Assembly (NCBI GenBank): GCA_944390005.1 | Contig: CALXOJ010000003.1 | Location: forward strand, 62,001 to 126,000 | DNA: 64,000 bases | Direction of reading: 5' to 3' | Source of the DNA: an uncultured Spirochaetota bacterium | GTDB taxonomy: Bacteria; Spirochaetota; Spirochaetia; JAFGXN01 | In this document: positions 1-64,000 of the stretch, one piece after another | How the letters are laid out: every line of letters starts with the position of its first letter | How positions within the stretch are numbered: the first letter of the stretch is position 1 | Program-made: the position numbers and the translations under genes | Notes under the pieces: model-generated | Database searches by the model: none | What the model was told of the DNA's origin: nothing | The model's input: only the letters and a program-made list of their open reading frames with translations

Positions 1-391
1 TTACATTCGACTGGGGCAGTCGGCGCTTACTTTTTCGGGCGGAGAGGCGCAGCGAATCAAACTGGCGTCTGAACTGATTAAAAAGTCGACGGGCAACACG
101 GTTTACATCATCGACGAACCGACGACGGGACTGCACTTTGCCGATGTCAAAAAACTGCTGGAGATTCTGCAGCTTTTGGCAGATCGCGGCAATACGGTCA
201 TTCTCATTGAGCATAATTTGGACGTTATTAAGCAGGCCGATTGGATTATCGATTTGGGGCCGGAAGGCGGCGACGGAGGCGGCCGTTTAGTGGCTTGCGG
301 AACGCCGGAAGAGCTGACTGCGGTGAACGAGTCTTATACAGGGTTTTATCTTAAACAAATTTTCGACAAGGAGAGAACAGCTGAAATTTGA
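1..391 (+). CDS. uvrA: Excinuclease ABC subunit A (UvrA), C-terminal end, cut by window edge
   Basis: This is the damage-recognition ATPase of nucleotide excision repair, which acts in the cytoplasm with UvrB and UvrC. The reading frame is open from base 2, so the 5' part lies outside the window. Visible are the second ABC signature ([15 protein letters not shown]), the Walker [10 protein letters not shown], the H-loop IEHNLDVIK and the typical UvrA tail [14 protein letters not shown]. About 129 C-terminal residues are present and the gene ends normally with TGA. The next gene follows or overlaps it on the same strand. As far as I recall, uvrA is also followed by an lptD homologue in Treponema pallidum. 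Identification is secure. Confidence 0.97.
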
Positions 392-404
392 CCTCCGATT
401 TGGA

Positions 405-3400
405 TTGATTTTCTGCTTTCTGATTCTCTCTTTGTCCGTTTTAGCGCAAACAGCCGCCGAATCTCAGCCAGGCACAACGGCTGCGGATGAAACGTCGACT
501 GCCGCGGCTTCCGAAACGGCTGATTCGGCAGCGCAGAATGACGCCGAAGCGCCGACTCAGACGGAAGATGCGGAAACCGATGAATTTGCCGAAGAGGAGT
601 CGCTGCTTTCGGAGACGCTGAAAAAAGACATTGAGTCGGCGAGTTATTATGAGCTGCAAAATTGGTGCATGCGGCTGAGGCTGCAGGATACGGGGTCGGC
701 CTCCGAATTGCGTTCGCGGCTGACCGAGTACTATCAGGCTTCTGGAGAGGGAATTTCCGGCGGCGGCAGCGGTGAAAAGATCACCATTGACAATGCTGAA
801 GCGACGCAGTATTTCGAAATCGAACAAATCGACGAATCTTATGTCCGTCTTATCGGCAACGTTTCCATTCTGTTGGAGGATTCGAAAACCGGTTCAACGC
901 ATCAAATCCGAGCCGATAACATTTTATTCAATCAAAAACAGAAGTACATTACAGCAATCGGAAACGTCCGCTATGAACGCAAATCAGGTGATTCAACAGA
1001 TATTTTCAGCGGAGAGAGTCTGACATTCGATATCGAAGATTGGGAAGGCGTGATTTTTCGCGGCGTGACGCAGAAAGATCAGGAGGTTGAAGAGGGCGAT
1101 ACGTCGACATTCTATTACACCGGCGATCGGATTATCAAAAACAAAGACAATAACATCACCATGGAAAACGGCGTCATTACTTCGGTTTCCAACCTGGAAG
1201 ATCCTTATTTTTCCGTTTCTGCCGACAAAATTTGGATTTTAGGACCGGGGGAGTGGGCTGTCAAAAACATGACTTTGCGCGTCGGTTACGTGCCGCTGCT
1301 TTATTTCCCGTATTTTCTGTATTGGGGTGATCATATCTTTTTCAATCCGAATTTCGGAACCGATACGGAAAAAGGGTCGTTTATGCAGACGACAACCTAT
1401 CTTCTTGGCTCCAAAACCGAAGAGGACGACAATACATTCAGTTTTATGGATTACAACAGCGACTCTTCCGATTACGAGAAGAAAATCAACGGTCTGTTTC
1501 TTGCTAACGTCAAAAAAGACCCCGATGCGGAGGAGACCGAAGCTCAAAAATTGAAAAAAAAACTGGAATCAAACGAGAGTTTTACAAAAATTTACTTTGA
1601 CGTCTATCCGACTTACGGTCTGTTTGCCGGAATTACCGGCGAGTTGAAACAGATTGAACAGCTAAAGGAACTGAATTACTTCTTCGCGCTCGGTTTGCGG
1701 CCGATTGCGACCAATGAGAATTTTTTCTATTTAAAAGATACAACTCCTGATGTCGAGAATGAAGCGGATAAAGTTTATTTGTACAAGCCGTTTTATCAGC
1801 AGTCATATCTGTTCGATAAGGCGCTGCCGTTTCGGTTTAAGTCGGAATTCGATATGACCGTATCGGATACGGGGTACAACATCCGACTGAAGATGCCGTA
1901 TTATTCGGATAAGGACTTTGAAGTCGATTACCTCTCCAAGCGAAAAGAGACGTTTGACTGGAAAGGTTTGATCGGTTTGAGTGAAGAGGATGATACGACC
2001 GAAACGACCAAAACGGTTTCCGAATTTCAATGGGATTTGACAAGTTCGTTTAATATCAATCCGGTGAACGAAGATGTCAAAAAATTTATGGACAAGTATT
2101 TTAAATTGAATATTTCCGCATTGAATTTCAGTTTGAATTACGGTGTCGCCAGCTTTACCGGTTTTCAGTACGCCAAAGATCCGGAAACAGGCGAGTACAA
2201 TCAAAATGAACCTCTTGACGATTATTATGTCGACGCAAACGATCCTCGCGCCAATTATACCAGCTACTTTTATCGACCGAAGACGTACACAGCGCCGGAT
2301 TTGAAGCTGACGCTCAGCGGAACTTTTTTCGATCATTCGCTGACGTCCGGTACGGCTTCGGCTGATACGGCATCCGTGGAGGAGATTGTCGGATTCAAAA
2401 CGCCGTGGGAAGAGACCGAAAACGAAGAAGAGGGAACGGAAGCAGCCGGAATCGTTGATTTCCGGACGCAGGAACAGCCGCCGTTAAACGAACTGTTTCG
2501 GCAAAACAACTACCTGACTGACAATGCACTCGGTTATGCGGTGACCGACAGCATTTTAAAGCATTCTCTTCGCTATAATGTCAGCAACATTAATTTAAAA
2601 TTGACCGGCGATACCCGTTACAATGATTGGCAGTATCCGATTGAAATCGATATGAGCGATATGGATTTTCATCGCCTCTATTTTGCCGTAAACGGTTCGC
2701 TGACTTACGATATGGATTTGTATAATTCGACTCTTGTATTAAGCAATGTTTTGGAAACGGATTTTAAGTATCGTTGGACGTATGACGTCTCCGATCCGGA
2801 TGATCCTTACTCAACTTCATCAAGCAGCAGCGGAACACAAACCCGCGGCGAATACTACGCTCAGGACGACTTGAAAGAACGGTCGTTTGTGCTAAGGAAT
2901 AAATTCAACCTGCGGTTAAATCCGTTAAAGTCGATCTCTGCACTCAGCAGTACCAATATTTCCTATAATTTGACAACGAAGCTGTTGGAGATTGGTTACG
3001 ATTCCAGTGTGCAAAGCAATATTGATAACGGAATTTTATCTGCGGAAGATGTTGTAAAACTCGATAAAAACTCCGATTATTATATGTTTTTGCCGGCGTG
3101 GAATCGGGATACCGTCGAACAGCACTCGCTTGACTTCAATTTTGTCAGCACTGTTTCCGACATGACGCAGAATATTTCTCTTTCGGCGTATTTGCCGCCG
3201 CTGAATTTAAAGTTTCAGCCGAAATTTTCGTTTGACTTCAAAATGTTTAATTTTTCATTGTCGCTGCCGTTTAACGAAGTGACTCAGGAAGATTTAAGTA
3301 AAGAGTGGGAGTACGGGGATTTGAGTTTTTCGTCGCAATTCAAATTGTATGAAGATTTGATTTCCATGACGCAGTCTGCGCAGTACAATATGCAGGATAA

Positions 3401-4223
3401 TTATCTGAAAACTTCTTCGACCTCATTTAAAATGAATCTTTTCGACAGTAATCTTACGTTCACGCAGTCGTTTGACGTAGCACTCGATAATTATGTGCCG
3501 GTACCTTCCCGTGCGGCGTTCGGCGTCAAAATTTGGTACTTTTCACTTGATTTTGTCAGCGCTAACAGCTACCTGAAACGACTGAACACCAATACGGGAA
3601 CTTGGAGTGATATTACGGAGACCGATCACACCGAAACCGAAACCGATTTTGAGAAACGACTGCGGCCTCGTTCTGTCAAATTGCAGTTTAACTATAACTA
3701 CGAGTCGGATCCTCTGTTCAAAAACCGCCTGACTTTGGGGTTTGACGTCGGATTTTCTTATGAAGCCGATTTGCTTCAATATACCAACTCGACAATTTCG
3801 TTCAATTTATCATTTAATATGAAGCTTTTTAATTTGTTTGAAGTCAGTTTCGGTTCGACATCTCTGAATTCAACCGCATTCCTCTACTCACGGAAAAATG
3901 CAGCCGATGCCGGACTGGAAAATATGTACCGGAATCCTTTCCGAGATATTTTGATGTCGTTTAACTTTTTTGACGAGGAGGACCGCAAGGCCTCTTATTT
4001 TAAGCTGAAAACGTTGGATTTGAAAGTCATGGTTCCGCTGATGGACTGGGATTTGGTATTCGAGTACAACGGTTATCCGAAGCAGTTTACCGATTCCAGC
4101 GGTATTGCCGATCCGTATGAACGGTGGGCGCGCACTTTTTCAATTTCCGTTCAGTGGCGTTCAATCGGTATGTTTAAAAACAACATCCGCGTCAACGAAC
4201 TCGACGAGTTGGTTTTGGAGTAA
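405..4223 (+). CDS. lptD: LptD/OstA-like outer-membrane assembly protein, very large
   Basis: Predicted outer-membrane beta-barrel of the LptD (OstA/Imp) family, which in other bacteria inserts lipopolysaccharide into the outer leaflet. From the TTG at 405 the order is: hydrophobic signal peptide ending near residue 14 (LSVLA/QTAAES), an acidic Ala/Glu/Thr-rich linker (15-66), a SAP-like helix-extension-helix (about 78-112), an OstA/LptA-like beta-jellyroll (about 130-260) and a very long barrel region rich in alternating aromatic/polar strands. The 1272 residues greatly exceed the roughly 780 of E. coli LptD. A start at CTG 381, 5 nt after AAGGAGAG (368-375), is better placed: it would add the basic n-region LKFDLRFG and overlap uvrA by 11 nt. 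Treponemes generally lack classical LPS, so the cargo is unclear. Confidence 0.85.
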   Translation: MIFCFLILSLSVLAQTAAESQPGTTAADETSTAAASETADSAAQNDAEAPTQTEDAETDEFAEEESLLSETLKKDIESASYYELQNWCMRLRLQDTGSASELRSRLTEYYQASGEGISGGGSGEKITIDNAEATQYFEIEQIDESYVRLIGNVSILLEDSKTGSTHQIRADNILFNQKQKYITAIGNVRYERKSGDSTDIFSGESLTFDIEDWEGVIFRGVTQKDQEVEEGDTSTFYYTGDRIIKNKDNNITMENGVITSVSNLEDPYFSVSADKIWILGPGEWAVKNMTLRVGYVPLLYFPYFLYWGDHIFFNPNFGTDTEKGSFMQTTTYLLGSKTEEDDNTFSFMDYNSDSSDYEKKINGLFLANVKKDPDAEETEAQKLKKKLESNESFTKIYFDVYPTYGLFAGITGELKQIEQLKELNYFFALGLRPIATNENFFYLKDTTPDVENEADKVYLYKPFYQQSYLFDKALPFRFKSEFDMTVSDTGYNIRLKMPYYSDKDFEVDYLSKRKETFDWKGLIGLSEEDDTTETTKTVSEFQWDLTSSFNINPVNEDVKKFMDKYFKLNISALNFSLNYGVASFTGFQYAKDPETGEYNQNEPLDDYYVDANDPRANYTSYFYRPKTYTAPDLKLTLSGTFFDHSLTSGTASADTASVEEIVGFKTPWEETENEEEGTEAAGIVDFRTQEQPPLNELFRQNNYLTDNALGYAVTDSILKHSLRYNVSNINLKLTGDTRYNDWQYPIEIDMSDMDFHRLYFAVNGSLTYDMDLYNSTLVLSNVLETDFKYRWTYDVSDPDDPYSTSSSSSGTQTRGEYYAQDDLKERSFVLRNKFNLRLNPLKSISALSSTNISYNLTTKLLEIGYDSSVQSNIDNGILSAEDVVKLDKNSDYYMFLPAWNRDTVEQHSLDFNFVSTVSDMTQNISLSAYLPPLNLKFQPKFSFDFKMFNFSLSLPFNEVTQEDLSKEWEYGDLSFSSQFKLYEDLISMTQSAQYNMQDNYLKTSSTSFKMNLFDSNLTFTQSFDVALDNYVPVPSRAAFGVKIWYFSLDFVSANSYLKRLNTNTGTWSDITETDHTETETDFEKRLRPRSVKLQFNYNYESDPLFKNRLTLGFDVGFSYEADLLQYTNSTISFNLSFNMKLFNLFEVSFGSTSLNSTAFLYSRKNAADAGLENMYRNPFRDILMSFNFFDEEDRKASYFKLKTLDLKVMVPLMDWDLVFEYNGYPKQFTDSSGIADPYERWARTFSISVQWRSIGMFKNNIRVNELDELVLE

Positions 4224-4239
4224 GCCGATGAAAAAACGC

Positions 4240-4268
4240 TTTTCACGGCGGCGGATATGTGATAAAAT
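4240..4268 (+). promoter_or_regulatory. Possible sigma70 promoter of the phoH operon
   Basis: TTTTCA (4240-4245), a 17-nt spacer and TAAAAT (4263-4268). Transcription would start near 4275, leaving only about 5 nt before the phoH ATG and no room for a Shine-Dalgarno. The -35 box is weak. Confidence 0.35.
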
Positions 4269-4279
4269 GAAAAGACAGT

Positions 4280-5239
4280 ATGAGTGAAGAGCATATCAGT
4301 TATTCGATAGACGATGAAAACCGTTTTCGGCTTGTCTGCGGCGTCAACGACGAACATTTGACTGCTTTGGCGGCGCTGCTTGACGGAAAAGTTTTTTCTT
4401 ACGGAAACGAAATCATTTATGCCGAATCGTCAAAACCGAAGCAGCTGCTTTTTAAAAATGTGATTGAAGAGGCGGATGCGCTTGTCCGAAACGGAAAAGA
4501 GGTGACAGCGGAACAGCTTGAAAATCTTTTTTTTGCCGTCAGGGACCGTAAAACGTTCGCGCTTCAGTTGATGAAAACCGAAAAAATCGTGCCGGCTCCA
4601 AAGGCGATCGTGACGCCCCGAACGGTTCGGCAGGCGGAGTTGATCCATACATTGGAAAATTACGAGATGACGTTTGCCGTTGGTCCGGCGGGAACGGGGA
4701 AAACCTTCATCGCGGTGACTCACGCTATGCAGGCGCTTGCCGAAAAGACGGTAAGAAAAATCGTTTTAACGCGACCGGTTGTCGAAGCCGGCGAAAACCT
4801 CGGTTTTCTTCCCGGCGATTTGCAGCAAAAAATCAATCCGTATCTGCGGCCGATTTACGATGTTTTGGAGCGGTTTTTACCACAAGAGACGGTTAAGCTG
4901 TACGAAGAGAAGAAAATCATCGAAGTGATTCCGTTGGCGTACATGCGCGGCCGCAGTTTGGACAACGCATACATCATTTTGGATGAGGCGCAAAATACAA
5001 CCGTCGAACAGATGAAGATGTTTTTGACACGAATCGGAGAGAATTCAAAGACCGTCATTACCGGAGACGATACGCAGATTGATTTGGATAAACGGCGGCA
5101 GTCGGGATTGGTCGATGCGTTCACAACGTTGTCGGAAATTGACGACATTGCATTCATTCGGTTTCGCCGAGAAGATGTCATTCGCAATCGATTGGTTAAA
5201 AAAATAGTGGAAGCTTATGAGAAAAACGGACGCCGTTAA
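4280..5239 (+). CDS. phoH: PhoH-family ATPase (YbeZ-like)
   Basis: A 319-residue cytoplasmic PhoH/YbeZ-type P-loop ATPase. These proteins work with the RNase YbeY and are linked to RNA processing. Walker A GPAGTGKT is at residues 135-142, Walker B AYIILDEAQN is near 233, and the PhoH-typical TRPVVEAGENLGFLPGD lies between them. The N-terminal 80 residues match the KH-like extension of the family. It heads a tight cluster: the next gene starts 23 nt inside it and ybeY and corC follow. That is the widely conserved ybeZ-ybeY-ybeX neighbourhood, with a 7TM-HD gene in the middle as in many Firmicutes and spirochaetes. No clear Shine-Dalgarno precedes the ATG. Confidence 0.93.
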   Translation: MSEEHISYSIDDENRFRLVCGVNDEHLTALAALLDGKVFSYGNEIIYAESSKPKQLLFKNVIEEADALVRNGKEVTAEQLENLFFAVRDRKTFALQLMKTEKIVPAPKAIVTPRTVRQAELIHTLENYEMTFAVGPAGTGKTFIAVTHAMQALAEKTVRKIVLTRPVVEAGENLGFLPGDLQQKINPYLRPIYDVLERFLPQETVKLYEEKKIIEVIPLAYMRGRSLDNAYIILDEAQNTTVEQMKMFLTRIGENSKTVITGDDTQIDLDKRRQSGLVDAFTTLSEIDDIAFIRFRREDVIRNRLVKKIVEAYEKNGRR

Positions 5240-7445
5240 ACGGCTTACGGAATTTTTTCGCGATCTGTCTCTGTCTAAAAAAAAGAAGGTCGTTGTCGGA
5301 ACGGTTTTTTTCTTTCTGTTTTTTGCTGTGATTTTATGTCACTCATTTTTCGATTTTCCGTACATTAGACTGAAGACAGCCGACATTCAGGAAGGGATGA
5401 TTGCCGATTTCGATTTGATTTTGGACGACGATGTTTCGTTTGTTGATAAAGAAGCGACAGCGGCGCGTTGGGCGGAAAAGAGAGAAAAAATTCCCTCGCA
5501 TTATTTGATGGACATCTCCCGCAATCGGTCGATTCAAAAACGATTTGACGAGTTTAAAACAAAATTGGAAGAGGCGCGTGACCGCGGTCTTTCCTTCGAA
5601 ACGTTTTATGAAGAGACTGAAGAGGAGGGATTTCACTTTGATTCGGATTGGCTGCGCAGGCTGTATGATCGCTCCGAAAGCGGTGTGCTTGTGGAAACCG
5701 CCGGCCGGATTTTGGATTATCTGCTCTTTTCCGGAATCGTTAAAGTGAACGACGGCGATCTCGGTAAAACGGTGGTGGTTTTGAAGCGCGACAGAGAAAA
5801 TGCGCTTTTAAGGGAAGAGATTTCTGCCTCGTCGCTGCTGACAAAAGAGACTTGTCCTGCCGTCGTTTCCCGAGAGCTGCGGAATCGAAGTCTTGATGCC
5901 GAATCGGTCGCATTGATCTCCGGATTGCTGAACGAATTTGTTGACGAGAATGTCTTTTTTAGTCCGCGGGCGACGGCGCAGGCGGTTGCAAAAGCTGAGG
6001 CAGAGTTAAAGCCGGTACGCTTTTCGTTTTCCAAAGGAGAACCAATTTTACGCAAAGGCTATCCTGTGACGGCGGCGCAAATCAATGCACTGGATTATTT
6101 GCGTCAGATTTCCGTTCGGATTGATTTTGCCGATATTGTTGGAATTCTTGTCTATTTGATTCTGCTGTTTGTATTGGCTAAATTTCTTTTGGATAAACCT
6201 TTCTTAAAAGAAAATTTGCAGCTGAATCAGATGATTCTCTTTTATTCGCTGACGCTTTTTTTGGCGGTTTTTTACATTTGTTGGGATGAGTTTGTTCCCT
6301 TTCCGGAGCAGTGGTTTGCCGGTCTTTTTCTGCCGATGGGATTGGCTGCGTTTACGGCTGCCTCTCTAGCCTCTTCGGCAGCTGCCGTTTATCTGACGCT
6401 GATGACCAGTGCCGGGTTGGTTCTGTTTTTTCGAGCCGATGCGTCTACGGTGATTCTGACCGTCTTTTCAGGAATCGGGGCTGCGGTTTCCCTCCGTAAA
6501 GTCGAACGCCGGGAGGATTTGCTGAAAGCGGGAGGACGGTTGGCAGCGGTGCAGGCGGTTGTTGCGCTGTCTGTTGCGCTTTTTTACGATTATTCACCGT
6601 TGATGACGGCGGCTTGCGTGGCGACGGCTGCTTTCAATGCATTTTTGTCTGCCGTTGTGACGTTGGGGCTGCTGCCGCTCTTCGAAAAGGGTTTAAATTT
6701 CGCAACGCCGTTCCGTTTGATGGAACTGACAGACCGCAATCTGCCGATTTTTAAAAAAATGAGTGCTTTGGCTCCGGGAACTTACGCTCACACGATGGCG
6801 GTCGCCTCCTATGCGGAAGCGGCGGCCCGTGAAATCGGCGCAGACGCCTTGCTTGCCCGTTGCGGCGCTTTTTACCACGATATCGGAAAAATCGATCAGC
6901 CGGAGTTTTTTGCCGAAAATCAGGTAGGGTTCAATAAACACGACGAAATTCAACCGAATCTTTCGATTGTGGTGATCAAGTCGCACGTTGTCAACGGCGT
7001 CAACAAAGCGAAAGCGCTGCATCTCCCTCAGAAAGTCATTGACATCATTGAACAGCACCACGGGAATTCCGTAATTACCTATTTTTACGTACAGGCGCTT
7101 CGGCAGGGAAAATCGGTTCCGACGGAGGAAGATTTTTCGTACAAAACGCCGCTGCCGCAAAGCAAAGAGGCGGGAATCGTGATGATTGCCGACGTTGTTG
7201 AAGCGGCCACTCGGTCGCTGCCGTCGCCGGTCTCCGTCGTTCAGGTGGAAAAATTTATCGATAAAATCATCAGCGACAAAATCAACAACAATCAGTTTAT
7301 CGAATCCCGGCTGACTTTCAGCGACGTCAACACCGTAAAAGCCGTATTGCTGCGGATGGTGTGCAGCAACCTCCATACGCGCCCGGAGTATCCGGAAAAG
7401 TCTGCCGCCGGAAAGGAAAAGAGGAAAGAAGATGAATCGAATTGA
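5217..7445 (+). CDS. 7TM-HD membrane phosphodiesterase (PgpH/YqfF family)
   Basis: A 742-residue membrane protein of the 7TMR-HD family, whose characterised member PgpH hydrolyses the second messenger c-di-AMP. Order: cytoplasmic N-terminus, one membrane span (about 25-43), a large extracytoplasmic 7TMR-HDED domain (about 50-300), a cluster of about seven spans (about 305-490) and a C-terminal cytoplasmic HD domain. The metal-binding motif FYHDIGKIDQPEFF is near residue 552; further HD-domain histidines are in YAHTMAVASYAEAA and IEQHHGNSVITYF. It overlaps phoH by 23 nt and ybeY by 14 nt, so translation is probably coupled. Activity on c-di-AMP is inferred from the family; no cyclase is in the window. 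Confidence 0.92.
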   Translation: MRKTDAVKRLTEFFRDLSLSKKKKVVVGTVFFFLFFAVILCHSFFDFPYIRLKTADIQEGMIADFDLILDDDVSFVDKEATAARWAEKREKIPSHYLMDISRNRSIQKRFDEFKTKLEEARDRGLSFETFYEETEEEGFHFDSDWLRRLYDRSESGVLVETAGRILDYLLFSGIVKVNDGDLGKTVVVLKRDRENALLREEISASSLLTKETCPAVVSRELRNRSLDAESVALISGLLNEFVDENVFFSPRATAQAVAKAEAELKPVRFSFSKGEPILRKGYPVTAAQINALDYLRQISVRIDFADIVGILVYLILLFVLAKFLLDKPFLKENLQLNQMILFYSLTLFLAVFYICWDEFVPFPEQWFAGLFLPMGLAAFTAASLASSAAAVYLTLMTSAGLVLFFRADASTVILTVFSGIGAAVSLRKVERREDLLKAGGRLAAVQAVVALSVALFYDYSPLMTAACVATAAFNAFLSAVVTLGLLPLFEKGLNFATPFRLMELTDRNLPIFKKMSALAPGTYAHTMAVASYAEAAAREIGADALLARCGAFYHDIGKIDQPEFFAENQVGFNKHDEIQPNLSIVVIKSHVVNGVNKAKALHLPQKVIDIIEQHHGNSVITYFYVQALRQGKSVPTEEDFSYKTPLPQSKEAGIVMIADVVEAATRSLPSPVSVVQVEKFIDKIISDKINNNQFIESRLTFSDVNTVKAVLLRMVCSNLHTRPEYPEKSAAGKEKRKEDESN

Positions 7446-7869
7446 AATTCAACCGCAGACAGAGATGCCGTTCCCGGTTGAGGAGTTGGAAAAAATTCTG
7501 GAAGCGGTTCTTGAAAAACTGGATATCGACAACTGGGAAGTGTCGGTGGTGATCGCCGGTGCCGACGCCATTCGCCGGTTAAACCGCGAGTACCGTTTAA
7601 AAGATTCGCCGACCGATATTCTTTCGTTCCCGCAGGACGGGGAACGGCAGCCGGACGGCTTTGTTTATGCCGGTGATTTGGTATTTTGTCCTGAAGAGAT
7701 TGCCGCCAACTGCAAGCAATTTTCGGAAGCCGAAAAAACCGAGTGGCTGCGTTTGGCTGTTCACGGAATTTTGCACTTGTCCGGACAAACCCATGACGGC
7801 TATGGTGCGGATGAACCGATGCTGAAATATCAGGAAACCATCGTGGAGGAATTAAAAAATCGTGTTTAA
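7432..7869 (+). CDS. ybeY: Endoribonuclease YbeY
   Basis: A single-domain, zinc-dependent endoribonuclease involved in 16S rRNA 3' maturation and ribosome quality control. The hallmark HGILHLSGQTH (H-x3-H-x5-H, near residue 109) binds the metal, and NREYRLKDSPTDILSFP is the conserved UPF0054 core. At 145 residues it has normal length. Its ATG lies inside the 3' end of the 7TM-HD gene after AGGAAAAGAGG-type purine-rich sequence, and its end overlaps corC by 8 nt. Neighbours PhoH and CorC are its usual partners. Confidence 0.96.
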   Translation: MNRIEIQPQTEMPFPVEELEKILEAVLEKLDIDNWEVSVVIAGADAIRRLNREYRLKDSPTDILSFPQDGERQPDGFVYAGDLVFCPEEIAANCKQFSEAEKTEWLRLAVHGILHLSGQTHDGYGADEPMLKYQETIVEELKNRV

Positions 7870-8623
7870 TTTGAAATTCGGAAAATCGAAAACAGCTAAA
7901 AACGAAGTTTTGGCGCAGCAGGAACAGGATATGCTGGAAGGCGTCACCGAATTGTCGCAGACGTCGGTGAAAGAGGTACTGGTTCCCAGAATTGATGTGG
8001 TTTTTCTCCCGGCGGATGCGGCGTTGGACGAAGTTCTGAAAATTTTGGAGCGCGACGGTTATTCCCGTTATCCTGTTTATGAAGAAACTATCGACAATGT
8101 CATCGGCGTTTTTTATGTCAAGGATTTGATTCCCGTCATTTTGAACCACAGAGATGACTTTGATTTGAAAAAATTGATCCGGAAGCCGTATTTTGTACCG
8201 GAGAGCAAGCGTCTCGACTCGCTATTGGCGGAATTTAAAAAACGACATGTTCATATTGCGATTGCTGTTGACGAACACGGCGGCGTATCGGGAATTGTCT
8301 GCATGGAAGACATTATTGAAGAGATTGTCGGTGAAATTCAGGATGAATTCGACGATGAAGGCGATGAAATTGTTCAGTCGGACGAACACTCTTGGCTGGT
8401 CGATGCGCGGATCAACATCGAAGATCTCAATGATCGGTTGGGATTAAAACTTCCCGATGACGATATTGATACGCTCGGCGGTTTTGTTTTTAATCTGTTC
8501 GGAAAAATCCCTGTACGCTATGAAAAAACCTCTTATGAAAATATTGATTTCATCATTCAAGAGATTGAAAATCATAAGATCAAAGTTGTAAAAATCGTTA
8601 CAGAAACAAATTCGGAGAAATAA
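7862..8623 (+). CDS. corC: CBS-domain protein CorC/YbeX
   Basis: A 253-residue soluble CorC/HlyC-type protein. It carries two CBS motifs (about residues 40-165, e.g. DGYSRYPVYEETIDNVIGV and HIAIAVDEHGGVSGIV) and the C-terminal CorC_HlyC/transporter-associated domain (from about 180: LGLKLPDDDIDTLGGFVFN). It lacks the N-terminal DUF21 membrane domain of the larger homologues, which matches E. coli YbeX, linked to Mg2+/Co2+ efflux and ribosome metabolism. It starts with GTG 8 nt inside ybeY, so translation is coupled. Confidence 0.92.
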   Translation: MFNLKFGKSKTAKNEVLAQQEQDMLEGVTELSQTSVKEVLVPRIDVVFLPADAALDEVLKILERDGYSRYPVYEETIDNVIGVFYVKDLIPVILNHRDDFDLKKLIRKPYFVPESKRLDSLLAEFKKRHVHIAIAVDEHGGVSGIVCMEDIIEEIVGEIQDEFDDEGDEIVQSDEHSWLVDARINIEDLNDRLGLKLPDDDIDTLGGFVFNLFGKIPVRYEKTSYENIDFIIQEIENHKIKVVKIVTETNSEK

Positions 8624-8624
8624 A

Positions 8625-10601
8625 ATGATAAGACAACTTGCCGCGATAAGTTTGATGCTTTTTTCCGCTGCGCTTTTTGCTGAAATGCCTTCCCGGACAG
8701 CTCGGGAGGATTATTTGAACGGTTTGGCTGCGTTGGAACGCTACGATGATTATGCAGCCGCTGAATACTTTCGCTACGCCATCGGAAAAAATCCGCAGTA
8801 TTTTGAACCTCATTACGGTTTGGCTAGATTGCTGTTTTTTATGGAGCGCTATGAGGAAGCGTTGGCGTCTGTGGAAACGGCGGAAAAGTTGAACAGAGAA
8901 AGTGTCGATTTAATGACGCTGAAAGGACGCATTTTTGTCGGATTGGGGCGTTTTGATGACGCAAGAGCATTGTTTCAATCAGCGCTTCAAAAAGAGTCCT
9001 TTAACATCGAAGCTCGGTTGGGGTTGGCCGATTTGGCGGTGGTAGCAGGAACCTACGACACGGCGCTCAAGACATATGAGTCGATTTTGAAGATGGTTCC
9101 GGAAGATAAGCGGGCGTTGTTGTCCATGATTGTCATTTACGATTCGATCGGTGACAGCGATCGGGCCCGAGAGTATATCGAAAAATGTCTGTCGATTTTT
9201 CCGAACGATTTGAATGTGCGTTTAATTGCGGCGCGGCATTATCGTCGGAACGGAGATAATCAAACAGCCGAACTTCACGCCCGAATCGCTTTGGATTTAA
9301 AAAAGGATTTTGAAAAAGCGGCGTGTTTTTTGGCGACTCTCTATTTGGACGAGGGGCGGACAGAGGAAGCGGAAAATGTACTTTTGCCGTTTTTGGATTA
9401 CCGCTGCGATTTATTTCGAATCTATTATTTACTTGGCGAAACAAATCGGAAAAAGAATGATTATCGAAAGGCTGCCGATTTTTACGCGCAAGCGTTGGAG
9501 CTGCGTTACGGAGATGAAGTTGTTCGCATTGCGCGGGAAAATTTGATCCTATCCGAAGATTCATTGGCTGATTTGGCGCCTGCGGAAGCGAACAGGCACT
9601 TTGACGACGCCGAAACTTGGTTTTCCCGTCATTACGACAGAGACGCTCGAACGGAAATTTTACGCGGTTTGAAGCTGCAGCCGGAGAGTATTGACGGACT
9701 GAAGCTGTTGGGACGGACCTATAAACTTAATCGAATGTATGATCATTACACCGATTTGCTTCAGCGATTGACGGAAATGTATCCTGAGGATTCGGATTTG
9801 AAAGACGAATGGGAAATTTATGATAACAGAGCTCAGAGTCGGACGGCTGCCGAATGGAAAATCGATCCGCTGTCGGTTGTTCGCAATCGCTTTCCTTTGG
9901 CGCTGTATATTCGAAAAACACCTGCGGCCGAACAGCTGTTTCATTACGGTTTGGACGAACATTTATTGAGATATTATGAATCGTTTTTGACGAGTGATAC
10001 CGATTTTTTTGAAATTCCCGATTCGGCTGTAGTCGAATCGTTTTCACAGGCGTTTGAGCGGGCTCAAAAAGCCGGAGCCGCTTCATTTTTGATTTTAACA
10101 GTGCGGGAAACAGATCGTTCAATTCAGTTGGATGGCGAGCTCTGTTTTGCGGCGACAGGATTGCAGGCAGATCGCTTTAGAATTACAAAGACGGGGAATT
10201 ACCGCTTTGTAAAAAGCGCGGAAGCGTTGTCTTCCTATTTGGCGGAGATCAAACCTGTCAACGGTTCGGTGATTCGATATGAATTTGATAAAATTCTGAT
10301 TAATCTCGGAAAGGCTGACGGTTTGCGTCCGGGGGATCGGCTGCATATTGTGCGGCAGGGGTATCTGATGTTCGGAAAGCAGCGGCTTGATTTGCTGTAT
10401 CGTGATTCATCGGTTTTAGGAAGCGCGGTGGTTTTAAGAGTTGAAGATTTAATCAGCGAGTGTCGTGTTGAAAAACGGTTCTTTTATGATTTCATCAACG
10501 AACAGGACCATGTCATTTTGACAAATAAAAATACGCCTCCGCCGCAGAATGATGAACAGACTGTCAGCGAAATTTACAAAGAAATTCTGAAATTCGATTG
10601 A
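8625..10601 (+). CDS. Exported TPR-repeat protein with FlgT-like C-terminal domain
   Basis: A 658-residue exported protein of unknown function. A signal peptide (about 1-19, ending LFAEMPS) is followed by consecutive tetratricopeptide repeats up to about residue 310 (e.g. YFRYAIGKNPQYFEPHYGLA, ALFQSALQKESFNIEARLGL) and more helical repeats to about 400. The C-terminal part (about 545-640) is beta-rich: LINLGKADGLRPGDRLHIVR and GSAVVLRVEDLISECRV resemble the C-terminal domain of flagellar FlgT and related CsgG-like proteins. That resemblance is by eye. GGAG lies 10 nt before the ATG and the gene begins 1 nt after the corC stop. A periplasmic scaffolding role is plausible but unproven. Confidence 0.8.
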   Translation: MIRQLAAISLMLFSAALFAEMPSRTAREDYLNGLAALERYDDYAAAEYFRYAIGKNPQYFEPHYGLARLLFFMERYEEALASVETAEKLNRESVDLMTLKGRIFVGLGRFDDARALFQSALQKESFNIEARLGLADLAVVAGTYDTALKTYESILKMVPEDKRALLSMIVIYDSIGDSDRAREYIEKCLSIFPNDLNVRLIAARHYRRNGDNQTAELHARIALDLKKDFEKAACFLATLYLDEGRTEEAENVLLPFLDYRCDLFRIYYLLGETNRKKNDYRKAADFYAQALELRYGDEVVRIARENLILSEDSLADLAPAEANRHFDDAETWFSRHYDRDARTEILRGLKLQPESIDGLKLLGRTYKLNRMYDHYTDLLQRLTEMYPEDSDLKDEWEIYDNRAQSRTAAEWKIDPLSVVRNRFPLALYIRKTPAAEQLFHYGLDEHLLRYYESFLTSDTDFFEIPDSAVVESFSQAFERAQKAGAASFLILTVRETDRSIQLDGELCFAATGLQADRFRITKTGNYRFVKSAEALSSYLAEIKPVNGSVIRYEFDKILINLGKADGLRPGDRLHIVRQGYLMFGKQRLDLLYRDSSVLGSAVVLRVEDLISECRVEKRFFYDFINEQDHVILTNKNTPPPQNDEQTVSEIYKEILKFD

Positions 10602-10610
10602 GGTGAGAAA

Positions 10611-12437
10611 ATGATTCCATTGAGAAGTTCGATTACGACAGAAGGTCGAAAAATGGCAGGTGCTCGTTCCTTGTGGCGTGCTAACGGAATGAAAGAAGAA
10701 CAGTTTGGTAAACCGATTATCGGGATTGTCAATTCATTTACGCAATTGGTTCCCGGACACGTTCATCTTCATGAAATCGGACAGGAGGTCAAAGCTCTCT
10801 TTGAAGAACGCGGTTTTTTTGCAGCCGAATTTAATACAATCGCCATTGACGACGGCATTGCGATGGGGCACGACGGAATGCTCTATTCGTTGCCTTCCCG
10901 TGATTTGATTGCCGATTCGGTTGAATATATGGCAAACGCTCACCGTGTCGATGCGTTGTTTTGCATCAGCAATTGCGACAAAATCACGCCCGGCATGCTG
11001 ATGGCGGCGATGCGGCTGAATATTCCTGCGATTTTTGTCTCGGGCGGTCCGATGGAGGCGGGACGCTTTCAGGGCGGTGTTTACGATATGATTGACGCAA
11101 TGGTGAAGGGGGCCGACGAAACCGTTTCTACCGAATTTGTCGACGGTTTGGAGCGGGCCGCTTGTCCGACTTGCGGCTGCTGTTCCGGAATGTTTACCGC
11201 CAACAGCATGAACTGTCTGACGGAAGCCATCGGTTTGGCGCTGCCCGGCAACGGTACGGTTGTGGCCACTCACGTCAACCGACGCAAACTGTTTCATAAA
11301 GCGGTCGATATTTTGATTCGCAATATCGAACGGTATTATTATGACGGCGACGATTCGGTGCTGCCGCGTTCAATTGCAACTCGGGCGGCTTTCCTCAATG
11401 CGATGACGTTGGACATCGCGATGGGCGGATCCACTAATACGGTTCTTCATTTGCTGGCTATCGCGAGAGAAGCCGGTGTTGATTTTACAATGAAGGACAT
11501 CGACGCGCTTTCCCGGAAAGTTCCGTGCATCTGCAAAGTGGCGCCGAATTCCTCTTATCATGTGGAGGACGTCAACCGCGCCGGCGGCATTCTTTCCATT
11601 ATGGGCGAGCTGAACCGCGCGTTTTTGATTGATGTGACCGTTAAACGGGTTGATACGCCGACTTTGGGAGATGCGCTGCGTCAGTTTGATGTTATGAGCA
11701 CCTCCGTTTCGGTTGAAGCGTTGGATTTGTACAATTCGGCGCCCGGCGGCCGCTTTAATTTAAAACTCGGTTCCCAAGATGCGGTATTTGACGGATTGGA
11801 TACCGACCGTAAAGGCGGCTGTATCCGTTCAACGTCTTCGGCGTATACGGCCGACGGCGGACTGGCGGTTCTTTTCGGCAACATCGCCCGCTGCGGCTGT
11901 ATTGTCAAAACAGCCGGAGCCGACGCTTCCCTGATGACATTTACCGGAAAAGCGATTGTTTTTGAATCTCAGGAAGAGGCTGTTGAAGGCATTCTCGGCG
12001 GAAAGGTAAAACCCGGAAACGTTGTCGTCATCCGCTACGAAGGTCCGAAAGGCGGGCCCGGAATGCAGGAAATGCTCTACCCGACAAGTTACTTGAAATC
12101 GATGAAGTTGGATAAAGAGTGCGCGCTTTTGACTGACGGACGTTTTTCCGGGGGAACCAGCGGTCTTTCCATCGGACACACATCTCCCGAAGCGGCTTCC
12201 GGAGGGGAGATTGCTCTCATCGAAGATGGAGACGAAATCCGTATCGACATACCCTCCCGCTCCATTGAATTGATGATCGGTAATGAGGAATTCGAGCGGC
12301 GGCGTAAAAAGCAGGAAGCGAGAGGAAAAGAGGCGTACACACCGTTGAAACGCAATCGGGAGGTTTCCAAGTCGCTGAAAATTTACGCAGCGCACGTTTT
12401 AAGCGCCGACACAGGCGCCGTTCGGGAAGATTTGTAA
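10611..12437 (+). CDS. ilvD: Dihydroxy-acid dehydratase
   Basis: Dehydrates 2,3-dihydroxy-isovalerate and -methylvalerate to the 2-keto acids, a late step of valine/isoleucine synthesis. The 608 residues match the long IlvD type. The family signatures are present: [12 protein letters not shown] (about 117-128, cluster Cys) and [18 protein letters not shown] (about 184-201), plus the C-terminal [14 protein letters not shown]. The related Edd (phosphogluconate dehydratase) is less likely because the pattern follows IlvD throughout. GAGGTGAG precedes the ATG. No other ilv genes are in the window. The next gene overlaps it by one base (TAATG). Confidence 0.93.
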
Positions 12438-13087
12438 TGATTGCCGTCGAACCCTTTGTCTGCAATGCGTTTGCACAGAACACATATATCGTTTATGATG
12501 AGGATCGGAAAGAGGCGTTTGCCGTCGATGCCGGTATGTACGAAGAAGCCGAGCGGTTGGCGTTTGACCGCTTTCTGAAACAGCGGCAGCTGACGCTCAA
12601 GTTCCTTATCAACACCCACCTGCATTTGGATCATATTTTCGGAAACCGATTTGTCGCCGATCGATACGGAGTGCCGCTTTACTATGCAAAAGAGGACGAA
12701 TTTCTATTGAATGATTTTGCTTCGCAGGCGGCGGCATTTGGTCTGCAAGTCGGAGCCGAGCATTTGCCGCCTGTTTCCGAAAACTCCTTTTCGGACGGTT
12801 TTTCGGTTGCGTTTGCCGATTCGGAAATAAAAACGATTTCAACGCCGGGCCACTCTCCCGGAAGCGTCCTTGTTTATTTTCCATCGGAAAAGCTTCTTTT
12901 CAGCGGCGACACTCTTTTTCGCGGCGGGGTGGGGCGAACCGACTTGCCGGGCGGAAATACAGCGCAGCTGAAAGAGTCTCTAAAAATGATGACGAGCACT
13001 TTCGATGACAACGTTAAAATTTTCCCCGGACACGGTTTAGCTACAACGTTGACTTTTGAGAAAAAATACAATCCTTTCTTGGTTTGA
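12437..13087 (+). CDS. Metallo-beta-lactamase-fold hydrolase (glyoxalase II-like)
   Basis: A 216-residue cytoplasmic MBL-fold enzyme. The metal ligands are in NTHLHLDHIFGN (near residue 58), TPGHSPGSVLVYF, FSGDTLFRGGVGRTDLPGG and FPGHG, the pattern of glyoxalase-II-like (YcbL/GloB-related) thioesterases. Compact size and lack of a C-terminal helical domain favour the YcbL-like group over classical GloB. It is coupled to ilvD by TAATG. The substrate is not predictable. Confidence 0.88.
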   Translation: MIAVEPFVCNAFAQNTYIVYDEDRKEAFAVDAGMYEEAERLAFDRFLKQRQLTLKFLINTHLHLDHIFGNRFVADRYGVPLYYAKEDEFLLNDFASQAAAFGLQVGAEHLPPVSENSFSDGFSVAFADSEIKTISTPGHSPGSVLVYFPSEKLLFSGDTLFRGGVGRTDLPGGNTAQLKESLKMMTSTFDDNVKIFPGHGLATTLTFEKKYNPFLV

Positions 13088-13260
13088 ATTGTCATTAACC
13101 AGCTCAAATCTCTTTGTTATGCCTCCAAAGTGTTTAATTTCTCTTGAACAATGAAGGAAAATCTTCATCTGCGCATGTTTTACGAATGGTTGAACGCGGA
13201 ATTGGCGTTATTCTGTACAGAACTTGGATGAGTTGAGAATCCGTTTGAATTTGAATCCGA
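13088..13260 (+). other. Decayed plus-strand coding debris
   Basis: There is no intact gene here. A plus-strand frame from ATG 13151 reads MKENLHLRMFYEWLNAEL..., hits TGA, continues ENPFEFESD and stops again. After a frame change, SEYGKLIEDKTRKTIDDEMI runs through 13261-13347, antisense to the end of the DUF1016 fragment. The pieces look protein-like but I do not recognise the family. The likely reading is a broken gene joined to the restriction island. Confidence 0.4.
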
Positions 13261-13953
13261 TCAGAATACGGAAAATTGATTGAAGACAAAACAAGAAAGA
13301 CGATAGATGATGAAATGATCAGAGCATGGCAGCTCCGGCAGTCCTAAAAATTCCAATACATAGGGATCTTTCACGGCATCCTTCGGAGATTCTATAGTTT
13401 GCCCTTCCAATGCAAGCCGGTAAACCTTATCCTTATCCGTGCTGAGTGCCAGCCGTTCATAGAGGGAGCTGTTGCACTGCCGTTTCAACTCGCTGAGGCT
13501 CCAATCGTTTTTGACAGACTCAATCTCGTAAAAATGCCGTTCCTCGATATTGTCGATGCGCATGAGTTTCAGATAGTGCGACCAGCTCAGGTAGAATTTC
13601 CTCCCGGTGCTGATAGCGGGAAGGTTCTCAAATTGGCTAAACACTGTTTCGCCAATTTGATCCTCGGAATAAACCTTGTAAAACTGCCGGATATTTTTCA
13701 GGTTGCCAACGGAAAAGCCTTTGCCGAAGTTTTTTGTCAAATAGGCGGACAACTCTTTCAAAAGCTGCGTGCCGTATGCCGCGCGGTTCGCGCCGTGCTG
13801 CTCTTCCTCGACGATCATCCTGCCGATTTCAAAATAGGCATAGACCATCGAAAGATTGACTGCCGTTTTCGCATTCTTCCGAGCGTGGGCAAGCACATCG
13901 GAAACACTTTGCAGGAAGTCGCGGTTAATTGGAAGGATTTCGTTCTTATCCAT
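13261..13953 (-). pseudogene. DUF1016 (YhcG-like) protein, C-terminal nuclease domain lost
   Basis: The N-terminal DUF1016 domain is clear (MVYAYFEIGRMIVEEEQHG, FGKGFSVGNLKNIRQFYKVY, LSWSHYLKLMRIDN, and WSLSELKRQCNSSLYERL). It runs to the conserved DPYVLEFLGLPE and then leaves the family: the last 20-odd residues are antisense to plus-strand debris. The PDDEXK-type nuclease domain that normally follows is missing, and the 230 residues are about two thirds of family length. A Shine-Dalgarno (GAGGAG) precedes the ATG. DUF1016 genes often accompany restriction-modification loci, and this one lies 12 nt after the mod remnant. Probably nonfunctional. Confidence 0.8.
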
Positions 13954-13965
13954 CGCCGCGTCTCC

Positions 13966-14826
13966 TCAAATCACCCTGACCCGTTTGGAAATGTCGTTTG
14001 CGTCTTCCGGCATGCAGAGCTTGAAAATCTCGAACACGTTGATTTTGGAAGGGCTGTCGGCAAAGCTTGAGTCGCGGAAAACGGCGCGCAGCGGCTTGCG
14101 TTTGGCAATCTCCTTGACCACGTTTTCCGGGATGTTTTTATCGAAGCAGGCTATCAGGTCGCCGTCGTTGTAGGTGTGGACGGTGCAGCCATCGATCTGC
14201 TCGGATTTGTACGGCAACGAAAGCGGCAGTCCCCAATCCGGCAGGCAGCCGAACAGCAGATCAAGGTCGGTGCGGTCTTCCTTGATATTGGACACCATCT
14301 CTTCCAGATTCTTCTGATCATACTCCTCGTCGTACATTCCCATCTGCTCGTTTTCCTCTTCCTGCGAGCGCATGAAATCGTCGGCATAGATGAAGTCGTG
14401 GCCGGTGTTGTAGGGCGGGTCGATGTAGATCATCTTCACCTTGCCCAGATACGCCTCCTGCAAGAGCTTGAGCACCTCCAGATTGTCGCCCTCGATGTAG
14501 AGGTTTTCGGTGGTGTCCCAGTTTTTGCTCTCGTCCGGGCAGGGGCGCAGCGTCTTGCGGATGGGCTTATTCGCCTCCACAATTGCCGACTTCTTGCCCA
14601 CCCATGTAAACTCGTAGCACTCGTCTCCGTCCACCACATCCGGCGCCAGCATCTGCTTGAGCATTTCAAAGTTGACGGCGCGCTTGAGCTTGCCGTTCTC
14701 GTCCCGCATCTCGGTGACGCAGTTGGGGAACAGCGCGGCGATTTTGTCAATGTTCTGCGAGGTAAGGTCGGGGGATTCAAATTGATTTGCATTTTTTGCT
14801 CTAAATAAGGAATTATCTGAGGTCAC
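13966..14826 (-). pseudogene. Type III restriction-modification methyltransferase (Mod) with its core deleted
   Basis: A 286-residue open frame with a GTG start and GGAG 9 nt upstream. Residues 1-175 match the start of a type III Mod adenine methyltransferase: LYIEGDNLEVLKLLQEAYLG, then catalytic motif IV DPPYNTG at 136-142. After about residue 177 the sequence jumps to the Mod C-terminal tail (VSNIKEDRTDLDLLFGCLPD, AVFRDSSFADSPSKIN). Everything between is absent, including the target-recognition region and the SAM-binding motif I, about 300 or more residues, yet the frame is kept. No res (restriction subunit) gene is present. The GC-rich codons around 14400-14760 differ from the neighbours, consistent with acquisition by transfer. 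Methylation activity is very unlikely. Confidence 0.85.
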
Positions 14827-15308
14827 TATGAAATTCTCCGGTTAATTATTATATGCTATTTTTGCTATTATCTCCAGTATTTTTATCTTATTGGAATCGT
14901 TTTTATAAACAAGGATTGGCATAATTATATTTACAGAAAAGATTTATGCTCAAAATTGAAATTATTGATTTGGCCGTCGGTCAAAGATGTTTTTGCAAAC
15001 TTAACAAAATTGATGAATCGTGATAAACGATAGGCTTCCCGAAACGAAAGTTGTTCGAAGGTATGATGATACGACTCGAAATCCGAAAAGCAAAAAATAT
15101 CATTGCCGATAGATATACGGAATGTATTGCAGAGGAGAAAAAAGAGAAGGCAGTGTTGTTTTGACAGATGCCGGCATTCGGAAAGAGCGAAGAATTATAT
15201 AGCAAAAACACGTAAAAATCGAAATATTTGTTATTTTTGTCTACAGATTTCCATTAATGACTTGTTATTTTAACAAATTTTTTTAAAATAAAAGTATGGA
15301 GGTTTTTT
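14827..15308. other. AT-rich intergenic stretch beside the decayed island
   Basis: 482 bases without a convincing gene. Short plus-strand frames with protein-like composition occur, such as 15063-15164 (MMIRLEIRKAKNIIADRY... 33 residues) with no Shine-Dalgarno; they look like debris. The last 50 bases hold the promoter of the following lipoprotein. Confidence 0.5.
15262..15289 (+). promoter_or_regulatory. Promoter with inverted repeat over the -35 box
   Basis: TTGTTA (15262-15267), a 16-nt spacer and TAAAAT (15284-15289). The -35 hexamer is also the left arm of a perfect inverted repeat, TTGTTA-TTT-TAACAA (15262-15276), so a repressor could bind there. GGAGG follows just before the lipoprotein ATG. 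Confidence 0.5.
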
Positions 15309-15902
15309 ATGAAGAAAACTTTTAAAATATGTGCGCTTTTTTTGATTGTTTTTTTAAGCGGCTGCAGTCTCTGTTTGGCGTTGGGAGTTATCGGCGCCAT
15401 CGGCGGTTTGGCTTATGCTGTCGGAAACTCTTACGCTCCGGTTGTTTTTGTTGCGGATGCTTACGGTGCGGTTGTTGTTAAAGCGCAAACCGATGGATTA
15501 AAGGAAGGGACGTTTTCATTTAAAGATGCGGTTTCTCAAAAAGATGTGACCGGTTCCGATCCGGTCGGCCGATACAACGGCGATCTGACGCTGACAACGA
15601 CAGACGGCGGCAGCAACTACACCATGAACGGCACACTGAAACTCTCCGGAATCAACGAAGATTTGAAGACAGCCTTTACAACCATTAAAGATTTAAAAGA
15701 GCCGGTTGATATCATTTTCGAAAATGTGGTGATTATCGGAGATAAAGAAAATCAATTCTTTACCGGTCTGACAGGAGGAACCATCTATGTCGGATCGACA
15801 CAGACCAGTTGGAAGGTTGATTTGACCGGAACCGGCAAAGCTGTCGGATTTTTTGACGAAGCGGATCAAAATATCAATACTTTTATTGAAGAGAAATTTT
15901 AA
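15309..15902 (+). CDS. Small lipoprotein of unknown function
   Basis: A 197-residue exported lipoprotein. The signal peptide ends in the lipobox LSGC (Cys at residue 19), followed by a hydrophobic Gly/Ala-rich stretch (ALGVIGAIGGLAYAVG) and a beta-rich soluble part with no recognisable catalytic motif. It resembles DUF3568-type small lipoproteins only in general layout. GGAGG lies at optimal distance from the ATG. It is alone on its strand and its stop codon overlaps that of the convergent U32 gene (shared TTAA). Confidence 0.75.
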   Translation: MKKTFKICALFLIVFLSGCSLCLALGVIGAIGGLAYAVGNSYAPVVFVADAYGAVVVKAQTDGLKEGTFSFKDAVSQKDVTGSDPVGRYNGDLTLTTTDGGSNYTMNGTLKLSGINEDLKTAFTTIKDLKEPVDIIFENVVIIGDKENQFFTGLTGGTIYVGSTQTSWKVDLTGTGKAVGFFDEADQNINTFIEEKF

Positions 15903-17098
15903 GCCTCTTCTGTTTTTCGAATAATATCGCCGGGGGCGATTGGATGACAGCTTGAAATAAAAACTGTCTGTCCGTGCCCGGCTCGTGTGAGAGGTCGGCC
16001 TTCTTCGTCGGAGAGGGAGTAGCCGGTCTCTTTTTTGTACGGAAAATTCGGTGAAATCCACTCGATTTCTTCACCGGCAATAAGGCGGTTGTAGAGCTTT
16101 AGGGCGAATCGGCCGTCTTCGGTCGGTTCGCCGACTTTTCCAAGCAGGCGGTAACGGCGGAGATAAGAGCGGTCGGTTGTTTTGGTCTCGTCTCCATCAT
16201 TAAAAAGAAAGCCGCGCGTGAATTCCCGGTGACTGACTTTTTCCAATTCCTGCTGATAGTCAGCTAAATCGGAAATATCGGCGCCGGCAAGAGCGTCGAG
16301 AGTTTTTCGGTAAGCACGCGTGACGACAGCGGCGTAATAAATCGATTTCATTCGGCCTTCGATTTTAAAGCTGTCGATGCCGGCGTCTTGCAGCGTTTTC
16401 AAATCGTGGAGAAGACAAAGATCCTTGCTGCTGAGAACGGCAGTGTAACGCTCGTCTGTCTCGATGGGGAAAAATTCGCCCGGTCTTTCCTTTTCTTCCA
16501 AAACTCGGTATTCCCAGCGGCAGCTGTGGGCACAGTCGCCGCTGTTGGCGCTTCGTTGAGTCATAAAACGGCTTAAAAAGCAGCGGCCTGAGTACGCCAG
16601 ACACATCGCACCGTGAACGAAGACTTCAAGCTCTAAATCGGGAACCGCATCTTTAATCTCTTTAATTTCGTCGAGAGAAGTTTCCCTTCCCAAAACAATA
16701 CGGGAAAATCCCAGTCGGTGATAAAATTTAGCCGCTTCTCTGTTGAGACAGTTGGCTTGTGTGCTGAGGTGCAGCTGTCGGTTGGGAAAATTCGTTTGCA
16801 GCCACTCAATGATTCCCGGATCGCTGACGATAAATCCGTCGAGCGGACAGGCTGCAAGAAATTCTTTGTTTTCAAAAAGGGCGTTTAAATCGTTGTTGTG
16901 AAAATAGATATTGAGAGCGCCGTAAAGTTTGCGGCCGCCTTTGATTTCCGTCATTCGGCTTGCTTCAGATTCAAAAAAGTTATCGGCTCTTTTGCGCAGA
17001 CTAAAATTTTTTAATCCGATGTAAGCGGCATCCGCACCGAAGCGGTAGACAGTCTCGAGTTTTTCAAGATTTCCGGCAGGAGCCAGCAGCTCACTCAT
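15899..17098 (-). CDS. U32 family peptidase-like protein
   Basis: A 399-residue protein of the U32 family. Members include RlhA and TrhP, which are needed for hydroxylation of rRNA and tRNA bases, as well as a few reported collagenases. The start SELLAPAGNLEKLETVYRFGADAAYIG is typical, and the signature is complete: EVFVHGAMCLAYSGRCFLS followed by C-x3-C in NSGDCAHSCRWEY, which supplies Fe-S/metal cysteines. An RNA-modification role is more likely than proteolysis. It is last in a minus-strand operon with the VanY-like gene (8-nt overlap) and lon. Confidence 0.88.
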   Translation of the reverse strand: MSELLAPAGNLEKLETVYRFGADAAYIGLKNFSLRKRADNFFESEASRMTEIKGGRKLYGALNIYFHNNDLNALFENKEFLAACPLDGFIVSDPGIIEWLQTNFPNRQLHLSTQANCLNREAAKFYHRLGFSRIVLGRETSLDEIKEIKDAVPDLELEVFVHGAMCLAYSGRCFLSRFMTQRSANSGDCAHSCRWEYRVLEEKERPGEFFPIETDERYTAVLSSKDLCLLHDLKTLQDAGIDSFKIEGRMKSIYYAAVVTRAYRKTLDALAGADISDLADYQQELEKVSHREFTRGFLFNDGDETKTTDRSYLRRYRLLGKVGEPTEDGRFALKLYNRLIAGEEIEWISPNFPYKKETGYSLSDEEGRPLTRAGHGQTVFISSCHPIAPGDIIRKTEEA

Positions 17099-17939
17099 TG
17101 ATGCGAAACTCCTTGTAAAAGCCGTACCAGTCGTGCAAGTAGCGGGTCAGATAAAACTGAATGTCAGCGAAAAACCGTTTTTGCAAGCGGCACGCCGCTG
17201 CCGTCAGATAGCGGAAGTGCCACGGCTCGTAGTCGTAACCGGTCAGTGTTTCGAATTCTTCGGGATAGCTGAGGCTCCAACCAAAATCGGCTGCATGATT
17301 TTGCAGCCAGCGGCCTTCTTTGGTTTCTCCGAAATTCTGCCGCAGCGAATTGAAATCGACCGCCAATCCGGTTTGATGCTGACTGTGTCCCGGCGCCGCC
17401 GAAACCGGCAGTCCCGCTTTACCAACGTCGGTTTTCAGTCGGTCGTAGAGCCGTTTTTGATAATCGTATGTACGGTATCCGGAAACGGCAAAAATCCGAA
17501 TGCCGTCGTCGGCGGCTGCCTGCGAAAGGGCGGCAAACGCTTCCGCCGCGGCTTTCCGCAGCCGCATGGGTTTGTTGATTTCAACCGAATAGCTGCTTAA
17601 ATCAACCAAATCGGCAGGACGGCAATCGATCGGTTCGACAGGCGTTTGCGCATCGATGTGGACAAAGAAACTCGGATGAGTATCAAGGATTTCCTCCATC
17701 TCTTTAAAAAAAAGCTCTTCGTCAGCGTGGATCGCATTTCGAATGAAAGCCGGCAGTTCGACCAAGGTGCTTTCCCACTGCGCCCGCGTAAAACCGAACC
17801 GTTCGGATGGTTTTTCGCCGGCTATTTTTTCCGCAAACAGCGGTTCGCTCTTTGTTTTCTGAATGGCAAAGGCGGTCGAAGCGGAGGCAGCCGCAAGAAA
17901 AATCGATGCGGCCGCAAAAGCCGTCAATTTTCGTTTCAC
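17091..17939 (-). CDS. Exported D,D-carboxypeptidase (VanY/LdcB family)
   Basis: A periplasmic zinc peptidase predicted to trim D-Ala from peptidoglycan stem peptides. A signal peptide occupies about residues 1-25 (MKRKLTAFAAASIFLAAASA). The Zn-site motifs of the VanY fold are present: SGYRTYDYQKRLYD, PGHSQHQTGLAVDF (H-x6-D) and EPWHFRYL with the ligand His. The 282 residues are normal. It lies between lon (4-nt overlap, ATGA) and the U32 gene (8-nt overlap), so the three are probably co-transcribed. LD- versus DD-specificity cannot be told by eye. Confidence 0.9.
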   Translation of the reverse strand: MKRKLTAFAAASIFLAAASASTAFAIQKTKSEPLFAEKIAGEKPSERFGFTRAQWESTLVELPAFIRNAIHADEELFFKEMEEILDTHPSFFVHIDAQTPVEPIDCRPADLVDLSSYSVEINKPMRLRKAAAEAFAALSQAAADDGIRIFAVSGYRTYDYQKRLYDRLKTDVGKAGLPVSAAPGHSQHQTGLAVDFNSLRQNFGETKEGRWLQNHAADFGWSLSYPEEFETLTGYDYEPWHFRYLTAAACRLQKRFFADIQFYLTRYLHDWYGFYKEFRINE

Positions 17940-20296
17940 GATTTCTCCTCGAAAATCAGGTCAACAACTTCGTCAAATGTTGAAACGGGATGAAATGAAA
18001 TACCGCTTTTGACTTCATCCGGAATTTCTTCCAAATCTTTCAAGTTTCCTTTCGGGATGATAATCGATTTGATTTTATTTCGTTTGGCAGCAATTGTCTT
18101 TTCTTTAAGACCGCCGATGGGGAGCACCTTTCCCGTCAGCGACAACTCTCCCGTCATGGCTAAATGCGGTCTGATTCTTTTGTTCAGCGCCAATGAAAGC
18201 AGGGCGCTGGCCATTGTAATGCCGGCGGACGGACCGTCTTTCGGAGTGGCTCCGGCCGGAATGTGAATGTGAATCAAATTTTCGGCAAAAAAACGGCTTT
18301 CAGCCTTAAAACGCGGTAAAATGTGCACAACGCGGCTGTAAGAAATCGCGGCGGATTCCTGCATCACGTCTCCCATTTGCCCCGTCAGCTTAAAACCGCC
18401 TTTCGGACTCGGATTCGCCAGCGTCTCAATCAAAAGAGTATCGCCGCCGTAAGCGGTCCACGCCAAACCGATGACAGTTCCCGGTTCAGGGGCGGTTTTG
18501 ATGTCGTCGTCACTGAAAACCGGCATTCCGAGATAGCCGCGCAGTTGCTGCGGTGTCACTTCAAACGGTCCTTTCTCTTCGCAGGTTTCATCGACGATTT
18601 TCACTGCTGTTTTTCGACAGATTTTGCGAATCGCTTTTTCCAAGTTACGAACCCCCGATTCACGTGCGTAAGAGTCGATCAGCGCGTTTAAAGCGGCAGT
18701 CGAAAAGGAGAGTTGCTCTTTTGTCAAGCCATTATCCTTCAGTGCTTTCGGAACAAGGTATTTAGAAGCGATTTTGATTTTTTCCTTAGTGATGTAGCCC
18801 GAAAGCTGAATCACCTCCATTCTGTCTAAAAGCGGCCGCGGAATGGTTTCGGTTGTGTTTGCAGTGACAATGAAGAGAATTTGAGACAGATCGAACGGCA
18901 GGTCAAGGTAGTGGTCACGAAAGAGGGCGTTTTGCTCCGGATCCAACGCTTCCAACAGAGCTGACGCAGGATCTCCCTGATGAGAAGATCCCATTTTGTC
19001 GATTTCGTCAATCAAAAAAACCGGGCTTTTTGATTTGACGATTTTCAGCCCCTGCAGAATTTTTCCCGGCATGGCGCCGATATACGTTCTGCGGTGACCT
19101 TTTATTTCAGCCTCGTCGCGCATTCCTCCGACGCTGAATCGATAAAACGGTTTATTTAAAGCGGAGGCAATTGATTTTCCGACGGAGGTTTTTCCGACTC
19201 CGGGAGGGCCGACAAGGCAGATAATGGAACCTTTTTTTTCTTTTTTCAGCATGCGGACGCTTAAAAACTCGATAATTCGGTCTTTGACGTCTTTCATGCC
19301 GTAGTGATCGCGGTCTAAAATCTTGCGTGCCGCCGCCAAAGAGGGTTCCGCTGTCTCTTCGTCATCTTTCCACGGAAGAGCGGCAATCGTGTCAAGGTAA
19401 TTTTTTGTCACAAAATATTCGGAGCTGTTGACATCAAGAACAGAAAGTTTTTCCAGTTCGGCATCGACCTGTTCTTTGATTTCCCCTTCAAATTGAAACG
19501 AATCAAGTTTCTCTTTCAGCTTAGTGAAGTCGTCGCTTCGGGGATCGGTGTCGATTCCCAGCTCTTTTTTAATCTCTTTAAGCTCTTCCCGCAGAAAAAA
19601 CTCTCTCTGCGACTTATCGATTTTTTTCTCAATATCGCTTTGAACCCGCTTTTGCACGCGGATGACTTCTTTTTCTTTTTGAATGGCCTTTAGAACCAGT
19701 TCAATCCGCTGCGGAATATTGACAGTCTCCAAAACCTTTTGCTGAATTTCTTTTTCGATATTCAGAATCGATGAAGTAAAATCGGCGATTCTCCCCGGAT
19801 TGTCGATGTTGACAAGGTTGAGTTTGATCTCTTCGGTAATCAGCGGATTGTTGTCGGCGATGTCTTTCACCTCTTTGATAAGTTGACGCGTCAGCGCCTG
19901 ACTCATCACGGAGTCGGAATCTTCGTCTTCGAGGTAGGTGACTTGTGCTGAAACGAAAGATTCTTTTGACATCAGCCGTCGGATTTTAAACCGCTTCATT
20001 GTTGAAATAAAGATATTAACGGAATCATCCGGCAAATTAATCCGTTTGACGATTTTAGCGACGGTTCCGACGCGGTAAAGACGGTGTTCGTTGTCTTTTT
20101 CTTCATTTTTCAGCAGCACTAAACCGATGAAACCGTTGCCGTCGTTCATAGCTGCTTCGACCGTTTTGATGTCGTCTTTATCCGAAATGTGAAACGGTGT
20201 GAAAATTCCCGGAAATACGGGAGCCGCCGTCAGCGGTAAGATAAAAAGAGTCTGCGGTAAAATCAGCTCGGACGGAATCAATGTGGTATCGCTCAT
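17936..20296 (-). CDS. lon: ATP-dependent protease La (Lon)
   Basis: Cytoplasmic AAA+ protease for damaged and regulatory proteins. Its 786 residues are arranged as in bacterial Lon: N-terminal LAN domain (about 1-205), coiled-coil region, AAA+ module with Walker A GPPGVGKTS (about 360) and SPVFLIDEIDKMG, and the protease domain with catalytic Ser in KDGPSAGITMASALL (about 687) and Lys in KEKTIAAKRNKIKSI. AAAGGAGAG precedes the ATG and a good promoter lies upstream. It heads a minus-strand operon with the carboxypeptidase and U32 genes. Confidence 0.97.
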   Translation of the reverse strand: MSDTTLIPSELILPQTLFILPLTAAPVFPGIFTPFHISDKDDIKTVEAAMNDGNGFIGLVLLKNEEKDNEHRLYRVGTVAKIVKRINLPDDSVNIFISTMKRFKIRRLMSKESFVSAQVTYLEDEDSDSVMSQALTRQLIKEVKDIADNNPLITEEIKLNLVNIDNPGRIADFTSSILNIEKEIQQKVLETVNIPQRIELVLKAIQKEKEVIRVQKRVQSDIEKKIDKSQREFFLREELKEIKKELGIDTDPRSDDFTKLKEKLDSFQFEGEIKEQVDAELEKLSVLDVNSSEYFVTKNYLDTIAALPWKDDEETAEPSLAAARKILDRDHYGMKDVKDRIIEFLSVRMLKKEKKGSIICLVGPPGVGKTSVGKSIASALNKPFYRFSVGGMRDEAEIKGHRRTYIGAMPGKILQGLKIVKSKSPVFLIDEIDKMGSSHQGDPASALLEALDPEQNALFRDHYLDLPFDLSQILFIVTANTTETIPRPLLDRMEVIQLSGYITKEKIKIASKYLVPKALKDNGLTKEQLSFSTAALNALIDSYARESGVRNLEKAIRKICRKTAVKIVDETCEEKGPFEVTPQQLRGYLGMPVFSDDDIKTAPEPGTVIGLAWTAYGGDTLLIETLANPSPKGGFKLTGQMGDVMQESAAISYSRVVHILPRFKAESRFFAENLIHIHIPAGATPKDGPSAGITMASALLSLALNKRIRPHLAMTGELSLTGKVLPIGGLKEKTIAAKRNKIKSIIIPKGNLKDLEEIPDEVKSGISFHPVSTFDEVVDLIFEEKS

Positions 20297-20313
20297 TTGC
20301 TCTCCTTTCTTTC

Positions 20314-20342
20314 AATATAACTAAAAAAAAGGGTAAAAGCAA
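20314..20342 (-). promoter_or_regulatory. Sigma70-type promoter of lon
   Basis: On the minus strand: TTGCTT (20342-20337), 17 nt, TATATT (20319-20314), about 18 nt before the lon start codon and followed by a strong Shine-Dalgarno. No heat-shock type CIRCE element is seen. Confidence 0.6.
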
Positions 20343-20343
20343 A

Positions 20344-22695
20344 TTATTTGCGTATTTTCACCTTAAAAATCGACAGCAGCATCGGCAGAACTGTCAACGC
20401 TCCGAGAGACGAAGTGATCATGGTAATCGAAACAATCATTCCAAAGTTTTGAATGATGGTGTACTGACTGAACATGAGCACCAAAAACCCGACAGCCACC
20501 GACACCGCGTTCGACATGATGCTGCGGTAACTTTCGGCAAAAGCGTCAATCAAACTCTGGCGGTAATTCTGCGAAAGCAGGTAAATGCGTTTAAACCGGC
20601 TGAAGTAGTGGATGGCGTAGTCGACGCCGGCGCCGATGCCGACATTGGCGATGATGGCGGTTGCCGGATTCAAACTGATTCCCAGCAGCCACATCACGGT
20701 AAAATTGAAGAAAACAGCGATACTGACCGGAACGGTAATCAACAGTCCGACGGGAAGGGATTTGAAGATGATCGAAATGAAGACAAAAATCGTAACAATG
20801 GCGCCGATCAGCGATCCGATTTGAGTGGAAACAATCAAACTGCCGTTTTTGATCTTGATGTAATCTCCGGCGAATTTGTAAGTCGGTGCGCCTTCGGGAA
20901 TGTTTTCGCTTCCGGCAGGGTAGTATCCCAATTCAAGCAGAATCGGGTCGAGCCGATCGGAGAGTTTCTGCATTTCAACAGTATTGCCGTTGCTGAGACG
21001 AATCAAGATGTTGGTTTTCCGACCGTCTGCGGTCATGTATTTACGCACTTCGTTTTTCGGAACCTGATTGGTATATTCCAGCGTGTTGATGAATCGTTGT
21101 GTGTAAAGACGGCTTTCGGGAAGCGCAAATTTTTCCGGCTGTTGTTTGTTGAAAATATAGTTCAGGTATTGAACATAACTGGCGTAAGAGGTGACAAAGG
21201 AAACGCTTTCCTGCTCTTTTGCGGCGTCGGTGATTTTCACCATATCGGACAGCGTATCGACGGAACGGACTCCGCCGTTTTTCGGGCTTTCCAAAACCAA
21301 GTAAATATTAGTGATGCCGCCGAGGTGCTGCTCGATTTTTTCCGTAGCGATTCTCACCGGAGCGTCAGATTTAAAGTATCGGACTTCGTCCAAATCGGTT
21401 TTTGTGTTCAGCATTCCCGGAATACAGACTCCGATGAGAATCAATGTCAAAACAAGAATGATCCAACGTGCTTTAATAACGCCCGCACCGACGGAAAGAG
21501 CCCGGTTGCGGCTGCGGTCTTGATTTGCCGCGGCAGTCTCTGTCTTGGAGGGAATCAACCGTTTGCGGCGGTTCTCTCGGGCCGGTTTAAAGTAAGAGAT
21601 GATCACCGGAGCAAGGTAGAGGGTGAAGGCCATTGCAATCAGCACGCCGAACGCCAAAAACGCCCCCATGTTCTTCATCGACTGACCGGGCGAAAAAACC
21701 AGCGAACCGAAACCGAGCGCCGTCGTGACAGCCGAAAGAATGATCGGCAGGCGGACGAATTTTATCGAATCCAGAACCGCCGGCTGTCCGGGAACGCCTT
21801 GGCGGATGAAATACAGCGACTGCTGCGTAATGTGAATACCGTCGGCGCTGGCGATGGAAATCAATACAACGGGAATAACGGTTTCGGTCAGCGTCAGCGG
21901 AAATCCGAAGAGCCCTTTGATACCGAAGGTCCACAAAACGCTCAGCAGGGTGATGATCAGAGGGACAATCATTCCTCGAACGCTTTTGAGCATCAGCAGA
22001 ATCGAGCCCATGACGACCAAAACGGCCAGCGGAAAAAGGACAATCAAGTCCATAACCATGTAGTTGGTGATATCGGTATTAATAACCGGAGTTCCCGTGT
22101 ATTCGATGATGAAGTCGGATCGAAATGCTTCGTTTTCCGAATCGCGAGCCTCTTCCGACATTGTTTCAATATCGCTTTTCATTTCAGCGATGAACTTTGC
22201 CGTCGCCTGCTCGTTGTTGGCGGCCTCTACCGTCAACGGTGCGCGAATCAGGGTAATTTTCTTTTCCGGATCGACGATTTGGTTGACCGCCAGCGGGTTG
22301 TTATCGATTCTTCTTTCTATGGAAGCGATTGTGCCGGAGTTAATTTCCAGCGTCTCCGAATCGGGATTGTATTGCTGCAGAATCGCTGTAATACTTGCGA
22401 TTCCTTCCGATTGAATTTCTTTTTGACTCTTTAAATAGAGGGTGATTTCCTGAATCAGGTTCAGATTTCCTTCAGTATAAACGGAATTCTCCGAAGTCAG
22501 CAGAATGATGATTTCCTGACTGTTGCCGAAATCTTCGGAAATTTGATTGTTATAGAGATAGTCGGCGTCGCCCGTCGGCAGCACCGCCGAAATGCTCGGA
22601 TCCATGCGCAGGCGGGTCGTTCCCAGTCCGACCAAAACCGACAGAATGACAGTGATCGCAATGACCGCCTTTTTGTTGTTCATCAGGAAGTTCAT
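20344..22695 (-). CDS. RND superfamily/MMPL-type membrane exporter
   Basis: A 783-residue inner-membrane protein of the predicted-exporter branch of the RND superfamily (MMPL/HpnN-like, with sterol-sensing-domain-type membrane halves). The layout is duplicated: one TM near the N-terminus, a large periplasmic loop, five to six TMs (about 215-385), a second single TM (about 415-435), a second loop and a final TM bundle (about 615-789). VGIGAGVDYAIHYFSRFKR is the conserved TM4-like motif. ATG 22695 is preferred over ATG 22713 because AAGGAG lies just upstream of it, inside the longer frame. Lipid or hydrophobic-compound export is the family role; the substrate here is unknown. Confidence 0.85.
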   Translation of the reverse strand: MNFLMNNKKAVIAITVILSVLVGLGTTRLRMDPSISAVLPTGDADYLYNNQISEDFGNSQEIIILLTSENSVYTEGNLNLIQEITLYLKSQKEIQSEGIASITAILQQYNPDSETLEINSGTIASIERRIDNNPLAVNQIVDPEKKITLIRAPLTVEAANNEQATAKFIAEMKSDIETMSEEARDSENEAFRSDFIIEYTGTPVINTDITNYMVMDLIVLFPLAVLVVMGSILLMLKSVRGMIVPLIITLLSVLWTFGIKGLFGFPLTLTETVIPVVLISIASADGIHITQQSLYFIRQGVPGQPAVLDSIKFVRLPIILSAVTTALGFGSLVFSPGQSMKNMGAFLAFGVLIAMAFTLYLAPVIISYFKPARENRRKRLIPSKTETAAANQDRSRNRALSVGAGVIKARWIILVLTLILIGVCIPGMLNTKTDLDEVRYFKSDAPVRIATEKIEQHLGGITNIYLVLESPKNGGVRSVDTLSDMVKITDAAKEQESVSFVTSYASYVQYLNYIFNKQQPEKFALPESRLYTQRFINTLEYTNQVPKNEVRKYMTADGRKTNILIRLSNGNTVEMQKLSDRLDPILLELGYYPAGSENIPEGAPTYKFAGDYIKIKNGSLIVSTQIGSLIGAIVTIFVFISIIFKSLPVGLLITVPVSIAVFFNFTVMWLLGISLNPATAIIANVGIGAGVDYAIHYFSRFKRIYLLSQNYRQSLIDAFAESYRSIMSNAVSVAVGFLVLMFSQYTIIQNFGMIVSITMITSSLGALTVLPMLLSIFKVKIRK

Positions 22696-22716
22696 GGAAA
22701 TATTCTCCTTCATATC

Positions 22717-22745
22717 AGAATAATGAAATTCCGAAAAAAGTTCAA
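22717..22745 (-). promoter_or_regulatory. Promoter of the RND/MMPL-type exporter
   Basis: Minus strand TTGAAC (22745-22740), 17-nt spacer, TATTCT (22722-22717). The predicted start leaves a leader of roughly 15 nt that contains the AAGGAG used by ATG 22695, supporting that start. Confidence 0.5.
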
Positions 22746-22770
22746 GCTATCGCAGAATTCCGATGAGGGC

Positions 22771-22801
22771 AAAAAAAAAAGACGCCTTGAAAAAAGGCGT
22801 C
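22771..22801 (-). terminator. Rho-independent terminator after tRNA-Asp
   Basis: Reading the minus strand, a GACGCCTT/AAGGCGTC stem with a short loop is followed by a run of ten T. It lies 3-4 nt downstream of the tRNA 3' end. Confidence 0.9.
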
Positions 22802-22804
22802 CGA

Positions 22805-22879
22805 CGCGAGTTACGGGGCTTGAACCCGTGATCTCGGCCTTGACAGGGCCGCGCGATAACCAAACTTCGCTAAACCCGC
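22805..22879 (-). tRNA. tRNA-Asp (GUC)
   Basis: A 75-nt cloverleaf on the minus strand. The acceptor GCGGGTT pairs with AACTCGC (one G-U), the D-stem is GCGA/TCGC, the anticodon stem CGGCC/GGCCG encloses the loop CTGTCAA (anticodon GUC), and the T-arm is ACGGG TTCAAGC CCCGT. The discriminator is G, as expected for aspartate. The 3' CCA is not encoded. It is flanked by its own promoter and terminator. Confidence 0.96.
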
Positions 22880-22891
22880 GTTTGTAAGGTG

Positions 22892-22920
22892 ATTATGCCC
22901 GAAAAACGGCAATCTGTCAA
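22892..22920 (-). promoter_or_regulatory. Promoter of tRNA-Asp
   Basis: Minus strand TTGACA (22920-22915), 17 nt, CATAAT (22897-22892), ending 12 nt before the mature tRNA 5' end. Confidence 0.7.
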
Positions 22921-22955
22921 GCGGTTTTTGGAAATTTTTTATCAAAATCAGATAC

Positions 22956-22982
22956 TTGATTTTTTTTTTTTTTTTTTACAAT
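22956..22982 (+). promoter_or_regulatory. Promoter with pure poly-T spacer, candidate phase-variation switch
   Basis: TTGATT (22956-22961) and TACAAT (22977-22982) are separated by exactly 15 T, so the whole spacer is one homopolymer (the T run is 18 long, including bases of both boxes). Fifteen is shorter than the optimal 17; slippage adding two T would strengthen the promoter. The transcript would start near 22989 and carry AGGAGG before the lipoprotein ATG. Confidence 0.55.
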
Positions 22983-23038
22983 ATGGCGGATTTTTTATGA
23001 ATGAAATGCGGATTAACCGTTTTTCGTAGGAGGGAGTA

Positions 23039-24232
23039 ATGAAAAGAGGTTTAACGGTTGTTTTGGCGGCTCTGGTGCTGCTGACAGGGTGTGAATTGCG
23101 TTATCGGGCTATCAGCAAACTGGACATTACCGATGCCGAGAGTCTTTATCTGGCGCCGGAAGCGCGGGGCACGGGGAACGTGATGTTTAAAATTACGAAA
23201 GAGGGCGCGATTGTCGAGGTGTCGTACACGAGCAACAGCGGCATAAAGGCATCGACCAAAAGACTGAAACCGGAGGCCATCTATCATGCCAACGACGAGT
23301 ACATGGTTGTGGTGTTTCGGAATTATAGTATAGCCTGTCTCGTTTCCAAAAAGACGGGGGCAGTCTATTCGTTGGAGAATGTGGGCGTGCCTAATGATTA
23401 TCAGTTGATGTTCGTTAATTCGTCGCCCGTTCTGTCCGACGGAAAGAACAATATTTATTTCAAAACTAAGTCTTATAATCCCGACAATCCGGATAAATGG
23501 AATGAACTCTACCGCATCGATGTGTCGAATCCCGAAAAGGTGACTGCCAAACCGCTGACGGGTCCCCAAGATAACCAGATTGACGCTTTTGCCGTCGATC
23601 CGGCCGGAAATGTGGTTTATAACTATCCCAATGGAACTCGTTTGGCTTTTGCCGACGGCGGCTTTGCTAATTGTAATGACACATCTTATTGGACGGCGCC
23701 GGACGGGAAGCTGTATTGTGGGGGCTCTCTGATTTACCGGCTGGATATTGATGGGAAAAATGTCGCGGAGACGGAATACGGGAGATTGAATCTTTATAAT
23801 TCACATATATATATCTATGTCGACAGTTATTATTTGACAATGGGCGGTCGGGCATATATTCTGTATCGCGACGGACAATTATTCGAAGTTTACAATCCCG
23901 AGGGCAAGCCGCATTTGGTTGAGGGAGTTCCCGCTTTGACAAACATTCAGGCGGTGACGCAGTCGGAAGAGGAGCTGTTTATTGCCGGCGAGAGCAACGA
24001 TGAGCCGCGGGTGATTCGGGTCAATCCGGTGACGGGTGACTGGAGCGATCTCTACACACCCGGGGATTACGAAGTGTATAATATGGTTTATGCGGGCGGC
24101 CGGCTGACGGTCAATGCGATGCGGATGAACGACGGGACGATTATCATGGGCGAACTCGACGAAACGGGTGAGATGAAAGTGCTCGACGAAACGTCGAACA
24201 GCAAGGTGCTTTATCTGACGAGGATCAGGTAA
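23039..24232 (+). CDS. Lipoprotein of unknown function behind a poly-T promoter
   Basis: A 397-residue lipoprotein. The signal peptide has lipobox LTGC (Cys at residue 18). The mature part is beta-strand-rich with repeated short blades (e.g. YSIACLVSKKTGAVYSLENV, YILYRDGQLFEVYNPEGK, LFIAGESNDEPRVIRVNP), suggesting a beta-propeller-like fold that cannot be assigned to a family by eye. AGGAGG lies 7 nt before the ATG. It is a single-gene unit, ended by a strong terminator at 24258. The homopolymer in its promoter suggests on/off or graded expression at the cell surface. Confidence 0.75.
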   Translation: MKRGLTVVLAALVLLTGCELRYRAISKLDITDAESLYLAPEARGTGNVMFKITKEGAIVEVSYTSNSGIKASTKRLKPEAIYHANDEYMVVVFRNYSIACLVSKKTGAVYSLENVGVPNDYQLMFVNSSPVLSDGKNNIYFKTKSYNPDNPDKWNELYRIDVSNPEKVTAKPLTGPQDNQIDAFAVDPAGNVVYNYPNGTRLAFADGGFANCNDTSYWTAPDGKLYCGGSLIYRLDIDGKNVAETEYGRLNLYNSHIYIYVDSYYLTMGGRAYILYRDGQLFEVYNPEGKPHLVEGVPALTNIQAVTQSEEELFIAGESNDEPRVIRVNPVTGDWSDLYTPGDYEVYNMVYAGGRLTVNAMRMNDGTIIMGELDETGEMKVLDETSNSKVLYLTRIR

Positions 24233-24257
24233 TCCCCCCCGATTAATTAACATTGTG

Positions 24258-24284
24258 GGACGGCCTTCGGGCCGTCTTTTTTTT
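24258..24284 (+). terminator. Rho-independent terminator
   Basis: GACGGCC-TTCG-GGCCGTC followed by eight T, 27 nt after the lipoprotein stop. Confidence 0.93.
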
Positions 24285-24328
24285 CGGCAAAAGAAAAATT
24301 CTTTTTTGCTGTTCTTTTTCCGAATTTT

Positions 24329-24337
24329 TGATAAGAT
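24329..24337 (+). promoter_or_regulatory. Extended -10 promoter close to a GTG start
   Basis: TGATAAGAT, an extended -10 box (TGn + TAAGAT), ends 6 nt before the GTG at 24344. No good -35 box at 17 nt. The transcript would begin at or next to the start codon. Confidence 0.4.
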
Positions 24338-24343
24338 AGAAGC

Positions 24344-25267
24344 GTGGGAACCGCGTTTATTCTTTTTTGCGTTTTTCTTCTGTTTATTTGGTTGATTTTT
24401 TTGTATTCGGTGCGGCTGTACTGGTTTTTCCGCATCGTGAAAGCGACAAAACGAAGCAAGCTGCGGTCTTGTTCGTCTTCCTTTTCCCAAGAAGACGAAA
24501 ACGGAGGTGTGTCTGTCGAATTCTCCGTCAGACGCCGCCATTCGGCGTTTAAGTCGGTTCTAATTAAACGAAAAAAACATCGCCGTGAAGAAATGCTGAC
24601 GCTGCGCGGTACACTACTCAATCCCGAGTCGGATAAGCTTCTTGTTTTCGTTCATAAAGAAGGACTTGATCGGCGGCAGGCGGCGGAAAAGTGCCGTCTG
24701 TTTGCGGAAAACGGGTGGTCGGTTTTAGCGTTCGATCAGCGGGCCCACGGGGAATCCGACGGAAAGCGGTCTACGCTCGGTTACTGCGAAAGCGAAGATT
24801 TGGCGCGGATTGCCGGCGAGGCGGCGGGCGAAAAAAAATACCGTTCGGTCGGTTTCTACGGAGTTGGGTGCGGTGCAGCCGCAGCGCTGCTTTCTCTTGA
24901 CCGCGCTCGGCAGGTTGATTTTGTGATAGCCGAAGACGTTTATCCTTCGTACGTCGAGTATCTGCGGTTTTTGATTCGAAAAAGACGGATTTTGCGGAGG
25001 ATCGACGGCTTGATTATCGATTTTCTGCTGCGTAACTGTGAAAAATATCTCGGTCTGCCGCTGCGGGATTTGTGTCCGCTGTATGCGGCGATGAACCACC
25101 CCGAAACGGCGCTGTATCTGACCGCTGGCGGAACGATGCCGTTAACGCTGATCAAGCGGATCGAAGAGAACCGTTCGCCGTCCTCCGAAACGGTTTTCTG
25201 CGGCTCTCCCGACGGTTGGGAGGCGTATTTTGATGCTTTCGACAAGAAAAACAGGAAACGCGGCTGA
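24344..25267 (+). CDS. Membrane-anchored alpha/beta-hydrolase-like protein lacking the catalytic triad
   Basis: A 307-residue protein with one N-terminal membrane anchor (about 3-27) followed by a basic segment and an alpha/beta-hydrolase fold of the YqkD/BAAT type (KLLVFVHKEGLDRRQAAEKC, GWSVLAFDQRAHGESDGKRS, YRSVGFYGVGCGAAAALLSL). The nucleophile elbow G-x-S-x-G reads GVGCG, so the serine is Gly. The oxyanion HG motif is HK, the usual Asp region reads AGGTMPLT and the expected C-terminal His is absent. It is probably a catalytically dead or repurposed fold. The GTG start has no Shine-Dalgarno. The gene overlaps cardiolipin synthase by one base (TGATG), suggesting a joint role at the membrane. 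Confidence 0.75.
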   Translation: MGTAFILFCVFLLFIWLIFLYSVRLYWFFRIVKATKRSKLRSCSSSFSQEDENGGVSVEFSVRRRHSAFKSVLIKRKKHRREEMLTLRGTLLNPESDKLLVFVHKEGLDRRQAAEKCRLFAENGWSVLAFDQRAHGESDGKRSTLGYCESEDLARIAGEAAGEKKYRSVGFYGVGCGAAAALLSLDRARQVDFVIAEDVYPSYVEYLRFLIRKRRILRRIDGLIIDFLLRNCEKYLGLPLRDLCPLYAAMNHPETALYLTAGGTMPLTLIKRIEENRSPSSETVFCGSPDGWEAYFDAFDKKNRKRG

Positions 25268-26841
25268 TGGACATTTTTTTCATTTTATATGTTGTTTATT
25301 GGGGAATGGCGATTCTGGCCGCGCTTTTTGTACTGACGGACAACAAAAGACCGCCGGAGGTCAATCTTCTTTGGCTTTTCATTCTTCTGTTTATTCCGTT
25401 TGTCGGACTGATTGTCTACATTGTTTTCGGCGTTAATTTGAAGCGGCAGACTATTTTTAAGGTTTTGGCGGAAGATTTGCTGAAACAACGCTACCGCGGC
25501 CGTCTCGAAGCGCAAAAACGGTGGCTTTCAACGATTTCACAGATGTCCGCTGTCGATTTGGCAGAAAAACTGAATGCCGGCGACACTCCGGGAACGTTGA
25601 CTCATGCGGTCTTCGATATTGCCAAAGACTCCGATTGCCGAAAAACCGTCCGTATGATGCTGGATACTTGCGGCGCGCCGCTGGCGGTCAACGAATCGAT
25701 GCGGCTGTTTTTTACGGGAACGGAAGCGTTTGAATCGCTGACAGCCGATTTAAAGACGGCGCGGCGTTCCGTCGATATGGAATTTTATATCTGGCGCTCG
25801 GATCGGACCGGTGAAGAAATTCTGTCGATTCTTGAGGAACGGGCGAAAGCGGGCGTCCGCATTCGGTTGATTTTTGACAGCATCGGTTGTTGGGGGAAAA
25901 TTTCGTTTTCATACCGCCGCAAATTGAAGGCAGCCGGAATTTCGTACCGCTGGTTTTTGGATCCGCTCTCTTACTTCGGACATCGGCAGATCAACTTTCG
26001 GACTCACCGGAAAGCGGTCATCATTGACGAAAAAATCTGTTACACCGGCGGAATGAACATCGGAGACGAATACCGCTTTCCGAATGAAAAAAAGTGGTAC
26101 AAATCGTGGCGGGATACATTTGTCCGTTTGGAAGGAAATTCCGCTGCCTATATGCAGGATATTTTTGAAATTGACTGGCATAATTCGAACAAAGGTGAAA
26201 TTAAGAGGGGAAATTTCTCATCCGTAGATGAATATCCTGAAGACGAATCAGTCGATTCGGTGTTTGCTGCGCTTTCTGGCGTTTCAAAAGACGCCTCTTT
26301 GGCTCAGATTGTTTGTTCCGGACCGGATTCGTCGGTCGATTCCATAGAGCTGCTTTACGGTTCCCTGATTGCGAACGCCAATAAATACGTTTATATTCAA
26401 AGTCCGTATTTTATTCCGAGCGACAATGTTTTAAAAACTCTGCAGACGGCTGCCTTAAGCGGAATCGAAATCAAAATTATCACGACCGGAATTGCCGATA
26501 AACGGATTCCGTACTTTGTCGCAGAGACATATTTTGACGAACTGCTTTTCTGCGGAGTGGAGATTTACCGTTATACGGAAGGCTTTTTTCATCCCAAGAT
26601 GGTTCTCATTGACGGAAAGATTGCGACAGTCGGCAGCTGTAATTTCGACGTTCGCAGTTTTCGGTTGGATTATGAAATCAACGCGGTTCTCTACGACGTC
26701 GACGCTATCGGTGTTTTGCAGCGGCAGTTTTTGGCAGACAAGGAAAAGTCTGTAAAAATTCCGACGGATTATTACCGCAATCTGCCGTTTTTCAACCGTT
26801 TGCTTCATTCGGTCTTTCGCATCGGATCGCCTTTGATGTAA
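25267..26841 (+). CDS. cls: Cardiolipin synthase
   Basis: A membrane phospholipase-D-superfamily enzyme that makes cardiolipin from phosphatidylglycerol. Two N-terminal TMs (about 3-22 and 33-56, PLDc_N type) are followed by two HKD motifs, HRKAVIIDEKICYTGGMNIG near residue 247 and HPKMVLIDGKIATVGSCNFD near 441, both complete. Its 524 residues are typical. It is translationally coupled to the hydrolase-like gene upstream. Confidence 0.93.
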   Translation: MDIFFILYVVYWGMAILAALFVLTDNKRPPEVNLLWLFILLFIPFVGLIVYIVFGVNLKRQTIFKVLAEDLLKQRYRGRLEAQKRWLSTISQMSAVDLAEKLNAGDTPGTLTHAVFDIAKDSDCRKTVRMMLDTCGAPLAVNESMRLFFTGTEAFESLTADLKTARRSVDMEFYIWRSDRTGEEILSILEERAKAGVRIRLIFDSIGCWGKISFSYRRKLKAAGISYRWFLDPLSYFGHRQINFRTHRKAVIIDEKICYTGGMNIGDEYRFPNEKKWYKSWRDTFVRLEGNSAAYMQDIFEIDWHNSNKGEIKRGNFSSVDEYPEDESVDSVFAALSGVSKDASLAQIVCSGPDSSVDSIELLYGSLIANANKYVYIQSPYFIPSDNVLKTLQTAALSGIEIKIITTGIADKRIPYFVAETYFDELLFCGVEIYRYTEGFFHPKMVLIDGKIATVGSCNFDVRSFRLDYEINAVLYDVDAIGVLQRQFLADKEKSVKIPTDYYRNLPFFNRLLHSVFRIGSPLM

Positions 26842-26847
26842 AACCGT

Positions 26848-26876
26848 TTGACTTTTCGATGGATGAAGTTTAAAAT
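26848..26876 (+). promoter_or_regulatory. Sigma70-type promoter of the malate operon
   Basis: TTGACT (26848-26853), 17-nt spacer, TAAAAT (26871-26876), 20 nt before the next ATG, with GAGGAG in between. Confidence 0.75.
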
Positions 26877-26896
26877 AGCGAAAGAGGAGATGGTTT

Positions 26897-28036
26897 ATGG
26901 GGTACATTGAAGATTATCCGAAACAGTACAAAGATTGTGCATGGCTTGATTTCGATACGCTTGAGCGATTTATGAAAGACGCACTGATGGCGTACGGAGT
27001 TCCCGAAAAAGACGCCGAAATTGTCGGCGACGTTTTAATCGAATCGGATAAGCGCGGTATCGATTCCCACGGCATCGGACGGCTGAAACCGATTTATCTG
27101 GATCGCATCGACGCGGGGACTCAAAGCCCGATAACTAAAATCGATATTCTGAAAGACGAGAAAGCGGTCGCCGTTCTTGACGGCAACAACGGAATGGGGC
27201 ATGTCGTTTCTCATAAAGCAATGTCGATGGCCATCGATAAGGCAAAGGAGTACGGAATCGGAATGACTGTTGTCCGGCACTCCACCCATTACGGAATCGC
27301 CGGCTATTATGCGACGATGGCAACCAGGCAGAACATGATCGGAATTACAGGAACCAACGCTCGGCCGAGCATCGCTCCGACTTTCGGCGTCGAAAACATG
27401 CTGGGAACCAATCCTCTGACTTTCGGAATGCCGACTGACGAAGAGTTTCCGTTTGTACTGGACTGCGCCACCTCTGTTTCTCAACGAGGAAAAATCGAAG
27501 TTTACGGACGTGCCGGAAAAGATTTGCCGGAAGGGTGGGTGATTGACGAAAACGGAAAAACACGAACAGATACGGCTCAGGTTTTAATCGATTTGACGAA
27601 AGGAAAAGCAGCGCTGACGCCTCTCGGCGGGTTGGGAGAGCTGACAGGCGGTTATAAAGGCTTTGGTTACGCTACGGTCGTTGAAATTCTCTCGACAGCA
27701 TTGCAGGATAACGATTATATGAAGATGCTTAACGGCGTCGACGAAAACGGCAAACCGAAACCGATTCTGCTCGGTCATTTCTTCATTGCTATTGATCCTT
27801 CAAAATTCATGGGGGTTGAACTTTTCAAAAAAATCACCGGAACCATTCTCCGCGAACTGCGCGCGTCTAAAAAAGCGCCCGGACAGGAACGGATTTTTAC
27901 GGCCGGAGAAAAGGAGTATTTGGCATGGCAGTACCGCAAAGAGCACGGCTGTCCGGTTCCTGTTTCTCTGCAGAAAAACATGATCGACATTCGGGATCGA
28001 TTTCACCTCGATTATCGCTTCCCGTTTGAAAAATAA
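26897..28036 (+). CDS. Malate/L-lactate dehydrogenase family oxidoreductase
   Basis: A 379-residue NAD(P)-dependent oxidoreductase of the type-2 malate/lactate dehydrogenase (Ldh_2) family, unrelated to Rossmann-type MDH. Family motifs: ESDKRGIDSHGIGRLKPIYL with the catalytic-region His, RHSTHYGIAGYYA, and NPLTFGMPTDEEFPFVLD. Relatives include ureidoglycolate and sulfolactate dehydrogenases, but the malic enzyme immediately downstream (14-nt gap) favours malate. Together they would interconvert oxaloacetate, malate and pyruvate and shift reducing equivalents. It has its own promoter and the Shine-Dalgarno GAGGAG. Confidence 0.87.
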   Translation: MGYIEDYPKQYKDCAWLDFDTLERFMKDALMAYGVPEKDAEIVGDVLIESDKRGIDSHGIGRLKPIYLDRIDAGTQSPITKIDILKDEKAVAVLDGNNGMGHVVSHKAMSMAIDKAKEYGIGMTVVRHSTHYGIAGYYATMATRQNMIGITGTNARPSIAPTFGVENMLGTNPLTFGMPTDEEFPFVLDCATSVSQRGKIEVYGRAGKDLPEGWVIDENGKTRTDTAQVLIDLTKGKAALTPLGGLGELTGGYKGFGYATVVEILSTALQDNDYMKMLNGVDENGKPKPILLGHFFIAIDPSKFMGVELFKKITGTILRELRASKKAPGQERIFTAGEKEYLAWQYRKEHGCPVPVSLQKNMIDIRDRFHLDYRFPFEK

Positions 28037-28050
28037 AGGAAAGGAATTTT

Positions 28051-29334
28051 ATGGACGAACTGAAAGAAAAAGCATTGGAGTATCACAGTCGCGGCGGTGT
28101 GCCGGGAAAAGTCAGTGTGGTTCCGACTAAGCCGTGTGTGACGGCCGATGATTTATCGTTGGCGTATACGCCGGGGGTTGCCAAGCCGGTTTTGGAAATT
28201 GCCGACAATCCGGCAAACGCTTTCAAATATACCTCAAAAGGTAATTTGGTGGCGGTGATTTCAAACGGTACGGCGATTCTCGGGTTGGGCGATCGCGGTG
28301 CGTTGGCTTCGAAACCGGTAATGGAAGGCAAGGGCGTTCTTTTTAAAAGATTTGCCGACATCGACGTTTTCGACATCGAATTGAACGAAAAAGATCCAAA
28401 AAAGATCATTGAAATCGTCAAAGCGATGGAACCGACCTTCGGCGGAGTGAACCTTGAGGATATTAAAGCTCCCGAGTGTTTCGAAATCGAACAAACGCTG
28501 ATCAAAGAGTGTTCGATTCCGATTATGCACGATGATCAGCACGGAACCGCCATCATCTGTACTGCGGGAATCATCAACGCGGCCGAGGTGGTCGGAAAAC
28601 CGCTCTCCGAGTTGAAGTGCGTTTTCAACGGAGCCGGTGCAGCCGGAGTTTCGTGTGCGAAAATGTTTATCGCTGCCGGTGTTAAAAAAGAAAATCTGAT
28701 TATGTGCGACAGCAAAGGCGTCATTTATAAAGGTCGCCCCGGACTGAATGCCGAAAAAGAGGATTTGGCGGTTGAAACTCCCGCCCGAACATTGGAACAG
28801 GCGCTGGTCGGAGCCGATGTGTTTGTCGGTCTTTCCGTTGCAAACGCCGTCACAGCGGAAATGGTGAAAACCATGAGCAGCCGGCCGATTATTTTTGCCA
28901 TGGCCAATCCCAATCCGGAAATTTTGCCGGAAACGGCGTTGGCGGCAAATCCGAATGTGATTATGGCAACCGGCCGCAGCGATTATCCCAACCAAATCAA
29001 CAATGTTTTGGGATTTCCGTTTATTTTCCGCGGCGCGCTGGACGTCAAAGCCGGCGCCATTACCGAAGGAATGAAGATGGCAGCCGCAAAAGCGTTGGCG
29101 GCGTTGGCAAAAGAGCCGGTTCCCGAAATTGTGGAGAAAGCTTACGGCGGAGAGAAATTTTCGTTCGGGCCCCGTTACATTGTGCCGAAACCGTTTGATC
29201 CGCGCGTTATCGAGTGGGAAGCGGTTGCGGTCGCAAAAGCGGCCTGTGACGAAGGCGTCGCAGCTGAACCGATTACCGATTGGGACGCTTATCGCGAACA
29301 GCTGAAAAACCGTATGAAAAAGTACTGGGAATAA
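28051..29334 (+). CDS. NAD(P)-dependent malic enzyme, short form
   Basis: A 427-residue cytoplasmic enzyme that decarboxylates malate to pyruvate. The malic N-domain shows SLAYTPGVAKPVLEIADNP and DIDVFDIELNE; the metal site is in IPIMHDDQHGTA, and the NAD domain carries FNGAGAAGVSCAKMF. It lacks the phosphotransacetylase-like C-terminal domain of MaeB, as in SfcA/YtsJ-type short forms. AAAGGAA precedes the ATG and it is co-transcribed with the malate dehydrogenase. A strong terminator follows. Confidence 0.94.
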   Translation: MDELKEKALEYHSRGGVPGKVSVVPTKPCVTADDLSLAYTPGVAKPVLEIADNPANAFKYTSKGNLVAVISNGTAILGLGDRGALASKPVMEGKGVLFKRFADIDVFDIELNEKDPKKIIEIVKAMEPTFGGVNLEDIKAPECFEIEQTLIKECSIPIMHDDQHGTAIICTAGIINAAEVVGKPLSELKCVFNGAGAAGVSCAKMFIAAGVKKENLIMCDSKGVIYKGRPGLNAEKEDLAVETPARTLEQALVGADVFVGLSVANAVTAEMVKTMSSRPIIFAMANPNPEILPETALAANPNVIMATGRSDYPNQINNVLGFPFIFRGALDVKAGAITEGMKMAAAKALAALAKEPVPEIVEKAYGGEKFSFGPRYIVPKPFDPRVIEWEAVAVAKAACDEGVAAEPITDWDAYREQLKNRMKKYWE

Positions 29335-29343
29335 TTCTGCTCA

Positions 29344-29368
29344 AACCCCGCTTCGGCGGGGTTTTTTA
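29344..29368 (+). terminator. Rho-independent terminator after malic enzyme
   Basis: AACCCCGC-TTCG-GCGGGGTT followed by T-rich sequence, 10 nt after the stop. Confidence 0.95.
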
Positions 29369-29538
29369 TTTGACAAAGAGTTCTCCGGCTTTCAAAACAT
29401 GTATTTTTAACATTTATATTCGATAAATGCCCATATTTACCGGTGATAAATAAATTTATGTCATTGCATGCGTTCTTGGTTCTGTCTGAAGTCGAATTTC
29501 TCCTTATCGGCCGCTTCTTTTCCATCGGCGGAAAATGC

Positions 29539-29567
29539 TTGCGGATTCGTTCAGGTTGTGGTATGAT
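29539..29567 (+). promoter_or_regulatory. Promoter giving a leaderless fliG transcript
   Basis: TTGCGG (29539-29544), 17-nt spacer, TATGAT (29562-29567). The -10 box ends 6 nt before ATG 29574, so transcription should begin at the start codon. Bases 29369-29538 upstream hold no recognisable gene. Confidence 0.6.
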
Positions 29568-29573
29568 AAAATT

Positions 29574-30881
29574 ATGGCAAAGCAGCTTTCCGGAATTGAT
29601 GTTTATAAAAAAATGAAGGGGATGGCGGCGGGCGCTTCTTCTGAACCAAAACCGCAAAACGCCGCGCTGTCGGCCGGAACAAAAACGCCGCAGGCCGCGA
29701 GGGCAGTCTTTTCCGAACTGAAGCCGCGTCCCGGTCAAAAAGTTTTTGATACGCAGAGTGAGAACGACGGCTTTGATTTGAAAAAACTGCGTGAGGAGAT
29801 TCACGAAAACGTCAAACGGCAGGGCTTTACTCCCGACCGTGATCCGTCTCATTTCGACCGCGCTGAATCGGCTGGGTTGGTCAAACACGGACTGGAAGTC
29901 AAAGGAGTGCGTAAGGCGGCGAAATTCCTCATGTTGTTGGGAGAAGAGACTGCCGGCGCCGTTTTAAATCAGTTGACTCCGTCGGAAATCGCCGAACTGA
30001 TTCGCGAAATGCGCACGATTCCCCGAGTTGAGCCGCAAGAGGCGTTGGTGATTCTGCGGGAATTTAAAGCTCTCAAAGACCGTTTGATTGATCCTCGAGG
30101 CGGTGTTGATACGGCACGGGTGATTCTCGAAAACGCTCTCGGAGCAGAAAAAGGGCGCTCGTTTCTGCAAAAGGCAGTGCCGGACGCGGTGGAAAAGCCG
30201 TTTGCGTTTTTGGCGGACGCCGATGCGACGCAGCTGTTTCTGCTGCTGAAAAAAGAGTCGCCCGACGTTGTGGCGTTGGTTTTGCCTCATTTGCCGAAAA
30301 AGACGGCTTCCGAACTGCTGAAAAGTTTTTCCGAACAAATGCAGGCTGAAATTGTCAAAAAAACGGCGCACCGCAAACGGCCGGCTTCAATGGCGCTGAC
30401 CATCGTCGAAGAGCGGCTGCAGGAAAACTTTCGGAAAATCGGTCAGACAAAAACCGATCCGGTTGACGGCAGCGGCGCGTTGGCAAACATTCTCAAATAC
30501 GTTTCCCCGCAGTTGGAGCAGGAGATTATCAATGATCTTTATGCCGAAGATCCGACACTTTCGGGTGACGTTAAAGACAAACTGTTTACAATCGACCGCA
30601 TTCTCAATATTCGCACCTCTGATTTGCATCAAATTCTTCAGAGTTATACTGATATCGATTTAGCTGTTATACTTAAAGGGAAAAGTCGGGAAATCGAAAA
30701 TAAAATTTATGCGGCAGTCTCCGATCGGCGGGCGGCGATGATCCGTTACGAACGGGAACTGTTGGGACCGATGAAAAAGGAGGAGGTTGACAGAGCGACT
30801 AAAGCGTTTCTGAACCGCCTGCGGCGGGCGCAGCTTACCGGAGAGATTCAGATTTTTGATCCCAATGAGAATTACGTTTGA
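29574..30881 (+). CDS. fliG: Flagellar motor switch protein FliG paralogue (FliG1-like)
   Basis: Belongs to the FliG family, the rotor component that couples to the MotA stator and sets rotation direction. Spirochaetes carry two copies, and this one fits the FliG1 type with a long N-terminal extension (about 1-110, low complexity and basic). It is followed by the FliG N domain (GVRKAAKFLMLLGEETAGAV), the middle domain with EHPQ-like motif KESPDVVALVLPHLP and the C domain (IRTSDLHQILQSYTDIDLAV, then AMIRYERELLGPMKKEEVD). ATG 29574 is preferred over TTG 29535, because the longer frame runs through the promoter. No Shine-Dalgarno is present. The alaS gene follows, an arrangement I also recall in Borrelia. 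Confidence 0.85.
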   Translation: MAKQLSGIDVYKKMKGMAAGASSEPKPQNAALSAGTKTPQAARAVFSELKPRPGQKVFDTQSENDGFDLKKLREEIHENVKRQGFTPDRDPSHFDRAESAGLVKHGLEVKGVRKAAKFLMLLGEETAGAVLNQLTPSEIAELIREMRTIPRVEPQEALVILREFKALKDRLIDPRGGVDTARVILENALGAEKGRSFLQKAVPDAVEKPFAFLADADATQLFLLLKKESPDVVALVLPHLPKKTASELLKSFSEQMQAEIVKKTAHRKRPASMALTIVEERLQENFRKIGQTKTDPVDGSGALANILKYVSPQLEQEIINDLYAEDPTLSGDVKDKLFTIDRILNIRTSDLHQILQSYTDIDLAVILKGKSREIENKIYAAVSDRRAAMIRYERELLGPMKKEEVDRATKAFLNRLRRAQLTGEIQIFDPNENYV

Positions 30882-30887
30882 CCAACC

Positions 30888-30916
30888 TTGACACCGCAGC
30901 GCTTTGTCACTAATAT
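30888..30916 (+). promoter_or_regulatory. Consensus promoter giving a leaderless alaS transcript
   Basis: Perfect TTGACA (30888-30893), 17-nt spacer, TAATAT (30911-30916). The -10 box ends 6 nt before the alaS ATG at 30923 and there is no Shine-Dalgarno. Confidence 0.75.
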
Positions 30917-30922
30917 AAAAAC

Positions 30923-32716
30923 ATGACACCGAATGAATTACGAAAAAAATACATCGATTTTTTTGTCTCTAAAGGACACAAACAGATTCCGGGAAGTTCG
31001 CTGATTCCGGAGAATGATCCGACGGTTTTGTTTACAACGGCGGGAATGCATCCGCTTGTGCCGTATCTGCTCGGTGAAGCCCATCCGTCGGGAACACGAC
31101 TGACCGATTACCAAAAATGCATTCGTACCGGCGATATTGATTCGGTCGGCGATGCGCTCCATCTTACTTTTTTCGAAATGCTGGGAAATTGGAGTTTGGG
31201 TGATTATTTCAAAGAAGAAGCCATCAGGATGAGTTTCGAATTTTTGACTTCAAAGGAGTGGCTCGGTTTCGATCCCGAACGGCTGTCGGTAACGGTCTTT
31301 GCCGGTGACGAGGACGCACCTCGAGACGAAGAGTCGGCAGCGGTTTGGCGAAGTTTGGGAATCCCCGACAGCCGCATTTATTTTCTGCCGAAAGAGGACA
31401 ACTGGTGGGGGCCTGCCGGTGAAACCGGTCCGTGCGGTCCCGACAGCGAAATGTTTATTGATACGGGGAAAGACCCGTGCGGCCCCGATTGCCGTCCGGG
31501 GGGCTGTTCCTGCGGCCGTTTCTTTGAAATTTGGAACGACGTTTTCATGCAGTACAACAAACGGAAGGATGGATCCTTTGTGCCGTTGGAACGCAAATGC
31601 GTCGATACGGGAATGGGAATCGAGCGAACCGTTACGATGATGCAGGGGAAAAAATCGGTTTACGATACGGAAATTTTTCAGCCGATTCTGAAAGCGGTCG
31701 GCGATTTGGCGTCGGTCGTTTACGGCGAAAATGAGGAAAACGATATTTCTCTTCGTATCATTGCGGATCATATTCGCACGGCGTCGTTTATTTTGGGAGA
31801 TGATCGCGGAGTGAAGCCTTCCAATGTCGGGCAAGGTTACATTTTACGACGATTGATCCGCCGCGCCGTGCGCCACGGCCGCAAACTCGGAATTGATACG
31901 AATTTTTTGGCAGTTCCCGCTCAAATCGTCATCGATATGTATCGAGAACCGTATCCGGAAATGGGGCGCAATGCGTCGGTGATTTTGGAAGAACTGCAGA
32001 AAGAGGAGGAGCGTTTCCGCCAGACGCTGACAAAGGGGTTGCAGGAATTCGAAAAACTGGTTCCGAATCTTCTGAAAAATCCGCAGAAAATGATTCCCGG
32101 CAGAGTGGTTTTCCGTCTTTACGACACCTTCGGCTTTCCCGCGGAGATGACCGCTGAGTTAGCTGCCGAACACGGGTTGACAGTCGACCGAGAGGGTTTT
32201 GAGGCGGCGTTTAAAAAACACCAGGAACTTTCAAAACAGGGCGCCGAGAAAGCGTTTAAGGGAGGGTTGGCAGACCATTCCGAGATGACGACGGCTTTAC
32301 ACACGGCGACTCACCTTCTGCACAAAGCGCTGCACATTGTTCTTGGCGACCATGTAAGACAGATGGGCAGCAACATCACGGCAGAGCGGCTTCGCTTTGA
32401 TTTCACTCATCCTGAAAAAATGACAGACGAACAGATTGCCCGCGTCGAAGAGTTGGTTAACGACGCCATTCGCCGGGATTTGCCTGTAACGATGGAAGTG
32501 ATGCCGTTGGAGAAGGCAAAAGACGAAGGCGCCTACGCTTTTTTCGGCGATAAATACGATGCCGATGTGAAAGTTTACACAATCGGTGATTTCTCAAAAG
32601 AAGTTTGCGGCGGTCCTCACGTCAGCCGGACTGGCACAATGGGGCACTTTAAAATTCAAAAGGAGCAGTCGTCGTCATCGGGTGTGCGGAGAATTCGGGC
32701 GATTTTAGAAAAATAG
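30923..32716 (+). CDS. alaS: Alanyl-tRNA synthetase, short spirochaete type
   Basis: Charges tRNA-Ala. The class II core has motif-1 region FFVSKGHKQIPGSSLIPEND and FEMLGNWSLGDYFKEEAI (motif 2). The editing domain is present with zinc/active-site residues HTATHLLHKALH (near residue 459) and CGGPHVSRTG (near 561). The protein ends directly after the editing domain at 597 residues, against about 875 in E. coli, so the C-Ala oligomerisation domain is missing; this is the normal spirochaete form, not a truncation. It also shows a cysteine-rich insert (CGPDCRPGGCSCGRFFEIWN) as in other AlaRS. It is transcribed from its own promoter, apparently leaderless. Confidence 0.95.
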   Translation: MTPNELRKKYIDFFVSKGHKQIPGSSLIPENDPTVLFTTAGMHPLVPYLLGEAHPSGTRLTDYQKCIRTGDIDSVGDALHLTFFEMLGNWSLGDYFKEEAIRMSFEFLTSKEWLGFDPERLSVTVFAGDEDAPRDEESAAVWRSLGIPDSRIYFLPKEDNWWGPAGETGPCGPDSEMFIDTGKDPCGPDCRPGGCSCGRFFEIWNDVFMQYNKRKDGSFVPLERKCVDTGMGIERTVTMMQGKKSVYDTEIFQPILKAVGDLASVVYGENEENDISLRIIADHIRTASFILGDDRGVKPSNVGQGYILRRLIRRAVRHGRKLGIDTNFLAVPAQIVIDMYREPYPEMGRNASVILEELQKEEERFRQTLTKGLQEFEKLVPNLLKNPQKMIPGRVVFRLYDTFGFPAEMTAELAAEHGLTVDREGFEAAFKKHQELSKQGAEKAFKGGLADHSEMTTALHTATHLLHKALHIVLGDHVRQMGSNITAERLRFDFTHPEKMTDEQIARVEELVNDAIRRDLPVTMEVMPLEKAKDEGAYAFFGDKYDADVKVYTIGDFSKEVCGGPHVSRTGTMGHFKIQKEQSSSSGVRRIRAILEK

Positions 32717-32750
32717 AAGCTGTTCGAAAAAATAAAAGGGGGAATATTAA

Positions 32751-34157
32751 ATGGAAGCGTTGAGACAAGAGATTGCCGAAGTATACGCCAAGCAGAAAAA
32801 AACGTTGGCAGACGGTTCGTTCTTTCCTCCCAAAAAGCGGATTGAGGCGCTGAAAAAACTGGAAGCATCCGTCCGTCGTCATGAAAAAGAACTGATTCAG
32901 GCAATGATTGACGATTTCAATAAGCCGGAATTGGAAATTGTTGAAACAGAGACGGCGCTCGTTCTTTCGGAGCTGAAACACACCATTCGCCATTTAAGGC
33001 GATGGGCGCGGCCGAAACGGGTCCAAACGCCGATTCATCAGATTTTTACGACAAGCCGCATTTACAGAGAACCTTACGGCACAGTTTTGGTGATGTCGCC
33101 GTGGAATTATCCGTTTCAGCTGCTGATGATGCCGGCTTTATCGGCGTTGGCGGCAGGCAATACCGTTGTTCTGCGCCCTTCAACGCAGACGCGGCGAACG
33201 GCGGAGGTGACAGCCGAGATTTTTAAAGAAGCGCTGCCTCCCGAATTGGCGTATGTTGTTCTTTGCGATTCTTCGAAAGCCGATGTTTTATTGGAATTTC
33301 AATGGGATTTTCTCTTTTTTACGGGCAGCCGCGCTGTCGGAATTTCGATTTATCAAAAGGTTGCCGGAAATCTGACGCCTGCTATTCTGGAGCTGGGCGG
33401 AAAATCGCCGTTCATCGTCACGGAGAATGCGGATTTGAAATTCGCCGCTCAAAAACTGGTTTGGGGAAAGATGCTGAATGCGGGACAGACGTGCGTGGCA
33501 CCCGATTACGTGATTGCGCACCAAAGCGTAAAAGACCGTTTTCTCGCCTTTGTCAACGAGGAATTTAAAAAACGATTCCGACAAACCGATTCCGATGACC
33601 GTTTGCCTCATTTGATTAGCGATCGGGCGTACAACCGCTTGCTGAAAATGATTGAAGAGGCGGAAAAAGCCGGTTGTACAGTGACCGTTTGCGGCGGCCA
33701 CCGTCCGCAGGAGCGGCTGATGGCGCCGGTGACGATTGACATCAATGACGCTTCGACAGATTTGGAGTGTTTGAAAGAGGAAATTTTCGGTCCCGTGCTG
33801 CCTGTTTTGCCGTATGAGACTGTCGGGGATTTGGAACAAATTATCGGCCGCAATCCGCAGCCGTTAGCGTTTTATCTCTTCTCAAAGAGCAAAAAAGAGA
33901 CCGATGCCCTTGTGTCCCGGTTCAAATTCGGCGGCGGCTGCGTCAACGAAGTCATTATTCACTTAGCCAATCCTCATTTACCGTTCGGCGGCGTCGGAAA
34001 CAGCGGCATTGGTTTTTATCACGGTCGTTTGGGATTTGAAGCGTTTTCGCACAGCAAAGGAGTGGTCGAAAAGCGCCTTTCTGTCGATTGGCCGTTTATT
34101 TATCGTCCGTATACGAAAACAAAAACGGCGATCATTCGCTTTTTCCTTGACCGCTGA
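32751..34157 (+). CDS. Aldehyde dehydrogenase (class 3-like)
   Basis: A 468-residue NAD(P)-dependent aldehyde dehydrogenase of the short class 3 group (YwdH/AlkH/fatty-aldehyde type). The catalytic Glu is in ELGGKSPF (near residue 214), the catalytic Cys in NAGQTCVAPDYV (near 247), and the ending FGGVGNSGIGFYHGRLGFEAF is characteristic of class 3. The C-terminus has a basic/aromatic tail (WPFIYRPYTKTKTAIIRF) that may touch the membrane. AGGGGG precedes the ATG, 34 nt after alaS with no separate promoter visible, so it is likely co-transcribed. Substrate unknown; long-chain aldehydes are typical. Confidence 0.92.
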   Translation: MEALRQEIAEVYAKQKKTLADGSFFPPKKRIEALKKLEASVRRHEKELIQAMIDDFNKPELEIVETETALVLSELKHTIRHLRRWARPKRVQTPIHQIFTTSRIYREPYGTVLVMSPWNYPFQLLMMPALSALAAGNTVVLRPSTQTRRTAEVTAEIFKEALPPELAYVVLCDSSKADVLLEFQWDFLFFTGSRAVGISIYQKVAGNLTPAILELGGKSPFIVTENADLKFAAQKLVWGKMLNAGQTCVAPDYVIAHQSVKDRFLAFVNEEFKKRFRQTDSDDRLPHLISDRAYNRLLKMIEEAEKAGCTVTVCGGHRPQERLMAPVTIDINDASTDLECLKEEIFGPVLPVLPYETVGDLEQIIGRNPQPLAFYLFSKSKKETDALVSRFKFGGGCVNEVIIHLANPHLPFGGVGNSGIGFYHGRLGFEAFSHSKGVVEKRLSVDWPFIYRPYTKTKTAIIRFFLDR

Positions 34158-34162
34158 GACCG

Positions 34163-35623
34163 TTACTCTTCCGTTTTTTCTTTAATGAGTTCGGCTTGAT
34201 CCAATACCGATTCGCTGACCAGTCGGTCGGTAAACCGCAGCAGTTCGACCGTATTCTGATTCTGTCGGACAATGGCGGAGATGCGGGATTGCGCGACGGT
34301 GTCGACTTGATTTAAAGCCGAGATGAGATCGTTTAGGTCCGATTTTCCCAAGTTGTAGTCGCGCGACTCCGATTCGGCAATACGGTTGGCCATTTCCACC
34401 CGTCTGTCGGAGAGTGCAATCCGCTCGACTCCGCTTTCCAAATCATAAAAGAGCCGACGCAAATCGTTTTTCAGTTCGATCTTCTTGTTGGCGTTGGAGA
34501 GAGCCGTCCGAGTGCGGTCGATTTTTTCCCGTTCGTAGGAGGCGCGCGCCTGAGATGAAGCGATCGGATAGGAGAGATCAACGCCGATTTGAAGCGACTG
34601 ATCTTCAGGACCTTCGGCGAAGAAAATTCCTCGGCCGTTTAAGCGATAGTTGGCGTAAAGGTTGGCCGACGGCAGAAGTTCATCGGCGCGCAGACGGACG
34701 TTGAGGTCGGAACGTTCTTCTGTCAGTGAAAAGACTTCGTAGGTTCGGCTGTCGTTTTGAAAATCGGTATAATACCGATCGAAATCCAAATCCTCGGGAG
34801 AGTAATAATCTTCCAACTGAGGTCGATAGAGCAGCGCCGCATCGTCGATCATCATCGCCTGTTTGATTAAATCCATCGTCTCTTTGAAATCGGTTTCCTG
34901 TTGAATCAGCGAATCAAGCTTCGAATAGAGCTGAATGTTACTTTTATCCAAATCAAGCTGGTTGGCGATTCCGTAATCGTACTTTTGTTCCATTTCTTCG
35001 ATCAGAGATCGGCTGGTTATGTAGGAATTCTGACTGGACTGAAGGGCAGCGTATTCGGCGTGCCATGTATAATAAAGCGTAATCAGTTCGGCGTAATAAT
35101 CTTCGTAGGCTTCGACGATTTGCATTTCCAAAATACGGTTTTCAATTTGCGTCAGTTTCCGTGTCAGGCGATTGGCTTTTCCGAATGCGTTTTGAGCGAT
35201 CGGTTGAGCGATTTCGAAAACAAACTGCGAAGTGTGTCCGCTGCTTCCGGAGGGAGAAGTCGACACCCCGGCGGAGAGACTCGTTCCCGAATCGGCGAAC
35301 AGCTTTGACAGCGAAACGGAACTGTCCAATCCGTGCGACGGCTTCGAATCGCTTTCCGATGGGAAAAGAACCTGATAGGCGCCTTTGACTCCCAAAACCA
35401 CATCTTCAGCCGGCAGCGCCAGAACTTCCGAGTATTTCAAATCAAGCGTATCGATAAGGATCTCTTCGAAAAAGGTATTTTTTCCCGTTTGCGTCAGAAA
35501 TTCGTTTAGAGTCAGAAGCGGCGCTTCGTTGATTTGCTCCAGAAGATTCTGTGCGCTCGCTTTTTCCGGCGTCAGCGCGGCGAAAAAGAGAAAAACAACT
35601 GTCGTGCGGACGCTATTTTTCAC
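34163..35623 (-). CDS. TolC-family outer-membrane efflux protein
   Basis: A 486-residue outer-membrane channel of the TolC/OEP family. A signal peptide (about 1-24, ending SAQN) is followed by two OEP repeats rich in long amphipathic coiled-coil helices (e.g. KIDRTRTALSNANKKIELKN, DLNDLISALNQVDTVAQSRI) with short beta segments between them. It overlaps the 3' end of the RND pump gene by 11 nt, so the two are co-translated parts of one tripartite efflux system. The periplasmic adaptor is not next to them. Confidence 0.88.
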   Translation of the reverse strand: MKNSVRTTVVFLFFAALTPEKASAQNLLEQINEAPLLTLNEFLTQTGKNTFFEEILIDTLDLKYSEVLALPAEDVVLGVKGAYQVLFPSESDSKPSHGLDSSVSLSKLFADSGTSLSAGVSTSPSGSSGHTSQFVFEIAQPIAQNAFGKANRLTRKLTQIENRILEMQIVEAYEDYYAELITLYYTWHAEYAALQSSQNSYITSRSLIEEMEQKYDYGIANQLDLDKSNIQLYSKLDSLIQQETDFKETMDLIKQAMMIDDAALLYRPQLEDYYSPEDLDFDRYYTDFQNDSRTYEVFSLTEERSDLNVRLRADELLPSANLYANYRLNGRGIFFAEGPEDQSLQIGVDLSYPIASSQARASYEREKIDRTRTALSNANKKIELKNDLRRLFYDLESGVERIALSDRRVEMANRIAESESRDYNLGKSDLNDLISALNQVDTVAQSRISAIVRQNQNTVELLRFTDRLVSESVLDQAELIKEKTEE

Positions 35624-38600
35624 GGGGAACCTCCGCTGCGGATTTTCGTTTGCGTTCTTTCACCGTCTGCAGGGTGTAAAACATCGCCGGCGTGAGAAAA
35701 AGCGTTACCAGTGTAGATGTCATCAGTCCGTAAGACATCGCCAGCATCATGTCGGAGAGCATTGAATCGTAGCCGAGAATACCGTAGGCGGTCGGCAGCA
35801 ATCCCGCGACAGTGGTGACTGTTGTCAGAATAACGGCGCGCAGCCGCGTTTTGGAAATATCGGCGATGATTTTGCGTCTGTCGGCGGCGGTCTGCGATTC
35901 GTTGCGATACGAATTCAGAAGTTTATCCAGCATGACGATGGAGTCGTTGACGACCACGCCCGCCAGTCCGAGAATTCCGATCGCCGTAAAAAAACTGATA
36001 ACCGGCATATTGTGGAGTATTAACGCGTAGACGACGCCCATCATGCCGAACGGAATGACAGCGACGATGATAAACGGTTTCCACAGTGAATTAAACAGCA
36101 GCGACAGAATAAAATAAATCAAAAAAACAACCAACGCTGATCCGTATAAAATGTCGCCTGATGATTCCCGCGTGCTTTCGACTTCGCCGCGGAAAAGAAT
36201 GTTGCAGGTCGGATACTGCGCCATCAGTCCGGGGAAGACGTTTTGTTCAAAGTATTCGGCTGTTTCGACCGGAGTGACTTTGTCGGAGGCTAAATCGGCA
36301 TAAAGGTAAACGACCCGTTTTTCGTCGACACGAGTGATGTAATTCGGTTCCATCGATTCGCGGACTTTAACGACGGTTTCCAGAGGAACCAAATATCCCT
36401 GCCTCGTGGAAATCGGATTTTGCAGAATCGTCGGAAGATCCGAGACGTATTTGTCTTCGAGCGTCACCTTCACCGGAATCTCAATATCATCGCGGTAATG
36501 ATAAAAAACCGTACTGCCTTGAATAATCGTTCGCAGACTGTTGGAAATTTCACTGCTGCTGATGCTCAGGCGCTGAATCAGTTCTCGGTCGTAGTCGATG
36601 ATGTACTGTTTGGATTTGACCGGCTCTTCGATTTCGGCGTTTTGATAAAATTCGTACGCATCCATGGCAGCGCACAGTTTTTCGGCAATTTCATTGCGCC
36701 GCGCGTCGTCATTTTCCTGTATTTCAATGACAATCGGAGATCCGCCGCTGTCAGACGAGGCTCCGAAACGGGATTTGGCGATGTAAAAATCAGCGTACTG
36801 CAGATTCTGTTTTTCGACTTCGGCTTCAATGGCGGCTATCAATTCGTCATTTGAAAGTTCCCGCTCCAACGACGGCAGCATCTCGATTCGGATGGAAAAG
36901 TAATTTTGATTTGTGTCCGAGCCGCGGCGGGAAGAGGCGATGCGAGTCGAATAGATACCGACCGATGAACCTAAATACGGATCGATAATCTCTTCCAGCG
37001 GTTCCACATAAACGGCGGTTTCGGCGCTGGTCAAACGCGGTTGATCGACAAATCCGGAAATAAAAATTTCGTTAGTCTCTTCCCGCGGTGAAAGAGCAAA
37101 ACTCATTTGAGTCAGAAAAAGGAATATCGCTCCGGTCAGCAGCACCGCAAACGAGGCGTAGAGGATCCCGGTGTGTCTGAGAACTTTTTCAAGAAAGCGG
37201 CCGTAAGCGTCTTCAACCTTGCGGAACCAATGCGCCGCTTCATGCGGACGGCGGGTTGCTTTGCGTCTGAAAAGTTTCGGTAATCGAAGGTTCATGTGGG
37301 AAGGAAGGATAAAAATCGCTTCCAGAAGGCTGCCTCCGAGCATAGCAAAAATCATCGCGGGAATCACTTCGATCATCTTTCCGAATGAACCTGAAAAATA
37401 ATAAAGCGGTATAAATGCGACGCAGGTTGTCAGAATACTGGCCAAAACCGGCAGAATGACGGTCGCCGTTCCTTCAACCGCCGCTTCCGTTTGAGAGGCG
37501 CCCTCTTCTTTGAGGCGGGTAATGTTTTCACTGATGACAATCGAATCATCGACCACCATTCCCAAAACAATGACGATTCCCGAAAGCGTCATATTGTTGA
37601 CACTGTATCCAAGAAAATGAGCGACAATCACCGAAAAACAGAGGGAAAACGGAATTCCCATCGCGACCCAAAAGCCGGCTGTAAAATTCATAAAAATGAA
37701 GAGAAAAAGCAGAATCAGTGCAAAACCGAAAATTCCGTTGTCTCGAATCAGAATGAGCCTGTCGCGAACCGATTCTGCCGAATCGCTGTAAATCAGGTAA
37801 TCGACATTGCTGTCGCGCATTGACGAAGCGAAAAAGCTCTCCACTTCGGCTCGGATGGCATCGCTGGCTTCGGTAATGCCGGAGTCGGAGGTTTTTCGAA
37901 CATTGAGATTCAGCGCTTGATGCCCGTTGAATTTTAAAATGGAAGTGGAGTGTTCAAATGTCGTTTCCACATCGGCGACATCTCCGATACGAATCATTCG
38001 ACCGGAGAAGCTGCCCTGCAAAATGGAGTCGCGAATTTTTTGTTCGCTGTCCAATTCGGCGCGGATGGTGACGCGCGCGTCATCTTCGTTTTTGACGGTT
38101 CCCAGTGGGCGGCGGACGTTGTCTCCCGAAAGAGTGTTGACGGCATCAGAGTAGGAAATTTCATAAACCGAAAGCGCTTCCGGGCGAATGTAAACGTTGA
38201 TGCTCTCCTCTTCGTTGCCGGAGAACGATACGTCGTTGACAAAAGGAATGCCTCGCAGACGCTTTTCCAGCATCTCTCCGGCGTCTTGAACTTCCTGTCG
38301 TCCTTTAACGGAGAGCAGTTTTTCTTCTTTATGAAAAAGAGCGATTTGAACGACAGAACGGTTGGTCGATTTGACTTCGTGTACGCGCGGTTCGTCCTCC
38401 ACATCTTCAGGCAAATCGACGCGCTGAACCGCGTCGCGAATAGCTGTTACCGCATCGTCGTAATACGGATAATTCATTTCTAGTGTAATACGAACAGAAA
38501 CGATGTTATTTGACGAAGTGCTGTTGATTTCGTCGATTCCTTCGATTCCGCGGACGGCCTCTTCAATTTTTTTGGTTAAAAAATATTCGATTTCTTCCGG

Positions 38601-38768
38601 TGTTCCGCCTGTATATTGAGCAGAAACAAAAACGACGTCGGCTGTTGTTTCCGGCATTTCTTCCTTTGGAATATCGCCCCAAAGATAAAACGCAAATGCG
38701 ATAACCAGAACAACCGTAAAATTAGCCAAAATGTGGTTTTCGGCAAATACTTTCAGGATTTTCCGCAC
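35613..38768 (-). CDS. RND multidrug-efflux-type inner-membrane pump
   Basis: A 1051-residue HAE-RND (AcrB/MexB-related) pump with duplicated membrane halves (TM1 near 12-28, bundle about 335-500, TM7 near 530-555, bundle about 875-1035) and two large periplasmic loops. The family motifs GMVVDDSIVISENITRLKEE in TM4 and AGVVVNDSIVMLDKLLNSYR in TM10 are present. It starts with GTG and has GAGGA in front. A perfect 6-bp inverted repeat lies 13 nt upstream of the start. The substrate (drugs, bile salts, lipids) cannot be told from sequence. Confidence 0.93.
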   Translation of the reverse strand: MRKILKVFAENHILANFTVVLVIAFAFYLWGDIPKEEMPETTADVVFVSAQYTGGTPEEIEYFLTKKIEEAVRGIEGIDEINSTSSNNIVSVRITLEMNYPYYDDAVTAIRDAVQRVDLPEDVEDEPRVHEVKSTNRSVVQIALFHKEEKLLSVKGRQEVQDAGEMLEKRLRGIPFVNDVSFSGNEEESINVYIRPEALSVYEISYSDAVNTLSGDNVRRPLGTVKNEDDARVTIRAELDSEQKIRDSILQGSFSGRMIRIGDVADVETTFEHSTSILKFNGHQALNLNVRKTSDSGITEASDAIRAEVESFFASSMRDSNVDYLIYSDSAESVRDRLILIRDNGIFGFALILLFLFIFMNFTAGFWVAMGIPFSLCFSVIVAHFLGYSVNNMTLSGIVIVLGMVVDDSIVISENITRLKEEGASQTEAAVEGTATVILPVLASILTTCVAFIPLYYFSGSFGKMIEVIPAMIFAMLGGSLLEAIFILPSHMNLRLPKLFRRKATRRPHEAAHWFRKVEDAYGRFLEKVLRHTGILYASFAVLLTGAIFLFLTQMSFALSPREETNEIFISGFVDQPRLTSAETAVYVEPLEEIIDPYLGSSVGIYSTRIASSRRGSDTNQNYFSIRIEMLPSLERELSNDELIAAIEAEVEKQNLQYADFYIAKSRFGASSDSGGSPIVIEIQENDDARRNEIAEKLCAAMDAYEFYQNAEIEEPVKSKQYIIDYDRELIQRLSISSSEISNSLRTIIQGSTVFYHYRDDIEIPVKVTLEDKYVSDLPTILQNPISTRQGYLVPLETVVKVRESMEPNYITRVDEKRVVYLYADLASDKVTPVETAEYFEQNVFPGLMAQYPTCNILFRGEVESTRESSGDILYGSALVVFLIYFILSLLFNSLWKPFIIVAVIPFGMMGVVYALILHNMPVISFFTAIGILGLAGVVVNDSIVMLDKLLNSYRNESQTAADRRKIIADISKTRLRAVILTTVTTVAGLLPTAYGILGYDSMLSDMMLAMSYGLMTSTLVTLFLTPAMFYTLQTVKERKRKSAAEVPREK

Positions 38769-38780
38769 AAACGTCCTCGT

Positions 38781-38797
38781 TGAGTTTGGATAACTCA
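38781..38797. promoter_or_regulatory. Perfect inverted repeat, candidate operator
   Basis: TGAGTT-TGGAT-AACTCA, 6-bp arms and 5-nt spacer, placed between the RND start codon and any upstream promoter on the minus strand. A bound dimeric repressor here would block the efflux operon. No regulator gene is adjacent. Confidence 0.4.
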
Positions 38798-38853
38798 GTT
38801 TACCATATGTTTTATGATTTTTAAGTGTTTTTTTTTATATTTTTTTGTTAGGG

Positions 38854-38882
38854 TTGAGTTTTTCCCGTCTTCGTGCTATGGT
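38854..38882 (+). promoter_or_regulatory. Promoter giving a leaderless transcript
   Basis: TTGAGT (38854-38859), 17-nt spacer, TATGGT (38877-38882), ending 7 nt before ATG 38890. No Shine-Dalgarno. Confidence 0.55.
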
Positions 38883-38889
38883 GCCAACA

Positions 38890-39336
38890 ATGGATGTTGC
38901 TGAGAAAATCGAAGAACAGATACAAATACTCTTCGGAGTTCTGCCGGAGTCTTTTTGGACAGCAACTGCCGTTGTTTTGATTGCGTTTGCTGTTTTTGCG
39001 GCGGCAGCGACAGTCGTTCTTTTGATTCTGCTGTTTTCAGCGGATGAAAATTTTTTTATCCGGTTAATTGAAAAAGAAGAGCAGCCGTTTCGTTTGACTG
39101 TGTTTTCTGTCGTCAAAAACGGTTTCGGATTGTTTTTATTGATCGCCGGAATTCTGATGCTGGTTTTGCCCGGGCAGGGTATTCTGACCGTTTTGATTTC
39201 GCTGCTGTTTTTGGATTTTCCCGGCCGCCGAAAACTGATTCTGAAAATTCTCTCATCGGAAAAAACCGAGCAGGCGCTCAATCGCATTCGCCGAAAATTC
39301 GGAAAAAAACCGTTTAATTTCCGGAAAAGTGTTTAA
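38890..39336 (+). CDS. Small membrane protein (PGPGW-like)
   Basis: A 148-residue inner-membrane protein with two to three spans: about 25-48 (AVVLIAFAVFAAAATVVLLI) and a hairpin at about 80-112 containing ILMLVLPGQGILTVLISLLF, which resembles the PGPGW motif of a family of small membrane proteins of unknown function. The basic C-terminus (RRKLILKILSSEKTEQALNR) should be cytoplasmic. An in-frame start at 38845 would run through the promoter, so ATG 38890 is preferred. No known partner nearby. Confidence 0.65.
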   Translation: MDVAEKIEEQIQILFGVLPESFWTATAVVLIAFAVFAAAATVVLLILLFSADENFFIRLIEKEEQPFRLTVFSVVKNGFGLFLLIAGILMLVLPGQGILTVLISLLFLDFPGRRKLILKILSSEKTEQALNRIRRKFGKKPFNFRKSV

Positions 39337-39385
39337 AAAAAACGCTGAATTTGATAGAGTGAATTAAAATTGAGGAGATTATAGA

Positions 39386-40189
39386 ATGAAAAAAACTTTG
39401 TTCGGTCTTTTATTCGCGCTTCTTTCGGTGACAGCTTTTTCGCAAGCCGGAAGAATGTTTCCGACTTTCGGCGGCGCAACCGGCGCATGGGTGGTTCCTT
39501 CCGCGTTTGTGAACTACGAATCGGGAACGGTCGGCTTGGACGGCGGTTACAAATTCCTTTACAGTAATAATTCCGCCGGAGGAATGTCGCACATCCTGTA
39601 CGCCGAATTGGGATTTTTAAAACAGGCCGAAGTCGGGTTTGCGGTTGACATCGATCATCGGACAACAGCCGACTTTATGGTCAACTTAAAATGGCAGTTT
39701 TCCGAACTTTTTTCCAAAAAAGGCAACTCTGCGATGGCGCTGGGCGGAAATTTTCAGGCGGTCGATTTGCTGGTTAATAACAGTTCTTACGCTTACTACG
39801 GACAACTCTATTTTGTTATGAGTTACCAAGGGAATTTTTTCTCGCTGCCGGCGCGAACCAGTTTGCTTTTGGGGTACACCTTTCAGGAACACATGAGTGA
39901 TGATATTGATGCCGGTATCGCATTCGAGTTGAACTTTTTCCCGCAAGTCTTTAAAAATTATGTTTACCTGATTTGCGATTTTGCCAACTTTTCTTATTTG
40001 GCCGGAGGTCATTCGACCGGTTTGAATGCCGAAAACCGCGCCGTTTTCAACACCGGTTTGCGTTTTTCGCTTCTTAACGGCAGTAAATACGAAAAATACA
40101 TGCTCGGTCTGGACATTGTCGGAACCGATTTGCTTGACAGCAGCCGCGGCGTAGCGGTTGCCATTAATGCCGGCGGTTTGATTAAATAA
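39386..40189 (+). CDS. Exported beta-rich outer-membrane-type protein
   Basis: A 267-residue protein with a signal peptide (about 1-18, ending TAFSQ) and a mature part of alternating amphipathic strands rich in Tyr/Phe/Gly (e.g. ESGTVGLDGGYKFLYSNN, SYAYYGQLYFVMSYQGN, TGLRFSLLNGSKYEKYMLGL), as expected of a beta-barrel of about 8-12 strands. I do not recognise a specific family. GAGGAG precedes the ATG. A terminator lies 11 nt after the stop and typA follows just behind it. Confidence 0.75.
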   Translation: MKKTLFGLLFALLSVTAFSQAGRMFPTFGGATGAWVVPSAFVNYESGTVGLDGGYKFLYSNNSAGGMSHILYAELGFLKQAEVGFAVDIDHRTTADFMVNLKWQFSELFSKKGNSAMALGGNFQAVDLLVNNSSYAYYGQLYFVMSYQGNFFSLPARTSLLLGYTFQEHMSDDIDAGIAFELNFFPQVFKNYVYLICDFANFSYLAGGHSTGLNAENRAVFNTGLRFSLLNGSKYEKYMLGLDIVGTDLLDSSRGVAVAINAGGLIK

Positions 40190-40200
40190 TTTGTTGAAAA

Positions 40201-40237
40201 AGACCTGCGGTTTCGGCCGGCAGGTCTTCTTTTTTTC
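40201..40237 (+). terminator. Rho-independent terminator directly upstream of typA
   Basis: AGACCTGC (40201-40208) pairs with GCAGGTCT (40220-40227) and is followed by TTCTTTTTTTT. It ends only 5 nt before the typA ATG. Confidence 0.85.
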
Positions 40238-40242
40238 TGAAG

Positions 40243-42054
40243 ATGACTCAAAACGATCATATACGCAACATTGCCATTATTGCGCACGTCGATCACGGAA
40301 AAACGACGTTGGTCGATGCGCTTTTCAGACAAAGCGGTCTTTTCCATTCTCGGCAGGAAATTCAGACACGCGTCATGGACCGCATGGATTTAGAGCGGGA
40401 ACGGGGCATCACCATTGCGGCTAAAAACTGTTCGATTCACTGGAAAGGACGGAAAATCAACATCATCGATACGCCGGGACACGCCGATTTCGGCGGAGAA
40501 GTCGAACGGGGGCTCTCCATGGTTGACGGTGCCGTCGTGTTGGTGGATGCCGCTGAAGGACCGCTTCCGCAAACCCGTTTTGTGCTGAGCAAAGCGTTGG
40601 CAGCCGGATTGAAAATTATCATTGTGATCAACAAAATCGACCGCAAAGACGCCGTTCCCGAAGCGACGCTGAACGCCGTGTACGATTTACTGATCGAGCT
40701 GGACGGCGATGAGTCGCTTTTGGAATCGCCCGTGCTGTATGCCAACGGCCGCGCCGGAATCGCCGGACCCGATTTCCGTCAGCCGGGGAGTGATTTGCGT
40801 CCGCTGCTTGATTTGATTGTCGATTATTTGCCTGCGCCTGTTTACGATGAAACCGCTCCGTTTCGAATGTTGGTTTCCGATTTGGGGTACTCCGATTTTC
40901 TCGGCCGCTTGGCGATTGGAAAGGTGGTTTCCGGTTCGGTTGCGGCCAACGAAGCGCTGCTGCGGATCGGAGAAGACGGTCGTCATCGGCCTTTGAGGGT
41001 TTCGGCGCTGCAAAGTTACCAAGGAACGGCAGTGAAAGAGTGCGCCCGAGCGGAAACGGGCGACATCATCATTTTGGCAGGCATTGACACCGTTTCCATT
41101 GGGGATACGATTTGCAGTCGGGAATTTGCCGAACCGCTGCCGCGGCTTCGCGTTGATGAACCGACCGTTTCCATGAGTTTTTACCGCAATACTTCGCCCT
41201 TCGCCGGCAAAGAGGGAAAGCAGGTGCAGATGACGAAAATCGCGGAACGATTGGAGAAAGAGTCGTTAATGAATGTTTCGATAAAAGTCGAAAAGTCGGC
41301 GGTCGATGAAAGTTACATTGTCAAAGGCCGCGGCGAATTTCAAATGGCGATACTCATTGAAACCATGCGGCGGGAAGGATTCGAGTTGTGCGTCGGTCGT
41401 CCTCACATTATTTTTAAACGGGACGAAAACGGCACAAAAACCGAACCGGTGGAGCATTTGTACATTGATTGCGCCGAAGAGACCGGAGGAACGGTCACAG
41501 AGAAGCTCTCCAAACGAAAAGGCGTCATGCTGAATATGACTTATTCTGCCGGCGACCGCGTTCGTATCGAATTTAAAATTCCTTCGCGCGGATTAATCGG
41601 GTTCCGCGATGAATTTCTCACCGATACCAAAGGAACCGGATTAATGAGTTCCTATCTGATCGGTTATGAACCGTATAAAGGCGATTTTCCGGAGCGAGCC
41701 AACGGTGCGTTGATAGCTGACCGTACGGGGGTTTGCATTCCTTACGGATTGAATTCGATTGAACCGCGCGGTCGTCTTTTTGTCATTCCCGGCGACCCTG
41801 TTTATGAAGGAATGATCATCGGTGAACACAACCGCGACAATGATTTGAGCGTTAACCCGTGCAAAACAAAGAAGCTGACCAATATGCGCGCCGCCGGTAA
41901 AGACGATGCCGTTGTTTTGACTCCCGTTGTTCCTATGACATTGGAGAAAGCGATTCAATTCATCAATGAAGATGAATTGGTAGAAGTGACGCCGCAGTCT
42001 GTCCGAATGCGCAAACGAATTCTTTCCGCGTCGGAACGCAAACGCGAACGGTAG
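40243..42054 (+). CDS. typA: Ribosome-associated GTPase TypA/BipA
   Basis: A translational GTPase that binds the 70S ribosome and helps assembly and stress adaptation. Its 603 residues are typical. G-motifs are complete: AHVDHGKTT (about 13-21), RERGITI, DTPGHADFGGEVERGLS, NKIDRKDA. The BipA-specific C-terminal domain is seen in YEGMIIGEHNRDNDLSVNPC and KLTNMRAAGKDDAV. The start fits the family exactly, but there is no Shine-Dalgarno and an intrinsic terminator ends 5 nt upstream, so how it is expressed is unclear (see findings). Confidence 0.97.
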   Translation: MTQNDHIRNIAIIAHVDHGKTTLVDALFRQSGLFHSRQEIQTRVMDRMDLERERGITIAAKNCSIHWKGRKINIIDTPGHADFGGEVERGLSMVDGAVVLVDAAEGPLPQTRFVLSKALAAGLKIIIVINKIDRKDAVPEATLNAVYDLLIELDGDESLLESPVLYANGRAGIAGPDFRQPGSDLRPLLDLIVDYLPAPVYDETAPFRMLVSDLGYSDFLGRLAIGKVVSGSVAANEALLRIGEDGRHRPLRVSALQSYQGTAVKECARAETGDIIILAGIDTVSIGDTICSREFAEPLPRLRVDEPTVSMSFYRNTSPFAGKEGKQVQMTKIAERLEKESLMNVSIKVEKSAVDESYIVKGRGEFQMAILIETMRREGFELCVGRPHIIFKRDENGTKTEPVEHLYIDCAEETGGTVTEKLSKRKGVMLNMTYSAGDRVRIEFKIPSRGLIGFRDEFLTDTKGTGLMSSYLIGYEPYKGDFPERANGALIADRTGVCIPYGLNSIEPRGRLFVIPGDPVYEGMIIGEHNRDNDLSVNPCKTKKLTNMRAAGKDDAVVLTPVVPMTLEKAIQFINEDELVEVTPQSVRMRKRILSASERKRER

Positions 42055-42072
42055 CCGCCTCTGACGGCGGCT
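42053..42072. terminator. Hairpin between convergent typA and ACT-protein genes
   Basis: AGCCGCC-TCTGAC-GGCGGCT overlaps the typA stop codon. There is no T-run on either strand, so it is at best a weak or protein-assisted terminator. Confidence 0.4.
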
Positions 42073-42076
42073 GCCG

Positions 42077-42496
42077 TTATTCGAGCGACGAGAGCGCGGT
42101 CAGTCCGTTGGAGGCGATCATCGCCAACGCTTGATTCGGGTCTTCGGTTTTCAGAATCACCAGGTGTTTGCCGCTGCGCCGATCGATTGTAAAATAAAGA
42201 TATTCGATATTAATATTATTTTTACAGAAAACTTCCATTATATGGCTCAATCCGCCCGGTGTATCACTGACTTCAATCGCCAACACGTCAGTCATCTTTG
42301 CCGTAAAACGGTTTTCCGATAACACCTTCATCGTTTTTTCGTAATCGGTAACGATGATGCGCAAAATTCCGAAATCGGCTGTATCGGCAATCGTCATTCC
42401 GAGCAGGTTGATGCCGGCGTCTCCGATGACCTTCGTCACCTCAGCCAATCTTCCCGATTTATTTTCTAAAAATACCGAAATTTGTTTTAAAGCCAT
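42077..42496 (-). CDS. Tandem ACT-domain protein
   Basis: A 139-residue protein made of two ACT domains (ISVFLENKSGRLAEVTKVIG and AIEVSDTPGGLSHIMEVFCK are the two first-strand/helix units). ACT pairs bind amino acids and regulate enzymes. Stand-alone forms like this commonly sit beside phenylacetate-CoA ligase homologues in anaerobes, as here (10-nt gap, GAGGAG Shine-Dalgarno). It probably senses an aromatic or branched-chain amino acid or its keto acid for the ligase; that is inference. Confidence 0.88.
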   Translation of the reverse strand: MALKQISVFLENKSGRLAEVTKVIGDAGINLLGMTIADTADFGILRIIVTDYEKTMKVLSENRFTAKMTDVLAIEVSDTPGGLSHIMEVFCKNNINIEYLYFTIDRRSGKHLVILKTEDPNQALAMIASNGLTALSSLE

Positions 42497-42506
42497 TTTC
42501 GTCTCC

Positions 42507-43808
42507 TCAAATTTTGCGTTTATCGATGATTCGCTGCGACTTTCCGATGCTGCGTTCGATGGATTTCGGTTCCATTAACGTGATTTTGGAGTTGATGCCG
42601 AGTTTGCTCTTGATGGTCTCCTGCAGCCGTCTGCGGAGCGCCTCCATCTCCTTGGTTTCATCGGAAAAACTCGCTTCGTCGACCTCTACCCGCAGTTCAA
42701 TGGAATCCAAATGGTTTCCTGTGCGGTCGACAATGATTTGGTAGTGCGGCTGAAGTCCTTCCGTCGCTGCCAGAATCTCTTCGATTTGAGACGGAAAAAC
42801 GTTGACGCCGCGGATAATCAGCATATCATCATTGCGGCCCATCAGTCGGTGAATTTTAACGGTTGTTCGTCCGCAGGCGCAGGAGTCGCGGAAGAGGTAG
42901 GTGATGTCCTTGGTTCGGTAGCGCAGCAGCGGCGCTCCGGTTTTGTCGATGGTGGTCAGTACCAGTTCGCCTTTTTCGCCTTCGGGAAGCACTTTTCCGG
43001 TTTTCGGGTCGATAATTTCCGGATAGAAAAAATCGTCCTGAATGTGAAGACCGTGCTGTTCGGTGCACTCGCACGCTACGCCCGGTCCGATGATTTCGGT
43101 TAAACCGTAGATGTCGTACGCCTTGATACCCAGTCGCTTTTCGATTTGAAGGCGCATGTTTTCGCTCCACGGTTCGGCTCCGAAAAGACCGCGGCAGAGG
43201 GCGGTTTCGGTCAAATCGACGCCGGCTTCCTGCGCCGCTTCAGCCAAATAAAGGGCGTAAGACGGGGTGCAGGTGAGCGTTGTCGTTTTGAAATCGCGAA
43301 GCATTTGAAGGTGGCGGGGTGTGTTTCCGGCAGAAATCGGAATGACGGTTGCTCCGAGCGTTCGTCCGCCGTGATGGATTCCCAAACCGCCGGTGAAAAG
43401 TCCGTATCCGTATCCGTTTTGAATAATGTCGTCTTTTGTCGCGCCTGTCATCGCCAAACAACGGGCTGCCGACTCTCCCCACATTCGCAAATCGTGTTCG
43501 GTGTAGAGACCGACAACCGGAATTCCTGTTGTTCCGCTGGAGGTGTGAACCTCTCGAATTTCCGAAAGCGGAACCGACAGCAAACCGTATGGATAAGTTT
43601 CCCGCAGTTCGTCTTTTGTCGTAAACGGCAGTTTGGAGATATCTTCAAGCGTTTGAATATCCTCCGGTTTGACGCCTGCCTGATCCATTTTATTTCTATA
43701 AAATTCGCAATTTTTATACGCGCGGGCGACCGTTTCGCGCAGTTTTTTTAACTGAAGCTCTTTTCGCTCCGAAATCGGCATACACTCGGCAGTGGGGTTG
43801 AAAATCAT
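42507..43808 (-). CDS. paaK: Phenylacetate-CoA ligase family (PaaK)
   Basis: A 433-residue adenylate-forming CoA ligase. The P-loop HTSSGTTGIPVVG, AYDIYGLTEIIGPGVACEC (AMP-binding core), LVLTTIDKTGAPLLRYRTKD and the C-terminal IIRGVNVFPSQIEEIL are all PaaK hallmarks. In anaerobes such enzymes act on aryl acetates made from aromatic amino acids by indolepyruvate:ferredoxin oxidoreductase; no ior genes are in the window. It has its own consensus-like promoter and an AAGGAG Shine-Dalgarno, and it heads a two-gene unit with the ACT protein. Confidence 0.93.
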   Translation of the reverse strand: MIFNPTAECMPISERKELQLKKLRETVARAYKNCEFYRNKMDQAGVKPEDIQTLEDISKLPFTTKDELRETYPYGLLSVPLSEIREVHTSSGTTGIPVVGLYTEHDLRMWGESAARCLAMTGATKDDIIQNGYGYGLFTGGLGIHHGGRTLGATVIPISAGNTPRHLQMLRDFKTTTLTCTPSYALYLAEAAQEAGVDLTETALCRGLFGAEPWSENMRLQIEKRLGIKAYDIYGLTEIIGPGVACECTEQHGLHIQDDFFYPEIIDPKTGKVLPEGEKGELVLTTIDKTGAPLLRYRTKDITYLFRDSCACGRTTVKIHRLMGRNDDMLIIRGVNVFPSQIEEILAATEGLQPHYQIIVDRTGNHLDSIELRVEVDEASFSDETKEMEALRRRLQETIKSKLGINSKITLMEPKSIERSIGKSQRIIDKRKI

Positions 43809-43825
43809 AGTGTCTCCTTTCTTCC

Positions 43826-43854
43826 ATCATAGCCGATAAACTGCGGGCGGTCAA
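43826..43854 (-). promoter_or_regulatory. Sigma70-type promoter of paaK-ACT unit
   Basis: Minus strand TTGACC (43854-43849), 17-nt spacer, TATGAT (43831-43826), 17 nt before the paaK ATG. Confidence 0.75.
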
Positions 43855-43866
43855 GGCTTTTCTTTA

Positions 43867-45033
43867 TTATTGAAATCCTTCAACCGGTGCGGCCGACTCT
43901 GTTGAAACGGCGCGGCCGAAAACGGACACCGCGGAGGCGGCTTCGTTCGGCGGTCCGAGAAAAATCAACCCGGTACATTTTTGCCCGTCCGTGAAAATCC
44001 GCAGGTAAGAGCCGTTGCTTTTTTTCAAAAAAGTTCGAGCCGAGCCGTTTTCGCCTTGCGCTTCCGGGCGGCCGAGCGACAAAACGATTTTCCCGAAGAG
44101 CGTCATCATCAATTTTCCGGCTTTCGGAGTAAAGGATTCCGAGTTGCCGGTTGCGTTGGCGGCGGCTGTCCGGCCTTGATCGCCTGCAAGAGACCACATG
44201 CCGCACAATGCACCGTTTTCTCGTTCGCAGCAGTCGCCCGCTGCGTAAACGTCGGGTGCTGACGTTTGCATTCGGTCGTTAACAAGAATCCCCCAGTTGG
44301 TCTTGATTCCCGCTTCGGCTGCCAACCGGATCCGCGGTTTAATACCGGCGGAAACAATAATGACATCGGCCGGCCGCGGCAGTTCGCCGTAAGGGGCGAT
44401 GCGGTGCGGAGCGGTCACCGTAAACTGCGCGCCGACGGAAAACGAGATTCCGTTGCTTTTTAAAAATTCAGTAATGAAAAGCGCCGCTTCGCCGTCGGTC
44501 TGTCTCCCTAAAATACGGGTAAAAGTTTCATAAACGGTGACGCGCAGACCGAGTCTGGTTAAAGATTCCGCTATCTCCAGACCGAGCGGACCGCCTCCGA
44601 TGACAGCCGCCGTTTTTCGACTCTTCGCCGCAACGTGCAGCCGCTGCACATCTGAAAAGGTCCGTATGGAAAACAGCCGCGCGTTTCCCGGGTTTTGAAT
44701 GGCCGGCAGCAAAGCATCGGCACCGCAGCAAAAAATCAGTTTATCGTAAGGGTAAATTTTCCCGGCGGTGAAAATCCGTTTTTCGAGAGTGTCGATCGAT
44801 TTAACGGTTGTTTCGGGATGAAAATGCAGTCCCGGGGTCGAAAAAAACGATTTCGGTTTAATGGGGCGCGGCGGAGAAAGATCGTCAATGATTTTTGTCA
44901 GCTGCGGGCGGTAGTAAGGCAGGTCAGGTTCGGCGTTGAACAAATCCACCCTGGCTTCGACGTCCCGTTCCAAAACGGCCGCAGCCGCCTCCGTTCCGGC
45001 AGCCCCGGCGCCGACAATAATGTAGCGGTTCAT
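43867..45033 (-). CDS. FAD-dependent pyridine-nucleotide oxidoreductase
   Basis: A 388-residue flavoprotein of the NADH:rubredoxin reductase / nitrite-reductase-like group. The FAD dinucleotide fold IVGAGAAGTEAAAAV is at the N-terminus, a second NAD(P)H-binding fold AVIGGGPLGLEIAESLTRLG lies in the middle, and the FAD contact DVYAAGDCCERENG follows. No redox-active disulfide of the lipoamide dehydrogenase type is seen. The superoxide reductase encoded 1.3 kb away on the other strand needs an electron donor, and a rubredoxin reductase would be a natural partner; that link is inference. AAAAGGAG precedes the ATG. Confidence 0.85.
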   Translation of the reverse strand: MNRYIIVGAGAAGTEAAAAVLERDVEARVDLFNAEPDLPYYRPQLTKIIDDLSPPRPIKPKSFFSTPGLHFHPETTVKSIDTLEKRIFTAGKIYPYDKLIFCCGADALLPAIQNPGNARLFSIRTFSDVQRLHVAAKSRKTAAVIGGGPLGLEIAESLTRLGLRVTVYETFTRILGRQTDGEAALFITEFLKSNGISFSVGAQFTVTAPHRIAPYGELPRPADVIIVSAGIKPRIRLAAEAGIKTNWGILVNDRMQTSAPDVYAAGDCCERENGALCGMWSLAGDQGRTAAANATGNSESFTPKAGKLMMTLFGKIVLSLGRPEAQGENGSARTFLKKSNGSYLRIFTDGQKCTGLIFLGPPNEAASAVSVFGRAVSTESAAPVEGFQ

Positions 45034-45099
45034 GGCAAATCTCCTTTTATCTATTATGCGATATATAAGATAACTTTTCCATAATTTTCAGAAAAAAAA

Positions 45100-45129
45100 T
45101 TGCACTTTTCCGTTATTCCGTGATATAAT
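45100..45129 (+). promoter_or_regulatory. Promoter of the GH16-like lipoprotein
   Basis: TTGCAC (45100-45105), 18-nt spacer, TATAAT (45124-45129), 39 nt before the ATG with AAAGGAGATG in between. Confidence 0.7.
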
Positions 45130-45168
45130 AAAAAAAGATTCATCGTTTAAAGAAAGGAGATGTAAATT

Positions 45169-46266
45169 ATGAATTCAGCGAAGAAATTGATTTTAATTTC
45201 GGCTGCATGTACGGCTTTTATTTCCTGTCCGCCGCCTCCTCCAGTAGAGCTTAAAGCGGAGTATCGGCTGAAGCCGTCTGCCGAATACAACAACGACAGC
45301 ACAACGGAGTTAAACACGCCTCCGAAGACGGTAACAATCGGAAAAGAGGATTACAAGGCAGTATACAAATTTGACTTTACGGATGCGGAAGCTGATAAAT
45401 TTTATGCTGATTTTGAGCGGCCGACACAAACGCGCCGTTCGTCGTATTGGATTACCGACATGGTTTACGTGAAAGACAACGTTTTGAATGTAACAACGCA
45501 GGCCAAAACAGGTTCACAGATTAAAGAGCTCATTAAAGGCACAGATCTTCCTCAGCCGGATGCGGATCGCGGCGGCGATGCAAAAAAGATTGGAGACAGC
45601 GACTATTGGGGCGTGACCGGCGCTGCGCTGAAAAAAGAGGGGGATCTCTACGGTCTTTACGTTGCCCGCATTGCAATGGATCGGCAGGCGGCCGGTCATT
45701 GGATGGCGTACTGGTTCTACGGTCAGGATAAGTCGAAAGAAGGCAGAGATATTGGACGCGATTACGAGTTTGACATGCTGGAGTATCATCAGATAAACAC
45801 TTCGTCCGGGAAAGTCGCTGCAACGACCCACTGGCCGATCGAATTACCCGGAAAAAGTTCTCGGGTTTCGGCGACAAAAGACATTGAGCTGAGTTATTCG
45901 CCTGCGGAATATCACACTTACGCGCTTCTGTGGACCCCGAACGAGGTGGTTTACTACATCGATTGGGAACCGGTTTCTCTCTTTTTTGCGGATGAAACCT
46001 ATTACGATACGGCTCTCTCTTCAGCAAAAATCAACAATTTGAAAAAAACACACAAAATGATTTGCGACGTGCCGCTGCAAATTCACTTCTCAAATGAAGT
46101 CGGCGGTACCGGTTGGATGGTCGGTTGGGCCGGCGCATTGAATGTTGATCAACTGAAAAGCCGAATGGATAACATGAAGGTCGACTGGTACGTTCATTAC
46201 ACCACCGATGAATTGAAGGCTGCTGCCTCTGCCGGCGGCGTGAATTACGGCGCCTACCTGGAATAA
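45169..46266 (+). CDS. GH16-family lipoprotein (beta-glucanase-like)
   Basis: A 365-residue surface or periplasmic lipoprotein. The signal peptide has a lipobox-like FISC (Cys at residue 20), then a Pro-rich linker. The catalytic signature of glycoside hydrolase family 16, E-x-D-x-x-E, is present as EFDMLE at about residues 200-205, with both putative Glu and the middle Asp retained. Flanking strands (GLYVARIAMDRQAAGHWMAY, YHTYALLWTPNEVVYYIDWE) fit the jelly-roll fold. Likely substrates are beta-1,3/1,4-glucans, galactans or related polysaccharides; specificity is not predictable. It is a single-gene unit with its own promoter and terminator. Confidence 0.87.
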   Translation: MNSAKKLILISAACTAFISCPPPPPVELKAEYRLKPSAEYNNDSTTELNTPPKTVTIGKEDYKAVYKFDFTDAEADKFYADFERPTQTRRSSYWITDMVYVKDNVLNVTTQAKTGSQIKELIKGTDLPQPDADRGGDAKKIGDSDYWGVTGAALKKEGDLYGLYVARIAMDRQAAGHWMAYWFYGQDKSKEGRDIGRDYEFDMLEYHQINTSSGKVAATTHWPIELPGKSSRVSATKDIELSYSPAEYHTYALLWTPNEVVYYIDWEPVSLFFADETYYDTALSSAKINNLKKTHKMICDVPLQIHFSNEVGGTGWMVGWAGALNVDQLKSRMDNMKVDWYVHYTTDELKAAASAGGVNYGAYLE

Positions 46267-46278
46267 AGGCTTGTTTTG

Positions 46279-46308
46279 ACCCGCTTCTTCAAGAAGCGGG
46301 TTTTTTAT
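46279..46308 (+). terminator. Rho-independent terminator
   Basis: CCCGCTTCTT and AAGAAGCGGG form a hairpin followed by TTTTTTATT, 13 nt after the GH16-like gene. Confidence 0.93.
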
Positions 46309-46319
46309 TGCCTGGTTTG

Positions 46320-46348
46320 TTGCATAAGAAGGCAAAAAACTTTATATT
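46320..46348 (+). promoter_or_regulatory. Promoter of the superoxide reductase gene
   Basis: TTGCAT (46320-46325), 17-nt spacer, TATATT (46343-46348). AAGGAG follows 8 nt later, before ATG 46367. Confidence 0.7.
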
Positions 46349-46366
46349 AATCACAAGGAGAAACAT

Positions 46367-46747
46367 ATGGATTTATTTTATCGCTGTGCCCATTGCGGCA
46401 ATCTTGTTTATGTTGTCAACAACGGTTCGGTTACGCCTTCCTGCTGCGGAGAACCGATGAAACTTTTGAAGGCGGGAGAAAGCGACGGCGCCGCCGAAAA
46501 ACACGTTCCTGTTGTATCGGTTGAAGGCAATCGCGTTTCAGTCAAAGTCGGAAGCGTTGCTCACCCGATGAGCGAAGAGCATCTCATTCAATGGATTGCG
46601 CTTTCTGCCGGAGGAAAAATGATGTTTCAGGCGTTGTCGGCTGCCGATCAGCCCGAAGCGGTTTTTGTCCTTGAGGAAAAAGGCGCGTTTACCGTTTATG
46701 AATACTGCAATCTTCACGGTTTGTGGAAAGCAAACGGAGAAAAATGA
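46367..46747 (+). CDS. Desulfoferrodoxin-type superoxide reductase
   Basis: A 126-residue enzyme that reduces superoxide to hydrogen peroxide in anaerobes. The N-terminal desulforedoxin domain keeps all four Fe ligands (C7, C10, C26, C27; CAHC and SCCGEPM). The catalytic Fe site has H46, H66, H72, C114 and H117 (KHVPVV, HPMSEEHLIQW, CNLHGLW). It is therefore a two-iron enzyme, unlike the one-iron neelaredoxin of Treponema pallidum, which has lost centre I. Its stop overlaps a 27-codon ORF that leads to bioB. Confidence 0.95.
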   Translation: MDLFYRCAHCGNLVYVVNNGSVTPSCCGEPMKLLKAGESDGAAEKHVPVVSVEGNRVSVKVGSVAHPMSEEHLIQWIALSAGGKMMFQALSAADQPEAVFVLEEKGAFTVYEYCNLHGLWKANGEK

Positions 46748-46830
46748 TGATTTTTAATCGGGAAGCGATCTTGCCCGGATTCGGGATTCCCATTTTACGC
46801 TTCTCCGCAAAAGCGGCGGTCGATTTTTAA
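46747..46830 (+). CDS. 27-residue ORF linking superoxide reductase and bioB
   Basis: Starts in a TGATG overlap with the superoxide reductase stop and ends TAA one base before the bioB ATG. It encodes MIFNREAILPGFGIPILRFS and seven more residues, mildly hydrophobic. The exact fit suggests it exists to carry ribosomes to bioB, which has no Shine-Dalgarno. Chance cannot be excluded. Confidence 0.35.
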   Translation: MIFNREAILPGFGIPILRFSAKAAVDF

Positions 46831-46831
46831 A

Positions 46832-47818
46832 ATGAGTCGCTGTGATTTTTCTCTCTTTTTAAAGCGGCTGGAAAACGGAGAGTCCCTCGGAAAGGAAGAG
46901 GCGCTTTCGGTAATCGGTGCGCCTCTTGACGAGGTGAAGGATTTTTCTGACCGTATTCGGCTGCGCTTCGCCCCGAATGACGAGTTGTGTGCGATTGTCA
47001 ACGGTAAATCGGGACGCTGTTCCGAGGATTGCCGTTACTGTGCGCAGTCGGCGTTTCATCGAACGGAAACCGCCGTTTATCCGCTGAAAGACGACTCTTT
47101 TTTGGATGACGCTTATCGAAAGGCTGAAGAAAACGGATTGGATCACTTCTCCGTTGTTACATCGGGACGTTCTCTTTCCGGTGAAGAGGTAAAGCGTCTT
47201 TCCGCTCTTTATGCCCGTTGGAGCTCTTTCGGAAAGGTGAAAGTGTGCTGTTCTCACGGTCTTTTGAGTGCTGCCGATTTTCAGCTTTTGGCAGACGCCG
47301 GAGTTTCGCGTTACCACTGCAATCTGGAAACGTCCCGGAGATTTTTTCCTTCGGTTTGCACAACACACTCTTTTGACGATAAAATCAACACTGTGCGGGC
47401 GGCGCAGGCGGCCGGGCTGGAGGTGTGCAGCGGCGGTATTTTCGGTATGGGGGAGAGTTGGGAAGACCGTATCGATATGGCATTGGAGCTGCGGTCACTC
47501 GGAATTCGGTCGGTTCCGTTGAATTTCCTGTCGCCGATTCGGGGAACGGCGTTTGAAACGCTGCCGCCGCCGGACGACGAAACCGCCTGCCGCGTTTTTG
47601 GCATTTTTCGAATGCTGCTGCCCTCCGCGTTTCTGCGGTTGGCAGGAGGACGGGCGTCGCTGAACAGGGCGGGGGTGTCTCTCTTTGAAGCGGGCGCCAA
47701 TGCCGCCATTACCGGCGATCTGCTGACGACAGGCGGCGGACAGGCGGATGCCGACCGCGCGGCGCTTGCCCGCCGACAAACCGGGAAAGGAGGCTCCTGT
47801 GACGAAAACGCTCAATGA
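46832..47818 (+). CDS. bioB: Biotin synthase
   Basis: A radical-SAM enzyme that inserts sulfur into dethiobiotin. The [4Fe-4S] motif C-x3-C-x2-C is at C63, C67, C70 (CSEDCRYCAQS), and the [2Fe-2S] ligands fit VCCSHGLLS, YHCNLETSRRFF and the Arg of LAGGRASL. Its 328 residues are normal. No other bio genes are in the window, so it may work on imported or elsewhere-made dethiobiotin. There is no Shine-Dalgarno; the preceding mini-ORF stops one base upstream. Its end overlaps murE by 20 nt. Confidence 0.94.
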   Translation: MSRCDFSLFLKRLENGESLGKEEALSVIGAPLDEVKDFSDRIRLRFAPNDELCAIVNGKSGRCSEDCRYCAQSAFHRTETAVYPLKDDSFLDDAYRKAEENGLDHFSVVTSGRSLSGEEVKRLSALYARWSSFGKVKVCCSHGLLSAADFQLLADAGVSRYHCNLETSRRFFPSVCTTHSFDDKINTVRAAQAAGLEVCSGGIFGMGESWEDRIDMALELRSLGIRSVPLNFLSPIRGTAFETLPPPDDETACRVFGIFRMLLPSAFLRLAGGRASLNRAGVSLFEAGANAAITGDLLTTGGGQADADRAALARRQTGKGGSCDENAQ

Positions 47819-49310
47819 ACTTTTGCCGGCGGTCGACGTTATAGAATTTGACGGCGATCCGCAAACGATGATTTCCGGACTGTGTTATGATTCAAGACAG
47901 GTAAAGCCGGGAGACCTCTTTTTTGCCACCGACGGGACGCACAGTGACGGGCACCGTTTCATTGCCGCCGCCGTCAACGGAGGGGCGCGCGCCGTCGTTT
48001 ATTCCGATCCTTCCGCCGAAAAAGTACCGGGAGCCGCTTACGTGCGCGTTGAATCGCCAAGGAAAGCGATGGCTCCGTTGTCGGCTGCCTTTTACAATCG
48101 GCCGGCGCAAAAGATGAAAATTGTCGGCGTTACCGGAACCGACGGCAAATCAACGACAGTCTCTTTTATTCACCGGCTGTTGCGGCTGGCAGGATATAAA
48201 GCCGCGTTTATCTCCACCGTTGAATATCAGGCGGGAGATGAAGTTAAAGCAAACCCTTACCGCCAGTCGACGCCCGAAGCGCCGGAACTGCAGCGCTTAC
48301 TGGCAGAAGCGGCCGCCGCCGGCAGCGAAATCGCCGTTTTGGAAACGACCAGCCACTCGCTTTCGCCGCTCAACAACCGGCTTGGAACGGTCTTTTTCGA
48401 TGCGGCGGTCTTTACCAATTTGACTCACGAACACCTTGAATTTCACGGCACAATGGAACGTTACCGCGACGACAAAGGCAACCTCTTTCGCAAACTGAAG
48501 CCGGAAGGGAAGGCGGTCATCAACGCGGATGACCCCGCCGCGCCGTTTTTCGCTTCGCTTTGTCGAAAATCTCAAGCTGTATTTTGCAGCATGAAAGAGA
48601 GCCGCGCCGACCTTTACGCATTCGGCGTCAAAACCGACGCAGCGGGAATGAGTTTTTGCGTTCAACCGAAAGGCCGAGGCGTTGTGGAAACCCGTCTTGA
48701 AATGCCCGGGCTTTTCAATATTTCCAATGCGGTGGAAGCGGTTGCCGCCGCGGCTGCCGTCACCGGAAAATCGGAGGAATTTTTCTTCTCCCTGCTGCCG
48801 CAGCTGCGCTCCGTTAACGGCCGCATGAACGTTATCGATGAAGGACAGCCGTTTCGGCTGATTGTCGACTACGCCCACACTCCGGGAGCGTTTGAAACCG
48901 TCTTTCCCGCGCTGCGAGCCGCAACGAAAGGACGGCTGATTGCCGTTTTTGGAAGCGCCGGTGAGCGGGATACCGGAAAACGACCGGTTCAGGGAGAAAT
49001 TGCCGACCGGTACGCCGACATTTTGATTTTGACCGACGAAGATCCGCGGGGAGAAGAGCGGAATCGCATATTAAAAGAGATTGCCGCCGGCATCCGCAGC
49101 AAAACGGAAGGGGAAAACCTCTTTCTGCTGCCAGACCGCCGCGAAGCCGTGCGCAAAGCGGTGAGTCTCGCCGCCGCAGACGATACCGTCGTTCTGCTCG
49201 GCAAAGGTCACGAATCGTGCATCATCACGGCGGACGGAAAAATTCCGTGGAACGAAGCTGAAGAGGCGCGCAAAGCGCTGAAAGAGCTCCGCCGCTCACC
49301 TCATCAATAG
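47799..49310 (+). CDS. murE: UDP-MurNAc-tripeptide synthetase MurE
   Basis: Adds the third amino acid to the peptidoglycan stem peptide. The ATP loop GVTGTDGKSTTVSF and the Mur-ligase motifs (TTSHSLSPLNNRL, YAHTPGAFETVFPALR, LGKGHESCI) are present. The start is GTG 47799, 6 nt after AGGAGG; an in-frame ATG at 47748 lies inside bioB without a ribosome site. It has 503 residues. The specificity loop reads DEDPRGEE where meso-DAP enzymes have DNPR; the EDPR form recalls the DDPR of Lys-type Thermotoga MurE. Spirochaetes usually carry L-ornithine, so ornithine is my best guess for the substrate. Confidence 0.93.
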   Translation: MTKTLNELLPAVDVIEFDGDPQTMISGLCYDSRQVKPGDLFFATDGTHSDGHRFIAAAVNGGARAVVYSDPSAEKVPGAAYVRVESPRKAMAPLSAAFYNRPAQKMKIVGVTGTDGKSTTVSFIHRLLRLAGYKAAFISTVEYQAGDEVKANPYRQSTPEAPELQRLLAEAAAAGSEIAVLETTSHSLSPLNNRLGTVFFDAAVFTNLTHEHLEFHGTMERYRDDKGNLFRKLKPEGKAVINADDPAAPFFASLCRKSQAVFCSMKESRADLYAFGVKTDAAGMSFCVQPKGRGVVETRLEMPGLFNISNAVEAVAAAAAVTGKSEEFFFSLLPQLRSVNGRMNVIDEGQPFRLIVDYAHTPGAFETVFPALRAATKGRLIAVFGSAGERDTGKRPVQGEIADRYADILILTDEDPRGEERNRILKEIAAGIRSKTEGENLFLLPDRREAVRKAVSLAAADDTVVLLGKGHESCIITADGKIPWNEAEEARKALKELRRSPHQ

Positions 49311-49323
49311 AAGGCAAGGAAAT

Positions 49324-50043
49324 ATGCTGCGAAAAATCATTCGTATTGACAAAGAAAAGTGCAGCGGCTGCGGACTCTGCGCTGCCGCCTGTCATGAAGG
49401 TGCCATCGAAATGGTCAACGGAAAAGCCGAATTGGTTCGCGAAAATTTCTGCGACGGACTCGGCGACTGCTTGCCGGCGTGTCCGACAGGAGCGATTGCC
49501 TTTGAAACCAGAGAGGCTCCCGCCTATGACGAAGCTGCTGTCAACGCCTCCCGCCGCGCAGACGCTTCAACCGAAAACTGCCGCCGTACTCACGGCGGCT
49601 GCCCCGGCTCGCAGACAGCCGTTTTTTCCCCCGTATTCGCAACATCTTCCGAAACATCGGCTTCCTCCGCACGTCCTGTATCGGAACTGCGGCAGTGGCC
49701 GGTTCAAATCAAATTGGTTCCGGTACAGGCGCCGTTTTTCGAAGGAGCTCAGCTCCTCATCGCTGCCGACTGCGCCGCTTACGCCTACGCCGCAATGCAT
49801 GAAGATTTTATCAAAGGCAAAGTGACCCTCATCGGCTGCCCTAAACTCGACTCCATCGATTACTCCGAAAAACTGACGCAAATCATCGCACTTAACGGCA
49901 TCAAAAGCGTTACTGTCGTCCGCATGGAAGTTCCCTGCTGCGGCGGTCTCCAAGTCATGACCGAAACCGCACTCAAAAGCAGCGGCCGCTTTATCCCGTG
50001 GCAGGTCGTTACCATCACCCGCGACGGACGTATCGCCGAATAA
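49324..50043 (+). CDS. 4Fe-4S ferredoxin-domain protein of unknown role
   Basis: A 239-residue cytoplasmic iron-sulfur protein. The first cluster motif C13-x2-C16-x2-C19-x3-C23 is followed by CDGLGDCLPACP (C43, C49, C53), which together can hold two clusters. A Ser/Ala-rich linker (about 75-125) leads to a conserved C-terminal domain with Cys in AADCAAYAYA, LIGCPKLD and EVPCCGGLQ. This layout is common in anaerobes (Desulfovibrio, Clostridia, spirochaetes) as an unnamed ferredoxin-like family. It lies 13 nt after murE, with an AAGGAA Shine-Dalgarno, and a hairpin-rich region follows. Redox role inferred only. Confidence 0.85.
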   Translation: MLRKIIRIDKEKCSGCGLCAAACHEGAIEMVNGKAELVRENFCDGLGDCLPACPTGAIAFETREAPAYDEAAVNASRRADASTENCRRTHGGCPGSQTAVFSPVFATSSETSASSARPVSELRQWPVQIKLVPVQAPFFEGAQLLIAADCAAYAYAAMHEDFIKGKVTLIGCPKLDSIDYSEKLTQIIALNGIKSVTVVRMEVPCCGGLQVMTETALKSSGRFIPWQVVTITRDGRIAE

Positions 50044-50453
50044 CTTCTTTCTGTTTTCATTTGGGCGTCCCGACCGCCTGCGGCGGCCGTCGGCGCCCTC
50101 CGGACCCGGTCTGCCCGACGGGCAGACGGCCTTACGGCCTCCTCCGGGCGCCTGACGCGCTTACGGCTCGGGCCGTTTTTATTTGCGAATCAAATTTTCC
50201 TTCTGAGGCGCTCTCCTTTCAACGAATTTTATCCAAGGGCGCTTTTTTTGTCATTGAAGATGCGTTGCTTTTTATTGCAACTGCCGATTTGCCGATAAAC
50301 TCCGACGGTTTTTAAAGCGATAAACCGCAAAACACCTCAGTGCCGAAGCTGCGCCTCTGCCGGCAAACTGTTTTCGCCCGCAATTCGGTTAATTTTGAAC
50401 ACTTCAAAAATAAGAGACAGTAAATATAATTTTAAATTTAATTTTCTTTAAAT
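50044..50453. other. Intergenic region with GC-rich hairpin cluster
   Basis: No gene is seen. Bases 50063-50180 hold a series of GC-rich hairpins: a long one bounded by GGGCG and CGCCC, a perfect GTCTGCCC-GAC-GGGCAGAC, a small GGCC-TTAC-GGCC, and a final terminator. The rest (50181-50453) is ordinary non-coding sequence without recognised motifs. Confidence 0.6.
50163..50180 (+). terminator. Rho-independent terminator after the ferredoxin-like gene
   Basis: ACGGC-TCGG-GCCGT followed by TTTT, the last hairpin of the GC-rich cluster, 120 nt after the stop. Confidence 0.65.
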
Positions 50454-50476
50454 GGGGGGGGGGGGTAAAATATAAC
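50447..50476 (+). promoter_or_regulatory. Promoter containing a 12-G tract, candidate phase-variation switch
   Basis: TTTAAA (50447-50452) and TATAAC (50471-50476) are 18 nt apart and the spacer holds 12 consecutive G (50454-50465). An alternative -10, TAAAAT (50466-50471), would adjoin the tract. Either way, changes in G number alter promoter spacing. AAGGAGA follows before the ATG at 50496. Confidence 0.5.
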
Positions 50477-50495
50477 CGATGAGAAGGAGACCCAT

Positions 50496-53279
50496 ATGGT
50501 AAAAAAAGCAATTTTATTTTTTACAGTGCTTTTCATGATTTTCGGCTGCGAGCCGACAGTTTATGAAGGAGCCGAAAAGGTTGAAAATCCGACAAAGTCG
50601 CGTTCGGGATATTTTAATACCGATGTGACGTTGGGAAACGACGTTGTGTCGGTGTTTAATCAATACGGAGAATCCGTCTCCGGATTTGTATTGAGCGAGG
50701 AAGGAGAATATACAATCACCTACACCGACGGAAAGACAGAGGAAATCGTCATCGACAAAACCCCGCCGGTAATCAACGGTTTTACCAACACGGAACAAAA
50801 TCTCAATTTGGCAAAGGCAACGGAAATTGTCGATAACCTCGGAGCGAATGCCGTTTCCGATAACCTGAGCGGTTGGGATTACGAAATGACGGCAACGTGG
50901 AAAGACGGACGGGATCCGTTTAAAGAAGGTCCGGGCGATTATGTGCGCGTCTACGTGGTGTACGACCGCGCGGGCAACGCCTCCGAACCGTTTGAGTGGG
51001 AAATTACCGCCTACCGTTTTGAAGGAGGCGACGGGGAAGAGGTTGCCGTGACACTGAAAGAAAACGGTACGGTGTTGGACGGCAGTGATGTCGTATGGAA
51101 AAAGGAACTGACCTCCGTTACCCTGAAGGCGGAGGCGGCGGGCGGAGACGGTACGTATACGTATTCCTGGTCGGTGAATGACAAACTCATGGAAGGAGAA
51201 ACGGAAAATACCCTGACGTTGAGTAATCCTGAGGAAATGCTGTATTCGGTTACCGTTAAAGTCAGGGACGGCGGCGGTATGCCGGCGGTAAAGACCGCGG
51301 CGGTCGGATTTGACAAAACTCCGCCCGTGATTCAGCGCGGTCCGAAGGTGCTGACCAATTATACCTCCGAAGAACGGCTGAATTTTACCGAATCCCTTGC
51401 CGATTTACGCATTTCCGAATCCGGTTCGGGAGTAGCGTCCGTTGAGGGCAGTTATACGGATAGCCCGGGCGAAATCGAACTCAATAAGCCGTATGAAAGA
51501 ACGGTTACAGTCACCGATAAGGCCGGCAACACAAGCGGACCGTTTGTGTATCAAATCATATTTGAAGGAACCGCAAAGGAAGAGGACGAAGCGGAGCTGA
51601 CGGGAGAAAAGGGCGCGGCGGTTTCAACAGAGAATATGAAAATTCCGAGTGAAGCGCAGGTGGAGTGGATGCAGATGGAACAGTATGCGTTCATCCATTG
51701 GGGACCGAATACATTCGCCAATGTCGAATGGGGCGACGGGTATCCGTCGGGAGCGGATTCGTTCCGGCCGACGCGCGGAGCCGATGAAATCACTCAGGGC
51801 TGGATCGACGACGTTGTGACTGCCGGTATGACCGGTATAATTTTAACCGCCAAACACCACGACGGGTTCTGCCTGTGGGATACGGTGACCACCGAATACT
51901 CGGTCTGTAAAAAAGGCGAAGGCTACGAATATTATCAGGACGATGTACTGAAAGCGCTGATTGAGAATATGCGCGATTACAACCGGGCAAATACGGAAAA
52001 ACCGCTGAGGCTGGGCGTTTACGTCTCTCCGTGGGACAGAAATCACTGGACTTACGGAGGAACGGACAGCAGCGGAAAATATCCGTATTTGGAATACGTG
52101 TTCCGCACGCAGGTGACGGAAGTGGTCGAATATGTGGAAAAATACGGTAAAGGCGATGTGATTCTCTTTGAGTTGTGGCTTGACGGCGCCAATGAGTTAG
52201 GGGGGTGGTACGGCGGAAAATTGTATGCCGAACATGTATCGCAGGACGGAGCTTCGGTTTCCGTTCCTATTCTGGATAACGGGCGCGCCGATGTCAGCCG
52301 GTTTACCCAGAATTACAATTACGCCTCCAAATTGAATTACAATCTCTCCCACCGCAATGTCAGCGCGCGTCCGTCGGACTGGCGCAGCCGCATTTACTCC
52401 GTGGCTCAGGAGGTGGTCGACAGTTACGAGCCGTGTGAAATTATGGTTTTCGGAACTCATATCCGCTGGGTCGGCAACGAACAGGGCTGGGCGGATCGTA
52501 CCAACTGGATTATGCCTGATGATGTGACGACTCCGTGGAGCGACAAGGCTCAGACTCACGGACACGAAAACGGAAGTAAGGTTATGCCGGCCGAAGCGGA
52601 CATGAAGACGCAGAACGGCTGGTTTTACACGGCGGGAGAGGACAAGGGGGCGGCCAAAATGATTGAGTTCTGGTACCGCACGGTCGGACGCAACGCGACG
52701 CTGCTGCTGAACTTCTCTCCGGATCAGTCGGGACAGATTCCGTCCTATAACCTGACTTCGGCGCAGACGATGTGGAAGACGGTTTCCTCCGATTTGGACG
52801 ACAATCTGACCGCGCGCGCCTACAAAGTCTCGGCTAGCGATGTGCGCGACAATTGCGTTGAATATTCGCCGTACAACGTCATCGACGGCAGCTACGACAC
52901 CTACTGGACGGTCGGCGACGGACGCGGCAGTAACAGTGAAGGTGATGAATGGATTCAGATTTCCTTCTCAGACGCCGTCTCCTTCAACCGCGTCGTGCTG
53001 CAGGAGAACATCCGCTTCGGACAGCGGGTCAAAGTGTTTAAGGTCGAGTACAGAAACGGCGGAAGCGATGAATGGAAAATGCTCACTTATCCGGATATGC
53101 CGACGTCCATCAGCGGCGACAACAATAATCCCGACGTGACGACCACCATCGGTTACAAACGGATTTTAAGAAGCAACACCGTCAGCGCGACGGACGTGCG
53201 GGTGACTTTCACGGATTACCGCAACAGTCAGAGGGTGCCGGTTGTGCTTTCCGAGTTCGGACTGTATCTGGCGGATTAA
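50496..53279 (+). CDS. Multidomain GH29 alpha-L-fucosidase lipoprotein
   Basis: A 927-residue surface lipoprotein predicted to remove alpha-L-fucose from host or dietary glycans. Order: signal peptide with lipobox IFGC (Cys at 18); two to three Ig-like modules marked by repeated DKTPPVI (about 30-365); the GH29 catalytic barrel (about 385-755) with FIHWGPNTFANVEWGDGYPS, AKHHDGFCLW and the nucleophile Asp in LFELWLDGAN (near 563); and a C-terminal F5/8 type C (CBM32-like) carbohydrate-binding domain (about 770-927). It is co-transcribed with the Big2 lipoprotein 16 nt downstream. The poly-G promoter suggests variable expression. Confidence 0.9.
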   Translation: MVKKAILFFTVLFMIFGCEPTVYEGAEKVENPTKSRSGYFNTDVTLGNDVVSVFNQYGESVSGFVLSEEGEYTITYTDGKTEEIVIDKTPPVINGFTNTEQNLNLAKATEIVDNLGANAVSDNLSGWDYEMTATWKDGRDPFKEGPGDYVRVYVVYDRAGNASEPFEWEITAYRFEGGDGEEVAVTLKENGTVLDGSDVVWKKELTSVTLKAEAAGGDGTYTYSWSVNDKLMEGETENTLTLSNPEEMLYSVTVKVRDGGGMPAVKTAAVGFDKTPPVIQRGPKVLTNYTSEERLNFTESLADLRISESGSGVASVEGSYTDSPGEIELNKPYERTVTVTDKAGNTSGPFVYQIIFEGTAKEEDEAELTGEKGAAVSTENMKIPSEAQVEWMQMEQYAFIHWGPNTFANVEWGDGYPSGADSFRPTRGADEITQGWIDDVVTAGMTGIILTAKHHDGFCLWDTVTTEYSVCKKGEGYEYYQDDVLKALIENMRDYNRANTEKPLRLGVYVSPWDRNHWTYGGTDSSGKYPYLEYVFRTQVTEVVEYVEKYGKGDVILFELWLDGANELGGWYGGKLYAEHVSQDGASVSVPILDNGRADVSRFTQNYNYASKLNYNLSHRNVSARPSDWRSRIYSVAQEVVDSYEPCEIMVFGTHIRWVGNEQGWADRTNWIMPDDVTTPWSDKAQTHGHENGSKVMPAEADMKTQNGWFYTAGEDKGAAKMIEFWYRTVGRNATLLLNFSPDQSGQIPSYNLTSAQTMWKTVSSDLDDNLTARAYKVSASDVRDNCVEYSPYNVIDGSYDTYWTVGDGRGSNSEGDEWIQISFSDAVSFNRVVLQENIRFGQRVKVFKVEYRNGGSDEWKMLTYPDMPTSISGDNNNPDVTTTIGYKRILRSNTVSATDVRVTFTDYRNSQRVPVVLSEFGLYLAD

Positions 53280-53295
53280 AAAAAGGAGAAAAGAG

Positions 53296-55167
53296 ATGAA
53301 AAAAACGGTTTTGATGATGATGACGGCGGCGGCGCTGCTCTTCGGCTGCAACGAAAGCCGGTCTTTACTGACAAAGATTACGATTACCTCCGACGTGAAG
53401 GAGGTGTATGTGGGGTCGACGGCGCAGCTGACGGCGAGCGTGGAGCCTGCGGACGTGCCTGAGGCGGTGGTATGGAGCAGCAGCGATGAGAAGACGGCGT
53501 CAGTCGACCAGAAAGGAGTGGTGACGGGAATCAAGGAGGGAACGGTCACGATTAAGCTGGCGTCAAAGGCGGATGAGAATATGTGCGCCGAGACGCAGAT
53601 TGCGGTGGTGAAAAACCCGAATCCCGTGACGGTCGCCTCTGTGGTGATCACGGACGGGGAAATGGTCGCCGGGGAAGAGGTGACGGTGAAGGCCGCGGTG
53701 GACGAAAACGGGGCGTATACGGCTCAGAAGGCGTTCGGTGCGACGGTGAGTTTTTCCGACGGTTCGCAGGGACGCTATGATGAGACGGTGAGCTGGGTTT
53801 TGGGAGAGTCGGAGCCGGAAGGAGCGTTTACGCTGTCGCAGGACGGAGTGCTGAGCTTCAGCCTTGCCGCGGAAGAGGCGTCCGGAGAGGCCGCGCTGGG
53901 AAGCGCGGTGGTCGAGGCGCTCTCCAATTACGACGGAACGACGGAGGCGGCGGTGAGGGTCAGCGTTGTGGACGCGGAGGCGCCGGATTCGCTGGAAATT
54001 GCGGACGCCTCCGGATACGGTTTTGAAGGCGGAGAGCTGGCGCTGTTTGAGGGAGGCAGCGGCGTTACGGCGCAGGTGTTTGTCAATCCGGTGGGCGAGC
54101 CGCAGGAGGCTGTGTGGAGCTCGGAGCCGGCGGGAGCCGTAAAGATTCTTCTGCCCGAAGAACCGGAGACGGAAGCGGGGGAGACCCCCGCGGGGAAAGT
54201 TCTGCTGAAAAAGGGAACGGTTGAGGAAGGCGTTTCCGAAGCCGTTGTCACCGTCACCCGCGGAGGCGTGAGCGCCCGCCTGCCGGTGAGTTTTCCCGAA
54301 GCGGAGATTATCCCCGGCGGTTATGAAGGCAATAACTGGATTGAAGGCGAAACTCTGACGCTGACTGCCGCCGGATCGTTGTTTGAGGTTACGGGAGTCG
54401 ACGGATCTGCCGGTACGGTCTCCGACAGTGTTTGGACCGTACCCGCGCCGGCCGGCAGCGCTGATAGCGAACAGAAAACCGTAACCTGGCAATGCCGCTC
54501 TCTTCTGGGCGGGGAAACGTTTACAGTTTCGCTTGAAGGAAAAGTCTGGAATGATACGCACGTGCGCTACGACGACGGTATTTTTAAAACGGTCAAGGTC
54601 TTTGATTTTACGGTGGAGAATGAGGCAAAAAATGCGGGCGTTAAGGTTAAACGGGGCGTCAGCGGAACTTGGAATGAGAAATCAAATTGGGATACGGTGA
54701 CCTACTCCGACGGTGAAGGATATACCTTTACGACAAATAATGGAGACGGCGTGCGGTTTGTCTTTCCCGAGACCGACGGCGATCTTGATTTCGAATTGAT
54801 AATGGTTGAAACGAAGTGGGACAACAGCAATGCCAATATTCACCTGTCATGGTGGTACAGCAATGCCGATATTTACGGATATTCCTTTTATAAAGGCGGG
54901 AAAAGCTTTTTTATGTTGGACAGTTACAATTACAGCGCGTCGAATGGGTTTGACGCATCCGTTACGGCAAATACCTTCAACCGTTTCTATGCTTTTGACG
55001 ACGGAGCAAACCACTCGGGACGGGTCAACGACGGCGATGTAAAATCTTTTTCTTTTTCCGACAGCCATACGCTTGATTCGTTTACAAGCATTCAGCTGGA
55101 ATTCAATGAAGGCGCATCCTGTACCTACACCATCAAAACCGTCGCCTTTTACAAGGAGGCACAATAA
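53296..55167 (+). CDS. Big2-domain surface lipoprotein
   Basis: A 623-residue lipoprotein. The signal peptide ends in lipobox LFGC (Cys at residue 18). A clear Big2 domain (about 30-105; VYVGSTAQLTASVEPADVPE, VDQKGVVTGIKEGTVTI) is followed by further Ig-like, Thr/Val/Glu-rich modules and a C-terminal beta-sandwich (about 450-623) with aromatic residues (HLSWWYSNADIYGYSFYKGG) that could bind carbohydrate. ATG 53296 after AAGGAG is preferred to the in-frame ATG 53242, which lies inside the fucosidase gene. Bases 53400-54280 are richer in GC and GAG/GCG codons than the surroundings, suggesting repeat expansion or transfer. It probably displays or binds glycans together with the fucosidase. Confidence 0.82.
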   Translation: MKKTVLMMMTAAALLFGCNESRSLLTKITITSDVKEVYVGSTAQLTASVEPADVPEAVVWSSSDEKTASVDQKGVVTGIKEGTVTIKLASKADENMCAETQIAVVKNPNPVTVASVVITDGEMVAGEEVTVKAAVDENGAYTAQKAFGATVSFSDGSQGRYDETVSWVLGESEPEGAFTLSQDGVLSFSLAAEEASGEAALGSAVVEALSNYDGTTEAAVRVSVVDAEAPDSLEIADASGYGFEGGELALFEGGSGVTAQVFVNPVGEPQEAVWSSEPAGAVKILLPEEPETEAGETPAGKVLLKKGTVEEGVSEAVVTVTRGGVSARLPVSFPEAEIIPGGYEGNNWIEGETLTLTAAGSLFEVTGVDGSAGTVSDSVWTVPAPAGSADSEQKTVTWQCRSLLGGETFTVSLEGKVWNDTHVRYDDGIFKTVKVFDFTVENEAKNAGVKVKRGVSGTWNEKSNWDTVTYSDGEGYTFTTNNGDGVRFVFPETDGDLDFELIMVETKWDNSNANIHLSWWYSNADIYGYSFYKGGKSFFMLDSYNYSASNGFDASVTANTFNRFYAFDDGANHSGRVNDGDVKSFSFSDSHTLDSFTSIQLEFNEGASCTYTIKTVAFYKEAQ

Positions 55168-55181
55168 TATTTTTCTCCCGC

Positions 55182-55206
55182 GGCGCCCGTAAGGGCGCCT
55201 TTTTTT
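55182..55206 (+). terminator. Rho-independent terminator of the lipoprotein operon
   Basis: GGCGCCC-GTAA-GGGCGCC followed by seven T. Confidence 0.95.
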
Positions 55207-55235
55207 CGCCAAACGGGAATCTTTTCGCTTTCCCC

Positions 55236-55264
55236 TTGCAAATCGCTTCGTATCAAATTATAAT
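55236..55264 (+). promoter_or_regulatory. Consensus-like promoter of the aminotransferase operon
   Basis: TTGCAA (55236-55241), 17-nt spacer, TATAAT (55259-55264), 35 nt before the ATG. Confidence 0.8.
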
Positions 55265-55299
55265 GGAAAAAATCGTTGTAGCAACTCTAAGGAGAACTT

Positions 55300-56496
55300 A
55301 TGGCTGTTTCGGAGAGGACAGCGGCGGCTGTCGAAAACGGATCGTTTATCAGAAAAATGTTTGAACGCGGCAACGAGCTGAGGAAAAAATACGGCGACGA
55401 TGCGGTATTTGATTTCAGTTTGGGAAATCCCGACGCGCCGCCGCCCGCGGTTTTCGAAGAAAAAATTATTGAATGTGTGCGGGAATCCGGCGCCAATAAA
55501 TACGGTTACATGTCCAACGCGGGTTATCCTCAAACGCGTGCGGTGATTGCCGGCCGCGTTTCGAAAGAGCAGCAGACGCGGCTGACGGCTGACGATACAG
55601 TGATGACGTGCGGTGCCGGCGGAGCTTTGAATGTTGTTTTAAAAACGGTGCTGAATCCGGGTGACGAGGTGCTTGCTGTCGCTCCGTGTTTTATGGAGTA
55701 CCGGTTCTACACCGAAAACCACGGCGGTGTTTTTAAAACCGTTCCGGCGGCTGCCGATTTTGGGCTTGACGTTGATGCGTTGGAGGCGGCCGTTTCTCCG
55801 AAGACGGCTGCGCTCATCATTAATTCTCCCAACAATCCTACGGGACGAATTTATTCCGATGAATCGCTCAAACGTTTGGGAGAAATGCTGCTTCGCAAAC
55901 GCAAAGACACGGGACGGACAGTGTATCTCATCAGCGATGAACCTTACCGCCGCATTGTTTACGGAGGTCGAACGGTTCCTTCTCTTTTCGATAAATATCC
56001 CCACTCGGTTGTCGTCAATTCGTTTTCGAAAGAATTGTCGATTCCCGGCGAGCGGCTGGGCTACATTGCGCTCAACCCGGCGGCTGAAGATGCCGAACGG
56101 ATGCGCGCCGGCTTCGTTTTGTGCAACCGAATTCTCGGATTTGTCAATGCGCCGTCGCTGATGCAGAAAGTGATCGCCCGCCTTCCCGAAGACTGCGAAG
56201 TCGATATTTCGGTATACGATCGGCGCCGTCAAACGCTGTGCAAAGCGTTGTCGGAGATCGGTTACGAATACGCCGAACCGGAAGGCGCTTTTTACTTGTT
56301 TGTGAAAGCGCCCTCCGGCGACGATGCGGCGGACTGCGAGCGGTTAGCCCGTTACAACGTTTTAACGGTTCCGGGACGCGGATTTGCATACCCCGGCTGG
56401 TTTCGGGTATCATACTGCGTTGCCGACAAAGTGATTGCCGGTTCGATTCCCGCTTTCAAACAAGCGTTTGCCGACTGCCAAGGAGGCAAATCGTGA
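55300..56496 (+). CDS. PLP-dependent aminotransferase, class I
   Basis: A 398-residue fold-type I aminotransferase. Characteristic motifs are NSPNNPTGRIYSDESLKRL, the aspartate of LISDEPYRRIVYGG and the PLP lysine in NSFSKELSIPGERLGYIA (near residue 243); the C-terminal Arg that binds the substrate carboxylate is in GWFRVSYC. It is closest in look to aspartate/aromatic/alanine aminotransferases of the PatA/AspC type; the substrate is open. AAGGAG precedes the ATG. It overlaps the small membrane protein by 4 nt and leads an operon with a sodium symporter, which suggests amino-acid or keto-acid uptake and use. Confidence 0.9.
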   Translation: MAVSERTAAAVENGSFIRKMFERGNELRKKYGDDAVFDFSLGNPDAPPPAVFEEKIIECVRESGANKYGYMSNAGYPQTRAVIAGRVSKEQQTRLTADDTVMTCGAGGALNVVLKTVLNPGDEVLAVAPCFMEYRFYTENHGGVFKTVPAAADFGLDVDALEAAVSPKTAALIINSPNNPTGRIYSDESLKRLGEMLLRKRKDTGRTVYLISDEPYRRIVYGGRTVPSLFDKYPHSVVVNSFSKELSIPGERLGYIALNPAAEDAERMRAGFVLCNRILGFVNAPSLMQKVIARLPEDCEVDISVYDRRRQTLCKALSEIGYEYAEPEGAFYLFVKAPSGDDAADCERLARYNVLTVPGRGFAYPGWFRVSYCVADKVIAGSIPAFKQAFADCQGGKS

Positions 56497-56681
56497 CCGG
56501 CGGCGAATTCAGCGTTTTGCTCGGGGTAATTTTTCTTTTCGCATCGGCGTTTTTGTGCATCGTTTACGGGATTCTCAACTCAATTCGCCGGCGGCCTCTC
56601 TCAGAAAAAGAACGCACCGAAGAGGAAAAGTGGCTGGATGAAGAAGAAAAAATCGACGACGAATGGACGGGAGGCGTCTGA
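56493..56681 (+). CDS. Small one-TM accessory protein of a sodium/solute symporter
   Basis: A 62-residue protein. The single N-terminal membrane span (about 8-28, VLLGVIFLFASAFLCIVYGI) is followed by basic residues (NSIRRR) and a very acidic, charged tail. The GTG start is 7 nt after AGGAGG, overlapping the aminotransferase stop (GTGA), and its own stop overlaps the symporter ATG (TGATG). Such tiny proteins encoded directly before SSS-family symporters are a recurrent arrangement and are thought to be accessory subunits; function inferred from position. Confidence 0.8.
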   Translation: MTGGEFSVLLGVIFLFASAFLCIVYGILNSIRRRPLSEKERTEEEKWLDEEEKIDDEWTGGV

Positions 56682-58306
56682 TGGACTCCGTTAATGTGAC
56701 CCTTGATGTCAATCTGTTTGTTATGGTCGCCGTCATTATTGTTTATTTGGGGGCGGTTGCCTTTCTCAGCTGGCTGGGAAGAATCAAAAGCCGGGGCGAC
56801 GACTTTGCTTCCGGCGGACGCAACATTCCGTCGGCGGTGATGGCGCTCAGTTACGGAGCGGCTTTTATCTCCACTTCGGCTATTGTCGGATTCGGCGGTA
56901 TGGCGGCGGAGATCGGAATGAGTCTGATTTGGCTGGCGGGCGCCAACATCTTTTTCGGCATTTTTCTGGCGTTTGCCGTCTTCGGAAAGAGGACCCGTGC
57001 GGTCGGTTTGACTTTAGACGCTCACACTTTTCCCGAATTTCTTTCCAAACGATTCGCTTCGCCGTTTATCCGTTACTTTACTGCGGCGGTCATGATTGTT
57101 TCGATGCCTTTGTATGCGGCGGCCGTTTTAATCGGAGCAGCGCGCATTTTGGAAAGCCTACTCGGAGTGCCTTACGAATATGCGTTGGCGGCTTTTTCGC
57201 TATTGGTTGCGGTTTATGTCCTTATCGGCGGATTGCGCGGCGTTATGTATACGGACGCCCTCCAAGGAACGCTGATGATTGCCGGAATGCTTTTTCTTTT
57301 GGTTGCGATGTTTATCAAGCTCGGCGGGCCGATTGATGCGTTCTCGAAGCTGCATGCGATGAAAGAGCTTGTTCCTCCCGAATCGGCGGCAGCCGGTCAT
57401 CAGGGATGGCTCTCCGATCCGAAAGTTTTTTCCCCGGTGTGGTGGACGCTCTACTCTTCGTTGGTCTTCGGCGTCGGTGTCGGCGTGTTGGCTCAGCCGC
57501 ATTTGGCGGTGCGTTGTCTTACCGTCAAAACCTCCGCTGAACTGAATCGCGCGGCAGCTGTCGGCGGTGTTTTTATTTTGATTACGGTTGCGACGCCCTA
57601 CGTACTGGGAGCGCTTTCCAATGTTTTCTTTTACGAAAAAGACGGCGTTTTAGCGTCGGTCGCTGCGGGACACAACGTCGACAGCGTTATTCCGCTGCTG
57701 ATCAAACAGGCGATGCCCGGTTGGTTTTCGTATTTTTTTATGTTGGTTATTTTGTCGGCAGCTGTCAGTACGCTCAGCAGTCAGTTTCATGCCATCGGCG
57801 TCGCTTTCGGCCGCGATGTGTTGGAGGCGGCAGCGCGCGGACGCCTTTCGCGGCGCTCCTCCGTGCTGATTTCCCGCATCGGCATTGTGGCGGCTGTTTT
57901 GCTGACGGTTTTTCTTTCCATGAAAATGGGAGCGGGAATTATTGCCCGCGCTACGTCGATTTTTTTCGGAATCATGGCTTCCGGTTGGCTGGCGCCGTTT
58001 TTGCTGTCGCTTTATTGGCAGCGGCTGACGAAGGCCGGTGCGATTGCCGGAATGGTTTGCGGGCTGACGGCTGCGTTAATCGGTTTTCTGTTTTTTCATG
58101 AGAGTGAGTCGGCTGTTTTCGGCTTGGCGCAGCTGTTGACCGGAAATCCCGCCGTTGTCATGAATATTTTCCGTTTTGTTGATCCGTTGGTTTATGCTCT
58201 TCCGATTTCGCTGTTTTTTACCGTTGTTGTCTCTTTTTTTACAAAGGTGACCAACGCAGATACGGTAAAAAAGTGTTTTCAAAATATTAAAAATATGATA
58301 CAATAA
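56681..58306 (+). CDS. Sodium:solute symporter (SSS family)
   Basis: A 541-residue inner-membrane transporter with about 13 predicted spans of the SSS (LeuT-fold) family. Motifs include GRIKSRGDDFASGGRNIPSA, SYGAAFISTSAIVGFGGMAA near TM2 and ILSAAVSTLSSQFHAIGVAF near TM8, matching the sodium-site Ser/Thr region. ATG 56681 after GGGAGG, in a TGATG overlap with the accessory gene, is preferred over ATG 56663. The substrate is unknown; similar transporters carry monocarboxylates, proline or pantothenate. A two-component system follows 17 nt later. Confidence 0.92.
   Translation: MDSVNVTLDVNLFVMVAVIIVYLGAVAFLSWLGRIKSRGDDFASGGRNIPSAVMALSYGAAFISTSAIVGFGGMAAEIGMSLIWLAGANIFFGIFLAFAVFGKRTRAVGLTLDAHTFPEFLSKRFASPFIRYFTAAVMIVSMPLYAAAVLIGAARILESLLGVPYEYALAAFSLLVAVYVLIGGLRGVMYTDALQGTLMIAGMLFLLVAMFIKLGGPIDAFSKLHAMKELVPPESAAAGHQGWLSDPKVFSPVWWTLYSSLVFGVGVGVLAQPHLAVRCLTVKTSAELNRAAAVGGVFILITVATPYVLGALSNVFFYEKDGVLASVAAGHNVDSVIPLLIKQAMPGWFSYFFMLVILSAAVSTLSSQFHAIGVAFGRDVLEAAARGRLSRRSSVLISRIGIVAAVLLTVFLSMKMGAGIIARATSIFFGIMASGWLAPFLLSLYWQRLTKAGAIAGMVCGLTAALIGFLFFHESESAVFGLAQLLTGNPAVVMNIFRFVDPLVYALPISLFFTVVVSFFTKVTNADTVKKCFQNIKNMIQ
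58276..58304 (+). promoter_or_regulatory. Internal promoter for the two-component system
   Basis: TTTTCA (58276-58281), 17-nt spacer, TACAAT (58299-58304), overlapping the symporter stop codon. It allows the regulators to be made apart from the symporter operon. Confidence 0.5.
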
Positions 58307-58323
58307 AGTAAAATGAGGATATT

Positions 58324-59004
58324 ATGCAGGCTCGAGTATTAATTATTGAAGATGAAGTTGAAATTTCCAATTTGATTTCCGTTTATTTGGAAAAAGAGGG
58401 AATCGATTCCGTTTGCGTTGTCAGCGGAGAGGAAGGATATGAGCTGCTTTGTAAAGAAGAGTTCGATTTGGTTATCCTCGATTTGAATTTGCCCGGCATG
58501 GATGGATTTGAAACCTTGCAGCAAATTCGCTCTGTAGCGCCGTTGAAGCCCGTCGTTATCGTTTCCGCTCGTAATGAAGATGCCGATATGCTGCTGGGAT
58601 TCGGAATGGGCGCCGATGATTTTGTCTGTAAGCCGTTTTCTCCCCGTGTTTTGACTGCGCGAGTCAGAAATCACATTCAAAGAAGAAAAAAAGAGTCGGA
58701 AATGGATATGAATCGTTACTCTTTTGGCGATTATGTGATTGATACCGAGGCGTTTTGTTTGAAGAAAGACGGGGTTCGGATTAAAATGCGTCCGAAAGAG
58801 TTGGAGCTTCTTATTTATTTGCTGCGTCATCGCGGACAGATTGTGTCGCCTGAAGAAATTTATTCCGCAGTTTGGGGATATGAAGACGGCGATATTTCAA
58901 CTATTCCCGTTCACATCAGACGAATTCGAGATCGATTAGAAAAAAATCCTTCTTTCCCCGAATTTATTAAAACAGTTTACGGTAAGGGCTATTACTTTCA
59001 GTGA
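58324..59004 (+). CDS. OmpR/PhoB-family response regulator
   Basis: A 226-residue DNA-binding regulator. The receiver domain has acidic residues E9/D10, phospho-acceptor D53 (VILDLNLPGMDG), the conserved Ser/Thr position in VIVSARNED and K103 in VCKPFSPRVL. The winged-helix output domain (about 130-226) shows the OmpR pattern RPKELELLIYLLRHRGQIVS and IPVHIRRIRDRLEKNP. GAGGA precedes the ATG. It overlaps the histidine kinase by 4 nt, forming a pair. It may control the adjacent symporter operon. Confidence 0.95.
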   Translation: MQARVLIIEDEVEISNLISVYLEKEGIDSVCVVSGEEGYELLCKEEFDLVILDLNLPGMDGFETLQQIRSVAPLKPVVIVSARNEDADMLLGFGMGADDFVCKPFSPRVLTARVRNHIQRRKKESEMDMNRYSFGDYVIDTEAFCLKKDGVRIKMRPKELELLIYLLRHRGQIVSPEEIYSAVWGYEDGDISTIPVHIRRIRDRLEKNPSFPEFIKTVYGKGYYFQ

Positions 59005-60389
59005 GAATCCGAAGCAAACTGCTTTTGTTGATTTACGGAATTGTTATCCTCTCATTAATTTGTGTTATCGTTTTTGCGATTCTGTTTTCCGGACTTTCTC
59101 ACGGGAAATATGTATACGATGAAGAAACAGGTATCGGAGCGCCGTGGAATATGCACGGTATGCTGAGAACTGTTTTTGAAGAAGACCGTTCAACAAATCG
59201 GCAGCTGGATTCGGACGTTTTTTTAATTGCCGATGACAGCGGAGTCATTTATTATTTAAATCCCAGTGTTTCATTTCATTCTGATCATCTTAGCGGTTCC
59301 GATATTTTGCAGCTGATTACTTCTTATTATACCGACCGCGGTTTGGTATTTACTCGTTATCAATATAAAGATTCTTCCGGAACACTTGTTTATTTTTCGC
59401 GCTGGCTGAGCAATGTTTCCAACCGAATGACGCAAGTCATTTCATCTGTGATTTTAATATCGATTTTTTTTCTTGTGGTTCCGGCATTGTTGGGAATGAG
59501 AATTGTAACAAAATTGAGACGCAACTTGATTACCTTGGAAAACGGAATTGTTTCGATTTCGGATGGGGTAACGGATATTTCGTTTTCCGAAAAAGAACGT
59601 TCCGGAGATTTAAAAGAAATTTTTATTGCAGTCGAGATGATGGCCCATAAATTAAAAGAGGAAGAAGATCGCCGCTCTCGCTTTTTTTTGGCAGTCTCTC
59701 ACGATTTGAAAACACCGCTGACTTCGATCAAAGGTTACTTGGAAGCGATTCAGGATGGAATTCCGCGCAGTGAGGAGGAATTCCGAGAATATATTGATAT
59801 CATGAAAGAGAAGGCTGATTTGTTGGAGAGTCGGATTCTCGGATTGATTGAGTATGCGGTTTTTGATTCCGGTAATTTGATTCAAAAATTTTTGGTCATT
59901 GAGGCGTTTCCGTTTTTACAGACGACTGCCAAAATGTTTAAGAAAGAAGCGGTCGCCCGCCATATTGAGCTGCATACCGTTGTCGATTTTGATCCCAAGT
60001 TAAAAATCAAAGGCAACACTAAGCTGTTGCTGCGATGTTTTGAGAATCTTTTTGACAATGCCGTTAAATACAGTCAAAATGAGCATCCGGTTGTGGAAAT
60101 TTTTTGTCACTGTGATGCTCATAACTTTGTGTTCAGTATTCGCGATAATGGTGCGGGAATTCCGGAAGCAGAGCAGAAAAATATTTTTGAACCCTTTTAT
60201 CGCAGCGATAAGAACCGCAACCGCCCCGGTTTCGGATTGGGACTTTCTTCGGCTAAGTCAATCGTTGAGCTGCACGGCGGAGAGATTTCCTGCTTTAATC
60301 ACCCTAACGGCGGAGCGGTCGTCATGCTGACAATTCCGATTTACAATGCAGAATCAGAACAAAATAAGGATGAAGCTCAGGAGGCGTGA
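59001..60389 (+). CDS. Sensor histidine kinase
   Basis: A 462-residue membrane sensor kinase, partner of the regulator (GTGA overlap). TM1 is about 7-29, an extracytoplasmic sensor of about 115 residues follows, and TM2 is about 147-167. After a HAMP-like linker comes HisKA with the phospho-acceptor His in FLAVSHDLKTPLTSIKGYLE (near 234), then HATPase with N box FENLFDNAVKYSQ, G1 IRDNGAGIPE, F box NIFEPFYRSD and G2 GFGLGLSSAKSIVELHGG. All catalytic boxes are complete. The signal is unknown; the sensor domain has no recognisable fold by eye. Confidence 0.95.
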   Translation: MRIRSKLLLLIYGIVILSLICVIVFAILFSGLSHGKYVYDEETGIGAPWNMHGMLRTVFEEDRSTNRQLDSDVFLIADDSGVIYYLNPSVSFHSDHLSGSDILQLITSYYTDRGLVFTRYQYKDSSGTLVYFSRWLSNVSNRMTQVISSVILISIFFLVVPALLGMRIVTKLRRNLITLENGIVSISDGVTDISFSEKERSGDLKEIFIAVEMMAHKLKEEEDRRSRFFLAVSHDLKTPLTSIKGYLEAIQDGIPRSEEEFREYIDIMKEKADLLESRILGLIEYAVFDSGNLIQKFLVIEAFPFLQTTAKMFKKEAVARHIELHTVVDFDPKLKIKGNTKLLLRCFENLFDNAVKYSQNEHPVVEIFCHCDAHNFVFSIRDNGAGIPEAEQKNIFEPFYRSDKNRNRPGFGLGLSSAKSIVELHGGEISCFNHPNGGAVVMLTIPIYNAESEQNKDEAQEA

Positions 60390-60892
60390 TGTTGCCGGAA
60401 TCCTATGAAGCGGTTTTAAACCGCTATCGAGCAGAGAAAAAGCGCATTAAGGCGTTGTTCCGTTTTTTGGAGAAGAAATCAAAAAAAGAACTTGATTCGC
60501 TGTTTTATCCGCTGTATCAGGAGATTTTTTTTCGTTATGATTGCACCGAATGCGCTCACTGCTGTTCGGTTTTGGGTCCCCGCTTTGCCGATAAAGATGT
60601 CGAACGGCTGGCGGCTTACTTCCGCATGAAAAAAAAACAGTTTGCGTCTGCTTATTTGGAAACTGACGAAGACGGCGACTTAGTGCTGAACGAATTGCCG
60701 TGTCCGTTTTTATGTGACGACAACCGTTGTCTGGTTTATAATGATCGTCCGAAAGCGTGCCGCGATTTTCCTCATTTATTGGATGGTATGACGAAAGAAG
60801 TTTTACGGAAAACGGAACTCAACGGCAGCGTGTGCCCTCCGACAGCTGAAATCTTGCTTTTACTGGCAGATCGTTTTCAAATCAAAGCGTAA
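60386..60892 (+). CDS. YkgJ-type cysteine-cluster protein
   Basis: A 168-residue protein of the YkgJ (CxxCxxCC) family, predicted to bind zinc or an iron-sulfur centre. C53, C56, C59 and C60 are in CTECAHCC; downstream Cys are in LPCPFLCDDNRCLVYNDR, KACRDFPH and SVCPP. The start is GTG 60386 or ATG 60389, overlapping the kinase stop. It is therefore the last gene of the two-component operon, but a shared function is not evident. It converges on, and overlaps by 11 nt, the rRNA methyltransferase gene. Confidence 0.88.
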   Translation: MMLPESYEAVLNRYRAEKKRIKALFRFLEKKSKKELDSLFYPLYQEIFFRYDCTECAHCCSVLGPRFADKDVERLAAYFRMKKKQFASAYLETDEDGDLVLNELPCPFLCDDNRCLVYNDRPKACRDFPHLLDGMTKEVLRKTELNGSVCPPTAEILLLLADRFQIKA

Positions 60893-61610
60893 TTTTTCGC
60901 CGGCGAATTTCATACATCAGAATACCGGCAGCGACACTGACATTGAGCGAATCGATATTACCCGATGTGGGAACAGTGACAGTTCCGTCGCACTTTTCCG
61001 CCGTCAGCCGACTGATTCCCTTGCCTTCGCTTCCCATGACAACGGCGACTCTTCCGGATAAATCGGCATGCGGCAGCGGCGTACCGTGCAGGTCTGCTCC
61101 GTAAACCCAAAACCCGTTTTCTTTCAATTCGTCGATAGCGGTGTTCAGGTTGGCAACCGTCAGCGTGTTGACGTGGTTAACAGCGCCTGCCGAGGTAACG
61201 GCAACCGTGTTGTTTTCGCGGGAACTGCGTTTGGAACGCGTTACCACCAAGTCGATATCGAATTGATCGGCGCTTCGCAGGACAGCTCCGAAGTTGTGCG
61301 GATCCGTTATCGAATCAAGAATAAAAACGACAGCTTCATCCCGTTTTTGGATCGATTTTAAAAAGTCGGAGAGCGAAGTAAAACTCTCTTTTTTATTTTC
61401 GCATCGGTAAAGCAGTCCCTTGCAGTCGGTGATACCGGAGAGTCGTTTCAATTCACTTTCATCGACAGTTTTGACTTTGACTCCCTGCTCAAGCGCTGCC
61501 GTTTTGATTTTTTCCGCCCGTTCGCCTAAACGCGCAGCTGCCAGCAGTGTGCCTTGAGGATATTTTTTGACGGACTCTTCGATAGCGTGGTAGCCGTAAA
61601 CGTATCTCAT
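60882..61610 (-). CDS. rlmB: TrmH-family (SpoU) 2'-O-RNA methyltransferase, RlmB-like
   Basis: A 242-residue SPOUT methyltransferase, expected to methylate 2'-O of G2251 in 23S rRNA if it is RlmB. The N-terminal L30e-like substrate-binding domain (about 1-75) is followed by the three SpoU motifs: FILDSITDPHNFGAVLRSAD, VAVVMGSEGKGISRL and IDSLNVSVAAGILMYEIRRR, together forming the knotted SAM site. Its ATG overlaps the last base of the dnaJ stop, so it is probably co-transcribed with the chaperone genes. TrmH-type tRNA specificity is the main alternative. Confidence 0.9.
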   Translation of the reverse strand: MRYVYGYHAIEESVKKYPQGTLLAAARLGERAEKIKTAALEQGVKVKTVDESELKRLSGITDCKGLLYRCENKKESFTSLSDFLKSIQKRDEAVVFILDSITDPHNFGAVLRSADQFDIDLVVTRSKRSSRENNTVAVTSAGAVNHVNTLTVANLNTAIDELKENGFWVYGADLHGTPLPHADLSGRVAVVMGSEGKGISRLTAEKCDGTVTVPTSGNIDSLNVSVAAGILMYEIRRRKITL

Positions 61611-62746
61611 CAGATATTTCCGATTTTTGAAAGCTCAATCGGAGTCGGTTCGTTATTCTCTCCGTACTCTTTAGCGAATTCCTGTAAAAGGGTTTTGGCT
61701 TTTGAAGAGAGTTTTTCCGGGGTCTGAACCGCCAATTTGATATAAAAGTCACCTCTCGCCGCGGTTTTGCTGCCGAACGGAACGCCGTAACCTTTCAGTT
61801 TCAGCAGTTTGCCGTTGGCGGTTCCGGCGGGAATTTTGATTTTGACTTTTTTATCATCGATGGTAGAGACGGTAATTTCCGAACCGAGCGCCGCTTGCGT
61901 AAACGAAATCGGAATCATAATGTACAAATCGTGTTCTTCTCTTTCAAAGTAGGGATGGGGCTTAACCGTTACACTGACGTATAAGTCTCCCGCGCGGCTG
62001 TTGTTTTGCCCTGCATTGCCTTGTCCCGGAATGCGCAGCCGTTGTCCCGATTCGATTCCGGCCGGTATCGTGATTTTGATTTTTTGATTGGCCTTTAAAA
62101 CACCTTTACCGCTGCACTTGACGCACGGTTTTTCGATAACAACGCCTTGCCCGTGGCAGCGGGGGCAGGTTGTCGCCATTTGGAAGAATCCGGTTTGACG
62201 AGTAACTTGTCCGCGGCCGTTGCAGTCGGGGCAGGTCTTTGTAGAGGTTCCTTTTTGAGCGCCGCTGCCGCCGCACTCGTCGCACGGAATATTTCTCGTA
62301 TACGATAAATCGACAGAGGTTCCAAAGACAGCTTCTTTAAACGAAACTGTCACATTGCAGCGCAAATCGCTGCCTGAAAAGGAGGCGGCGCCGCCTCGTC
62401 GACCGAAGCCGCCGCCGAAAAACGAGCTGAAAAGATCGGAAAAGTCTCCGCCGCTCCCGAACGATCCGAAAATATCGGAAAAATCGTGGTAGACGTGGCT
62501 GTAATCGTGTCCCATTCCGCTGACACCGGCGTGACCGAATTGATCGTAGGCGCTGCGCTTTTTATCGTCACTTAAAACGTCATACGCTTCGGTCGCTTCC
62601 TTGAACTTCTCCTCAGCGGAAGCATCACCCTGATTTTTGTCAGGGTGATACTTGATGGCCAGTTTGCGGTAAGCCTTCTTGATTTCGTCTTTGGTCGCCG
62701 TTTTCGAGACACCCAAAACTTCGTAGTAATCACGCTTTTCAGCCAA
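61610..62746 (-). CDS. dnaJ: Chaperone protein DnaJ
   Basis: Hsp40 co-chaperone that stimulates DnaK ATPase and holds unfolded proteins. The J domain has HPD at residues 34-36, followed by a Gly/Phe-rich linker (about 75-115). Four zinc-finger repeats CxxCxGxG are complete ([32 protein letters not shown]), followed by the C-terminal substrate-binding domains. With 378 residues it is a full type I DnaJ. It starts with TTG after GGAGG, 16 nt downstream of dnaK. Confidence 0.97.
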
Positions 62747-62762
62747 TTTCGCTTTCCTCCGT

Positions 62763-64000
62763 TTAGTTAATCACTTCAAAATCGGCGTCATCCGCTTTCG
62801 GTTTGCCTTCGTTGCCGGAGTTTCCGTTCTCGGTTGGGCCGGAAGCGGTTTCAGCTCCCGCCTGCTGCTGACCTTGAGAAGATTTGTAGACTTCTTCAGC
62901 CAGCTTGTGAGAGGCTTGCGCCAACGCTTCGGTTTTGGCTTTGATTTCATCAACCGTTCCGGATTCCATTGCCGTTTTCAGATCGGCAATAGCCGTTTCG
63001 ATTTGCGCTTTTTCTTCGGCGGAAATCTTATCGCCGTAATCCTTAACCGCTTTTTCTGTTGCATAAATCATGCTGTCGGCTTGATTTTTTGCTTCGGCGG
63101 TCTCTTTCAGTTTTTTGTCGGCCTCGGCATTCGCTTCGGCGTCTTTGACCATCTTCTCAATTTCGCTTTCGCTCAATCCGGAAGAGGATTCGATGCGGAT
63201 TTTCTGCTCTTTTCCGGTGCCCAGATCCTTTGCGGAGACGTGGACGATTCCGTTGGCGTCAATGTCAAAGGTGACTTCGATTTGCGGAACACCGCGCGGC
63301 GCGGGAGGAATGTCGGTCAAATCAAAACGTCCAAGCGTTCTGTTTGCGGAAGCCTGTTCGCGCTCTCCCTGGAGAACGTGAATAGAAACTGCCGTCTGGT
63401 TATCCGCAGCGGTACTGAAAATCTGACTCTTTTTGGTCGGAATCGTCGTGTTTCGCTCGATCAGACGCGTGCAGATACCGCCCAGCGTTTCGATTCCCAA
63501 CGAAAGCGGGGTTACGTCCAGAAGAAGAACATCGTTCACGTCGCCCGCCAGAATTCCGCCTTGAATCGCCGCTCCCATCGCGACCACTTCGTCGGGGTTG
63601 ACGCCTTTGTGCGGTTCTTTTCCGAAGAGTTTTTTGACCAACTCCTGAACCGCCGGAATCCGGGTCGATCCTCCGACCAGAATCACTTCGTCTATATCCG
63701 ATGCCTGCAGTCCGGCGTCTTTCAGCGCGTTCAGACACGGCTGTTTTGTCTTTTCAACCAAATCGGCAACCATCTGTTCGAATTTAGCGCGTGAAAGGCT
63801 GTTTGTCAGGTGAATCGGTCCGGAAGCTCCTGCCGAGATGAACGGCAAATTAATGTCGGCATTCTGTTTGCTGGAAAGCTCGATTTTTGCCTTCTCCGCC
63901 GCTTCTCTCAGTCGTTGAAGAGCCATTCGATCCTGACTGAGATCGATTCCGGTCTGCGCCTTGAAATCGGCAATCAGCCAATCCATGATGCATTTGTCGA
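62763..64000 (-). CDS. dnaK: Molecular chaperone DnaK, cut by window edge
   Basis: Hsp70 chaperone. The frame is open to the window end, so the N-terminal part of the ATPase domain is missing. Present are the end of the ATPase domain ([37 protein letters not shown]), the linker region [16 protein letters not shown], the substrate-binding domain ([20 protein letters not shown]) and the helical lid ending in a Gln/Gly/Asn-rich tail and DDADFEVIN. It is followed by dnaJ in the usual order. No heat-shock element is visible because the promoter is outside the window. Confidence 0.98.

Follow-up and report, generated by a model that had tools for sequence, protein, structure and literature searches.

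A tract of twelve G residues (G12) in the promoter region of an operon for a predicted GH29 alpha-L-fucosidase lipoprotein and a Big_2 lipoprotein is, in our judgement, likely to be a contingency (phase-variation) element that alters the spacing of the -35 and -10 boxes and so switches the operon. The operon lies in the window, the whole stretch of 64,000 nucleotides analysed here, from an uncultured spirochaete. Slippage of the replicating strands would add or drop G residues in the tract, the G count would vary the spacing of the weak -35 and -10 boxes around 17-18 bp, and transcription of the operon would be turned up or down, randomly in each single cell. The outcome would be a population with mixed repertoires of surface glycosidases and lipoproteins, in which cells probably switch their tract-bearing surface proteins on and off at random. 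We infer that the tract slips in the host species, that its length changes transcription and hence expression, that both lipoproteins lie at the surface, and that the switching brings a benefit. The features of the locus are listed below.

50403-50430, + strand: competing promoter candidate upstream of the tract, TTCAAA-16-TATAAT; alternatively, an A/T-rich upstream element (promoter scoring)
50447-50476, + strand: tract-spanning promoter candidate TTTAAA-18-TATAAC, with boxes at 50447-50452 and 50471-50476
50454-50465, + strand: G12, putative slippage tract (sequence; separate length class genome-wide)
-10 box at 50466-50471, + strand: overlapping alternative tract-spanning pair TTTTCT-18-TAAAAT
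50484-50489, + strand: Shine-Dalgarno AAGGAG (sequence)
50496-53279, + strand: predicted lipoprotein of 927 aa with an Ig-like region, GH29 alpha-L-fucosidase and F5/8 type C domains (profile and structure-sequence matches)
53296-55167, + strand: the unit's second gene, for a predicted Big_2 lipoprotein of 623 aa, with its own Shine-Dalgarno
About 55182-55205, + strand: intrinsic terminator GGCGCC...GGGCGCC followed by T7 (sequence)

No other G run in the window exceeds 6. Downstream of the tract the sequence reads TAAAATATAACCGATGAGAAGGAGACCCATATG, and the gap from the tract end to the ATG at 50496 is 30 nt. The first-pass annotation had placed a 12-G tract between a -35-like and a -10-like box, ahead of an operon for a glycan-cleaving and a Big2 lipoprotein. 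Both statements agree with what we find: G12 lies between TTTAAA and TATAAC with a spacer of 18, and a GH29 lipoprotein gene is followed by a Big_2 lipoprotein gene and a terminator. The -35 box of the tract-spanning pair is poor, and against shuffled flanks the pair reaches p 0.09; taken alone this is a weak promoter candidate, backed by the other loci. The upstream pair at 50403-50430, which the first reading had missed, outscores it both here and at the paralogous operon, and would place the tract in the leader. On that basis transcription might start at the upstream promoter, with the tract inside the 5' leader and acting post-transcriptionally, through RNA folding, ribosome access or a small RNA, a mode of action reported for Helicobacter pylori, where the tlpB leader contains a G repeat. 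The other promoter-type tracts make this unlikely, as set out below.

The assignment of the first gene product as a predicted GH29 alpha-L-fucosidase lipoprotein draws on several matches. Its lipobox is FGC, at residue 18. The GH29 profile PF01120 scores 69.7 bits against a cut-off of 25.2, and the protein matches the solved GH29 enzyme 5k9h (E 1.8e-53), with WLDGAN (residues 561-566) aligned to WFDGAN; we take the WxDGAN motif to be the site of the catalytic aspartate. Both genes encode a lipobox cysteine and a signal peptide, MVKKAILFFTVLFMIFGC and MKKTVLMMMTAAALLFGC, read directly from the sequence. Since the Big_2 gene starts only 16 nt past the fucosidase stop and is followed by the terminator, the two genes make up a single short unit, whose promoter region contains the tract.

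Tract length was set against a background of 464 kb of the genome, made up of 400 kb of sampled stretches and the 64-kb window. Among G/C runs in this background there are 189 of length 5, 21 of length 6 and two of length 7; lengths 8-11 are absent, and the only longer run is the G12 of the window. Genome-wide, 12 G/C runs of at least 9 nt were found, all of 11-17 nt (12, 11, 17, 13, 13, 11, 12, 13, 13, 13, 11 and 13). Because the run counts drop off at 7 with none at 8-11, these 12 tracts form a separate length class, beyond chance, and G12 is longer than chance allows, as expected of a spacer-type homopolymer promoter of the porA or tp0126 type. MutS and MutL are both present, and we therefore rejected a lost mismatch-repair system as the driver.

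The 12 tracts are given below with their tract-spanning -35/-10 pairs, where reported, and p values against shuffled flanks; pairs were scored in the orientation of the gene downstream (the GtrA remnant in the case of L034).

L031: promoter-type, window locus, G12 before the GH29 fucosidase lipoprotein gene; p 0.091
L032: promoter-type, before a sulfatase lipoprotein gene; TTGACA-19-AATAAT, p 0.003
L033: promoter-type, G17 before a Big_2 lipoprotein gene; p 0.25
L034:6001-6160: C13 in the promoter-like site TTAAGT-18-TATAAT (p 0.026), before a GtrA-like gene truncated after about 45 residues
L035:5812-5824: G13 in frame in a GGDEF (diguanylate cyclase) gene, read as glycines at the protein's C terminus
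L036: in a lipoprotein reading frame, just past the lipobox
L037: promoter-type, before a GH29 paralogue lipoprotein gene; TTAAAT-17-TATAAT, p 0.029
L038: promoter-type, before a third GH29 lipoprotein gene; p 0.13
L039:6001-6013: C13, in frame as assembled, immediately following the ATG of a GT2 glycosyltransferase gene (MHQPPPPQ...)
L040: promoter-type, before a Big_2 lipoprotein gene; TTGACT-18-TATCCT, p 0.012
L041: beside the start codon of a lipoprotein gene
L042: promoter-type, C13 before a lipoprotein gene, poly-C on the gene strand; TTGACA-18-TATATT, p 0.002, the best-scoring promoter

Nine of the 12 tracts belong to lipoprotein genes, where the background rate is 27 of 376 ORFs (about 7%; an approximate figure, with lipoproteins called by a simple lipobox rule), giving P about 1e-8. 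All three GH29 lipoprotein genes (L031, L037 and L038) bear a tract. Near a fourth GH29 gene, which is on contig C2 and common to the sister species, no G/C run of at least 9 was found. Most of the 12 would serve as spacers of lipoprotein promoters and a few would act within reading frames or beside a ribosome-binding site. The in-frame tracts of the lipoprotein, GT2 and GGDEF genes are the classic translational counterpart of promoter tracts, and the GT2 tract is likely a translational switch; L034 looks like a switch promoter that has been orphaned. The genome also contains a dispersed repeat some 150 bp long (L032:6444-6613), of which there are at least 22 copies here and 27 in that of the sister species. 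Copies in direct orientation stand on either side of the L040 lipoprotein gene, and none was found in the other genus of the family.

Combining seven independent loci, the tract-spanning pairs exceed the shuffles with P about 1e-6. Spacers are 17-19 at five loci despite differing tract lengths and flanking offsets, and in six of the seven lipoprotein promoters the tract ends 28-30 nt 5' of the ATG, a distance with room for no more than a -10 box followed by a very short leader. This short, fixed distance suits a -10 box better than a position within a leader. Most of the other promoter-type tracts, moreover, have no upstream pair of the kind seen at the window locus and score best across the tract, and poly-C occupies the same position at L042 and L034, which is unexpected if G residues were acting in the RNA. 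A strictly G-strand mechanism is likewise unlikely given these poly-C tracts. Spacer length is our preferred explanation of how the tracts act.

Contig C7 carries a second copy of the fucosidase-Big_2 unit, likewise with a G12 tract. The two share the following block.

About 50250-50790, + strand: promoter, tract, signal peptide and first codons near-identical to the C7 operon (93-100% per 100 columns)

Outside this block the copies are about 57-85% identical. Codons 1-60 contain one synonymous difference, and later 60-codon blocks contain 10-21. The near-identical head and diverged remainder point to gene conversion of the switch head (promoter, tract and signal peptide) between the two paralogues. 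As its -10 box the tract-spanning pair has TATAAT on C7 and TATAAC in the window, so that the window promoter may be the weaker of the two.

Homopolymers of the other base pair occur as well. A poly-T promoter at 22956 had been claimed in the first-pass annotation, and the tract is real: T18 occupies 22960-22977 between TTGATT and TACAAT (22956-22982, spacer 15), 5' of a lipoprotein gene at 23039. Ten poly-T/A tracts of at least 12 were found genome-wide, several of them before lipoprotein genes, including the sulfatase-like L179. They may form a second class of slippage tract.

The organism was placed by comparison of its Lon protein. The closest Lon among the genomes compared is that of an uncultured Spirochaetes MAG, CALXKN01 (BRZ_BB__bin28), at 97%, and the next are at about 61-62%; of these genomes, one is another species of the genus, one belongs to the family and the rest share the class only. 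From these distances and memberships, the host is an order-level uncultured spirochaete lineage and not Treponema. A scan of named GTDB genomes with the fucosidase protein found no relative. In the sister species, tracts are present at the orthologous GGDEF, GT2 and L042 sites, and at other lipoproteins (L049, L065, L068 and, in frame, L069). Its contigs mostly end at the tracts in noisy sequence, with a break at the GGDEF (L035) site too, so its tract lengths are unreliable and we drew nothing on variation from them. In the family's other genus there are just four runs, each 9 or 10 long.

In 395 Spirochaetia genomes, a hand tally gave about 102 matches to TTGA-N-G9-N-TANNNT against 19 for the reversed control, and about 57 against 31 for the C version; the tally and its test count matches of related genomes as independent. 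One genome from another spirochaete family, a single contig of 2.89 Mb (G374), has 14 TTGA-polyG-TANNNT matches (L223-L232), many reading TTGACA-polyG-TATAAT and several preceding small lipoprotein genes. The occurrence of the poly-G layout in an order-level relative, together with the class-wide excess, suggests that the device is widespread in Spirochaetia.

These data bear on two further readings. The much stronger enrichment of the G-strand version in the hand tallies would suit a tract that acts through DNA structure (a G-quadruplex) or a bound regulator rather than through spacing, and at tprE, tprG and tprJ of T. pallidum a homologue of CRP works jointly with the length of the poly-G (PMC7864442). 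We regard this as very improbable here: the best-scoring promoter, L042, carries poly-C on the gene strand, and the spacers of the better-scoring loci cluster at 17-19. Least probable of all, to the point that we give it almost no weight, is a passive or artefactual homopolymer without regulatory effect, arising by assembly error, sequencing poly-G or chance. Poly-G is a known sequencing artefact, and in the sister assembly most tracts lie at noisy contig ends, but 11 of the 12 tracts here are inside contigs with intact flanks (the other is 50 bp from a contig end), the tracts are concentrated at lipoprotein genes, and genomes in one long contig also carry TTGACA-polyG-TATAAT.

A slipping tract in the promoter spacer, the reading we favour, has known counterparts. 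In T. pallidum, tp0126 (an OmpW homologue) has poly-G between its -35 and -10 boxes, and transcription is best at 17 nt (PMC7864442). The window locus resembles it as a putative poly-G spacer of a spirochaete at a surface-protein gene (here predicted), but belongs to another lineage and would control a glycosidase lipoprotein operon, with a length effect that is a prediction. At tprE, tprG, tprJ and tprL, outer-membrane protein genes, poly-G near the start site varies in length in vivo and affects output (PMC7864442); the likeness is again poly-G near the start of (predicted) surface-protein genes. The tprL tract overlaps the -10 region and leaves the spacing unaltered (PMC7864442), whereas the tract here is placed as a putative spacer. 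The suggestion that a T. pallidum-like poly-G device operates on carbohydrate-active lipoproteins is supported by the nine lipoprotein loci, the spacer placement and the near-constant ATG distance, and by its presence in the sister species and other Spirochaetia, though the host itself is not Treponema. Beyond the spirochaetes, by the account in PMC7864442, Neisseria meningitidis porA and opc have a G or C homopolymer in or at the promoter, and porA is the classical spacer case, with spacing-dependent output. The homopolymer promoter is alike, in an unrelated phylum and with other target genes. In Bacteroides, phase-variable polysaccharide-utilisation and capsule loci switch by DNA inversion; random switching of glycan-related surface functions is shared with the present proposal, in which homopolymer slippage takes the place of inversion. 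Our literature search, judged by title and abstract, found no paper on phase-variable fucosidases. The proposed mechanism is thus known, and what is new is the lineage, the GH29, sulfatase and Big_2 targets, and the converted switch head.

More tentatively, and with somewhat less than even confidence, we suggest that this order-level lineage outside Treponema has a genome-wide slippage phasome made up largely of lipidated enzymes of glycan degradation and of lipoproteins with Ig domains (three GH29 fucosidases, sulfatases and Big_2 proteins), which would diversify glycan foraging rather than, or besides, antigens, and through which gene conversion would spread the switch head. The 12 tracts provide a list of testable loci, and their anatomy gives a search rule for switchable genes in this uncultured spirochaete genus: a tract inside a spacer of 17-19 bp, some 30 nt 5' of the ATG. 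Among spirochaetes, switching by poly-G promoters has been treated chiefly as a means of antigen variation in T. pallidum; on glycosidase lipoproteins, the same device may serve metabolic or adhesive diversity too.
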